DNA from: Sedimenticola sp.
Lineage (GTDB): Bacteria > Pseudomonadota > Gammaproteobacteria > Chromatiales > Chromatiaceae
Assembly: GCA_026994195.1 (NCBI GenBank)
Contig: JALWRH010000103.1
Coordinates: 1 to 42,398, forward strand
Direction: 5' to 3'
Length of the DNA stretch: 42,398 nt
Below, piece after piece: positions 1-42,398 of the stretch. Within the stretch, counting starts at the first letter, position 1. The number at the start of each line of letters is the position of its first letter. Made by a program: the position numbers and the translations under genes. The notes beneath the pieces are model-generated. The model saw only the letters and a program-made list of their open reading frames with translations, was not told where the DNA came from and did not search any database.

Positions 1-435
1 GACAATGCCCTGCGCGACCAGCTGGTGCCCATCAATCGCAAGTACCCCTTGGAAGAGCTGATTCCCGCCTGCCGGGAGTTTGTGAAGAACGACAAGCGCC
101 GCAAGGTCACCTGGGAGTATGTGATGCTGGACGGCGTCAACGATAGCATCGCCCATGCCAAGGCCCTGATCCGGCTTCTCGAAGGTACGCCGTCCAAGAT
201 GAATCTGATTCCCTTCAATCCCTTTCCCGGAACCAGCTACCGGAGCTCACCACCGGAGCGTATCGAGGCTTTCCGGCAAAAGCTCATGAAAGCCGGCATC
301 ATGGCCATATTGCGCAAGACCCGGGGCGATGATATCGATGCCGCCTGTGGCCAGTTGGTGGGCAAAGTCAAGGACCGCAGCAGGCGCACCGAAGTTTCCC
401 TGCGCCGTGCGCAACAGGACAGGATGGCGTCATGA
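1..435 (+). CDS. rlmN: 23S rRNA/tRNA adenine-C2 methyltransferase RlmN, C-terminal part (5' truncated)
   Basis: The reading frame is open from base 1 and starts mid-protein ([20 protein letters not shown]), so about 145 C-terminal residues are present. RlmN is a radical SAM enzyme that methylates C2 of adenine in 23S rRNA and certain tRNAs. The C-terminal signature of the family is visible: [13 protein letters not shown], then the segment [15 protein letters not shown], then the [13 protein letters not shown] stretch that precedes the end of the protein. The radical SAM CxxxCxxC motif lies upstream of the window. The stop overlaps the pilF start by four bases (ATGA), and rlmN-pilF-rodZ is a common gammaproteobacterial order. 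Identification is from family knowledge of these motifs. Confidence 0.95.
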
Positions 436-1208
436 AGTCTGTGGGTGTCGTTGTATGGTTGCTGAGCGTCCTGTTGCTGGGAGGCTGCAATCAGGGGCTG
501 GTGCAGGAAGAGAGCGACTCCAGCACCGGTAAGCTGGGAAGCAACAAGCAAAATAATGACGCATCCGATGTCTATGTGAAGCTGGCCTACGAATATCTGC
601 GTCAGGGCGATTACACCAAGGCTCTGAAAAGAGCCAAGAAAGCGGTGACTCAGGGGGAGCACAATGGCAATGCCCATCTGGTGCTGGCCCTGGTGTACGA
701 AACTCTGGGGGAAAACGATTCAGCCAACGCCGCCTACCGCCGCGCCCTGGAGGTCGATCCCCGGAATCCCTATGCTTTGAATGCCTATGGCAGCTACCTG
801 TGCAAGCTGGATGAATACCAGGAATCCCTGCCATATTTCGACAAAGCTTTGCAGAATCCCTTGTATCAGACACCCTGGGTCGCCTTGGCTAATGCCGGTT
901 CCTGCGCCAGAAAGGCGGGTTTGAATGACAAGGCCGAGAAGTATCTGCTGCAAGCTCTGGAACGCAATCCCTCCTACCCCCAGGCCTTGTACCAGATGGC
1001 CAAACTGCGTTTTGACCAGGGCAAGTATCTGTCCACCCGCGCTTACCTGGAACGCTACCGGGACGTGGCCCAACCGACGGCAGATTTGTTGTATCTGAGT
1101 ATTCTCACTGAACGCAAATTGGGAAATGCGCATCAGGAAGGCAGTGATACCCTGTTGCTCAAATCCCGTTTTCCGGACTCTAAACAGGCCCGGGCCCTGG
1201 GTAACTGA
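432..1208 (+). CDS. pilF: Type IV pilus biogenesis/stability TPR lipoprotein PilF (PilW)
   Basis: 258 residues. A lipoprotein signal peptide ends in the lipobox LLLGGC, with Cys19 as the lipidation site. After it come about six tetratricopeptide repeats (for example [21 protein letters not shown], then repeats built on A/Y/P spacing) through residue 245. PilF/PilW is an outer-membrane lipoprotein that helps assemble and localise the PilQ secretin ring of type IV pili. The start overlaps the rlmN stop (ATGA), which suggests translational coupling. rodZ follows after 8 bases. The family usually has about 250 residues, so the protein looks complete. No other pilus gene is in the window. Confidence 0.92.
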
Positions 1209-1216
1209 GCATCGAT

Positions 1217-2218
1217 ATGGCAAGCGTAAGAAACCACAAGCGCCACGCAGCAGGGAAGGACCGGAAGAAACCTCAGGCTACGGCTTCAGTGCCATCTCCA
1301 GGCGCCCGCCTGCGCCAGGCCAGGGAGGCCATGGGCATGGAGCTTGCCTCCCTTGCTCAGCAGCTGCACTTGAGCAAATCCATGGTAGAGGCGCTGGAAG
1401 AGGAAAATTTCGAAGTGCTGCCTGCACGGGTCTTTGTGCGGGGCTATTACCGCAACTATGCCCGCCTGGTGAATGTGCCGGAAGAATCGGTGCTGTCCGA
1501 GTTCGAAAAGCGTTGTCCGGAAGGAGAGGACTGCACGGTGCCACCCGCTGTGGCTCAGGGGGTCAAAAAAGAGATTCGCAGCAGCCACGGCCTGGTGCGC
1601 CTGGTCAGCTGGCTGGTGGTCATCGCCCTGCTGACAACCTTTGGCTTATGGTGGAAATCCAATCTGGATAAGAAAGAGCAGGCCATGGCATCGGACAATA
1701 CGACGCTGGCGGAGAATACCTCCTCCAACCCGCCGGCGGCTGCAGCAGCAACACCGGCTGAGGCTGCTGATGACCATCAGGCGCCAGGCACTGAAACCAC
1801 TGAGCCGCCGTCCCTCCAAACGCCTGACCAGGAAGAGCCAGTTGTACAGGAGCAAACTGCGCCCCAGACCGCTGCCCAGGAAAATACTGAAGCCAGTCCC
1901 GAATCCGGGCAAACCGCCATCGCCAGTTTGGAAACACCTGCACCGACAGAACCTGTCGCTGATACGCAGGCCCCCCGCATCGTTCTGTCTTTCAAGGGGG
2001 ATTGCTGGGTGGATGTACGCGGGGCTAACCGCAGCTTCAAAATCGTGGGCAAGCGCAAAGCCGGAGAGAAGATCGAACTGGCGGGCGAGCCACCCTATAA
2101 GATGGTGCTGGGCAACGCGCGTAATGTGAGTGTCCTGGTCAACGGGAAGCCTTATGATCTGGCGCCGCACACGCGGGGCAATGTCGCCAAGTTAACTCTC
2201 AACCCAACAAAAGAATAG
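1217..2218 (+). CDS. rodZ: Cytoskeletal cell-shape protein RodZ
   Basis: 333 residues. A helix-turn-helix of the Xre/Cro type lies at about residues 28-95 (RLRQAREAMGMELASLAQQL, later RVFVRGYYRNYARL). One membrane segment follows at about 126-146, then a long Ala/Pro/Thr/Glu-rich linker (about 155-245) and a C-terminal DUF4115 domain (about 250-330, IVLSFKGDCWVDVRGANR). In this family the cytoplasmic HTH binds MreB, and the protein anchors the elongation machinery to the inner membrane. The stop is directly followed by the hisS ATG with no gap. In many relatives ispG sits between rodZ and hisS; here it does not. Confidence 0.93.
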   Translation: MASVRNHKRHAAGKDRKKPQATASVPSPGARLRQAREAMGMELASLAQQLHLSKSMVEALEEENFEVLPARVFVRGYYRNYARLVNVPEESVLSEFEKRCPEGEDCTVPPAVAQGVKKEIRSSHGLVRLVSWLVVIALLTTFGLWWKSNLDKKEQAMASDNTTLAENTSSNPPAAAAATPAEAADDHQAPGTETTEPPSLQTPDQEEPVVQEQTAPQTAAQENTEASPESGQTAIASLETPAPTEPVADTQAPRIVLSFKGDCWVDVRGANRSFKIVGKRKAGEKIELAGEPPYKMVLGNARNVSVLVNGKPYDLAPHTRGNVAKLTLNPTKE

Positions 2219-3493
2219 ATGGCCAAGAAGCTTCAGGCAGTAAGGGGGATGCGGGACATCCTCCCCGACCAGACCCCTTTGTGGCAGTTTGTGGAAAACA
2301 CGGCGCGCCGGGTGTTCCAATCCTATGCCTACCGGGAGATCCGTACGCCGGTACTGGAGATGACCGAGCTGTTCAAGCGCTCTATCGGCGAAGTCACGGA
2401 CATCGTGGAAAAAGAGATGTACACCTTCGAGGATCGCAATGGCGATTCACTGACCCTGCGTCCTGAGGGCACCGCGGGCTGTGTGCGCGCCTGCATGGAA
2501 AATGGCCTGCTGCACAATCAGGTTCAGCGCTTGTGGTATCAGGGCGCCATGTTTCGCCACGAAAGGCCGCAGAAGGGCCGTTACCGCCAGTTCAAGCAGA
2601 TGGGTCTGGAAGCCTATGGCATGGCCGGGCCGGACATCGATCTGGAAGTCATCCTGGTAACCGCCCGTCTATGGCAAGCCCTGGGCATCCCCGGTCTGGA
2701 GCTGCAGATCAATACCCTGGGTACGCTGGAGGAACGCAAGGCTTACCGCGCACGCCTGGTGGAGTATCTGCAGGCGCATCGTAACCAGCTGGACGAAGAC
2801 AGCCTGCGCCGTCTGGAGAGCAACCCCCTGCGGGTGCTGGATTCCAAGAATCCCCAGTTGGCGGAACTCATTGCTGGGGCGCCATCGCTCATGGATGATC
2901 TGGGAGAAACCTCCCGGGCGCATTTCGAGGTCATCACCTCGGGCCTGGAGGCGGCGGGCGTGGACTATGTGCTCAACACCCGTCTGGTACGGGGGTTGGA
3001 TTACTACTCCCGCACCGTGTTCGAATGGGTTACGGACCTTCTCGGTGCCCAGGGTACGGTGTGTGCCGGTGGCCGCTATGACGGGCTGGTGGAGCAACTG
3101 GGCGGCAAGCCGGTTCCTGCCATCGGTTTCGGTATGGGGGTGGATCGGGTAGTGGCGGTACTGGAGGCCCTGGATTCTGCTCGCCGTGAGGGTGATCCCC
3201 ACGCCTATATGGTGCTCGTGGGAGAGAACGTGCAGAGCCCCGGCCTGGTGCTGGCGGAACGCCTGCGCAATGCCTTGCCCGGGTTGAGGTTGCAGGTAAA
3301 CTGTGGTGGTGGAAGTTTCAAGTCCCAGTTCAAGAAAGCTGATAAGAGTGGCGCCCGCCTGGCATTGATCCTGGGCGAAGACGAATTGAACAACCGGCAG
3401 GCCGGCGTCAAATGGCTGCGTGAGCAACGGGAACAGATTTCCCTGGGTCACGACGAGCTGGCGGATTTTCTGAAAAACATGATTGGAGATTGA
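2219..3493 (+). CDS. hisS: Histidine-tRNA ligase
   Basis: 424 residues, the same length as the E. coli enzyme. It charges tRNA-His with histidine using ATP. Class II motifs are visible: motif 1 around residues 47-62, motif 2 at 111-125 ([15 protein letters not shown]), the histidine-binding loop [15 protein letters not shown], and motif 3 [13 protein letters not shown]-terminal anticodon-binding domain follows ([20 protein letters not shown] to the end). The ATG abuts the rodZ stop, so expression probably depends on the upstream transcript. yfgM begins four bases after the stop. Confidence 0.98.
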
Positions 3494-3497
3494 TCAA

Positions 3498-4118
3498 GTG
3501 AGTACCTATCAGACGGAAGAAGAACAGGTCGAAGCCATCAAGAAATGGTGGAAGGAAAACGGCAAGGCCGCTATTGGTGGCATTGTCCTGGGCCTGGCGG
3601 TAGTTGGTGGCGGCAAAGGCTGGATTGAGTATCAGCGGGTGCAGGCCGAGAATGCTTCAGCGAACTACGAAGGTTTTGCCATGGCAGCGCGCAGTGGTGA
3701 TCTGGAAAAAGCCGTACAGCGTGGGGAAGCCCTGATCAATGCATACAAGGATTCCACCTACGCCTTGTTCACGGCCTTGGATCTGGCACGCCTGCAACTG
3801 GAAGCGGGTGACAAGGACAAGGCCCGGGTGCGTCTGCAGTGGGTTGTGGACAATGCGGGTGACGAGGCCATCAGTAAGCTGGCCCAGGTGCGCCTGGCAC
3901 GCCTGATGCTGGATATGAATGCCCTGGACGAGGCGGCCACCCTGGCGGCAAACCCTGCCGAGGATTCCTGGCAGGGCGAATTCCTCAGCATCCAGGCAGA
4001 AGTGAAGCTGGCCCGCGGTGACCGTGAAGGCGCCCGGAAGGATTTTACCAAAGCGCTGGAGAAAGGCGTGAGCAATCCGACCCTGGTGAATATGAAGCTT
4101 CAGGAACTGGGTGGCTAG
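3498..4118 (+). CDS. yfgM: YfgM-family periplasmic TPR protein, inner-membrane anchored
   Basis: 206 residues from GTG 3498 (STYQTEEEQVEAIKKWWKEN). I prefer this start to TTG 3483 because a GGAGAT ribosome-binding site lies about 10 bases upstream and the family begins with this motif. A single membrane segment (about residues 20-40, IGGIVLGLAVVGG) is followed by TPR-like helices. YfgM is known to contact the SecYEG translocon and periplasmic chaperones such as PpiD, and in E. coli it affects the RcsB stress response. The position between hisS and bamB is the conserved one. The stop abuts the bamB ATG. Confidence 0.92.
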   Translation: MSTYQTEEEQVEAIKKWWKENGKAAIGGIVLGLAVVGGGKGWIEYQRVQAENASANYEGFAMAARSGDLEKAVQRGEALINAYKDSTYALFTALDLARLQLEAGDKDKARVRLQWVVDNAGDEAISKLAQVRLARLMLDMNALDEAATLAANPAEDSWQGEFLSIQAEVKLARGDREGARKDFTKALEKGVSNPTLVNMKLQELGG

Positions 4119-5288
4119 ATGAAGATCATGCGCTGGCTTCTGTTGTTCCTGCTGGCCGGGATGCTCGGCGGCTGCGGCACCATGGCTGATCCCAGCACCT
4201 GGTTTCAGGGGGATGATCCCGCGTCAGAACCGGCCGAGCTGGTGGATTTCACCCCCGTGATCCAGCCGCGGCAACTCTGGAGCATGGACATCGGCGACAC
4301 GGGAACCGCCTTCAGGCGCCTGGCGCCGACCGTGGTGGAGGGTATGCTCTATGCGGTCAATGAAGAAGGCGAGCTGCGCGCTGTGGATGCCCGGACCGGA
4401 AACTTGTCCTGGCGGATGGAAACGGGACTGCCTGCATCCGCAGGTCCGGGCGCCGGTAGTGGGCTGGTGGTTTTCGGTACCCGGGAAGCACAGGTAGTGG
4501 CCTATGCCGCGGATACCGGGGAAAAGCGCTGGAGTACAGATCTGACCAGCGAGATCCTTGCCGCGCCCGCCGTGAGTGACGATGTGGTCGTAGTGCATAC
4601 CGCAGATGGCAAGCTATTCGGCCTGAACGCCCTGAATGGCGAACAACTCTGGCTGTATGATCACAAGGTGCCTGTGCTCACCCTGCGGGGCAGCAGCAGT
4701 CCGGTCATCAGTGGTGGCACTGTGTATTGTGGCCTGGCGGGAGGCAAGATGGTGGCTCTGTCTCTGGACAGCGGCCTGCTGGAATGGGAAAAACACATTA
4801 CCGTACCCAGTGGCCGTTCAGAACTGGAGCGCATGGTGGACGTGGACGCTGATCCCTTGGTTTATAGTGGTACGGTCTATGGCGCCGCCTATCAAGGTGA
4901 TGTGGCCGCTATGGGTGAGGGCAGCGGCAAGATTTTCTGGAAGCGGAAGATGTCCGTGTACAACAATATGGCAGTCAACTGGCAGCAACTGGTGGTGACT
5001 GATGCCCGGGGGCATGTCTGGTCCCTGGATCCCGATTCCGGTGCTGCACGCTGGCGCCAGCAGGCCCTGCAAAACCGCGGCGTCACCGGTGCGGCCATTC
5101 AGGGTGACTACACGGTGGTTGGCGACAATGAAGGATATCTGCACTGGCTGTCTTCCTCTGACGGTTCCATGGCGGCACGCATGGATATTGGCAATGCCAT
5201 CGTTGCCGCGCCCATCGTGGCGGATGATGTGCTCTATTCTCTTACCAGTGGCGGCAAGCTGGTTGCACTGGGGCTTCCGGAAGAGTAA
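4119..5288 (+). CDS. bamB: Outer membrane protein assembly lipoprotein BamB
   Basis: 389 residues. A lipoprotein signal ends in MLGGC, with Cys19 predicted to be lipidated. The body is an eight-bladed PQQ-type beta-propeller with repeated motifs such as LYAVNEEGELRAVDARTGN and LFGLNALNGEQLWLYD. BamB is the propeller subunit of the BAM complex, which inserts beta-barrel proteins into the outer membrane. Its length matches the family. The ATG abuts the yfgM stop and der starts three bases after the stop, so yfgM-bamB-der reads as one transcription unit. Confidence 0.96.
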   Translation: MKIMRWLLLFLLAGMLGGCGTMADPSTWFQGDDPASEPAELVDFTPVIQPRQLWSMDIGDTGTAFRRLAPTVVEGMLYAVNEEGELRAVDARTGNLSWRMETGLPASAGPGAGSGLVVFGTREAQVVAYAADTGEKRWSTDLTSEILAAPAVSDDVVVVHTADGKLFGLNALNGEQLWLYDHKVPVLTLRGSSSPVISGGTVYCGLAGGKMVALSLDSGLLEWEKHITVPSGRSELERMVDVDADPLVYSGTVYGAAYQGDVAAMGEGSGKIFWKRKMSVYNNMAVNWQQLVVTDARGHVWSLDPDSGAARWRQQALQNRGVTGAAIQGDYTVVGDNEGYLHWLSSSDGSMAARMDIGNAIVAAPIVADDVLYSLTSGGKLVALGLPEE

Positions 5289-5291
5289 AGC

Positions 5292-6680
5292 ATGCTTCCT
5301 GTTATCGCCCTGGTGGGCCGTCCCAATGTAGGGAAATCCACGCTCTTCAACCGGCTCACCCGCAGCCGGGATGCCCTTGTGGCGGATCAGCCCGGCCTGA
5401 CCCGTGATCGCCAGTATGGCGTTGGCCAACTGGGCAGCCGTCCCTATGTGGTGGTGGACACCGGCGGCATCAGTGGTGAGAAAGAAGGCGTCGAGGTGCT
5501 CATGGACAAGCAGGTGCGCCTGGCTATCGAGGAAGCCGACCATGTTTTCTACCTGGTGGATGCCCGGGATGGCTTGGCCGGTGCCGATGAACAGATCGCT
5601 GCCGAGCTGCGCAAGACGGGCAAGCCGGTCACGGTGGTGGCCAACAAGTCCGAGTCTCTGGACCGGGACCTGGCCACAGCCGAGTTCCACGCCATGGGCC
5701 TGGGTGAGCCGGTTGCTATTTCTGCGGCCCATGGCAGAGGCGTCAAGCCACTGATCAATCATGTTCTGGATACCCTTCCCCCGGCTGAAGAAACCCCGGA
5801 AGAAACCCGCAGCGGGGTACAGATCGCCGTGGTGGGGCGCCCCAACGTGGGCAAGTCCACCCTGATCAACCGGCTTATCGGTGAGGAACGCCTGGTGGCT
5901 TTCGACAAGCCCGGTACCACCCGGGACAGCATCCGCGTACCCTTCGAGCATCAGGGCAGACCTTACACCCTTATCGACACTGCCGGTGTGCGCCGCCGGG
6001 CGCGCATCAGCGAAGCCATCGAGAAGTTCAGCATCATCAAAACCCTGCAGGCCATGGAAGCCGCCAACGTGGTGCTGCTGGTGCTGGATGCCCACCAGGG
6101 TATCTCCGAGCAGGACGCCACCTTGGCGGGGCATGTGGTGCAAAGCGGCCGTGCCCTGGTGGTGGTGATCAACAAGTGGGATGGCCTGCACAGTGATGAG
6201 CGCGACCGCATAAAGTCCGAGCTGGAACGCAAGCTGCCCTTTCTGTCTTTTGCCGAGGTGATGTTTATCTCCGCCCTGCATGGCACCGGGGTGGGACATC
6301 TGATGAGAGCCGTCAATGCGGCCTACCGGGCGGCGGTATCCGATCTCAAGACATCGGATCTCACTCATATTCTTGAACAGGCGGTAATGGAACATCAGCC
6401 ACCCATGGCCCGGGGACGGCGCATCAAGCTACGCTATGCCCATCAGGGAGGCAAGAACCCGCCCATCATCGTCATACACGGCAACCAGACAGATGCGGTA
6501 CCCGCCAGCTATCAGCGCTATCTGATGAACCGTTTCCGCAAGGCCTTCAAGCTTTGGGGCACACCGGTGCGCATCGAGTTCCGCACCGGGGACAATCCAT
6601 TCAAGGGCCGGCGTAACAAGCTTACCACCCGCCAGCAGCAAAAGCGCCGGCGCCTGATGAAACATGCCAAACGCAAGTGA
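5292..6680 (+). CDS. der: Ribosome-assembly GTPase Der (EngA)
   Basis: 462 residues with two tandem GTPase domains. The P-loop GRPNVGKST occurs at residues 9-17 and again at 182-190. The G3 motifs are DTGG (57-60) and DTAG (229-232). The G4 motif of the second domain is NKWD; in the first domain it is NKSE, with Glu where Asp is usual. A C-terminal KH-like domain (about 360-445) and a basic tail ([12 protein letters not shown]) follow. Der is an essential GTPase that promotes 50S ribosomal subunit maturation. It ends a run of genes with almost no intergenic space and is followed at once by ispF. Confidence 0.98.
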
Positions 6681-6681
6681 G

Positions 6682-7152
6682 ATGCGCATAGGTCACGGCT
6701 ACGATGCACACCGCTTCGGCCGCGGTGATCACGTGGTCCTGGGGGGCGTGCGCATTCCCCATGACCAGGGACTGATCGCCCACTCCGATGGTGATGTGCT
6801 GATCCATGCCCTGTGTGACGCGCTGCTGGGTGCGGCGGGTCTGGGGGATATCGGACGCCATTTTCCTGATAGTGATGATGCCTGGAAAGACGTGGACAGC
6901 CGGGTGCTGTTACGCAAGGTTGTCGCATCACTCAAGTCGCTGGGGCTGTCCGTGGGGAATGTGGATGCCACGGTCATTGCGCAACGGCCACGTCTTGGAG
7001 AACATATTGCCCTCATGCGTGAACGCCTCGCAGCGGATTTGGAGACGGATCTTTCCCGGGTGAATGTGAAAGCCACGACCACGGAAAAAATGGGGTTCAC
7101 CGGCCGGGGGGAAGGGATCGCCGCTCACGCCGTGGTGCTTGTTCGTGAGTGA
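6682..7152 (+). CDS. ispF: 2-C-methyl-D-erythritol 2,4-cyclodiphosphate synthase
   Basis: 156 residues from ATG 6682, where the protein begins with the family start [12 protein letters not shown]. An in-frame ATG at 6664 lies inside der and would add six residues unlike the family. IspF is the zinc enzyme that forms the cyclic diphosphate in the MEP isoprenoid pathway. Metal ligands Asp8 and His10 are present, and the [17 protein letters not shown] and [11 protein letters not shown] motifs are intact. The C-terminal segment [19 protein letters not shown] is also typical. truD overlaps its end. IspD, often next to ispF, is not in the window. Confidence 0.97.
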
Positions 7153-8167
7153 TCCCGTTGCTGGTTTGCCCCGTGCCTGGGGTGGTCCTGCCGGCACTGG
7201 CAGCCTGAGGGCCACGGCAGAGGATTTTCAGGTCGTGGAGGATCTGGGGCTGGAACCATCCGGGGAAGGAGAGCATGTGCTTCTCAGGATTCGCAAGCGC
7301 AATCTCAATACCGCCGAAGTGGCCGGGCATATTGCCCGTCTTGCTGGCGTGCGTCCCCGGGATGTGAGTTATGCCGGTCTCAAGGACCGGGTGGCCATCA
7401 CAACCCAGACATTCTCCATACACCTGCCGGGCAAAGCGGAACCCGACTGGACTGCCCTGGAGGGAGACAACCTGCAGGTGCTGGATGCCCAGCGCCATCA
7501 CCGCAAGCTGCGCCGGGGCGCGCTCCGGGGCAATCATTTCCAGTTGCGCGTACATGACTTTCAGGGTGATGCAGCCCGGCTGCAACAGCGTCTGGAACAG
7601 ATTGCTGCTGGCGGTGTGCCCAACTATTTTGGCAGTCAGCGCTTTGGTCGGGAGGGCGGTAACCTGGAGCATGCCCGGGCCTTGTTTGCCGGGCAGAGAA
7701 AGAAAGTACGCAGGGACAAGCGCAGTATCTGGCTCTCTGCTGCCCGTTCATGGCTGTTCAACCAGGTGTTGGCAGAGCGGGTGCGTCAGGGCAACTGGAA
7801 CCGTTTGCTGGAGGGTGATGTCATGCAGCTGGCGGGCAGCTCCAGCCAGTTTCGTGCCGGGTATGATGCAAATCTGGCTGAGCGCCTGGAACGCCAGGAC
7901 GTGCATGTGACCGGCCCGCTATGTGGCCGCCCGGGCCGCGCCCTGATTCCGAAAGGGATGGCCCTTGAGCTGGAGCAGACAACCCTTGCCTCACAACAGG
8001 TTTGGATAGAGGGATTGCAGCGTTTTGGGCTGGAGCAGGACCGCCGTGCCCTGGGGATGCGCGTCATGGATCTGCAATGGGATCTCCAGGGTGCAGACCT
8101 GGAAGCCGAGTTCCGCCTGGGCTCCGGCAGTTATGCCACAATGGTCATGCGTGAACTGCTGTACTGA
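7145..8167 (+). CDS. truD: tRNA pseudouridine-13 synthase TruD
   Basis: 340 residues from GTG 7145, which overlaps the ispF stop by eight bases. A TTG at 7139 would add two residues. TruD makes pseudouridine at position 13 of tRNA-Glu. The catalytic motif [12 protein letters not shown] carries the nucleophile Asp81. The TruD-specific segments [16 protein letters not shown] and [20 protein letters not shown] are intact, as is the C-terminal [14 protein letters not shown]. The ispF-truD-surE-pcm-nlpD-rpoS order is classical; here two minus-strand genes (CZB and Smr) lie between truD and surE. Confidence 0.97.
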
Positions 8168-8170
8168 GGA

Positions 8171-8626
8171 TCAGAACAGGTTTTCGAAGTCCTTGTCATC
8201 CATGGAGACGATCAGGTCTTCCAACTCATCGAGAAGCTCCATGATCTTGAGGGACTCTGCATTCAGTACCGTGAAAAGTCTTCTGGCGCTTTCCAGTTCC
8301 GCGGGGGAGGGTTCGGCTTTCTTGCCCAGCATGCGGCTGAACAGGGATACCTTGCGCTCGCGAAACAGCAGGTCGAATATCTGCAGATAAGTCGTGTGCA
8401 AGGCAGTGTGAGGCGCTTCGATATTCCGGTAGACCGGATAGCTGCGCAGAGCCTGACCTTCACCATAGTACCAGTGCCCGAAACCGCATTCCGTCTCGTT
8501 CAGAGGCAGTTGGTCGTTCTTGACCGGGACGCCCTGCATAAGGATCTGGGCATTGCTTACCCAGCGGCGATGGGCTTTCTTGGCGTCTCGAAGCTTGCCA
8601 ATGAGTTCTTTTTTCTTTTCCTGCAT
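8171..8626 (-). CDS. Standalone CZB (chemoreceptor zinc-binding) domain protein
   Basis: 151 residues from the ATG at 8626. A GTG at 8644 is also in frame, but AAGGAG seven bases before 8626 decides for the shorter form. The CZB signature is clear: His19 in AHRRW, Cys47 in ECGFGHWYYG, then His73 and His77 in APHTALHTTY. This is the 3His-1Cys zinc site known from soluble chemoreceptors and from the diguanylate cyclase DgcZ. Here the domain is alone, followed by a mostly helical tail of about 60 residues that mentions no other known domain. The likely role is zinc or oxidant sensing that acts on a partner protein. It ends three bases from the truD stop (convergent). Confidence 0.85.
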   Translation of the reverse strand: MQEKKKELIGKLRDAKKAHRRWVSNAQILMQGVPVKNDQLPLNETECGFGHWYYGEGQALRSYPVYRNIEAPHTALHTTYLQIFDLLFRERKVSLFSRMLGKKAEPSPAELESARRLFTVLNAESLKIMELLDELEDLIVSMDDKDFENLF

Positions 8627-8885
8627 CTCCAGTCTCCTTTTCACCAGGTTCTAGTTGGATAAACCTTTTGAATCAACTTTATTATCGTTAGGTTCCGCAT
8701 CAACTGGTTTTCATGGGGCTGCTGGCCCTTGAGCAACACGGACGGCAGAACGCGAAGGATTTTAACAGGTGGCGTGTGTGCTCATGAGGAATTTAAGCCG
8801 GTATTCTTTTGGGCAATATAGGGTATGAGATATACCCGCTGTGCGAAGCCAGAGGCGGCCGAGGGCGATATACTTGGTTGCCGGG

Positions 8886-9416
8886 TCAGTCACCCCATTT
8901 GCGCGAGAGCAGTACATAAGCAGCACCTGTCCCACCATCCCAGCGAGGTGCGGAGCAGTAAGCCAGTACTTCCTTTTTCTGTGGCAGCCACTGGTTGAGG
9001 CGCTGTTTCAGCACCGGCTGCCGGGAAGACCCCCGTCCTTTGCCGTGGATGATGCGTACACAGCGTCTTCGGGCAGCCAAACTCTGGTTGAGAAACAGGC
9101 CTAGGGCCTGGCGGGCATCGCGCACCCGCATGCCGTGCAGATCGAGCGTGGCTTCAGGTGCGAGAACGCCGCGCTGTAGATCCGACCACAGGCGATGCTG
9201 GATTCCGGGGCGGCGGAATTCCAGGAAATCCGGGGTCTCTTCCGAGGTGTCTGCAAACTCATCGCCCGGTTGCTCTTCAGCAGCGTGTTTCCGAGGAACA
9301 GGGCGCTGGCGCCGCTTCCAAGGCGAAGCCTTGTCATGTTCCAGAGGTATGACCCCCTGCATGGCTTCGCGGAATACGTTGAACTCGTCGTCACCGCCGT
9401 TGTCTGTAGAACTCAT
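8886..9416 (-). CDS. Smr-domain (MutS2 C-terminal-like) putative endonuclease
   Basis: 176 residues. The C-terminal half is an Smr domain with LDLHGMRVRDAR (about residues 91-102) and the RIIHGKGRGSS loop. These are the two hallmark motifs of this nicking-nuclease/RNase fold. The N-terminal 90 residues are charged and probably disordered, as in SmrA/SmrB. In E. coli, SmrB cleaves mRNA at collided ribosomes; whether this protein does the same is not shown. The gene is divergent from surE. A TATAAT box ends six bases before its ATG and no ribosome-binding site is visible, so the message may be leaderless. Confidence 0.88.
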   Translation of the reverse strand: MSSTDNGGDDEFNVFREAMQGVIPLEHDKASPWKRRQRPVPRKHAAEEQPGDEFADTSEETPDFLEFRRPGIQHRLWSDLQRGVLAPEATLDLHGMRVRDARQALGLFLNQSLAARRRCVRIIHGKGRGSSRQPVLKQRLNQWLPQKKEVLAYCSAPRWDGGTGAAYVLLSRKWGD

Positions 9417-9422
9417 GCAGCC

Positions 9423-9428
9423 ATTATA
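9423..9428 (-). promoter_or_regulatory. Candidate -10 box of the Smr-domain gene
   Basis: On the minus strand this reads TATAAT, a perfect sigma70 -10 box. It ends six bases before the ATG at 9416, so transcription would start at or within a base or two of the start codon. No convincing -35 hexamer lies 16-18 bases upstream, and no Shine-Dalgarno sequence precedes the ATG. Confidence 0.5.
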
Positions 9429-9489
9429 CCCGAGCTGATTCAGGGTATCCTGAAAGGCATTCAGCCGTGTGGCAGGGTGCTGTTTCGGT

Positions 9490-9495
9490 TAAAAT
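9490..9495 (+). promoter_or_regulatory. Candidate -10 box of surE
   Basis: TAAAAT lies six bases before the surE ATG (9502). If used, the transcript would start at the ATG and be leaderless. No Shine-Dalgarno sequence is visible upstream of surE. The -35 region (TGTGGC at 9468-9473) is weak. Confidence 0.4.
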
Positions 9496-9501
9496 TGCGC
9501 G

Positions 9502-10245
9502 ATGCGGATACTGTTGAGCAATGATGACGGTTACCAGGCTCCCGGCCTCAAGGCACTTGCTCTTGCCCTGGAGACAGTGGCGGAGGTAGTGGTTGTGGCG
9601 CCGGACCGGGATCGCAGTGGCGCAAGCAATTCCCTGACCCTGGAAATGCCTATCCGTGCGCACAATACCGACAGCGGATTTATCCGGGTGGAGGGCACAC
9701 CCACGGATTGTGTGCACCTTGCCATTACGGGCCTGCTGGAAGAGGAGCCAGACATGGTGGTAGCGGGCATCAATGCCGGTGCCAATATGGGAGATGACGT
9801 GATCTATTCCGGTACGGTGGCAGCGGCGACAGAAGGACGTTTCCTGGGCTATCCGGCTATGGCGGTATCCATGGCATCCCATGTGCCGCAACATTTCGAC
9901 ACCGGTGCGCAGATTGCCCGGCAACTCGTCCAGCGCCTGCAACAGCGTCCTCTTGCCGCGGAAGCCATCCTCAATGTGAATGTGCCGGACCTGCCCATGG
10001 AAGATATACAGGGTATCCAGGTCACGCGCCTCGGACATCGTCACAAAGCCGAACCGGTGATGCGGGAGCTCGATCCTCGGGGGCGTCCCATCTACTGGGT
10101 GGGTCCGGCGGGACCGGAACAGGATGCCGGGCCAGGTACGGACTTTCATGCCCTGCGCCGGGGATTTGTGAGCATCACCCCCCTGCATGTGGACCTGACC
10201 CGTCATCAAGCCCTTGATTCCCTGAAAGACTGGCTGGAGAACTGA
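9502..10245 (+). CDS. surE: 5'/3'-nucleotidase SurE
   Basis: 247 residues. SurE is a metal-dependent phosphatase that removes phosphate from nucleoside monophosphates and is tied to stationary-phase survival. The metal site is intact: Asp8-Asp9 in [12 protein letters not shown], Ser39 in [10 protein letters not shown], and Asn91/Asn95 in [10 protein letters not shown]. The following [12 protein letters not shown] motif is also conserved. pcm starts four bases after the stop, as in the conserved surE-pcm-nlpD-rpoS stress cluster. No ribosome-binding site precedes the ATG. Confidence 0.97.
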
Positions 10246-10249
10246 CGCT

Positions 10250-10915
10250 GTGAGTGGATTTGCGCAGAATGGACAGGGCATGACCTCGGAGCGCACCCGC
10301 GAACGCCTGGTGCGCCAGTTGCGGGACGAAGGGATCAGAGATGAGCGGGTGCTGCAGGTGATGGCCCGGGTGCCCAGACATATCTTTGTGGATGAAGCCC
10401 TGGCCAGCCGTGCCTATGAAAACACTGCTTTGCCCATAGGCCGTTCGCAAACCATCTCTCAGCCTTATATCGTGGCGCGCATGACCGAAGCCCTCCTCGA
10501 AGGGGGCACTCTGGACAAGGTTCTGGAGGTAGGTACGGGGTCCGGTTACCAGACGGCGGTACTCGCTCCCCTGGTGCGGCGTATCTATACGGTAGAGCGG
10601 ATTGCCACCCTGCTGGAACAGGCCCGGCAGCGCTTTCGTTTCCTCAAGCTGCGTAATATTCATCCCAAGCATTCTGACGGTGGGGTGGGGCTGCCGGAGT
10701 TTTCGCCTTATGATGGCATTATCGTTACCGCCGCACCCGAGGGTATTCCCCGTGCCCTGGTCGATCAGCTGCGGCCGGGTGGACGCATGATCATTCCCAT
10801 CGGCCAGGGCAATGCACAAGCCCTGGTCAAGGTGACCCGTACGGGAAAAGGTTACGATACCGAGATGCTGGAACCCGTAAAATTCGTACCCCTGCTTGGA
10901 GGAACAGAAGCTTGA
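10250..10915 (+). CDS. pcm: Protein-L-isoaspartate O-methyltransferase
   Basis: 221 residues from GTG 10250, preceded by GGAGA about 10 bases upstream. An ATG at 10280 ([13 protein letters not shown]) is a plausible alternative giving 211 residues. The enzyme methylates isoaspartyl residues with SAM to start repair of aged proteins. The SAM-binding motif [16 protein letters not shown] and the family motif [18 protein letters not shown] are intact, as is [10 protein letters not shown]. The 3' end overlaps the TTG start of the next gene. Confidence 0.97.
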
Positions 10916-11493
10916 AGCTTTTTTCCTCCCTGTATGCCCTCGCCATGCGTTGGGCCAGGCACCCCCGGGCGCCCTGGTATCTGGTGGGACTGAGTTTCGC
11001 AGAATCCTCATTTTTTCCCGTGCCTCCGGATGTGATGCTCGCTCCCATGAGTCTGGCCCGTCCCCATAGAGCCTGGTGGCTGGCCCTGATTACCACCCTG
11101 GCGTCTGTTGCGGGTGGCATTGCAGGATATTTTATTGGTCTCTGGGCTTTTGATTTCATTGAGCCCCTGTTGCGCGACTTTGGATACTATGAAAAATACC
11201 TGCAGGTGCGAAGCTGGTTCGATACCTGGGGTTTCTGGGCCATCTTCGTTGCCGGTTTCTCCCCAATCCCCTACAAAGTGTTCACCATTACTGCAGGGGT
11301 GATTTCCATGAGCTTCCTGCCCTTTGTGTTGGCATCTCTGATCGGGAGAGGTAGCAGGTTTTCACTGGTCGCCGGATTGATGGCCTGGGGCGGCAAACCC
11401 ATGGAAGAAAAGTTGCACCAGTACATGGATGCTATCGGCTGGTCTGTGGTGGTACTCATATTCGTGGCCGTAATCGTGGTTAAGATACAATGA
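10912..11493 (+). CDS. yqaA: YqaA-family (VTT/DedA-related) inner-membrane protein
   Basis: 193 residues. The TTG start at 10912 overlaps the pcm stop and has a strong GGAGGA site eight bases upstream, which decides the start. The protein has the SNARE-associated/VTT fold, with the re-entrant loop motif [20 protein letters not shown] and the second half [16 protein letters not shown]. It has about four membrane segments. DedA/VTT relatives move lipids or help maintain the proton motive force; the function of YqaA itself is not established. It sits between pcm and nlpD, a frequent arrangement in this class. Confidence 0.85.
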
Positions 11494-11533
11494 ACGCAAT
11501 CGCAACCATTCTGTCCAGGCCCGGGGGGATATT

Positions 11534-12376
11534 TTGATCCGCATGTTTCCCATAAGCAGGCTGTTCTCCCTCGTGCTGACGCTGGCCCTGGTGCCAGTGT
11601 TTTTAAACGGCTGCGCCACGCACAAAGTGCCTCAGAAAAAGACCCCAGTCACTGCGGGTCACAAGCAAGTCCTGCCCAGGAAACCGGGGGGATACTATCG
11701 TGTGCGCAAGGGTGACAGTCTTTATTCCATCGCCTGGCGTGTGGGGCTGGATTACCGTACCCTGGCTCGCTGGAATGGTCTCAGGAGCCCTTACACCATC
11801 TATCCCGGGCAGCGGATTCGCCTGTCAGCCCCCAAGACCAGCAGCCATCCTGTCCCGCCAAAGAGTAGTAAGGCAACGGGCAATACAGCAAAAAAACCGG
11901 TTCCCCGCGGCAAGGTGGATAAACCGGCTGCTCAGCCGAAGAACAAGCGGCCTGCACCTCCTCCTGTGAGCCGTCCCGCGAAGAAACCGCCCAAAGCGGC
12001 CATCAGTGCGCTGCATTGGCAATGGCCGGTTCGTGGCCGGGTCTTGTCCCGCTTCGCCTCCAATGATGCGGCCAAGGGGGGCATCAGGATCGGCGGAAGG
12101 AAAGGCCAGCGCATAGTGGCGGCCGAGTCCGGGCAGGTGGTTTATGTCGGGAGTGGACTCATAGGTTATGGTCAGCTTATTATCATCAAACACAACAATA
12201 AGTATCTGAGTGCTTACGGTCACAACAGTCGGCTGCTGGTCAAAGAAGGGGACAAGGTAAGCCGAGGGCAACATATCTCTGATATGGGCGTAACTCACAA
12301 GGGAACGCCATTGCTGTATTTCGAGATTCGCCGATATGGAAAGCCCGTTGACCCCTTGAAGTATTTGCCGCGCTAG
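11534..12376 (+). CDS. nlpD: Amidase-activator lipoprotein NlpD (LysM and degenerate M23)
   Basis: 280 residues from TTG 11534; ATG 11543 would give 277. A lipoprotein signal ends in FLNGC (Cys27 from the TTG). A LysM peptidoglycan-binding domain follows (YYRVRKGDSLYSIAWRVGL to PGQRIRL), then a Pro/Lys-rich linker and a C-terminal M23 domain. The M23 zinc ligands are not conserved: GIRIGG replaces the HxxxD motif and YFEIR replaces HFEIR. This is typical of NlpD, which activates the amidase AmiC at the septum rather than cutting peptidoglycan. In E. coli the main rpoS promoter lies inside nlpD, and that is likely here, though I could not place it. Confidence 0.93.
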   Translation: MIRMFPISRLFSLVLTLALVPVFLNGCATHKVPQKKTPVTAGHKQVLPRKPGGYYRVRKGDSLYSIAWRVGLDYRTLARWNGLRSPYTIYPGQRIRLSAPKTSSHPVPPKSSKATGNTAKKPVPRGKVDKPAAQPKNKRPAPPPVSRPAKKPPKAAISALHWQWPVRGRVLSRFASNDAAKGGIRIGGRKGQRIVAAESGQVVYVGSGLIGYGQLIIIKHNNKYLSAYGHNSRLLVKEGDKVSRGQHISDMGVTHKGTPLLYFEIRRYGKPVDPLKYLPR

Positions 12377-12386
12377 CACTGTTAGT

Positions 12387-12409
12387 CCGGCGACCTGTTT
12401 GGTCGTCGG
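12387..12409 (+). terminator. Hairpin between nlpD and rpoS
   Basis: CCGGCGACC and GGTCGTCGG form a nine-pair stem (one G-T pair) with a five-base loop. No T-run follows (TTAATATAAC). It could be a weak or partial terminator or a structure in the rpoS leader that affects translation, as leader structure does in other rpoS genes. Confidence 0.4.
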
Positions 12410-12483
12410 GTTAATATAACTGGAGGAGCAGGCTGCCGCGAACCCAAGGGCTGCGGCCAGCCGAGTCGATAGTGGGGAAGTGT

Positions 12484-13383
12484 ATGGTAAAAAGTGATAC
12501 TGGCGATAGGGCAGAAAGACTTCCTCCGCGGAAAGCTTCTGATGAGAACGAAAGCATGGACGCCACCCGCCTGTACCTGCGGGAGATCGGCGCTGCAAAA
12601 CTGCTGACAGCAGCGGAAGAGGTGGAACTGGCCCGGGCCATTGGCAAAGGCGATGATGCAGCCCGCAAACGCATGATAGAGAGCAACTTGCGGTTGGTGG
12701 TCAAGATAGCGCGGCGCTACCTCAACCGTGGCCTGCCTCTGCTAGACCTGATCGAAGAAGGCAACCTGGGCCTGATCCGGGCGGTGGAAAAATTTGATCC
12801 CGAGCGGGGCTTCCGTTTTTCTACCTATGCCACCTGGTGGATCCGCCAGACTATTGAGCGGGCCATCATGAATCAAACCCGCACTATCCGCCTCCCCATT
12901 CATGTGGTCAAGGAGATCAACACCTATCTCCGGGCCGCCCGGCAGCTTTCCCAGGAACTCGATCACGAACCCAGTGCCGAGGATATTGCGGCTCTCATGG
13001 ACAAGCCCCTGCAGGATGTGGAGCGCATGCTGGGATTCAACGAACGTATTGCCTCCGTGGATGTGCCCCACGGACGGGACAGCGACAAGCCCCTGGTGGA
13101 TGCTATAGCGGATGTCTCTGTGGAAGAACCCACGGAGCAGCTGCTCGCCGAAGACATACATGTCCACCTGGAGCGCTGGCTGGGAAAGCTCAATCCCAAC
13201 CAAAGGGAAGTGGTGATGCGCCGGTTTGGCCTTCAGGGATATGACAATTCCACCCTGGAACAGGTTGCCCAGGAACTGGGCGTCACCCGTGAACGGGTCC
13301 GGCAGATTCAGATAGATGCTCTGAGAAGGCTGCGTCTGATTCTGGAGCAGCAGGGGTTTGATGCGGATACCCTGTTCGACTGA
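12484..13383 (+). CDS. rpoS: RNA polymerase sigma factor RpoS
   Basis: 299 residues from ATG 12484, which has GGGGAAG close upstream; GTG 12472 is a weaker alternative. Sigma70-family regions are complete: 1.2 ([11 protein letters not shown]), 2.1-2.4 ([21 protein letters not shown], then [17 protein letters not shown]), 3, and 4.2 ([20 protein letters not shown]). The position after nlpD and the sequence type identify RpoS, the general stress and stationary-phase sigma factor, rather than RpoD or RpoH. The short N-terminus lacks the large region 1.1 of RpoD. Neighbours surE, pcm and nlpD fit the stress role. Confidence 0.96.
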
Positions 13384-13454
13384 CTTTCCCTGTGGAATGC
13401 AAGGATTGAGTTCAGGTATCCTTGTGTTCTACCGATTCTACGAGGCAGTCCCCT

Positions 13455-13754
13455 ATGAGCGAAGACCACCGCAAGGAAAGAGATGTCATGATGGTGATGC
13501 GCAAGGTTCTTGCGAATGTCATCAAGGACACCACTCCTGAGTTCAAGACCATGAAACATCCTCTTTCCGCCAATACCATAGAGGATATCCGTCAATGCCT
13601 GCGCCTCATTGCAGCGCGGGAAAGAGAACTGGCGGAGATGGCGGGTGAAGCCCAGTCGCGCCCGTATTTCACTGATGAAAAGCCCAGGGCGGAAGTTATA
13701 CCCATCAGCAAGATTGGGGGTTTGGGAAAGGAAAAAGACGAATCTGAAGAGTAA
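13455..13754 (+). CDS. Small conserved cytoplasmic protein downstream of rpoS
   Basis: 99 residues from ATG 13455 (SEDHRKERDVMMVMRKVLANV), with GAGG about 11 bases upstream. An in-frame start at 13422 has no good support. The protein is soluble, charged and mostly helical, with a conserved-looking core (IKDTTPEFKTMKHPLSANTIEDI, then CLRLIAARERELAEMAG) and a charged tail. I recall similar small proteins in other Beta- and Gammaproteobacteria, some named segregation/condensation-like, but I cannot support a function. It is transcribed with or after rpoS and ends before the strong terminator at 13778. Confidence 0.7.
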   Translation: MSEDHRKERDVMMVMRKVLANVIKDTTPEFKTMKHPLSANTIEDIRQCLRLIAARERELAEMAGEAQSRPYFTDEKPRAEVIPISKIGGLGKEKDESEE

Positions 13755-13777
13755 GCTGGCAGAGATCTTTCCAGAAA

Positions 13778-13810
13778 TGAAATAACCCGGCCGCTGGCCG
13801 GGTTATTTCA
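13778..13810. terminator. Bidirectional rho-independent terminator
   Basis: A perfect 15-pair inverted repeat with a three-base GCT loop. The outer part is A/T-rich (TGAAATAA and TTATTTCA) and the inner part is G/C (CCCGGCC and GGCCGGG). It lies between convergent genes: the small gene after rpoS on + and ppiC on -. The symmetric A/T-rich flanks let it work in both directions. Confidence 0.88.
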
Positions 13811-13821
13811 TGGCTCGCAAA

Positions 13822-14715
13822 TTACTTGGCTGCTGGAGCCGCTGGCGCTTTGGTTTCAGCGGGCTTTTCCGCGCCGGCAACTTCCACCTTCGCCTGATTG
13901 CGCATTTCTGAAACCAGCTTGGCTAGCTGCTGCTGCTGCAACTGGGCCCGGAACTGCTCCTTGACCTGATCCAGGGGAGGGGGCTCCTGGGCGCGCATGT
14001 CCTCTACCAGGAGGACATGCCAGCCGAACTGGGTTTTCACCGGGGTTTTGCTGTACTGGCCCTTCTGCAGGCTACTCATGGCATCGCCGAAAGGCTTGAC
14101 CACCTGATTGCGGCCTACCCAACCCAATTCTCCGCCCGCATCTTTGCTGCTGTCCAGGGAATGCACTTTGGCCAGCTTGTGGAAATCCTCACCTTTTTCC
14201 AGAGAGGCGATAATGTCCTTGGCTTCCTGTTCTTCTTTGACCAGGATATGGCTCACCTTGTATTCCTGCAGAGCCTCTTTGGTGAACTTCTTGTCGTAAG
14301 CAGCCTTGATCTCCTCATCGCTTACTGGATGCTTGGCAAAATAGTCATTGACCTTGGCTTCCGCCAGTACCTGCACCTTTGCCATTCTCAGGGCAGCTTC
14401 AACCTGTGGCAGCTTGTCGATGCCGTCCTTTTTGGCCGCCTGGGCGAGTAATGTGGTGTTGACCAGTTGATTGAGCAGTTGCACCTGAGCCTGCTGGCTA
14501 TCCAGCTTGTTCTGATTGCCCTGCAAGGCATTGAATGCCAGCACTTCCAGATCACTGATAGCATCACCATTGATGGTGACGATGGTGTGGGATGCAAGAG
14601 ATTTGGCCGCAGCCGGGGCAGCTTTTTCTTCGGCTTGTGTGAGTGTGGGCAGCAGGGCGCTCATGGCCAGGGCTGCTGCGAAAGTTTTCAATCTGATATT
14701 CATGGTTTTTTTCAT
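13822..14715 (-). CDS. Periplasmic parvulin-type peptidyl-prolyl isomerase
   Basis: 297 residues. A signal peptide is predicted ([20 protein letters not shown], cleavage near residue 28). A SurA/PrsA-like helical N-domain follows, then one PpiC-type rotamase domain at about residues 155-255 ([48 protein letters not shown]). It ends in an Ala/Pro/Lys-rich tail. It should isomerise proline bonds and chaperone envelope proteins in the periplasm. The start at 14715 has AGGAAAG about 11 bases upstream and overlaps the yciI stop by four bases, so ppiC is translationally coupled to yciI. Confidence 0.92.
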
Positions 14716-15014
14716 TCGGGCAATACTTTCCTGAAAGGTTTGACGGAAACGTGTTTATACACGCCAGATGATACATAGGGGTCAGTTGCGGCCCAGTCCT
14801 CAGCGTCCTTGAGGCTGGGGAATTCGGCAACGATAAGGCTGCCGGTAAAACCGGCAGGGCCGGGGTCATTGGCATCCACGGCGGGATGAGGACCGGCCAG
14901 TACCAGCCGGCCTTCTGCCTGCAGTGCCTTGAGACGTTCTACATGTGCCGGCCGCGCCGCCAAGCGAGCTTCCAGGCTGTCTTCCCGGTCAGTGCCTAAA
15001 ATGCAATATAACAT
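14712..15014 (-). CDS. yciI: YciI-family protein
   Basis: 100 residues with the YCII fold ([20 protein letters not shown], then [20 protein letters not shown] and [20 protein letters not shown]). YciI is a small ferredoxin-like fold protein with a conserved His-Asp pair; its reaction is unclear, though relatives include a dehydrochlorinase. The ATG abuts the yciB stop, and its own stop overlaps ppiC (ATGA). yciB-yciI-ppiC is one minus-strand operon; yciB and yciI are also neighbours in many other proteobacteria. Confidence 0.93.
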
Positions 15015-15557
15015 TCAGTTATTTTCCTCTGCGGGTTGGATGTGACGCGCCAGGTAAACTCCCTGGGCAATCATGAATGCCAGGGTGAACCCCAGCATGC
15101 CGAAAAGTTTGAAGTTCACCCAGGTTTCTTCTGCATAGTGATAGGCCACGTAGATATTGGCAGCTCCGGAAGCAATGAAAAAGACTACCCAGGCCAGGTT
15201 CAGGCGGTGCCAGACAGAACGGGGCAGGGAGATGGCCTGATCCATCATGCGCTGCAGGATGCTGCGTTCCATGAGCAGTCCGGAGCCGAGAAAGGCAGCG
15301 GCGAACAGCCAGTTCACCACCGTGGGCTTCCATTTGAAGTAAAGGGGATCATGCAACAGCAGGGTAGCGCCCCCAAAGACAAGCACCAGCCCCAGGGTTA
15401 CCCACTGCAGGGTTTCCACCTTGCCGTGAAAATACCGGTTCCAGGCGATATGCAGCAGGGATGCTGCGATAAACACACCCGTGGCGACGTACATGCCCCA
15501 GATCTTGTAGGCAGCAAAGAAGGCAATGACGGGAAGAAAGTCGGTGATCAGTTTCAT
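15015..15557 (-). CDS. yciB: Inner-membrane intracellular septation protein YciB (IspZ family)
   Basis: 180 residues from ATG 15557 (MKLITDFLPVIAFFAAYKIWG). About five membrane helices are present with family motifs FHGKVETLQWVTLGLVLVFG and DPLYFKWKPTVVNWLFA. The reading frame stays open much further upstream, but that part is antisense to the thioredoxin-like gene and has no family resemblance. YciB helps maintain the cell envelope and septation and interacts with elongation and division proteins. It is the first gene of the yciB-yciI-ppiC operon. No strong ribosome-binding site precedes it. Confidence 0.94.
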   Translation of the reverse strand: MKLITDFLPVIAFFAAYKIWGMYVATGVFIAASLLHIAWNRYFHGKVETLQWVTLGLVLVFGGATLLLHDPLYFKWKPTVVNWLFAAAFLGSGLLMERSILQRMMDQAISLPRSVWHRLNLAWVVFFIASGAANIYVAYHYAEETWVNFKLFGMLGFTLAFMIAQGVYLARHIQPAEENN

Positions 15558-15656
15558 GGAGTTGATTATTGTTTGGCTTCCGGAAGCACCAGAATAGACC
15601 GGTATGGTATCAAAAAGTTGCCTTTCAGGCAGGAATCCCCCTGGATTGCGGCTACA

Positions 15657-16109
15657 ATGCTGTTTTTTCTTTCCGGAACAGTGCAATTGTCTGAAAGCAG
15701 GATCATCCGCGTGCACGACTTTCACAAACTGGCGGAACAGGCGCGCCGGGAACAGCGCCTGATCATGCTGCTGGTGTCCCAGGCCGATTGCCCTTATTGC
15801 CATCTGGTGAAGGAAGAAGTCATCCATCCCATGATACTGGGAGGGGATTTCGAGGATGAGATTCTGATCAGGGAGATCTTCATCGATGCAGGGAAGAAGC
15901 TGATCGATTTTCAGGGTCGGGATGTGGAGGCCGCTGATTTTGCCCATGGTTACGGTGTGTACGTAACCCCCACGCTGTTGTTCCTGGGGCCGGATGGCCG
16001 GGAGTTGGCCAAGCCGATGGTCGGGGTCAATACTATCGAAATGTATTACTACTACGTGGCGCAGTCTGTCCGGGCTGCTTTGCAGAAACTGCCGGGAAGA
16101 CATTCATGA
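15657..16109 (+). CDS. Thioredoxin-fold protein with CPYC active site
   Basis: 150 residues from ATG 15657. GTG starts at 15681 and 15711 are possible and would remove a short hydrophobic N-terminus (LFFLSGTVQLS). A thioredoxin-like fold is visible with ADCPYCHLV (Cys45, Cys48) and the cis-proline loop YVTPTLLFLGPDG. The CPYC centre is like glutaredoxin or SoxW-type reductases. Whether it is cytoplasmic or exported depends on the start; the N-terminus is too short for a confident signal peptide. It overlaps the next gene by four bases (ATGA), so the two are probably translated together. Confidence 0.8.
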   Translation: MLFFLSGTVQLSESRIIRVHDFHKLAEQARREQRLIMLLVSQADCPYCHLVKEEVIHPMILGGDFEDEILIREIFIDAGKKLIDFQGRDVEAADFAHGYGVYVTPTLLFLGPDGRELAKPMVGVNTIEMYYYYVAQSVRAALQKLPGRHS

Positions 16110-16831
16110 AACTGGGTCTGTATGTGGTGGGTGATGAAATACTCAGTGGCCGCCGGCGGGATACCCACGTGGAATGGTTTCGCCGCATTCTCCAGGCGAG
16201 AGGCCATGACCTGGCATGGGTGCAGATACTGCCGGACGTGCCTGAGTTGCTGGTGAGGCACTTCCGCCAGAGCATGGATAGCTCAGAATGCGCTTTTTCC
16301 TGCGGCGGCATTGGCGCCACGCCGGATGATCATACCCGGGAGTGTGCCGCCAGGGCGGCTGCCGTTCCCCTGGTAAGGCATGGCAGGGCTGCCCAGTTGA
16401 TAGAGCAGCAGTTCCCTGACAGCGCCCACCCGCACCGTATTCGCATGGCGGATCTTCCCCGGGGCAGCAGCCTGATCCCCAACCCTGTGAACAATGTGCC
16501 GGGCTTTTCCATTCGCGACCACCATTTCCTGCCGGGTTTTCCGGATATGGCTCATCCTATGGGGGAATGGGTGCTGGATCGTTACTATCCCCCTGAGAAA
16601 ATGCCGCAACGTGAGAGATCCCTGAGAGCCTACGGTGTATCCGAAAATGAACTCATGCCCATCATGGAGCAGATGACCCGGGACTGGGTGACGCTGAAGT
16701 TGTTCAGCCTGCCGCGCATGGGAGAGGAATCTTTCGTGGAACTGGGCTTCCGTGGCGGGGAAGAACTGGATGCCGCCTTTGATGCTTTACAGCAGGCATT
16801 GCAGTCAGCCGGCGTGGAATACCGGCTGTGA
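16106..16831 (+). CDS. Molybdopterin-binding (MoaB/CinA N-domain-like) protein
   Basis: 241 residues. The N-terminal two-thirds is a MoCF-biosynthesis fold with GLYVVGDEILSGRRRDTH (about residues 4-21), CGGIGATPDDHTRECAARA and NPVNNVPGFSI plus LPGFPDMAHPM. These are the motifs of the CinA N-terminal domain. The C-terminal amidase domain of CinA is missing. The last 80 residues match the linker region of CinA-like proteins. Many such short proteins are called competence/damage-inducible protein A, but their substrate is not established. It is coupled to the thioredoxin-like gene by an ATGA overlap. Confidence 0.85.
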   Translation: MKLGLYVVGDEILSGRRRDTHVEWFRRILQARGHDLAWVQILPDVPELLVRHFRQSMDSSECAFSCGGIGATPDDHTRECAARAAAVPLVRHGRAAQLIEQQFPDSAHPHRIRMADLPRGSSLIPNPVNNVPGFSIRDHHFLPGFPDMAHPMGEWVLDRYYPPEKMPQRERSLRAYGVSENELMPIMEQMTRDWVTLKLFSLPRMGEESFVELGFRGGEELDAAFDALQQALQSAGVEYRL

Positions 16832-16835
16832 GGGT

Positions 16836-17228
16836 TCAGGTCTCTTCTGTTTTCCAGGAAGGCGCCTGGCGCTTGTGTCCTGCCTGCTGCAGCTTGTCCA
16901 GGTACTCTGTCCAGTAGATGGCCTGTTTGCGTCCCAGGTCGTACAGATAGGCCCAGTCGTAGAGACCTGAGTCGTGTCCGTCATCGAAGAAAATCTTGAT
17001 GGCGTACTGGCCGACGGGCTGAATGTCAGTGATGTTTACGTCCTGCTTGTCCAGCTGGAGCTTGGCGCCCTGTCCCCAGTGGCCGCGCACCTCGGCAGAA
17101 GGTGAATAGACCCGCAGCAGCTCTACCGGATAAGTGAATTGCTTGCCATCATCGAAGTGGATTTCCAGGGTATGTGATTGGGTATGCAGGGTAATGTCCA
17201 CGGGTTTTGGGGTATTGCTCACAGCCAT
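16836..17228 (-). CDS. DUF971 (gamma-butyrobetaine hydroxylase-like N-domain) protein
   Basis: 130 residues. The DUF971/GBBH-like N-domain shows the DITLHTQSHTLEIHFDDGKQ strand pattern, the motif YPVELLRVYSPSAEVRGH, and a C-terminal GLYDWAYLYDLG. It is a small beta-rich domain that in eukaryotes precedes gamma-butyrobetaine dioxygenase. Standalone bacterial members occur near Mrp/ApbC iron-sulfur genes or alone, and their role is unproven. The start overlaps the hemH stop by ten bases. It ends four bases from the convergent CinA-like gene. Confidence 0.85.
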   Translation of the reverse strand: MAVSNTPKPVDITLHTQSHTLEIHFDDGKQFTYPVELLRVYSPSAEVRGHWGQGAKLQLDKQDVNITDIQPVGQYAIKIFFDDGHDSGLYDWAYLYDLGRKQAIYWTEYLDKLQQAGHKRQAPSWKTEET

Positions 17229-18205
17229 CCTCCCAGGTAACGCTCTGCCAGATTCGCCAGAGCCTTTATATGCGCCTCGGATTCGTTGAGGCAGGGAATG
17301 TACTCATAAGTCTCGCCACCGGCCTGCAGAAACACCTCCCGGTTTTCCATGGCAATTTCTTCCAGCGTTTCCAGGCAGTCGGCGGAAAATCCGGGGCAGG
17401 CTACCTGTACGTGTTTGCAGCCACTGGCCGCCAGTTCCCGCAGGACATCCGAAGTGGCAGGCGCCAGCCAGGGTTCCCGGCCCATGCGTGACTGATAGGA
17501 ATGCACCCAGTCGTTATTATCCAGTTTCAGGGTGGCTGCCAGGGCGCTGCTGGTTTTGCGGCATTGTCCGGGATAGGGATCACCGGCATCCGCATAGCGC
17601 TGGGGCAGGCCGTGATAGGAAAGTATCAGTTTGTCTGGTTTGCCATGTTGGGCCTGATAGGTCGTGATGCGGTCTGCAAGGGCCTGGATATAGCCAGGAT
17701 CATCGTAGTACTGGTTGAGCAGGCGCAGTTCCGGAATGATGCGCTGCTGTTTCAGGGTTTTCACTACCGCATCAAAAGCAGAAGCCGTGGTGGTGGCGGA
17801 ATACTGGGGATACAAGGGGAACACCAGGATGCGTTGACAGCCTGCTGACTGCAGTTCCTCCAGTCCGGTGCTGATGGACGGATTGCCATAGCGCATGGCC
17901 GGCGCTACTTTTATTTCGCCACCCAGATGCTGTTGCAGAGCCTTGGCCTGGGCCAGGGTGTGTACCAGCAGCGGTGAACCTTCATCTTTCCATATCCTGG
18001 CGTAAGCCTGTGCGGAACGGCGGGGCCGAATGTTCAGGATGAAGCCATTGAGGATGAGCCACCACAACAGGCGCGGCATCTCCACCACCCGGGGATCCCA
18101 GAGGAATTCCCTGAGGTAGCATTTCACATCCCGGGGGGAGGGCGAGTCCGGTGTTCCCAGATTGATGAGCAGTATGCCTGCCTTGCAGTCGGTCGTTTCG
18201 GTCAT
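17219..18205 (-). CDS. hemH: Ferrochelatase HemH
   Basis: 328 residues. HemH inserts ferrous iron into protoporphyrin IX, the last step of protoheme synthesis. The start region LLINLGTPDSPSPRDVKCYL is typical. The catalytic His lies in LILSYHGLPQRYADAGDPY, and the SRMGREPWLAPAT and CPGFSADCLETLEEIAMENR segments carry the conserved acidic active-site residue. The C-terminus lacks extra cysteines, so no iron-sulfur cluster is expected. A DUF971 gene overlaps its end and ppx lies 12 bases upstream on the same strand. Confidence 0.97.
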   Translation of the reverse strand: MTETTDCKAGILLINLGTPDSPSPRDVKCYLREFLWDPRVVEMPRLLWWLILNGFILNIRPRRSAQAYARIWKDEGSPLLVHTLAQAKALQQHLGGEIKVAPAMRYGNPSISTGLEELQSAGCQRILVFPLYPQYSATTTASAFDAVVKTLKQQRIIPELRLLNQYYDDPGYIQALADRITTYQAQHGKPDKLILSYHGLPQRYADAGDPYPGQCRKTSSALAATLKLDNNDWVHSYQSRMGREPWLAPATSDVLRELAASGCKHVQVACPGFSADCLETLEEIAMENREVFLQAGGETYEYIPCLNESEAHIKALANLAERYLGGWL

Positions 18206-18217
18206 TGGGGGATGATC

Positions 18218-19723
18218 TCACGAGTAGCTCAGAAAATAACCCGCCGCATCCAGATATTTTGCTTCGCGTTCCAGCTCGGCCTGGGTGAGAGGATGCTGAT
18301 CCAGCCACTCTTTGGGAAAAGAAAGAATGATGTTGTTCTTCTGCGCCATGATACCCAGTTCGGGTTTGCGGCCAGGACTGCGTCCCCGGTGCAACAGCAC
18401 CGACAGGCGCAGCAGGATGGTCAGGCGGCGGCAGCTTTCTCCCATGTCCTTGCCCAGATCATCGAACAGGCCTGCGCGGAACTTGCGGCGGTGGCTGCGT
18501 ACCAGCAGGGCGAGCATATTCTGAAACTGTCGAGAAAAGCCTGACAGGTCGGCGTTAGCCAGAATATAGGCGCCATGTTTGTGATATCCATCATGGGAAA
18601 TGGCCATGCCGATCTCGTGCAGTGAGGCGCTCCATTTCAGTAACAGGCGCAGTTCTTCATCTTCCAGCTTCCAGTTGTCCAACACCTGTTCCAGAAGCTG
18701 TAGGGCTGTGTCCGCCACATGCCTTCCCTGATCCGCATCCAGGCTGTAGCGTTGCATCAGGGTGGTGACGGTGCGCTCACGGACGTCATGGTGCTGGATA
18801 CTGCCCAGCAGTTCGTACAGCAATCCCTCGCGCAGGGCCAGATCCGAGACCCGCATTTGCTCGATGTCCAGAGCCTTGAATACTGCGCTCAGCACTGCGA
18901 CCCCCCCGGCGAATACTGGTCGGCGGTTGTCGCTCAGGCCATCCAGCTTGAGTTTGTCCGCCTGCCCGGCTTCGATCAGCGCCTTGCGCAGTTTCTTCAG
19001 GGATTTTTTTGAGATGCCCTTGTCCGACCAGCCTTGAGACTGCACCACATCGCGAATTGAGCGGATAGTGCCGGAACTGCCCACGGCAAGTTCCCAGTGG
19101 CGGCTGTCGTAAATGGTCTGTACGGGCCGGGCTTCCAGACGGCCGGCGATAATGGCCGCGTCCATCATTTGTGAACTGATTCGGCCTTCAGGAAAAAAAC
19201 GCTGGCTGAAGCTGACGCAGCCCATGAAAAGGCTTTCGCGCTCCAGGGTCTCCATTCCAGAGCCGATAATGAGTTCAGTGCTGCCGCCACCGATATCCAC
19301 TACCAGGCGTTTTTCCTCGTCTCCCGCCAGGCCGTGAGCCACGCCCAGATAAACCAGGCGCGCCTCTTCGTGGCCGGCTATGATTTCTATCGGGTGTTGC
19401 AGGGCCTGTTCAGCCTGGCGCAGGAATTCACCTCCATCCCTTACTTGCCGCAGGGTGTTGGTTCCCACGGCACGCACCGCGTTGCGCGGCAGATCACGCA
19501 AGCGTTGGCCGAAGCGGGACAGGCATTCCAAGGCGCGTTCCCGGACTTCAGGCGTCAGGTGTTTCTTGTTGTTCAGTCCGGCACCCAGGCGTACCATTTC
19601 CTTGATGCGGTCGATGACCTGCAGCTGACCGTTTTCAATCTGGGCAACGATAAGGTGGAAACTGTTGGAACCCAGGTCCACAGCAGCAATGGTACGGGGC
19701 AGGGCGGATGGTTTATCGGGCAT
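18218..19723 (-). CDS. ppx: Exopolyphosphatase (Ppx/GppA family)
   Basis: 501 residues. The ASKHA ATPase-fold motifs are intact: phosphate 1 AAVDLGSNSFHLIVA (residues 13-27) and the later GGGSTEL (phosphate 2). A C-terminal HD-like helical domain follows (about 310-500). The length favours exopolyphosphatase over the shorter forms, but GppA (pppGpp phosphatase) activity cannot be excluded from sequence reading. The enzyme removes terminal phosphate from polyphosphate. hemH follows after 12 bases. It is divergent from the Nudix gene, with about 64 bases between them. ppk is not in the window. Confidence 0.92.
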   Translation of the reverse strand: MPDKPSALPRTIAAVDLGSNSFHLIVAQIENGQLQVIDRIKEMVRLGAGLNNKKHLTPEVRERALECLSRFGQRLRDLPRNAVRAVGTNTLRQVRDGGEFLRQAEQALQHPIEIIAGHEEARLVYLGVAHGLAGDEEKRLVVDIGGGSTELIIGSGMETLERESLFMGCVSFSQRFFPEGRISSQMMDAAIIAGRLEARPVQTIYDSRHWELAVGSSGTIRSIRDVVQSQGWSDKGISKKSLKKLRKALIEAGQADKLKLDGLSDNRRPVFAGGVAVLSAVFKALDIEQMRVSDLALREGLLYELLGSIQHHDVRERTVTTLMQRYSLDADQGRHVADTALQLLEQVLDNWKLEDEELRLLLKWSASLHEIGMAISHDGYHKHGAYILANADLSGFSRQFQNMLALLVRSHRRKFRAGLFDDLGKDMGESCRRLTILLRLSVLLHRGRSPGRKPELGIMAQKNNIILSFPKEWLDQHPLTQAELEREAKYLDAAGYFLSYS

Positions 19724-19787
19724 ATAACGGCTCGGAAATATGGCATGTCTGTGATGGTGCTAGTTTACCAAGAGAAGGGTTGTGAGG

Positions 19788-20369
19788 ATGAAATTCTGTA
19801 GCGAATGCGGCAGTGAGGTGACTAAGGGGATTCCCGAGGGTGACAACCGCGAACGCCATATCTGTACCCATTGCGGTATTGTTCACTACCAGAATCCCAA
19901 GATGGTCACCGGCACCATTCCGGTGTGGGAAGACAAGGTGCTGCTTTGCCGCCGGGCCATAGAGCCCCGCCGGGGTTTGTGGACCCTGCCGGCCGGATTC
20001 ATGGAAAACAACGAAAGCACCCAGGAGGGAGCGCTCCGCGAAACCCTGGAAGAGGCCAATGCCCGGGTGTGTATCGAACAGCTCTACACGACCTTCAACC
20101 TGCCCTTGATCAGTCAGGTCTATCTGTTGTTTCGCGCCCGGCTGCAGAGTCTGGACTTCCATCCGGGCAGTGAAAGCCTGGAAGTGGCCCTGTTCCGGGA
20201 AGATGAAGTCCCCTGGGAGGAGTTGGCTTTCCCGGTTGTGCGGGAAACCCTGAAACTGTTTTTTACAGACCGGCAGTCCGGACAGTACGTTCACAGAGTA
20301 GGGGATATCTATTGGGAGTCGCGCCGTTCGGGTGAGTACCAGGTCACTATGCTGCAGGAAGGCTGCTGA
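19788..20369 (+). CDS. Nudix hydrolase with N-terminal zinc ribbon
   Basis: 193 residues from ATG 19788, chosen over GTG 19782 because the family starts with this MKFCSECG segment and AAGGG lies about nine bases upstream. The zinc ribbon has Cys4, Cys7, Cys26 and Cys29 (CSEC and CTHC). The Nudix box runs from Gly70: GFMENNESTQEGAL then RETLEEANA, with Asn in place of the usual Gly near the end, as in many YjhB-type members. These enzymes hydrolyse nucleoside diphosphates linked to another group, often ADP-ribose or NADH; the substrate here is unknown. Confidence 0.9.
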   Translation: MKFCSECGSEVTKGIPEGDNRERHICTHCGIVHYQNPKMVTGTIPVWEDKVLLCRRAIEPRRGLWTLPAGFMENNESTQEGALRETLEEANARVCIEQLYTTFNLPLISQVYLLFRARLQSLDFHPGSESLEVALFREDEVPWEELAFPVVRETLKLFFTDRQSGQYVHRVGDIYWESRRSGEYQVTMLQEGC

Positions 20370-20475
20370 ACCGGTATTGACCCGGTGACCGTGAAGATGG
20401 TGCTCACTGCTTCACACAGGACAAGTATCCAGGTGCACTTGCAGGCAACCGTAGTTTCTTGTCCCACACCAATAG

Positions 20476-21834
20476 TTAGATTCGTTTTATATAACTCTGA
20501 ATATGTTGGCTAAGGTCGATGTCGAACGAGCCGGCCCGGTGAGAAGTTTTAATGGCATAGGGCTTGCCGAGACTGTCTGCCGGGTTGGTGGTGAGATTGA
20601 TGATAGTGGGCTGACGCGGCTGTTTGTCATGATCCAGCAACAGTTTGATTTTAGGTCGCAGACGTTGCCTGGGGTTGTTGTCCACGACAATGCCCACTTC
20701 ACCATTGGTCATTTCGACCACCGTACCCAGAGGATAGGTGCCGATGGTCTGAATGAACTTGACCACCAGTGATTCATCGAAGGCGCTGCCGGCGTTCCTG
20801 TGTAGAATGCCCAGTGCGGTTTCCGCGGTCTCTCCCTGGCGGTAGATGCGATCTCCGGTAATGGCGTCATACACGTCGGCAATGGTCACTATGCGGGTAT
20901 ACAGGGGTATATCGTTGCCTGCGATCCCGAGGGGATAGCCTTCGCCATTGAGCCGCTCGTGGTGGCCAAAGGCTGTATCAATGACACTATCCATGACCTC
21001 CTGTGTATCAAGGAGGATTTCCCGTCCATCTGCGGGATGACGCTTCATGATTTCCATTTCGTCCTCGTTTAGCCTGCCTGGCTTGTTGAGGATGTCGAGA
21101 GGCGTGAGCATCTTTCCCATGTCATGCAACAGACCGCACAGTCCCACTACGTTTAGTTGCTTGCGATCCATGCCCAGATGCCGGCCAAAGGCAATGGAGA
21201 TGATGGCGACATTGAGACTGTGTTCTGACGTATACTCATCCCTGTTGCGCAAACGTGTAAGCAGCAGCCCGGCATCCTGATTCATCATCACGTTGTCCAC
21301 GCAGGCAGCCACGGCTTCTTTGGCGGCCGGAGTGTCGATACTTTTGCCCAGACGGATATCCTTCATGATGGTTTTAACCAGCCTGTTGGTGTGAACTCTG
21401 TTCTGCACCGAGGTCTTGAGCGCCTGAGGGAAGCTCTCATCTGGGCAGGGTCCATCCCCTCTTTTCAGAATCCGGCTGAAACTGCCCAAAAGTCCGCGAC
21501 CACTTTTGGGCGTTTCATTGCTGTCAACAGCTATGGCGCTGAAGCTAGGCTTGAACTGGGATTTTTCCGTGGATGCCGGTGTGGACAGGCTACCCGATTG
21601 GCCAGTTTTGGCATGCCGGGACTTCTTGACATCGATGTAGACCCATTTGCAGCAGTCCCGCACACGCATCACGTCTTCCGGGCTGTTGAGCATGAACCCC
21701 TGAAACACAAAGGGAGACTTTGTCCAGGGGCGGTCCAGCTCGCAGACAAACATTCCCTCTTGCAGCTTGTCTGCGTCTATTTGAACCTTTTCTATCTGCT
21801 CAAAGGCCAGGGGGTCAGAATCGTCTGTCATCAT
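20476..21834 (-). CDS. HD-GYP c-di-GMP phosphodiesterase with N-terminal DUF3391
   Basis: 452 residues. The N-terminal DUF3391 domain (about 12-75, VQIDADKLQEGMFVCELDRP) is followed by a linker and an HD-GYP domain (about 190-380). All catalytic motifs are present: HDMGK (237-241), HPADG (266-270), GHHERLNGEGYP (290-301) and IVTIADVYDAIT. A beta-rich C-terminal part (TNGEVGIVVDNNPRQRLRP) is typical of this subfamily. It should hydrolyse c-di-GMP to pGpG or GMP and so lower the signal. A GGDEF cyclase is encoded about 10 kb away in the borosin-like set, but nothing links the two directly. Confidence 0.93.
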   Translation of the reverse strand: MMTDDSDPLAFEQIEKVQIDADKLQEGMFVCELDRPWTKSPFVFQGFMLNSPEDVMRVRDCCKWVYIDVKKSRHAKTGQSGSLSTPASTEKSQFKPSFSAIAVDSNETPKSGRGLLGSFSRILKRGDGPCPDESFPQALKTSVQNRVHTNRLVKTIMKDIRLGKSIDTPAAKEAVAACVDNVMMNQDAGLLLTRLRNRDEYTSEHSLNVAIISIAFGRHLGMDRKQLNVVGLCGLLHDMGKMLTPLDILNKPGRLNEDEMEIMKRHPADGREILLDTQEVMDSVIDTAFGHHERLNGEGYPLGIAGNDIPLYTRIVTIADVYDAITGDRIYRQGETAETALGILHRNAGSAFDESLVVKFIQTIGTYPLGTVVEMTNGEVGIVVDNNPRQRLRPKIKLLLDHDKQPRQPTIINLTTNPADSLGKPYAIKTSHRAGSFDIDLSQHIQSYIKRI

Positions 21835-22383
21835 CGGGATACGCTAAGGGATCTTAACCTGAATTCATGAGTTTGTGGCGGTGCCTGGTGCAAGCTCTTG
21901 ATCCCGCTGGGAAATCAATGTTATGTACTTTGCAACCGCCCTGAACCAGAGAATTCGAGTCTGAGTCATAAGTGCCCAAAATGCCCAATCTCTGCGTTGC
22001 TCCTATTGTGGTTCGCACGCATCGGTAGCGATCAGCTTCTGATCTTGCTTTTTTGAATCTCTTCTCTGTTCATACAGAACTGATCAAAGATTTTCTTCTG
22101 TCAGAGAACTGTTTTTCTATAACACGCCAGTTATTAACTATGTGTCATGCAGGCGACAGCATATCACTATTTTTTTCCAACGGAAGGTTTTAGTTTTATG
22201 TGATGAGTGATGACGACTGGAAATCGGTATACGCCAGAAGTGGAATGCCTGTTGGGGTGTTGCTGACAGCTGAAAAACGCCTGTTGGCACCCCACTCTTG
22301 CAAACCATACGGGCTGTCCCCATATGAGGGAACTAATCATGCACTTTGTTCTCTAATCTGCCAAAACAACCGGAGAAAAAAAT
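21835..22383. other. 549-base non-coding region between the HD-GYP gene and moxR
   Basis: I see no convincing gene here; it holds the divergent promoters of the HD-GYP gene and the Bat operon. The part from about 22040 to 22200 is clearly A/T-richer than the neighbours. Structures noted: a small stem GATCAG-CTT-CTGATC at 22030-22044 followed by a T-rich run; TCTGT-TCAT-ACAGA at 22065-22078; and a seven-base inverted repeat TGGGGTG/CACCCCA (22253-22259 and 22288-22294) with the direct repeat CCTGTTGG (22248 and 22280) around it. The moxR start has GGAG eight bases upstream. Confidence 0.6.
22030..22055 (+). terminator. Possible weak terminator or attenuator upstream of moxR
   Basis: A perfect six-pair stem (GATCAG/CTGATC) with a CTT loop is followed by TTGCTTTTTTG. 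The stem is only half G/C, so as a terminator it would be weak. If the Bat operon promoter lies upstream, it could act in the leader. Confidence 0.3.
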
Positions 22384-23370
22384 ATGACAGCATCGCCCAG
22401 CAAAGAGCAGCAGGCATTCATGAAACTGCAGGACTACATGAAGACCTGTATTCTCGGCCAGGAGACCTTGGTCAACAGGCTGCTGGTAGCTTTGCTGGCG
22501 GATGGCCATCTGTTGGTGGAGGGTGCGCCGGGTCTGGCCAAGACCAAAGCGGTCAAGACTCTCAGTGACGGTGTGGAGGGCAGTTTCCACCGTATCCAGT
22601 TCACCCCGGATCTGCTTCCGGCAGACCTCACAGGTACAGATATCTATCGGCCACAGGATGGCAGTTTTGTATTTCAGCAGGGACCGCTGTTCAACAATCT
22701 GGTGCTTGCCGATGAAATCAACCGCGCCCCGGCCAAGGTGCAGTCTGCCCTGCTGGAAGCCATGGCGGAACGGCAGATTACCGTGGGCAACACCTCCTAT
22801 CCACTGCCACCGTTATTCCTGGTCATGGCGACACAGAACCCCATCGAGCAGGAAGGAACCTATCCTTTGCCGGAAGCACAGTTGGATAGATTCCTGCTGC
22901 ATGTGTTCATCGACTATCCGGAGATGAATTATGAACAGCGCATTCTCCACCTGGCCCGGGCGGAGGCACGGGGTGATCTGGACGGCGGGCAGGTTCAGGC
23001 GCCGGAGCTTCTGAGTCAGGATGATTTGTTCGAGGCCCGCCGCCAGGTGTTGGATATTCACATGGCCCCTGGAGTGGAAGAATATCTTCTGCAGCTGGTG
23101 CTGGCTACGCGCAATCCTTCTGCCTACAGCGAACAGCTGGCGGGCTGGATCGAATATGGTGCCAGCCCCCGGGCTTCCATTGGCCTGGATCGCAGCGCCC
23201 GGGCTCATGCCTGGCTGGCCGGACGGGATTTCGTCTCTCCTGAAGATGTGCAGGCCATGGCCTTCGATGTTATGCGCCACCGTTTGATTCTCAACTACGA
23301 GGCCGAGGCCGAAGGCATTACGCCGGATCGGTTTATTACGGAGCTGGTAGGTCTGGTGCCTGTGCCCTGA
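22384..23370 (+). CDS. MoxR-family AAA+ ATPase
   Basis: 328 residues. The MoxR Walker A is [17 protein letters not shown] (P-loop about residues 47-54), Walker B is [11 protein letters not shown], and the sensor motif is [23 protein letters not shown]. MoxR ATPases are chaperones that load or activate partner proteins together with VWA-domain proteins. It leads a block of six tightly packed genes (MoxR, DUF58, DUF4381, two VWA proteins, BatD) that matches the Bat aerotolerance/stress operon. The start has a GGAG site. The stop overlaps the next start (TGATG). Confidence 0.95.
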
Positions 23371-24287
23371 TGAGCGCCGTGGAGCAAAATCAAACCTCCC
23401 CGGTGTCCGTGGGGCTGGGGGAGCTGGCCGGCCTGAGCAACCAGGCCCGCCAGCTGCAGTTGCGGCCCCGCCTGGTACGGGCCCGCCAGGGCGGCCAGTA
23501 CATCTCGCGTATGCGTGGCCGGGGCATGGAGTTCGATGAATCCCGCCCTTACCAGCCGGGAGATGATGTGCGCAATATCGACTGGCGGGTTACTGCCCGC
23601 ACAGGCAAGACCCATTCCAAAGTATTTCGTGAAGAACGCGAGCGCCCGGTGCTCATCAGTGTGGATGGCCGGCGCAGCATGTTTTTTGCCACCCGGGGCC
23701 GCTTCAAATGGGTGCAGGCCTCGCGCCTGGCAGCACTCCTGGCCTGGACGGCCACTCAGGCGGGCGACCGGGTGGGGGGAGAAATTCACTGGGAGGAAAG
23801 TTTCCAGGAGTTCCGGCCCCGCCGTGGACGCAAGTCCGTGCTGCGCCTGCTGAAAGCCCTGGTGACGCATATGGCGGCTGAGTTTCCAACACCCGCATCC
23901 ATGGAAAAAGTTTTTCGCCGCATGCGCCGCACCGCGCATCCTGGCAGCCTGGTGGTGTTCATCAGTGATTTCCGCGGCTTCGACGAGGCTTCGGAGAAAC
24001 AGCTGGCGCGTATTGCCCGGCACAACGATGTACTGCTGGTGCATGTCCATGACTGGCTGGAGTCCCGCCTGCCCGCGAAGGGGCAGTACCGGCTTGGGGA
24101 TGGCGAGCAGATTATCGAGCTGGACACGCGTAAGGCGGATTTGCAGCAACGCTATCACAGTCACTATGAACAGCGGGTGGCGCGCCTGCGCAAGCTGTGC
24201 CGTCAGTTGCATATGACGTGGTTGGAATGTGCCACGGATGAAGATCCCGCTGACGTGTTGCGCAGTGTTTTTGGCAGGCAGAAATGA
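23370..24287 (+). CDS. DUF58 protein of the Bat operon
   Basis: 305 residues. The DUF58 hallmark [22 protein letters not shown] is present near residue 55. A degenerate VWA-like fold follows ([11 protein letters not shown], with DGRRS where DxSxS is usual, then [15 protein letters not shown]). DUF58 proteins are partners of MoxR in these operons; the molecular job is not settled. The start shares one base with the moxR stop, and the end overlaps the DUF4381 start by four bases, so translation is probably coupled throughout. Confidence 0.92.
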
Positions 24288-24772
24288 ACGATCCTCTCGA
24301 TCAACTGAAAGACATTCATCTGCCGCCCCTGGTGGACTGGTGGCCGCCTGCTCCCGGCTGGTGGCTGCTGGCCGTGCTGGTACTGGTTGGCCTGGCCTGG
24401 GTGATCCTTTACCTGCGGCGCCGGGCGGCCAAGCCGGATTTGCGCCGGGAAGCCGAGTCCGAGCTGCGCCAGATCGAATCCGCCTGGCGGGAGCATCAGG
24501 ATGATGCCCGCCTGGCGGCCGAGTTGTCCGCCTTGCTGCGCCGGATTGCCATCAGTCTCTACCCGGAAACCGATGTTGCTGGCATGACGGGAGAGGCTTG
24601 GCTGCGCTGGCTGGACGGCCGCATGGGCGAAGAGGCTTTTGAAAAAGGGGCTGGCCGTGCACTCATGGAGAGCGCCTACCGGCCGGACGCTACACTGGAC
24701 AACCCCGAAATGCTGGTGACCCTGGTGCGGCGTTGGCTGGAAAGGGCTGTCCGGGAGGGCGATCATGCTTGA
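24284..24772 (+). CDS. DUF4381 membrane protein of the Bat operon
   Basis: 162 residues. The N-terminus LPPLVDWWPPAPGWW and the following membrane helix (LAVLVLVGLAWVILYL) are the DUF4381 signature. A charged cytoplasmic domain of about 110 residues follows (ESELRQIESAWREHQDDARL, later MTGEAWLRWLDGRMGEEAF). The family is found almost only between DUF58 and BatA genes, which supports a role as a membrane partner. It overlaps both neighbours by four to eight bases. Confidence 0.88.
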   Translation: MNDPLDQLKDIHLPPLVDWWPPAPGWWLLAVLVLVGLAWVILYLRRRAAKPDLRREAESELRQIESAWREHQDDARLAAELSALLRRIAISLYPETDVAGMTGEAWLRWLDGRMGEEAFEKGAGRALMESAYRPDATLDNPEMLVTLVRRWLERAVREGDHA

Positions 24773-25724
24773 GTTTGCCTGGCCCTGGCTGTTTTTACTC
24801 TTGCCCCTGCCTCTGCTGGTGCGCCTGCTGCCTCCTGTATCCCGGCCTCAGGCCGCTCTGAAGGTGCCGTTTCTGGAGGATTTTCAGCAGCTGCAGTCCC
24901 GGTTGCGCCGCCGGGCGGGGAGCAGCCGCGCCGCCCTGTGGCTGGCTGCCCTGGCCTGGCTGTTGCTGGTGACGGGAGCCGCGCGTCCCCAGTGGCAGGG
25001 AGAGCCCGTACCCCTGCCCATGGAAGGCCGGGATCTGATGCTGGCCGTGGATCTGTCAGGCTCTATGGCGGAGGAAGATTTCGTTATCGGCCGGCAACGG
25101 GTGGATCGCCTCACGGCCACCAAGATCGTCGCCGGAAACTTTATCGAGAAGCGCAAGGGCGACCGCCTGGGGCTGATCCTGTTCGGCGAACAGGCCTATC
25201 TGCAGGCGCCTCTGACCTACGACCTGAAAACCGTCAAGACCCTGCTGGAGGAAGCTTTTATCAACATGGCCGGGCAGAAGACGGCCATTGGTGATGCCAT
25301 TGGCCTTGCCATCAAACGTCTGCGCAACAAAAAAGGAGAAAAGGTACTGATACTCATGAGCGACGGTGAGAATACCGCCGGACAGATGGACCCTCTCAAA
25401 GCGGCGGAACTGGCTGCAGAGGAAGGTCTGAAGATCTATACCATCGGCATTGGTGCTGATCCGGAGGCGGACTTCTTCGGCATGGTGAGCAGCCGCAGCG
25501 CCCTGGATGAGAAAACCCTGACGCGCATCGCCCAGATTACCGGCGGCCGCTATTTCCGTGCCCGGGATACCGCTGAGCTGGTGGCTATCTATGATGCCAT
25601 CGATGCCATGGAACCGGTGGAGAATGAAAAACGTTTTTTCCGCCCCGTGGATGAACTTTTCTACTGGCCCGCTGGCACAGCCCTGCTGTTGTCCCTGGGA
25701 CTGCTTCTCGGGAGACGCCCATGA
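24765..25724 (+). CDS. batA: VWA-domain membrane protein BatA
   Basis: 319 residues. Membrane segments lie near residues 3-23 and 57-72, with another at the C-terminus (about 297-316). Between them is a von Willebrand A domain with an intact metal-binding MIDAS motif DLSGS (96-100) and the later SDGENTAGQ. In the Bat model, BatA and BatB form a membrane complex activated by MoxR, linked to aerotolerance and envelope stress in Bacteroides, Leptospira and Francisella. It overlaps both neighbouring genes. Confidence 0.92.
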   Translation: MLEFAWPWLFLLLPLPLLVRLLPPVSRPQAALKVPFLEDFQQLQSRLRRRAGSSRAALWLAALAWLLLVTGAARPQWQGEPVPLPMEGRDLMLAVDLSGSMAEEDFVIGRQRVDRLTATKIVAGNFIEKRKGDRLGLILFGEQAYLQAPLTYDLKTVKTLLEEAFINMAGQKTAIGDAIGLAIKRLRNKKGEKVLILMSDGENTAGQMDPLKAAELAAEEGLKIYTIGIGADPEADFFGMVSSRSALDEKTLTRIAQITGGRYFRARDTAELVAIYDAIDAMEPVENEKRFFRPVDELFYWPAGTALLLSLGLLLGRRP

Positions 25725-27757
25725 ACTGGCAGGACTTCCATTTCATTCGTCCCTGGTGGCTGTTGATGCTGGCGCCCCTGGCCTTTGGCCTGTTCCGGCT
25801 TTGGCGCCGGCAGGGCGTGGATTCCGCCTGGAGAAACGTGGTGGCTCCAGAATTGCTGCCCCATCTGCTCATGGAAGAAGAAGGCCGTCTGGCGCGCTGG
25901 CCTCTGGTCGTGGCCGGACTGGGTTTCACCATGGCAGTGCTGGCTATGGCGGGACCTGCCTGGGAGCGGCTGCCTCAGCCGGTGTTCAGCAAGACATCTT
26001 CTCTGGTCATCGCCCTGGACTTGTCCACGTCCATGAACGCCCGGGACCTCAAGCCCTCGCGGCTGCAGCAGGCGCGTTTCAAGGTGGAAGATATTCTCAA
26101 ACAGCGTAAGGAAGGGCAGACGGCCCTGATCGCCTTTGCCGGAGCGCCCTTCACCGTTTCGCCCCTCACGGACGATGCACGCACCATTATTGCCCAGTTG
26201 CCTGCCCTGACACCAGATATCATGCCCGTGCAAGGCAGCAACACGGCTGCCGCCATCAAACTGGGTGCCGAGTTGCTGCAACAGGCCGGACAGGCCAAAG
26301 GGAGGATACTGCTGGTCACGGATGGCGTGAACACCGCTGCCAGCGTGGAAGCGGCGCGTGAGGCGGCCAAGCATGGTTATCGTGTTTCGGTGCTGGGCGT
26401 GGGTACTGTGCAGGGCGCCCCCATTCCCACCCGGCAGGGTGTGATCAAAGATGCCAGGGGCAATATCGTCATCGCCAAGCTGGATACGGCTGCTTTGGAA
26501 GAAGTGGCCCGGGCCGGCCAGGGGCGTTTTGTACTCCTGAGCCTGGATGCATCCGATATTGCGGCACTGCACCTGGTGGATGACGACCACGATATGCAAT
26601 CTGCGTCCCGGGCATCAGATCAGGAAGTGGCGCGCTGGAAAGACATGGGGCCCTGGTTGTTGCTGGCAGTCCTGCCCCTGGCGGCTCTGGCATTCCGCCG
26701 TGGGGTGATGATCCTGGCTTTCATCATGGTTCTGCCTCTGCCGGACAGCGCCCAGGCGGGCTGGTGGTCAGATCTCTGGCAGCGTCCCGACCAGCAAGGC
26801 CAGGAATTGCTGTTGGATCAGCAGCAGCCGGAACAGGCGGCACAGGTTTTCCACGATCCTGACTGGAAGGCCAGTGCGCTCTACCGGGCGGGAAAATACC
26901 AGGAGGCGGAAAAGCTCTGGCAGCAGGAAGATACTGCGGAAGCCCGCTATAACCTGGGCAATGCCCTGGCCCGGGAGGGCAGGCTGAAAGAAGCCATCGA
27001 TGCGTATGAGCAGGTTCTGAAGAAGAATCCTGAACATCAGGATGCCAAGACCAATCTGGATCTGGTCAGGAAACTGCTTGAGAAACAGAAGCAAGAGCAG
27101 AAGAAAAAACAGCAGAACCAGAAAGGCCGGCAGGGCAAGAAGGATCAGCAGAATCAGAAAAGTCAGCAGAGCCAGAAGGATCAGCAGAGTCAGAAAGGTC
27201 AGCAGGGCCAGAAGGATCAGCAGAGTCAGAAAGGTCAGCAGGGCCAGAAGGATCAGAAGAATCAGAAAGGTCAGCAGGGCCAGAAGGATCAGAAGAATCA
27301 GAAAGGTCAGCAGGGCCAGAAAAATCAGCAGAAACAGAAGGGCCAACAGGGCCAGAAGGATCAGCAGAATCAGAAAGGCCAGCAGGCCAAGAAGGACGAG
27401 CAGAACCGGAAAGATCTGCAGGCAGATAAATCAGAGGCGCAAGGGGAAAAAGACAAGGAAGAACAAGCCCGGGCCCGGGCCAAGGCAGAAGCTGCCCGCA
27501 AAGAAGAAGAACGTAAGGCCGAGGAAGCTAGGAAGATGGCTGAGAAAAAGGAAAAACAGAAAGAATCGTCCAGGAAGCCCCAGGAAGCAGCCCAGGCTGC
27601 TCAGGCTTCTACAGAAAAACCCCTGGATGAGAAGGCGCTGTCCCGGGAGCAGTGGCTGAAACGCATTCCCGATGACCCCGGTGGCTTGTTGCGCCGTAAG
27701 TTCAGATACTACTATCAGAGAAAACACTATGATGTTCCAAAACAGCAACCCTGGTAA
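25721..27757 (+). CDS. batB: BatB/BatC fusion: VWA domain, TPR and Gln/Lys repeat region
   Basis: 678 residues. The N-terminal part is BatB-like: membrane segments at about 12-24 and 62-80, a VWA domain with MIDAS DLSTS (100-104), and two more membrane segments near 310-350. The C-terminal part is BatC-like: a TPR unit (ARYNLGNALAREGRLKEAID), then a long Gln/Lys/Gly region made of a 12-residue repeat (474-557), a Glu/Lys/Ala charged region predicted helical, and a basic C-terminus. BatB and BatC are separate genes in some bacteria and fused in others. The end overlaps the batD start by about 29 bases. Confidence 0.9.
   Translation: MNWQDFHFIRPWWLLMLAPLAFGLFRLWRRQGVDSAWRNVVAPELLPHLLMEEEGRLARWPLVVAGLGFTMAVLAMAGPAWERLPQPVFSKTSSLVIALDLSTSMNARDLKPSRLQQARFKVEDILKQRKEGQTALIAFAGAPFTVSPLTDDARTIIAQLPALTPDIMPVQGSNTAAAIKLGAELLQQAGQAKGRILLVTDGVNTAASVEAAREAAKHGYRVSVLGVGTVQGAPIPTRQGVIKDARGNIVIAKLDTAALEEVARAGQGRFVLLSLDASDIAALHLVDDDHDMQSASRASDQEVARWKDMGPWLLLAVLPLAALAFRRGVMILAFIMVLPLPDSAQAGWWSDLWQRPDQQGQELLLDQQQPEQAAQVFHDPDWKASALYRAGKYQEAEKLWQQEDTAEARYNLGNALAREGRLKEAIDAYEQVLKKNPEHQDAKTNLDLVRKLLEKQKQEQKKKQQNQKGRQGKKDQQNQKSQQSQKDQQSQKGQQGQKDQQSQKGQQGQKDQKNQKGQQGQKDQKNQKGQQGQKNQQKQKGQQGQKDQQNQKGQQAKKDEQNRKDLQADKSEAQGEKDKEEQARARAKAEAARKEEERKAEEARKMAEKKEKQKESSRKPQEAAQAAQASTEKPLDEKALSREQWLKRIPDDPGGLLRRKFRYYYQRKHYDVPKQQPW
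27140..27391 (+). repeat. Seven tandem 36-base coding repeats in the BatB/BatC gene
   Basis: Seven in-frame units of 36 bases encode 12 residues each. The consensus is KDQQSQKGQQGQ, with single-residue variants (QQNQ, QKNQ, QQKQ). Units 2 and 3 are almost identical in DNA. Degenerate copies flank the array on both sides. The array encodes a flexible, polar, basic linker. Because each unit keeps the frame, gain or loss of copies would be tolerated. Confidence 0.92.
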
Positions 27758-29561
27758 ACACCTGCTTGCCATGGCTACCATTGCGTTGTTGCTGGCTGTC
27801 TCTGCGGCCCAGGCGGCGCGGATCAGTGTGCAGACGGACCGCAGTCCCGTGGCCATGGATGAGACTTTTCAGCTGGTGTTCACCGTGGAGGGTGAACCGG
27901 ATGCGCCCCCGGATTTTTCCGTGCTGGAAAAAGATTTCGAGGTGCTGGGCAGCAGCCAGTCGCGCAACATCAGTATCATCAACGGCAAGACTTCGCGCAC
28001 CACGCGTTACCTGGTCAGCGTGCTGCCCCGGCGCGCCGGTGAACTCAGGGTGCCTCCGGTTGCTTTCGGCAAGGATCTCAGTCCGGAACTGCGAATCCCC
28101 GTAAAAGCTGCCGGAGCCGGGGGAAAAGCAGGAAGCCAGGGTGCGGCCGCGGCAGATTCAGATGTCTTCATGGAGGTCAGCGTCGATCATGCCAAGCCCT
28201 GGGTTCAGCAACAGGTGATTCTTACCGTGCGTATCTATAGCCGTGTGCAGTGGCGGGAAGCCAGTCTTTCAGATCCCCAGTTCCGCGGGGGAGAAGTGCT
28301 GCTGCAGAAGCTGGGCGAAGACCGCAGTTACCAGACCCGGCGCAATGGTAGCAGCTGGCAGGTGATCGAGCGCCGCTATGCCCTGTTTCCACAAAAGAGC
28401 GGCAAGCTGCAAATGGATGCCTTGCGCCTGAATATCCGTGTGCCTTCGGCCAGGAAGCAGCAACGCTCTCCCTTCGGCAGCTTTAATGATCCTTTCTTCG
28501 ACGATTTCTTCTCCAGCCGCAATTACCGTACCAAGGTTGTGCGCAGCAAGTCTCTGACGCTGGATGTACAGCCTGTGCCTCCGCAGTTCAGTGGCAGCCA
28601 CTGGCTGGTGGCCAGGGACGTGCAGCTCAAAGAGGAATGGTCTCAGGATCCGGCAACGCTGAAAACCGGAGAGCCGGTGACCCGTACCCTGAGTATTGTC
28701 GCCGATGGCGTGACCCTGGGTCAGCTCCCTGAGCTGGATCTTCCTCCAGCTCAGGGATTGCGCATCTATCCGGACGAACCTGAAAACAAGGAACAGGTAA
28801 CCGGCCAGGGACTGCGCAGCACCAGCTCCCGCAAGTTTGCCATTGTCCCCACGCACCCAGGCAGCTATACCCTGCCGGAGGTGGAGATCAAATGGTGGAA
28901 CAGCCAGACCGGACAGGAGGAAAGCGCCCGTCTGCCTGCTGCTAAAATGAGCGTCAGTGGCGGCGTGGTGGCTGAACCGCCTCCCGCCAAACCCGCCGCT
29001 CCCCTCGTATCATCTGCAGCGCCCGCAGCTTCCGCTGGGGCAGAGGGTCAGCCCACTCTTTTCAAGGTGATGGAGGAAGGCTCAAGCCTGTCAGGCGTGA
29101 ATCGCTGGCTGGCCGCCGGCAGTCTGGTGCTGTTGTTCCTGTGGCTGGGCACCTTGGCGCTCCTGTGGCGGGCACGCAGACGCGTTCCTGTTCAAGGTTC
29201 GGTAGAGGCCGGGACTGCCTCACCCGCAAAAGTGGTGGATATGAAGGCTGCCTGGTCAGCGTTGCATCAGGCGGTGCAGGAGAAGAATGGCGCCGGGGTC
29301 AATCGCGCTTTGCTGGAGCTTGCACAGGGCTTGTGGCCAGCGCACCCCCCCCGCAGTCTGGATGCCATGGCGGAGCGGGTAGAGCCGAAGCTGGCTGGAG
29401 AGTTGCGCAATCTCAGTCGTTATCTCTATGCTGATGACAGCGTGACCTGGGATGGTGCGGCCATAGAATCTGGATTGAAAGCGTTGCAGCCTGCACAGGG
29501 ACATGGGCCGGCTACTCGTGAAACTGCCCTCAAACCCCTGTATCCTCAGGCGCATGGATAA
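27729..29561 (+). CDS. batD: BatD (oxygen-tolerance) membrane protein
   Basis: 610 residues from ATG 27729. The reading frame is open further upstream, but that part lies in the BatB/BatC gene. A signal peptide (LLAMATIALLLAVSAAQA) leads into Ig-like beta domains characteristic of BatD (ISVQTDRSPVAMDETFQLVF, then GKTSRTTRYLVSVLPRRAGE). A C-terminal membrane helix (about residues 457-477, AAGSLVLLFLWLGTLALLW) and a short cytoplasmic tail follow. BatD probably exposes a large periplasmic part that works with the VWA proteins. The 3' end overlaps the START-domain gene by eight bases. Confidence 0.92.
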   Translation: MMFQNSNPGKHLLAMATIALLLAVSAAQAARISVQTDRSPVAMDETFQLVFTVEGEPDAPPDFSVLEKDFEVLGSSQSRNISIINGKTSRTTRYLVSVLPRRAGELRVPPVAFGKDLSPELRIPVKAAGAGGKAGSQGAAAADSDVFMEVSVDHAKPWVQQQVILTVRIYSRVQWREASLSDPQFRGGEVLLQKLGEDRSYQTRRNGSSWQVIERRYALFPQKSGKLQMDALRLNIRVPSARKQQRSPFGSFNDPFFDDFFSSRNYRTKVVRSKSLTLDVQPVPPQFSGSHWLVARDVQLKEEWSQDPATLKTGEPVTRTLSIVADGVTLGQLPELDLPPAQGLRIYPDEPENKEQVTGQGLRSTSSRKFAIVPTHPGSYTLPEVEIKWWNSQTGQEESARLPAAKMSVSGGVVAEPPPAKPAAPLVSSAAPAASAGAEGQPTLFKVMEEGSSLSGVNRWLAAGSLVLLFLWLGTLALLWRARRRVPVQGSVEAGTASPAKVVDMKAAWSALHQAVQEKNGAGVNRALLELAQGLWPAHPPRSLDAMAERVEPKLAGELRNLSRYLYADDSVTWDGAAIESGLKALQPAQGHGPATRETALKPLYPQAHG

Positions 29562-30270
29562 TCTGATCAAGCCCTGCAAAATACTCGCTGTTCTGTTCCT
29601 TTGCGTTCTGCCTTTGGTGGCAGCTGCCCAGTGGGAGCTGGAAAAAGACGAGCAGGGCATACGGGTGTACACAGAGGCCGTTCCGTCCTCTGATATCCGG
29701 CGCTTTCGCGTGGAAACCACCTTGCCGGTTCCCCTGGACCGGGTGTTGGCAGTGTTCGATGATTTCAAACGCTATCCCGAATGGAAATACAAAGTGAAGC
29801 ATTCCGGCGTCCTGGCTCAGCCTGAAGAGAATGCCTGGTACCACTACCAGGATCTTTCCATGCCTTTTCCTCTGGACGATCGTATGTTCGTCATGCGTTC
29901 CCAGCTGTTGCCCCAAGGGCCGAACCAGGTGGTTATTGAAACCCGCGCCGCGCCGGACTATTGCCGGGATCAGGCGTTGCCTGCCTGCAGTGGGGTCAAG
30001 ACTTTTGACGGCCTGATCGTGCGTGAGGCCCGCGGGCGGCACGAGATGAAGCAACTGGCGGACGGCAGTACCCATATCGTCTGGATACAACATGCCGAAC
30101 CCGGTGGGGTGCTTCCTGACTGGCTGGTGAATGCCATGCTGGTGGATGGCCCCTGGGAAACCTTCAAGGGGCTGCGCGCTTATGTGAATCAGCCCCGCTA
30201 CCGGGATGCCCGGCTCAGGCGCGATGCCTCGGGCGCTTTGCTGGGCGGGTTTGAAAAAGTTACCTGGTAG
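29554..30270 (+). CDS. Exported START-domain (lipid-binding fold) protein
   Basis: 238 residues from ATG 29554 (DNLIKPCKILAVLFLCVLP), which overlaps the batD stop by eight bases. A signal peptide with likely cleavage after VAAA (near residue 25) precedes a START-like domain: WELEKDEQGIRVYTEAV, VLAVFDDFKRYPEWKYKVKH and WIQHAEPGGVLPDWLVNAML. START domains bind lipids or other hydrophobic molecules; proteins of this kind are often annotated only by fold. The overlap with batD suggests it is expressed with the Bat operon, but it is not a usual Bat component. Confidence 0.85.
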   Translation: MDNLIKPCKILAVLFLCVLPLVAAAQWELEKDEQGIRVYTEAVPSSDIRRFRVETTLPVPLDRVLAVFDDFKRYPEWKYKVKHSGVLAQPEENAWYHYQDLSMPFPLDDRMFVMRSQLLPQGPNQVVIETRAAPDYCRDQALPACSGVKTFDGLIVREARGRHEMKQLADGSTHIVWIQHAEPGGVLPDWLVNAMLVDGPWETFKGLRAYVNQPRYRDARLRRDASGALLGGFEKVTW

Positions 30271-30311
30271 GCGAAAACAGGTTTTGGCTGGGCGGGCCGC
30301 CCGTAGTCTGC

Positions 30312-31097
30312 TCAGTTCAGATCGGACAGGCCGTATCCAAGAGCGCGCAGGACTTTCTTATCTGCCTGTGGCTTTCCTGTAGGCGGAATCACCAGGGTGG
30401 AGCTTTGTCCTGTCTCCTGCCGGGGCAGTTCGTGCAGGGGCAGCCGGTCGGTACGGGGCTGGTGAATGGCCAGCACTGGCGCTTCATAGAGGATGATCTC
30501 TGTATCCGGGGAGTACCAGCGATACAGTTTCTTCACCAGTATCTGGAGTCTTTCGGCGCTGGTGTCGAAGCGCTTGCCGCTCAGGTCGCCACACAGACCC
30601 ACTTGCCAGAGGATGAGCATGGCTGTGGGATCGATGTGACGGTCATAGATCAGGAACTGGGTGGTTTCCAGGGACAGGCAGCCCTGCCTGCCAGGGTCCA
30701 GGCCAAGATCGGCGATCAGGCAGTCCTCTGCTGATATTCCCGGTTCCATGCGGGCCGGATAGCCTTCGCTGCGCAGCCGGGCAATGGCGGCATGGGGTAC
30801 TTGGGCAAAAACGCCAGGATGCCCATAGAAAACCGCACATACGTTCTTGCCGCTGTGTACCGCTTCGACCAAGACCTCTTCCATTTCCCGGTAGGTCTGG
30901 CGCCTGTCCTTGCCATCATCGTAATAGATGTGCAGCGCCCGCACATCAGGACGCAGACTTTCCACCCAGCGATAGGCAAAGGCATCGGTCATGCAGAATA
31001 CCTGATTGGCAAGACGAATCTCGCTGATGGCGCGTTCATTGATATGGCGGCCCAGCTGAATGCCGGTGCCCACCACTACCAGGGATCCTTGTGTCAT
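30312..31097 (-). CDS. Borosin-type peptide alpha-N-methyltransferase (split borosin, SonM-like)
   Basis: 261 residues. This is a tetrapyrrole-methylase-fold SAM enzyme whose motifs match the catalytic domain of borosin N-methyltransferases, from memory of OphMA. GSLVVVGTGI lies at the N-terminus. YYDDGKDRRQTY (58-69) keeps the Tyr, Arg and Tyr that correspond to OphMA Tyr66, Arg72 and Tyr76. VFYGHPGVF (89-97), ARMEPGISAEDCLIADLGLDP and TAMLILWQVGLCGD follow. Borosin enzymes methylate backbone amides of a peptide; in split systems the precursor is a separate protein, and a candidate lies at 32882-33103. GAGG stands six bases before the ATG, which abuts the cyclase stop. Ordinary cobalamin or siroheme methylases lack the YYDxGK and FYGHPGVF combination. 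Confidence 0.88.
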   Translation of the reverse strand: MTQGSLVVVGTGIQLGRHINERAISEIRLANQVFCMTDAFAYRWVESLRPDVRALHIYYDDGKDRRQTYREMEEVLVEAVHSGKNVCAVFYGHPGVFAQVPHAAIARLRSEGYPARMEPGISAEDCLIADLGLDPGRQGCLSLETTQFLIYDRHIDPTAMLILWQVGLCGDLSGKRFDTSAERLQILVKKLYRWYSPDTEIILYEAPVLAIHQPRTDRLPLHELPRQETGQSSTLVIPPTGKPQADKKVLRALGYGLSDLN

Positions 31098-32843
31098 TCA
31101 GGCCTCTGTGGTTTCACTGCGGGGAACATGAGCCAGCACCTGGTTTCTGCCGTTGCGCTTGGCCTTGTACAGGGTTTCGTCGGCATCGCGTACCAGGGTG
31201 TCCAGGGTATTGTAGTCTCCCTGCGCCTGCGCCAGACCGTAGCTCAGGGTGACTTCGATGCTTTTGCCATAGTCCACGACCGGATGAATCTGGCGTCGGC
31301 AGTTTTCCACTAGCTGTCTGGCCTGGCTGATGTCCATGCCGGGAAGAAAACAGGTGAACTCCTCACCGCCGGTGCGGCCCACGATGCCATGTTTACCCAG
31401 GCAGTTTTTCAGTACCGCTGCAATATGCTGCAGCACTTTGTCGCCGGCAGCATGCCCATAGGTATCGTTGACGTACTTGAACCAGTCGATATCCGCTACC
31501 ACTACAGTAAAAGGTTTCTTGAGCCGGCGGCATTCATGGAAGCGTTCTTCCGCCAGGGAATAGCAATAGGCATGGTTGTAGAGATCCGTCAGAGGGTCGA
31601 CCTGGGACATGTGTTTGAAGTAACTGCGTTCGCGCTTGGCCTTCAGCCAGAGCAGTATGATGATCAGGGCAACGATGATCAGCCCCAGTATGGTAATCAG
31701 GGAGCGCTGATTGGCGTTTTTCTTCTGCAAAGCCAGAAGCCGGTTGTCCTGTATGAGTTGCTCAATATGCTCTTCTTTGTTCTTGACCTCGAATTCCACC
31801 TGAAGCTGGGCGATGCGGACGGTCTTGCGGTTGTCCATGACCTGGGCTTCAGCCGCCGATTTTTTCTTGTACCACTCCAGGGCGGAGTTGGCATCTCCCC
31901 GGTACATGGCCAGCTCGCTTTGCAGGGCATAGGCATCCGTATGTTGGGGCGATATGCCGGTACTCGCCAGCAGGGGCATGGCTTCATCAAGGTGGGACTG
32001 GGCCTGGTCGATGTGTCCCAGAGAGAAATGAACATTGGCCAGTTGCACCAGGATATAGGCGATGCCATAGCGGTAGCCACTATCTCTGACCAGCTTCAAG
32101 GCAGTTTCAAGCTCTTTCAGCGCCGCTTGGTGTTGCTTCTGCTTCTGCAGGCAGGTGCCCAGGCCTGCACGCGCCATGCCCTCGAACAGGGGGGCCGATG
32201 CGGTTTTGCAGTAGCGGATCATTTTGCGGTAGCTCTCGGCCGCCTTGCTGAATTCTTCCCTCCGAAGATAGGCGCCGGCAAGGTTGTCGTAGCTGCCGCA
32301 AAGATCGATAGGTGACCCTATGGCTTCCTCAGCACGTACGTCTTCCAGTGACAGTTCCAGAGCCTTGTCCAGATCGCCCGAATCGATATACAGCTCGGGC
32401 GCATTGCTGAGGGCGATGAGTTTCAGACTGGGATCTTTTATCCAGGGCAACAGCAGCTGGGTCTTGTTGAGGTATTTGAACCCGGAGATGTAGTCGCCCA
32501 ACATATGGTAGATAGGAATGGCAATGGTATATGCGCGAACTCTGTATTCAGGGGGGATGGAGGGACTGTCAAAATGCCGCAGGAGTTCAAGGGCATCTTC
32601 CATATCGCCCTGAATCGCATACAGGCGCATTTTCAGCAGGTCGATGGAGAGTTGTTGTTCCGGACTGGCATGGTCTTCCAGAGGAGTGAGCTGCTCAACC
32701 AGCCATTCCAGTTCCTTGGTCGGTTGTGAAGCAAAGGGATTGACGCCGTTGAGGATGTTTTCCAGTTTGCCGGCGTAACACATGCCTCCTGCATGTAACA
32801 GGAACAGGAGAACAGGCAGTAACTGGCGGCCAGGGTGTTTCAT
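31098..32843 (-). CDS. TPR-membrane-GGDEF diguanylate cyclase within the borosin-like set
   Basis: 581 residues from ATG 32843 (KHPGRQLLPVLLFLLHAGG); GTG 32852 is possible but its ribosome-binding site would be too close. A signal sequence leads into a periplasmic region of about six to eight TPR-like repeats (about 40-330), a coiled segment, one membrane helix (SLITILGLIIVALIIILLWL) and a cytoplasmic GGDEF domain. The active-site motif GGEEF and the DPLTDLYN and ADIDWFKYVNDTYGHAAGD segments are intact, so it should make c-di-GMP. The inhibitory RxxD site is absent (GKHG stands there). It lies between the precursor and the methyltransferase genes on the same strand, with gaps of 38 and 0 bases. 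Confidence 0.92.
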   Translation of the reverse strand: MKHPGRQLLPVLLFLLHAGGMCYAGKLENILNGVNPFASQPTKELEWLVEQLTPLEDHASPEQQLSIDLLKMRLYAIQGDMEDALELLRHFDSPSIPPEYRVRAYTIAIPIYHMLGDYISGFKYLNKTQLLLPWIKDPSLKLIALSNAPELYIDSGDLDKALELSLEDVRAEEAIGSPIDLCGSYDNLAGAYLRREEFSKAAESYRKMIRYCKTASAPLFEGMARAGLGTCLQKQKQHQAALKELETALKLVRDSGYRYGIAYILVQLANVHFSLGHIDQAQSHLDEAMPLLASTGISPQHTDAYALQSELAMYRGDANSALEWYKKKSAAEAQVMDNRKTVRIAQLQVEFEVKNKEEHIEQLIQDNRLLALQKKNANQRSLITILGLIIVALIIILLWLKAKRERSYFKHMSQVDPLTDLYNHAYCYSLAEERFHECRRLKKPFTVVVADIDWFKYVNDTYGHAAGDKVLQHIAAVLKNCLGKHGIVGRTGGEEFTCFLPGMDISQARQLVENCRRQIHPVVDYGKSIEVTLSYGLAQAQGDYNTLDTLVRDADETLYKAKRNGRNQVLAHVPRSETTEA

Positions 32844-32881
32844 GGGGGGCACTGACTCCTTGTCTGCCGGGTGATCCGAGT

Positions 32882-33103
32882 TCAGCGCTCAGGTGAGCGG
32901 ATGATAATGGTAATTTTCTTCAGAGAGTTGAGGCCGGTGGCTTTTTCCAGTGCTTTCAGGTCCGCCTCTTCCAGCAGTTTCATCTCCTCCGGAGAGAGTT
33001 TTGCGTCTTCCATGACCTTTTTCGGGTTGGTGGCATATGCCTTGGCCAGTTCGGCATCACTGCCCAAGCGTGTCATCAGTTTGATCAGATTGCTCATGGG
33101 CAT
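32882..33103 (-). CDS. Putative split-borosin precursor peptide (SonA-like)
   Basis: 73 residues. The start at 33103 has a strong AAGGAGG site eight bases upstream; a second ATG lies two codons later. Residues 5-58 form a helical domain (LIKLMTRLGSDAELAKAYAT, NPKKVMEDAKLSPEEMKLLE, EADLKALEKATG). It follows the same plan as SonA of Shewanella (LGxDAxL, then a YxxNPxxVM segment, then an L-rich helix pair). This fold relates to the LigA-type small subunit seen in borosin binding domains. The tail LKKITIIIRSPER (61-73) is short, beta-branched and polar at the end, as expected for a core; Ile/Thr 64-68 are the likely methylation sites. No cysteines occur. The link to the methyltransferase is inference from plan and neighbourhood. 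Confidence 0.8.
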   Translation of the reverse strand: MPMSNLIKLMTRLGSDAELAKAYATNPKKVMEDAKLSPEEMKLLEEADLKALEKATGLNSLKKITIIIRSPER

Positions 33104-33211
33104 CGTTTTCCCCTCCTTCAGCTTTATTGTGTTTTTTTACCTTGTCACTATCTCCAGTGCTTTGCAAGATGATTTCGCGGGTTGGGGTTGGGTCATGTAT
33201 GGTACAGCCTC

Positions 33212-33856
33212 ATGAATAAAAAGAAGCTGCTGATCATTGCTGCGACGGCTTCATTGGTGATCGCCGCGGCTGCGGGCCTATACTACTGGGACGTCATGGT
33301 GGTGGGTCTGCTGGCCGCACTTTTGTGGGCCAAAAAGCTCCTGACTCTCAAAGGCCTGTTGATCCTGTTGAAGAAACTGCCGTTTCTGCTGTTGCTGGGC
33401 CTGAAGCGCCTCATTATCAAGATCACCAGTCATTTTCTGTTTTTTACGGCCCACCTGCGCTTCCGGCGATTGCAGCGCCTGTTGCGCTACCTGCGGGCCC
33501 GGGCCTGGCTGGTAAAACGGCGCCTCAACACTCATTGGCAGGAACTCAGCGGGATGGAACAGTTGCTGGCCACGGTGGCGGCGCTGCCTCTGGTGGTGAT
33601 ACTTTCTGTGCTGATCGTGATCTATGTGTTGCCCAGGGCGGTGTTTGGCTTTCTCGGGGGTAAACTTAAGGAGCATTCCAGCGCGGCTGTACTCAAGAAA
33701 GCTGCCCAGCTCGGTGTGAAGGATAAACTGGTGGCGGCCGAAAAAAAGATCAAGGAAGGCATCCGGCGCAAGTTGCAGCGCCAGCGCAGTATCAGGCGGG
33801 ACGGGACCGATACAGAAGAAACAGAGGGGCAAAAAACCCCGCCCCCAGGTAGCTGA
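33212..33856 (+). CDS. Basic, Leu-rich membrane protein of unknown function
   Basis: 214 residues from ATG 33212 (NKKKLLIIAATASLVIAAAA). Two N-terminal hydrophobic stretches (about 5-40) are followed by a very basic helical region (KITSHFLFFTAHLRFRRLQR, LRYLRARAWLVKRRL), one more membrane helix (about 117-141) and a charged C-terminus. I recognise no family. It is divergent from the precursor peptide gene, with about 108 bases between the starts, and it overlaps the convergent MFS gene by 65 bases at its 3' end. The start is uncertain because no good ribosome-binding site is visible. Confidence 0.65.
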   Translation: MNKKKLLIIAATASLVIAAAAGLYYWDVMVVGLLAALLWAKKLLTLKGLLILLKKLPFLLLLGLKRLIIKITSHFLFFTAHLRFRRLQRLLRYLRARAWLVKRRLNTHWQELSGMEQLLATVAALPLVVILSVLIVIYVLPRAVFGFLGGKLKEHSSAAVLKKAAQLGVKDKLVAAEKKIKEGIRRKLQRQRSIRRDGTDTEETEGQKTPPPGS

Positions 33857-34961
33857 AGCGCAGCCATTCGCCGGAATGATCCTGGCTCAACGCAAACACC
33901 CCGGCGGCCAGGGAAAATCCCAGGGCGATGCTGAACTGGGAATAGTAGCTTTTCAGAAACAGGTAACGGTGGGCGGAGGTCTCCCGCGCCAGATCGAAAA
34001 AGCGCTTGTTGAAGGCCAGGCGGAAAAAGGATGTGCAGAAAGTGATAACCAGCAGTATGGCGAACAGCCATCCCAGAGGCAGATCCGCGTCCACAGTAGC
34101 GCGCATGAACCAGGACAGGCAATAGCCGGTGGCGGCAACGACATAGATGCGTTGTGCCGGCATATGGTCGATACGGTTCTTGATGATGTAGAACAGGGCG
34201 CTGAAGCTGGCTCCCAGAAAAATCACCAGCGCGCCGAGCTTCCAGAAGCTTTCATGGGCAAGAAGGAACAGGGTAATCACCCAGAAGTAACTTTCCAGGA
34301 ACAGAAATGGACCATCCAGAAGAAACACGGGCCGTGAACGATAAGGGTCTTTGAAAGCCAAAATGGCTTTCAGGCTCAGGGGGGCGTCCTGGCGCAACGC
34401 CGCAGGCAGCTCCATGGGCTCTTTGAGCAGGAAGAAGGAAATCATGCCCAGAAGGCCGATGAGGGAGGAGAGCAGAAATACGGACAGGTAACCGGCCTTG
34501 TCCAGAAGCAGGCCGCCGAAGAGTACGCCCATCTTGATGATGACCACCACAACCACCTGGAAATTGCCAAAGCGCCGGCCCGTGTCCTCATCTCCCAGGG
34601 TTTCGAAGAACAGCGCACGCTGGGTGATCCAGAAAAAGCAGTTGTAGGCGCCATTGAGCAGGGCGAACAGGGGCAGAAAGACCGGTTGCCCTTCCATGAA
34701 GATTGTGGCCAGGAGAGAGCTTTCCACCAGAAAGGAAGTCGCGATGAGGGTATTCAGGGGCAGGGTCTTGTGCATTCTGTCCCACAGCCACAAGGCCAGC
34801 AGGAAACCCGCGCCAGTGATGGCGATGAAGCTGCTGATCTGTGTAAGACTGTACCCATGCTTCCACAGGAAGACGGGAATGAAGAAAGGAAACAGCCCGA
34901 TGAGAAAGGAATGCAGGCCGAGAAAGCGGTAAAACAACTGTGTCGAACGGGACAGGGCCAT
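33792..34961 (-). CDS. Major facilitator superfamily transporter, last gene of the dioxygenase-ligase operon
   Basis: 389 residues from ATG 34961, which shares one base with the upstream ligase stop. About 12 membrane helices are visible: LIGLFPFFIPVFLWKHGY, IATSFLVESSLLATIFM, then VVVVIIKMGVLFGG, and a second half including FLDGPFLFLESYFWVITLFL-like helices. It looks like an MFS carrier, but I cannot name the substrate. Position after two ligases and a decarboxylase suggests export of the operon product. The 3' end overlaps the convergent membrane-protein gene by 65 bases, and both reading frames look intact. Confidence 0.85.
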   Translation of the reverse strand: MALSRSTQLFYRFLGLHSFLIGLFPFFIPVFLWKHGYSLTQISSFIAITGAGFLLALWLWDRMHKTLPLNTLIATSFLVESSLLATIFMEGQPVFLPLFALLNGAYNCFFWITQRALFFETLGDEDTGRRFGNFQVVVVVIIKMGVLFGGLLLDKAGYLSVFLLSSLIGLLGMISFFLLKEPMELPAALRQDAPLSLKAILAFKDPYRSRPVFLLDGPFLFLESYFWVITLFLLAHESFWKLGALVIFLGASFSALFYIIKNRIDHMPAQRIYVVAATGYCLSWFMRATVDADLPLGWLFAILLVITFCTSFFRLAFNKRFFDLARETSAHRYLFLKSYYSQFSIALGFSLAAGVFALSQDHSGEWLRFSYLGAGFFAPLFLLYRSRPA

Positions 34962-35869
34962 CAGAATATATCCTGGTTGTCGATGTGCAGCGCATCCAGG
35001 CGCCGGAAAGCCCGGCTCAAATCCTGTTTGCTGCCGAAGCGTGGCACGTCGTGCATGGCGGTGAAGGGCCGGGAGTTCACTTCCAGGAATATGCATTTCT
35101 GTGCGTTCCAGGGGGTTTCTATGCCTTCTTCCATAATGACGTCTATGCCCAGTATATTGGCATTGAACAGATCCAGTATCTTTTTGAACAACTGCTGATT
35201 GATCTCGGGAATGGTGCTGGTATCCACGGTTTCCACAACGCCGCCCGGGGCCAGGGATATGCGGTTGAACAGGGTTACTTCCTGGCCTTCCGGGGGCACG
35301 CTGTCCAGGCTCAGTCCCTGCTTGCGCAGATAGCGGCGGATGGCGCGGTTCTTGGGTATGGGGTGGATGACCGGGTAAAGGCCCATTTCCTTGCGGATAC
35401 GGTTTTCCGCGTCGATGAGCTGGCTGATGCTGGAGTGGCCATCGCCAGTGACGAAAGGGGGATAGCGGCGGATGACGGATATGATTTCCCCGTTACCCGC
35501 CAGCACCCGGTAGTTGCGCCCCTGCAGGTATTCCTCCACCACGGACCAGGGCCACCATATTTTTACCATCAGAGCGGCTTTCCACAGCTCGGCGAAACTG
35601 TTGATGGGAAAGTGGCTTCCCCGGGAGAAGCCGGAGACGTTGGGCTTGATCACCAGGGGAAAACCATGCGTTCTGGCAAAGCGGTGGGCACGCCAGGGGC
35701 TGAGAAAGATCTCTCCTTGGGCATGGGGTATGCCCTGGGCGGCGAACATCTCCCGGGCCTGTTCCTTGGAGCGGCAGCTCTTGCGCACCTCCAGGGGATT
35801 GTAGCTGCTGCATCCGTGCAGAAAGTGTTTGTCTATCCATCCGTAGATGATTTTTTTCAGGGCCTTCAT
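34961..35869 (-). CDS. ATP-grasp ligase of cyanophycin synthetase/GshF type
   Basis: 302 residues from ATG 35869 (KALKKIIYGWIDKHFLHGC), which overlaps the upstream ligase by four bases (ATGA). An ATP-grasp domain covers nearly the whole protein: FPLVIKPNVSGFSRGS with Lys75, then VEEYLQGRNYRVL (111-123), FVTGDGHSSISQLID (139-153), and metal-site residues in GIDVI (241-245) and EVNSRP (263-268). These match the ATP-grasp part of cyanophycin synthetase and GshF, without their other domains. Such enzymes form amide bonds through an acyl-phosphate. The acceptor and donor are not known here; context suggests an amino acid plus an amine. Confidence 0.86.
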   Translation of the reverse strand: MKALKKIIYGWIDKHFLHGCSSYNPLEVRKSCRSKEQAREMFAAQGIPHAQGEIFLSPWRAHRFARTHGFPLVIKPNVSGFSRGSHFPINSFAELWKAALMVKIWWPWSVVEEYLQGRNYRVLAGNGEIISVIRRYPPFVTGDGHSSISQLIDAENRIRKEMGLYPVIHPIPKNRAIRRYLRKQGLSLDSVPPEGQEVTLFNRISLAPGGVVETVDTSTIPEINQQLFKKILDLFNANILGIDVIMEEGIETPWNAQKCIFLEVNSRPFTAMHDVPRFGSKQDLSRAFRRLDALHIDNQDIF

Positions 35870-36672
35870 GGCTTGATCCGGTAGTTGAGAAAGAACATGG
35901 GCCAGAAGATGCGTTTCCTCTTCTGGTCGGAAGGCAGTGCCAGGGTCAGTTCTGCCAGGGCTTTCATTGCCTTGCGGATGAAATCGTGGCGCTGTTTCAG
36001 GGGAATGTCTTCGTCCAGCAGCATCAGGGGCATGGGGACGAACAGATTGATCTCGATGATGCGAAAATGGCCATCGAGCATGGCTTCCAAAGATTCTGCG
36101 CGCACCCCCACCCGGGCGATGCGAAAGGGAGGCAGTTGGCTCATATAACGCCACAATTGCCGCTCCTGTTGCGGCGACAGGGGCAGGGCGGTGTGCCGGG
36201 TGTCCGGGTTGAGGATGCTGTTTACCGGCCAGTCGTCCCCGCCAAGATTCCGGGTTTCCGTCAGGGAGAGCACGGCGAACCGGGTCGGATCGGCAGCGCT
36301 GCGGATATAGAATATCTCGAATTCATGTTGGCCGGGGGCGGCTTCCTGTACCAGATAGGGTATGGGTTGTTGCAGCAATGCTTGGCGCAGGCGCTCCCAT
36401 TCGGCGTTGTTCCGGGCCACAGCGATGCCCTTGGCATTCTGGCCCCATTCGGGCTTGAGGAATACGGGCCAGTGCCGGGGCTGCTTCAGTTCAGCCAGGG
36501 GAGTCTGGCGCAGACGCCAGGCTTCCGGTATGAGCTGATCCATCTCTGCTTTGGAGAACAGGCGCCGCCGCGCGTTGAACCAGGGAGCATTGAGCTGAAA
36601 ATAGTTCCAGGGCCGCGCGCCCAGGCGCAGGCACCAGCCCATATAGCCGAGTACGAGACGGACACGCAGCAT
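35866..36672 (-). CDS. Second ATP-grasp-fold ligase, divergent type
   Basis: 268 residues. ATP-grasp elements are visible but not of a family I can name: WPVFLKPEWGQNAKGIAVA with Lys73, PYLVQEAAPGQHEFEIFYI with Glu110, and RIARVGVRAESLEAMLDGHF leading to IEINLFVPMPLM with Glu207 and Asn209. These correspond to the ATP, substrate and magnesium sites of D-Ala-D-Ala ligase-like enzymes. The N-terminal 60 residues are hydrophobic and basic and may carry a different subdomain. It shares one base with the dioxygenase stop and overlaps the next ligase by four, so it is clearly in the operon. Confidence 0.78.
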   Translation of the reverse strand: MLRVRLVLGYMGWCLRLGARPWNYFQLNAPWFNARRRLFSKAEMDQLIPEAWRLRQTPLAELKQPRHWPVFLKPEWGQNAKGIAVARNNAEWERLRQALLQQPIPYLVQEAAPGQHEFEIFYIRSAADPTRFAVLSLTETRNLGGDDWPVNSILNPDTRHTALPLSPQQERQLWRYMSQLPPFRIARVGVRAESLEAMLDGHFRIIEINLFVPMPLMLLDEDIPLKQRHDFIRKAMKALAELTLALPSDQKRKRIFWPMFFLNYRIKP

Positions 36673-37163
36673 CAGTCGAAACAGATTCCCTTGAGGGCGT
36701 CGTCAGAATAGATGTGCAGGCTGAGGCTGGGCTGCAGGGCCGTGACCCGATGAATAGCGTTGTCATAGCAGCCTTCTCTGCCTGCGGCGTAAATGTGTTC
36801 GCCGGTGTGTTTCACCAGGGTTTCGGTGAGGTGCAGACCGTTTGGGGTGTCTGTGAAGTGTTCCATCTGCAGACAGCCCTGAAGCACCATGACGAAAGCA
36901 TATTGGGGGTGTCCGTGGGTGGGGGTTCTGGCGCCCACGTCCCAGCGCGCCACCATGATCTCTGCGCCTTCTGGATGACGGTAGAGGATGGAGCGGGAAT
37001 AGCAGTGCGGGGCATGAGGATAGTCGCCTTGCGCCTCAAAGTCTGCCGCCAGGCTCACAAGGCTGGTTTCATCGTCCAGGTGGCAGGCCATCGCTTCCAG
37101 CAGTTGCTGTTGCCGGGGAGAAAGGGCCGGGGAGGGCCAGGTTTTTGCCTTACAGTCATTCAT
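36672..37163 (-). CDS. Arg-type cysteine dioxygenase-family cupin
   Basis: 163 residues from ATG 37163, which overlaps the decarboxylase stop by eight bases. The cupin iron ligands are His83 and His85 (TPTHGHPQYAF) and His138 (AIHRV). Arg57 in CYSRS corresponds to the cysteine-binding Arg60 of mammalian enzymes, and SLHIYS (148-153) matches the conserved SLHLYS motif. The Cys-Tyr crosslink cysteine of mammals is absent, as in other bacterial forms. The family oxidises cysteine to cysteine sulfinic acid. Its gene directly follows a sulfinate-type decarboxylase, which fits a hypotaurine route. Other thiol substrates remain possible. Confidence 0.85.
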   Translation of the reverse strand: MNDCKAKTWPSPALSPRQQQLLEAMACHLDDETSLVSLAADFEAQGDYPHAPHCYSRSILYRHPEGAEIMVARWDVGARTPTHGHPQYAFVMVLQGCLQMEHFTDTPNGLHLTETLVKHTGEHIYAAGREGCYDNAIHRVTALQPSLSLHIYSDDALKGICFD

Positions 37164-38562
37164 GCAGCAGGCGCGCCCCCATGTCGATGACAGATTGCAG
37201 AAACCGGTCCACATCCTCCTCGCGGAAATCCGGGTGGGTGATGAGCAGGCGCAGGGTAAGAGTGTTCCCAATAAAGGCCACGCCCACCAGACTTATTCCT
37301 TCTTCGAACAGGCGATGGCGCAGTTTGAGATTGAAATCATTGGCGTCCATGCCGCTGGGAGGAAGGAAGCGGAAACAGACGTTGAAGGACTCCCGGGAGG
37401 CGGTCATCTCCAGCTGTGGCAGAGATTCGATGCGGGATTCTGCATATTCGCACAAGGCAAGGTAATGGCGCACGCGCTGTGCCAGACCTTCGCGACCATA
37501 ATATTTCCAGTCCAGAAACCACTTGAGGCTGTCCACCCGGCGACCGCATTGCAAAGAGGCGGTGCCGGTATCCAGTTCCGCATCCTCGTGCTCTTCGCGG
37601 AACAGGTAACTGTGTTCCCCGGCAGAGCAGGCGCAGCGCAGGGTGCCCTTGTGGTGATTGAACAGCAACAGGTTGCACATGAGGTTGCTGCCCGGCATCT
37701 TGTGAAAGTCCCAGGTGAAAGAGTCCAGCTGCTCCACGCCGGGCAGGTAGCGTTGGCGCAGTTCATCGTCCAGGAGTGCGGCACCGCCCCAGGCGCCGTC
37801 GCCGTGGAGCCAGAAGCCATGTTCCTTGCGCAGTTCCAGTAAAGGCGGGAGGGGGTCGTAGGCGCCGCGCACTGTAGTGCCCAGGGTGGCGCAGACGAAG
37901 AAAGCTTTGCGGCCCTGGGCCTGCTGTTCCTCCAGCAGTTGCTCCAGGCTGTCCGGGCGCATGCGCCCCCGCTCATCCACGGGCACCTTGATCAGGTTGT
38001 CCGTGCCCAGGCCCAGTATGTTGGCGGCTTTGTCCAGAGAGTAGTGGGCATCGGCGGAGACGAAAGCCGTCAAGGATGGTCCATTGAACAAACCTTTTTC
38101 CTTGGCTTCAGAAGCTGCCTGGTTGCGCGCAGCGAGCATGGCGATCATGTTGCCGTTGCTCGATCCCGTGGTCATCTGGCCTTCGCCTTGCCTGAAACCC
38201 ACCAGCTCCAGCATGCGGTTCAGCATGTAATGTTCCATGAGGGTGGATACGGGGGCAGCCTCATAGGTGCAGGCTGATGTATTGGTTACCGCGGTGATGA
38301 TCTCCCCCATGATGGAGGGGAGGTTGGCTCCGGACCACATGCGGTTGACGAAACCGTGGTTGCCGGTTTTTACTGAATGGGTCAGGTATTTTTCCATCCA
38401 CTGGAAGAGCTGCTGCCAGTCGCCGGGCGCCTGACGTTCCAGTTCCAGGGTTTCGGCCAGAGCCTGGGGTTCAAGGTAATCCAGGAACTTCCCCTCTTTG
38501 CGCCGGGCGTAGTACTGCTCCACCAGGGCCAGCAGGCGCTGGAATATGGCTTGGTCGTTCAT
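37156..38562 (-). CDS. PLP-dependent group II decarboxylase, candidate cysteine sulfinate decarboxylase
   Basis: 468 residues. The glutamate/cysteine sulfinate/aspartate decarboxylase fold is complete. PLP phosphate-binding TTGSSNGN (131-138), the PLP-stacking His173 in SADAHYSLDKAA, Asp255 in HGDGAWGG, and the Schiff-base Lys288 in WDFHKMPGSNLMC are all visible. Sequence reading alone does not separate Glu, Asp, cysteine sulfinate or aromatic substrates. The adjacent cysteine dioxygenase gene, overlapping by eight bases, makes cysteine sulfinate the best guess and hypotaurine the product. It follows a small membrane-protein gene by four bases and leads the ligases and transporter. Confidence 0.88.
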   Translation of the reverse strand: MNDQAIFQRLLALVEQYYARRKEGKFLDYLEPQALAETLELERQAPGDWQQLFQWMEKYLTHSVKTGNHGFVNRMWSGANLPSIMGEIITAVTNTSACTYEAAPVSTLMEHYMLNRMLELVGFRQGEGQMTTGSSNGNMIAMLAARNQAASEAKEKGLFNGPSLTAFVSADAHYSLDKAANILGLGTDNLIKVPVDERGRMRPDSLEQLLEEQQAQGRKAFFVCATLGTTVRGAYDPLPPLLELRKEHGFWLHGDGAWGGAALLDDELRQRYLPGVEQLDSFTWDFHKMPGSNLMCNLLLFNHHKGTLRCACSAGEHSYLFREEHEDAELDTGTASLQCGRRVDSLKWFLDWKYYGREGLAQRVRHYLALCEYAESRIESLPQLEMTASRESFNVCFRFLPPSGMDANDFNLKLRHRLFEEGISLVGVAFIGNTLTLRLLITHPDFREEDVDRFLQSVIDMGARLLHE

Positions 38563-38566
38563 TCGC

Positions 38567-39067
38567 TTATACTGCTGCAGAGCCCGGTTTGCGGTTGATC
38601 AAGAATAGAATGATACCAGAGACGAGGATGGAAACCGCAGCGTAAAACAGGGAACCTCCGTCACCCTTGCCTTCATGCAACACTTCCACCCCCAGAGGAG
38701 AAGCCAGGTGAAAGAACACCGCGCCTCCCATGACCAGGCTGGCCATAGCACCTCCAATGCGGTGCATGAGACGCCGGGACGGCAGTTTCAGGGCCGGCGC
38801 TGTTTTTCCCAACAGCCAGAACAGGGCTGGAGACAACAGGATGAGGGATGTGAGCAGTTCAAAACTGCCTACGCCATAGGCGCCGTAGCGGGCGAACAGG
38901 CCTCCCAGGCTATCTCCCAGGAAGCCTTGCAGCCAGCCTCCTATGGTGCTGAAGATATGCACTGTGTCGGGATGACCGCTGAATTTGTAGGGCAGAGAGC
39001 TGAGGAATACTTTGCATGCCCACAGGGCCAGTATCCAGCTGGTTACGGGGATGATGTTTTTTTTCAT
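38567..39067 (-). CDS. Small inner-membrane protein, DoxX-like features
   Basis: 166 residues with about four membrane helices (IIPVTSWILALWACKVFLSS, GSFELLTSLILLSPALFWLL, IGGAMASLVMGGAVFFHLA, AAVSILVSGIILFLI). The early segment KFSGHPDTVHIFSTIGGWL resembles DoxX-like or similar small quinone/thiol-associated membrane proteins, but I cannot assign a family with certainty. AAGGA stands six bases before the ATG. It lies 34 bases after the YHS-domain gene and four before the decarboxylase gene, so all are likely cotranscribed. Confidence 0.7.
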   Translation of the reverse strand: MKKNIIPVTSWILALWACKVFLSSLPYKFSGHPDTVHIFSTIGGWLQGFLGDSLGGLFARYGAYGVGSFELLTSLILLSPALFWLLGKTAPALKLPSRRLMHRIGGAMASLVMGGAVFFHLASPLGVEVLHEGKGDGGSLFYAAVSILVSGIILFLINRKPGSAAV

Positions 39068-39101
39068 GTTTTTTCCTTGTCAGAGTGGTGAAAAGGCTGG
39101 G

Positions 39102-39545
39102 TTATCTGGACAGGGTGGGCCAGAATCTGTCTGCTTCCCTGATCCAGTGTGCCTTGTCCTGCTCCCAATCCTTTCGAATGGCGGCATCGTAGTTCAGGTA
39201 GAGCTTGCCCTCGTGAAGCGTCCATTGCAGAGGATCGCCCCTGGCAGTGGTGTCATGGGCCACGGCCCAGGCACAGTAGCCGCCGTACTGAGGTGCATAC
39301 TTGCCGGGGTTGGCCTGAAACATCTGTCGGTGTTCTTCACTGGCAAAGTACCAGGTGGCGCCTTTGTATTCGAGAGGGAAGCGCTTGCTCCCCTTCACCG
39401 GGTGCCCTTCGGTAAAATAGGCCACGGGATCATATCCACCCACAGCGGTATCACTGAACAATGGCGTATAGACGGCTTCTTCAGCCATTGCTGAAGAAAT
39501 CATCAGCACCATGCTGAAAAATATGGAAAATCTTGTCTGGTTCAT
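39102..39545 (-). CDS. Exported YHS-domain protein
   Basis: 147 residues from ATG 39545 (NQTRFSIFFSMVLMISSAMA); an open frame continues upstream but is not supported. GGGAGA lies about six bases before the ATG. A signal peptide is followed by a YHS domain with GGYDPVAYFTEGHPVKGSKR, WYFASEEHRQMFQANPGKYA, and PQYGGYCAWAVAHD. The end pattern LYLNYDAAIRKDWEQD is typical of the YHS (seleno)protein family. YHS domains are thought to bind metals such as copper; this class is often periplasmic. It is the first gene in the minus-strand array that contains the decarboxylase operon. Confidence 0.9.
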   Translation of the reverse strand: MNQTRFSIFFSMVLMISSAMAEEAVYTPLFSDTAVGGYDPVAYFTEGHPVKGSKRFPLEYKGATWYFASEEHRQMFQANPGKYAPQYGGYCAWAVAHDTTARGDPLQWTLHEGKLYLNYDAAIRKDWEQDKAHWIREADRFWPTLSR

Positions 39546-39632
39546 AAGCGTCTCCCTCGGTCCCTGCTGATACAGACCCAGGAAAGGCCCAAGTTCTTTT
39601 CGCCCCCGAATGAAAAAAAGTGCTTTCAGTGC

Positions 39633-39660
39633 TTCACATTCGGCAAAAATCGAGTAAAAT
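39633..39660 (+). promoter_or_regulatory. Sigma70 promoter of the rpsP operon
   Basis: TTCACA (39633-39638) and TAAAAT (39655-39660) are separated by 16 bases. Transcription would start near 39667, leaving a leader of about 65 bases before the rpsP ATG. A weak AAGG lies about 12 bases before that ATG. Confidence 0.7.
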
Positions 39661-39732
39661 GCCGCGTTTACCTTGATCTGGCCCCTTGCCGGGTTGTCAG
39701 GATTACACTGAATTTTAAGGCTCTTAGTCAAT

Positions 39733-39996
39733 ATGGTTACAATTCGTCTTTCAAGAACCGGCGCCAAGAAGCGTCCTTTCTACCACATCGTTGCCACGGA
39801 TTCCCGCAGCCCCCGTGATGGCCGTTACATCGAACGCCTGGGATTCTTCAATCCTGTCGCCAAGGGCGGAGAGGAAGAACTGCGCATCGAACTGGATCTT
39901 GTTGACAGCTGGATTGCCAAAGGCGCTCAGGTGAGCGAACGTGCTGCGGCGCTGATCAAGCAGTACCGCAAGCAAGGTCAGAGCGAAGCTGCCTGA
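39733..39996 (+). CDS. rpsP: 30S ribosomal protein bS16
   Basis: 87 residues, beginning [20 protein letters not shown], with the family segment [14 protein letters not shown] and a basic tail. bS16 is an assembly-initiating protein of the small ribosomal subunit. It is the first gene of the conserved rpsP-rimM-trmD-rplS operon. A sigma70 promoter lies about 65-100 bases upstream, and rimM follows after 30 bases. Confidence 0.98.
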
Positions 39997-40026
39997 TACG
40001 GCGTTTCGGCGTCTGCAGCCTGAGCT

Positions 40027-40575
40027 ATGGCTGACAGCCGGGTGAAAGAACCTGAATCCGAGGGTGACGGGCCGGCAAGGCTGGTCACCCTCGGTCACGT
40101 TTCCGGGCTGCATGGTGTGCAGGGCTGGTTGAAGGTCTATTCGGATACCCGTCCAAGGGAGGGCATCCTGGATTACCCGACCTGGTACCTGCGGCGCGGC
40201 CAGAACTGGGAAGCCGTGGCTCTGCAACACGGCCGCCGCCAGGGCAAGCTGGTACTGGCCAAGCTGCAGGGCTGCAACGACCGGGAAACCGCCCGGGAGC
40301 TGTTGGGAGCCGATATTGCGGTGCGCCGCTCCCAGTTGCCGGAAAACCTGGCGGACGATGAATTTTACTGGGCGGACCTGGAAGGACTGCAGGTCGTGAC
40401 TCTGGAAGGCGTAGAGCTGGGCAGAGTCAGCTGGCTCATGGAAACCGGCGCCAATGACGTGCTGGTGGTGCAGGGAGAGCGCGAAAGGCTGCTGCCCTGG
40501 ATTTGGGAGCAGGTGATCCGGGATGTGGATCTGAAAGCAGGCCGCATCCTGGTGGACTGGGATCCGGAGTTCTGA
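40027..40575 (+). CDS. rimM: Ribosome maturation factor RimM
   Basis: 182 residues. The N-domain ([20 protein letters not shown]) and the C-terminal PRC-barrel ([20 protein letters not shown], then [20 protein letters not shown]) are both complete. RimM binds bS19 and helps mature the 3' domain of 16S rRNA in the 30S head. The N-terminal 18 residues before the conserved domain are acidic. The stop overlaps the trmD start by one base (TGATG). Confidence 0.97.
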
Positions 40576-41324
40576 TGCGTTTTGATGTCGTGACTTTGTT
40601 TCCCGAGATGTTTCAGGCGGCTCGCCTAGGCGTCACCGGCAAAGCCCTGGACAACGGCAAGGCCAGCCTGCATCTGTGGAATCCACGGGATTACACAGAC
40701 GATACGCACCGCACCGTGGACGACAGGCCCTATGGCGGCGGCCCGGGCATGGTCATGATGGTGGAGCCTCTAAAGGCGGCTCTGCAGGAAGCCAAAGCCG
40801 CGGCACCGGGCAGCCGGGTGATCTACCTGACCCCGCAGGGCCAGCGCTTCGATCAGAAGGCCGCCCGGGAAATGGCCGCCGGAGATGGCATGATCCTGCT
40901 GGCGGGCCGTTATGAAGGCATCGATGAACGCCTGGTGGATTGTTGTGTGGACGAGGAATGGTCCATTGGCGATTATGTTCTCTCAGGCGGAGAACTGGCG
41001 GCCATGGTGATCATGGATGCCGTGACAAGATTGCTGCCCGGCGTGCTGGGCCATGAGGATTCTGCGCAGCAGGATTCCTACATGAACGGATTGCTGGATT
41101 TTCCCCAGTACACCCGTCCCGACCGGCTGGAAGGCCGGGAGGTGCCGGAGGTGCTGCTGTCCGGCAATCACGCCGCCATCGAGCAATGGCGGCTCATGCA
41201 GGCCCTGGGGCGCACTTGGCTGCGCCGTCCGGACCTGCTGGATCAGCGGAAGCTGTCCGACGAGGAACAGCGCCTGCTGGAAGAATTCATACGCACCCAT
41301 CAGGGGGCGTCGGCATCGTCATGA
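40575..41324 (+). CDS. trmD: tRNA (guanine-37-N1)-methyltransferase TrmD
   Basis: 249 residues from ATG 40575 ([14 protein letters not shown]). An open frame continues upstream but overlaps rimM and has no family resemblance. TrmD is a SPOUT (knotted) methyltransferase that makes m1G37 in tRNA to prevent frameshifting. The motifs [29 protein letters not shown] and [17 protein letters not shown] are intact. The TGATG overlap with rimM suggests coupled translation. Confidence 0.98.
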
Positions 41325-41398
41325 CGAAGATGCTGCGAGTATTTTATTATTGAACTTCGCGCCGTGAGGCGCCATAACTGGTAAGAGGAGCAACAACG

Positions 41399-41743
41399 AT
41401 GAGCAATATCATCCAGGAACTCGAAGCTGAACAGATGAACAAGGACATCCCGGACTTTGGTCCCGGTGATACCGTTGTTGTTAAGGTCAAAGTCAAGGAA
41501 GGCAACCGAGAGCGTCTGCAGGCCTTTGAAGGCGTGGTGATCGCCAAGCGCAACCGCGGTTTGAACTCCGCCTTCACCGTGCGCAAGATTTCCCACGGCG
41601 AAGGTGTGGAGCGCGCCTTCCAGACTCACAGTCCCCTCATCGACAGCATTGAAGTAAAGCGCCGCGGCGACGTGCGCCGCGCCAAGCTGTACTACCTGCG
41701 TGGCCGTACCGGCAAGGCAGCGCGTATCCGCGAAAAGCTCTGA
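41399..41743 (+). CDS. rplS: 50S ribosomal protein bL19
   Basis: 114 residues. The family start [20 protein letters not shown] and the segments [20 protein letters not shown] and [20 protein letters not shown] are typical. bL19 lies at the interface of the large and small subunits. It has a strong AGGAG ribosome-binding site and is the last gene of the operon. A clear terminator follows. Confidence 0.98.
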
Positions 41744-41762
41744 TCTGCGGGATCTGCTTCGA

Positions 41763-41796
41763 GCCGCCGTGTCCTAACGGATGCGGCGGCTTTTTT
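41763..41796 (+). terminator. Rho-independent terminator of the rpsP operon
   Basis: A 12-pair stem (GCCGCCGTGTCC with GGATGCGGCGGC, including two G-T pairs) closes a TAAC loop and is followed directly by six T bases. It lies 20 bases after the rplS stop. Confidence 0.92.
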
Positions 41797-41850
41797 GTGG
41801 GCAGGGTATTGCTGATATGATGCACAGCGTCACCGCAATTGGGGAGTTTC

Positions 41851-42078
41851 ATGGGCAGCCTGTTCCTTTTTTTACTGGTTATCAGCATCATCCTGGACAT
41901 CCTTTCTGACCGGCTGTTTCAGAGTATCGGCCGCTGGATATTCTCTCTGTTCTCAAGGCAGCCCGTAGCCGGTACACAGGGTGAATTCCCGGGCTGGCTG
42001 TACCGCCTGACCGGGTTTGTTTTCTGTATATCGGTATTGGCTGCAGCACACTTCCTGAGCGGGATGTTTGGAGGATAA
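41851..42078 (+). CDS. Small two-helix membrane protein of unknown function
   Basis: 75 residues from ATG 41851 with GGGGAG about six bases upstream; a TTG at 41839 is a weaker alternative. Two hydrophobic stretches (GSLFLFLLVISIILDIL and LTGFVFCISVLAAAHFLSG) flank a short basic loop. I recognise no family. It lies between the rplS terminator and sbcB, two bases before the sbcB start, so it may be cotranscribed with it. Confidence 0.65.
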   Translation: MGSLFLFLLVISIILDILSDRLFQSIGRWIFSLFSRQPVAGTQGEFPGWLYRLTGFVFCISVLAAAHFLSGMFGG

Positions 42079-42080
42079 AG

Positions 42081-42398
42081 ATGACGACCAGCTTCTACTG
42101 GCATGACTACGAGACCTGGGGTACGGACCCACGCCGGGACCGGGCGGTGCAGTTTGCCGGGATTCGCACGGATCTGGATTTCAATCCCATTGGCCGTCCC
42201 CTGATGGTCTATGCCAGTCCCGCCGATGACATGCTGCCCCAACCGGGGGCCTGTCTGGTCACGGGGATCACGCCTCAGCAGGCACGCAAGGAAGGGGTTT
42301 GCGAGGCGGATTTCTTTCATGCTGTCCACGAAGAGCTGTCGCGGCCGGGCACCTGTGCCCTCGGCTACAACAGCATCCGCTTCGACGACGAGTTCACC
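42081..42398 (+). CDS. sbcB: Exodeoxyribonuclease I, N-terminal part (3' truncated by the window)
   Basis: 106 residues before the window ends. The exonuclease motif I WHDYETWGTDPRRDR carries the catalytic Asp and Glu, and AQFAGIRTD-like AVQFAGIRTDLDFNPIG, ADDMLPQPGACLVTGITP and GYNSIRFDDEFT match the family. ExoI degrades single-stranded DNA from the 3' end and acts in mismatch repair and recombination. GGAGG stands before the ATG. The frame is open to the last base. Confidence 0.93.
   Translation, partial: MTTSFYWHDYETWGTDPRRDRAVQFAGIRTDLDFNPIGRPLMVYASPADDMLPQPGACLVTGITPQQARKEGVCEADFFHAVHEELSRPGTCALGYNSIRFDDEFT

What the first reader, a model, noticed from the sequence alone, without database searches (positions are those of the whole stretch)
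30312..33103. Candidate split borosin RiPP system: backbone N-methyltransferase and separate 73-residue precursor
The methyltransferase at 30312-31097 carries the borosin set of motifs (YYDDGKDRRQTY with the Tyr/Arg/Tyr of OphMA, FYGHPGVF, PGISAEDCLIADL, LILWQVG). The peptide gene at 32882-33103 has a borosin binding-domain plan like SonA and a short tail KKITIIIRSPER with a strong ribosome-binding site. Fungal borosins fuse the two parts; here they are separate, as in Shewanella. Such systems are known from few bacteria. No protease gene is visible in the set, so how the core is released is open.
Basis: partly seen in the sequence, partly recalled or inferred. Interest (0 to 1): 0.93.

Follow-up and report, generated by a model that had tools for sequence, protein, structure and literature searches.

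The report
Split borosin with paired c-di-GMP sensor
A bacterial genome carries a known kind of gene pair that makes a backbone-methylated peptide, and the overlooked gene between the two encodes a membrane sensor that travels with such peptide genes in related bacteria, which suggests that these peptides are signals rather than only poisons or metal binders.

Summary
30312-31097(-) encodes a borosin-type peptide backbone N-methyltransferase (best solved relative SonM, E 1.3e-69, catalytic Tyr/Arg/Tyr present); 32882-33103(-) encodes a 73-aa precursor with a predicted five-helix borosin-binding domain like SonA and a hydrophobic tail. A TPR/GGDEF sensor gene lies in the cluster at 78 of the 80 nearest loci (the other two are cut by contig starts), and directly after SonA in a genome whose SonM is identical over 261 residues. 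It is fused to the methyltransferase in 26 of the 80, duplicated together with the precursor, and replaced by TPR hybrid histidine kinases at some loci. I read this as a peptide-signal module: the enzyme methylates the peptide, the TPR sensor reads it, c-di-GMP is the output. The borosin part is near certain, the coupling strong, the ligand step inferred. More distant borosins lack the sensor. A GGDEF domain is named in one published borosin figure legend; four key papers were not held.

The parts
32882..33103 (-). borosin precursor, 73 aa (71 aa if the second ATG at 33097 is used); binding domain residues 4-56
   Evidence: SonA E 3.7e-5; five predicted helices, pLDDT 72, Foldseek rows 1-19 all SonA but E 0.27 or worse; five relatives in four genomes of the genus
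32885..32920 (-). predicted core, residues 62-73 (KKITIIIRSPER); T65 and I67 align with the methylated SonA L63 and I65
   Evidence: ungapped phmmer alignment; methylated SonA residues from PMC8429565
33110..33116 (-). ribosome-binding site GGAGGGG of the precursor
   Evidence: sequence
31098..32852 (-). sensor: signal peptide, TPR domain, membrane helix, GGEEF diguanylate cyclase domain; 584 aa, GTG start
   Evidence: Pfam GGDEF 2.9e-39 and TPR models; AlphaFold pLDDT 89.4; two hydrophobic stretches, residues 11-27 and 385-401
31902..32720 (-). TPR domain of the sensor (residues 45-317), predicted periplasmic, with C185 and C215
   Evidence: helices in the model; both Cys present in 104 of 116 aligned TPR proteins
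31140..31604 (-). GGDEF domain (residues 417-571), motif GGEEF, no RxxD inhibitory site
   Evidence: Pfam; alignment
30312..31097 (-). borosin alpha-N-methyltransferase, 261 aa
   Evidence: SonM E 1.3e-69; Y59/R65/Y69; Pfam TP_methylase 2e-19

Best explanation
A type IV split borosin operon that works as a peptide-signal module. The precursor's N-terminal helical domain docks on the methyltransferase, which N-methylates one or two backbone amides of the C-terminal core (most likely T65 and I67). The core is cut off by an unidentified protease and reaches the periplasm; N-methylation may help it resist proteases and cross membranes. There the TPR domain of the co-encoded membrane sensor binds it and changes the activity of the cytoplasmic GGDEF domain, so that c-di-GMP reports the peptide. 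Shown by sequence: the three genes, their homologies, the catalytic residues, the constant association of precursor and TPR sensor. Inferred: methylation, cleavage, export, ligand binding, sign of the output.
For: Borosin identity. Association: sensor gene in the cluster at 78 of 80 nearest loci (77 within 1.2 kb, L098 behind three precursors; L043 and L057 are cut at the contig start), against 7 other GGDEF-only ORFs in 1.16 Mb of the same loci. In the genus, the sensor (E<=1e-60) occurs in 5 of 15 genomes, the same 5 as the precursor; the sixth genome with the enzyme has its contig start inside the sensor gene. Founding system: G1009, SonM identical over 261 residues, has a 596-aa TPR-GGDEF gene starting at the base after the SonA stop; sensor in 29 and precursor in 30 of the 30 loci examined out of 82 matches in that genus. 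Fusion sensor-methyltransferase in 26 of 80. Output exchange: TPR hybrid histidine kinases at L134, L136, L150, L155. Precursor and sensor move as a pair: tandem pairs under one methyltransferase, pairs without one nearby (L020, L167), and four sensors whose TPR parts form a 100/100 clade all follow FCCLI(N/S/H)PAKP cores although one of them stands last, not first, in its operon. Cyclase motif GGEEF or GGDEF in 92 of 95. TPR domains that bind signal peptides are known (Rap/Phr, PMC3601957, listing only).
Against: No binding, methylation or c-di-GMP was measured. Linkage alone would make precursor and sensor phylogenies agree. Mirror-tree test is mixed: in the window's group core distances do not follow TPR distances beyond the GGDEF phylogeny (partial r 0.01, p 0.43; the core is nearly invariant there), in the MT-first group they do (0.43, p 0.0005), but the binding domain, which should not touch the receptor, follows TPR in both (0.37, 0.45). 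The sensor is absent from 7 of 23 sampled methyltransferase places and was not detected at the four plasmid loci, all more distant enzymes, so it is not part of borosins in general. G843 has the sensor without a detected methyltransferase, and 3 of 17 strong sensor sites have no visible precursor. Three of four hybrid-kinase TPR domains lack the Cys pair. No exporter or protease was found beside the operon.
Confidence: 0.55

Rival explanations
1. An ordinary split borosin natural product (metallophore, toxin or similar), with the sensor as its regulator: the TPR domain reads some other cue and c-di-GMP tunes production. The peptide is not the ligand.
For: Co-transcribed regulators are common; the peptide class makes bioactive products in fungi (PMC8429565, passages).
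Against: A regulator of production need not be duplicated with each precursor, nor follow the precursor rather than the enzyme. In the window's group the core is as conserved as a signal (T 31, N 32, I/V 42, A 30, Y 34 of 42).
Confidence: 0.25
2. Intracellular coupling: binding of precursor to the methyltransferase, a homodimer in SonM, holds or releases GGDEF dimers, so the enzyme itself reports precursor load to the cyclase.
For: The enzyme is fused to the GGDEF end in 26 of 80 loci; SonM is a dimer (PMC8429565 section 7).
Against: Does not explain why the TPR sensor is kept when the enzyme is separate, absent nearby, or when the output is a kinase.
Confidence: 0.1
3. The sensor gene is an unrelated neighbour kept by synteny.
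For: Within the genus much of the flanking order is conserved.
Against: The association spans at least Sedimenticolaceae, Wenzhouxiangellaceae, Lysobacteraceae, Rhodanobacteraceae, Shewanellaceae, Alteromonadaceae and others with different flanks and three gene orders, and includes fusions; in G163 a second complete set lies elsewhere.
Confidence: 0.03
4. The enzyme is a tetrapyrrole methylase and the peptide a stray LigA-like protein.
For: Pfam names: TP_methylase 2e-19; LigA 0.013.
Against: SonM/OphMA scores far above all tetrapyrrole profiles; LigA score 16 under the 25.3 cut-off.
Confidence: 0.01

Closest known systems
SonM/SonA, type IV split borosin of Shewanella oneidensis (PMC8429565)
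   Same: Separate enzyme and ~71-aa precursor with five-helix binding domain; 47% identical enzymes; catalytic residues; a TPR-GGDEF gene directly after SonA in the genome that holds an identical SonM.
   Different: Gene order: here precursor-sensor-enzyme, there enzyme-precursor-sensor. Core IIIRSPER against LVISHGNGD.
Fused sensor-methyltransferase loci of Luteimonas and other Lysobacterales (e.g. L034, L054)
   Same: Precursor followed by TPR-GGDEF; conserved core with I-x-A-Y-D.
   Different: Methyltransferase is the C-terminal domain of the sensor protein. Whether this is one of the published types V-X could not be checked; PMC11395268 names a GGDEF domain in its architecture figure (legend only).
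OphMA and other fused fungal borosins
   Same: Homologous methyltransferase (E 3e-43 to 1e-52).
   Different: There precursor and enzyme are one protein.
Rap/Phr and other TPR peptide receptors of Gram-positive bacteria (recalled; PMC3601957 seen in listing only)
   Same: TPR domain proposed to read a genome-neighbour peptide.
   Different: Those are cytoplasmic; this TPR is predicted periplasmic and drives a GGDEF domain; no sequence relation was tested.
RcbA/RcbB of Vibrio vulnificus (PMC12282931, passages)
   Same: TPR-GGDEF protein whose TPR controls the cyclase.
   Different: Predicted cytoplasmic, partner is a TPR protein, no borosin genes mentioned in the passages read.

Membership tests
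split borosin (type IV) | methyltransferase homologous to SonM/OphMA | tested here: met
   E 1.3e-69 to SonM
split borosin (type IV) | Tyr/Arg/Tyr active-site residues | tested here: met
   Y59, R65, Y69; conserved in 112, 112 and 111 of 113 aligned enzymes
split borosin (type IV) | precursor encoded separately and nearby | tested here: met
   separate ORF two genes upstream of the enzyme
split borosin (type IV) | helical borosin-binding domain in the precursor | tested here: met
   five helices in residues 4-56, pLDDT 72; Foldseek rows 1-19 SonA, probability 0.77-1.00, but no E below 0.27
split borosin (type IV) | alpha-N-methylation of the core | not testable with these tools
   needs co-expression and mass spectrometry
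tetrapyrrole (cobalamin/siroheme) methylase | passes a family-specific cut-off | tested here: not met
   best NCBIfam scores 33 bits (cut-off 525) and 17 bits (cut-off 391)
LigA dioxygenase subunit (precursor) | Pfam PF07746 gathering score | tested here: not met
   16 against 25.3 bits
NHLP/Os1348 precursor family | NCBIfam NF038399 cut-off | tested here: not met
   24 against 40 bits
diguanylate cyclase | GG(D/E)EF motif in a GGDEF domain | tested here: met
   GGEEF, Pfam 2.9e-39; activity not tested
TPR peptide-pheromone receptor (RRNPP-like) | cytoplasmic TPR protein that binds a mature peptide | tested here: not met
   predicted periplasmic TPR, GGDEF output; so at most it works like one

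The most novel reading that the evidence does not exclude
Gammaproteobacterial type IV borosins, SonM/SonA included, are a family of backbone-methylated peptide signals, each precursor paired with its own periplasmic TPR receptor whose output is c-di-GMP or, after domain exchange, a phosphorelay. That would give an N-methylated ribosomal peptide a signalling role and explain why the genes are so widely kept.
Probability: 0.42. Interest if true: 0.87.

Novelty: new member of a known kind. Interest (0 to 1): 0.62.

Why it matters
As a borosin the locus is one of hundreds. What matters is the third gene: a receptor-like sensor that is fused to the enzyme, duplicated with the precursor and swaps its output domain turns the open question 'what are bacterial borosins for' into a direct test in a laboratory strain. 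If the peptide is the ligand, it would be a peptide-to-c-di-GMP signalling system with a backbone-methylated messenger.

Tried and rejected
Tree with an outgroup of the genome's own tetrapyrrole methylases: failed, branch lengths of 10 and one outgroup row (L162) translated in a wrong frame; only the ingroup part is used. From that tree I had dropped L020, L026, L027 and fragments under 150 aa.

Mirror-tree test: mixed, reported as such; rows without a recognisable GGDEF motif, L025-L027 and second precursors of one sensor were dropped, leaving 42 and 37 pairs.

Search for a protease or exporter common to all loci: only a GNAT acetyltransferase (13 of 80 loci) and a pepsin-like protease (7 of 80) recur near the enzyme, both only in the enzyme-first order; ABC transporters (11 loci) lie at scattered distances. 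Pfam confirmation was run on 3 of each. Aspartic protease family in 15 genomes of the genus: none, but the control rang nowhere, so absence is not shown.

Sigma-70 promoter scan of 30100-33400: 0 sites, 1.5 expected; no informative terminator.

Literature: no held paper has both 'borosin' and 'diguanylate cyclase'; main text of PMC8429565 has GGDEF 0 times, 'signal' 0 times; searches listed no borosin paper. Not held: Imani 2022, Cho 2022, a DOI recalled for Crone 2023, Lee 2024 'Borosin Catalytic Strategies and Function'. So novelty of the sensor link in print is not established.

Full report
What is there. On the minus strand three genes follow each other: precursor 33103-32882, TPR-GGDEF sensor 32852-31098, methyltransferase 31097-30312. 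The gaps are 29 bases and none (TGAATG at the last junction), and each of the first two starts has a purine-rich site upstream. The genome is 3.0 Mb in 126 contigs with one such methyltransferase. Records matching loci of the same genus are named Sedimenticola sp. and Thiolapillus brandeum.

The borosin pair. The enzyme matches SonM over its length (E 1.3e-69) and fungal fused borosins (3e-43 to 1e-52); its Y59, R65, Y69 align with SonM Y58, R67, Y71, conserved in 112, 112 and 111 of 113 aligned enzymes. Profiles for cobalamin and siroheme methylases score far under their cut-offs. The precursor matches SonA at E 3.7e-5; designed TPR-like repeats reach similar totals there without a passing stretch. 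The AlphaFold model (25 sequences, pLDDT 72) has five helices in residues 4-56, and Foldseek rows 1-19 are SonA chains with TM-scores (query) of 0.55-0.66, though no E-value is under 0.27. Miller et al. (PMC8429565; abstract, sections 6, 7, 16 and passages read) report methylation of SonA L63 and I65; these align with T65 and I67 here.

How common. In even draws, 10 of 369 genomes of the class and 15 of 398 of the phylum carry a match at E<=1e-12, own genome included. In the genus of SonM, 59 of 69. So 'few bacteria' is not right.

The overlooked gene. It encodes 584 residues: a hydrophobic N-terminus (11-27), TPR helices 45-317, a second hydrophobic stretch (385-401) and a GGDEF domain with GGEEF. 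By the usual topology the TPR part is periplasmic and the cyclase cytoplasmic; this is prediction. 84 of 95 relatives show both hydrophobic stretches at my threshold, 92 of 95 a GGEEF or GGDEF motif, and 104 of 116 TPR parts two fixed cysteines, C185 and C215 here.

The association. Of the 80 loci, 77 have a TPR/GGDEF sensor gene within 1.2 kb of the enzyme on the same strand; L098 has it behind three precursors; L043 and L057 are cut by the contig start inside the enzyme's frame. At a few loci only part was matched (L025, L060, L083 cut by contig ends; L092 GGDEF only). Precursors were found by profile in 73 of 80, and short candidates by eye at L069 and L097. Three orders occur: precursor-sensor-enzyme (15, as in the window, counting L087, where no precursor was seen, and the cut L025), precursor followed by a sensor-enzyme fusion (26), and enzyme-precursor-sensor (36 plus L098). 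Precursor and sensor are adjacent whatever the enzyme does: 82 pairs, median gap 12 bases, 79 within 100, from pairs sought within 400 bases. Other GGDEF-only ORFs number 7 in the 1.16 Mb of these loci. The 80 are the most similar loci, so I also took the 23 places other than our own from the even draws: 16 have a sensor (12 GGDEF, one both, three kinase only), 7 have none, and these 7 have the weakest enzyme scores. One of the 16 (L144) is identical in its enzyme to L096 of the 80. Four plasmid loci from distant bacteria show no sensor by these profiles; one has a prolyl oligopeptidase nearby. The reverse search with a TPR profile in the same 398 genomes, scoring at most five candidates a genome, gives 17 sites over 160 bits in 12 genomes; 11 of the 12 carry the enzyme (exception G843), and 13 of 17 have a precursor directly upstream by profile, one more by eye.

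The founding system has it too. G1009 has an enzyme identical to SonM over 261 residues, then a 71-aa precursor with SonA's sequence as far as shown, then at the next base a 596-aa TPR-GGDEF gene. In 30 loci examined of 82 matches in that genus the precursor is found in 30 and the sensor in 29; the thirtieth (L209) has a second enzyme-like piece and a second precursor in the short stretch held.

Why a receptor. First, output exchange: at L134, L136, L150 and L155 the TPR gene ends in a hybrid histidine kinase instead of GGDEF; L134 also keeps a TPR-GGDEF, but the TPR domains of the other three are more divergent and lack the Cys pair. Second, precursor and sensor multiply together under one enzyme (L065, L081, L082, L085, L091, L098) or stand without an enzyme nearby (G769, about 88 kb away; G163, about 735 kb away, where only a 21-residue remnant of the enzyme lies at the place). 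Third, in Rhodanobacter-type loci the TPR clade follows the core type, not the position in the operon. Fourth, in the window's group the core is conserved: T 31, N 32, I or V 42, A 30, Y 34 of 42, then D or E in 34. The window itself departs from it (I-T and S-P in place of T-N and A-Y). Against this, linkage could make pairs agree, and the mirror-tree result is mixed.

Verdict. New member of a known kind, with a reading of its function that I could not find in the searches named but that four papers not held may contain. PMC11395268 names a GGDEF domain in the legend of its architecture figure (legend and passages read), so part of the link is in print.

Noticed in passing
window 33792-38562 (-): Cluster of a PLP decarboxylase, a cupin-like protein, two ATP-grasp-like proteins and an MFS transporter, conserved in order beside the borosin operon in L017, L018 and L020; in L016 the ATP-grasp and MFS genes are missing. 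Looks like a separate small biosynthetic cluster.
   Followed up: partly
L020:8228-10292 (G163): Precursor and sensor kept at the syntenic place while only 21 residues of the methyltransferase align; a complete second operon lies elsewhere in that genome (L019).
   Followed up: partly
L064, L067, L069, L074, L092, L102, L103: Pepsin-like aspartic protease upstream of the enzyme, often with a GNAT acetyltransferase: candidate leader peptidase and terminal modifier of the enzyme-first borosins.
   Followed up: partly
L066, L081, L085, L091, L098 and other Dyella/Rhodanobacter loci: Precursors with a second core type: short hydrophobic, often Cys-containing stretch followed by a long acidic tail.
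   Followed up: no
L136, L150, L155: Borosin-like genes beside TPR hybrid histidine kinases with one or two receiver domains and, in two, an Hpt domain: a possible phosphorelay version.
   Followed up: partly
window 20476-21834 (-): HD-domain protein with DUF3391, a likely c-di-GMP phosphodiesterase (recalled), 10 kb from the sensor.
   Followed up: no
window 26950-27500 (+): K/Q-rich low-complexity repeats in the C-terminal part of a VWA-TPR (BatB-like) protein.
   Followed up: no
G000:C71:4135-5199 (L190): A second, more distant TPR-GGDEF protein in the same genome (106 bits) with no precursor seen upstream.
   Followed up: partly
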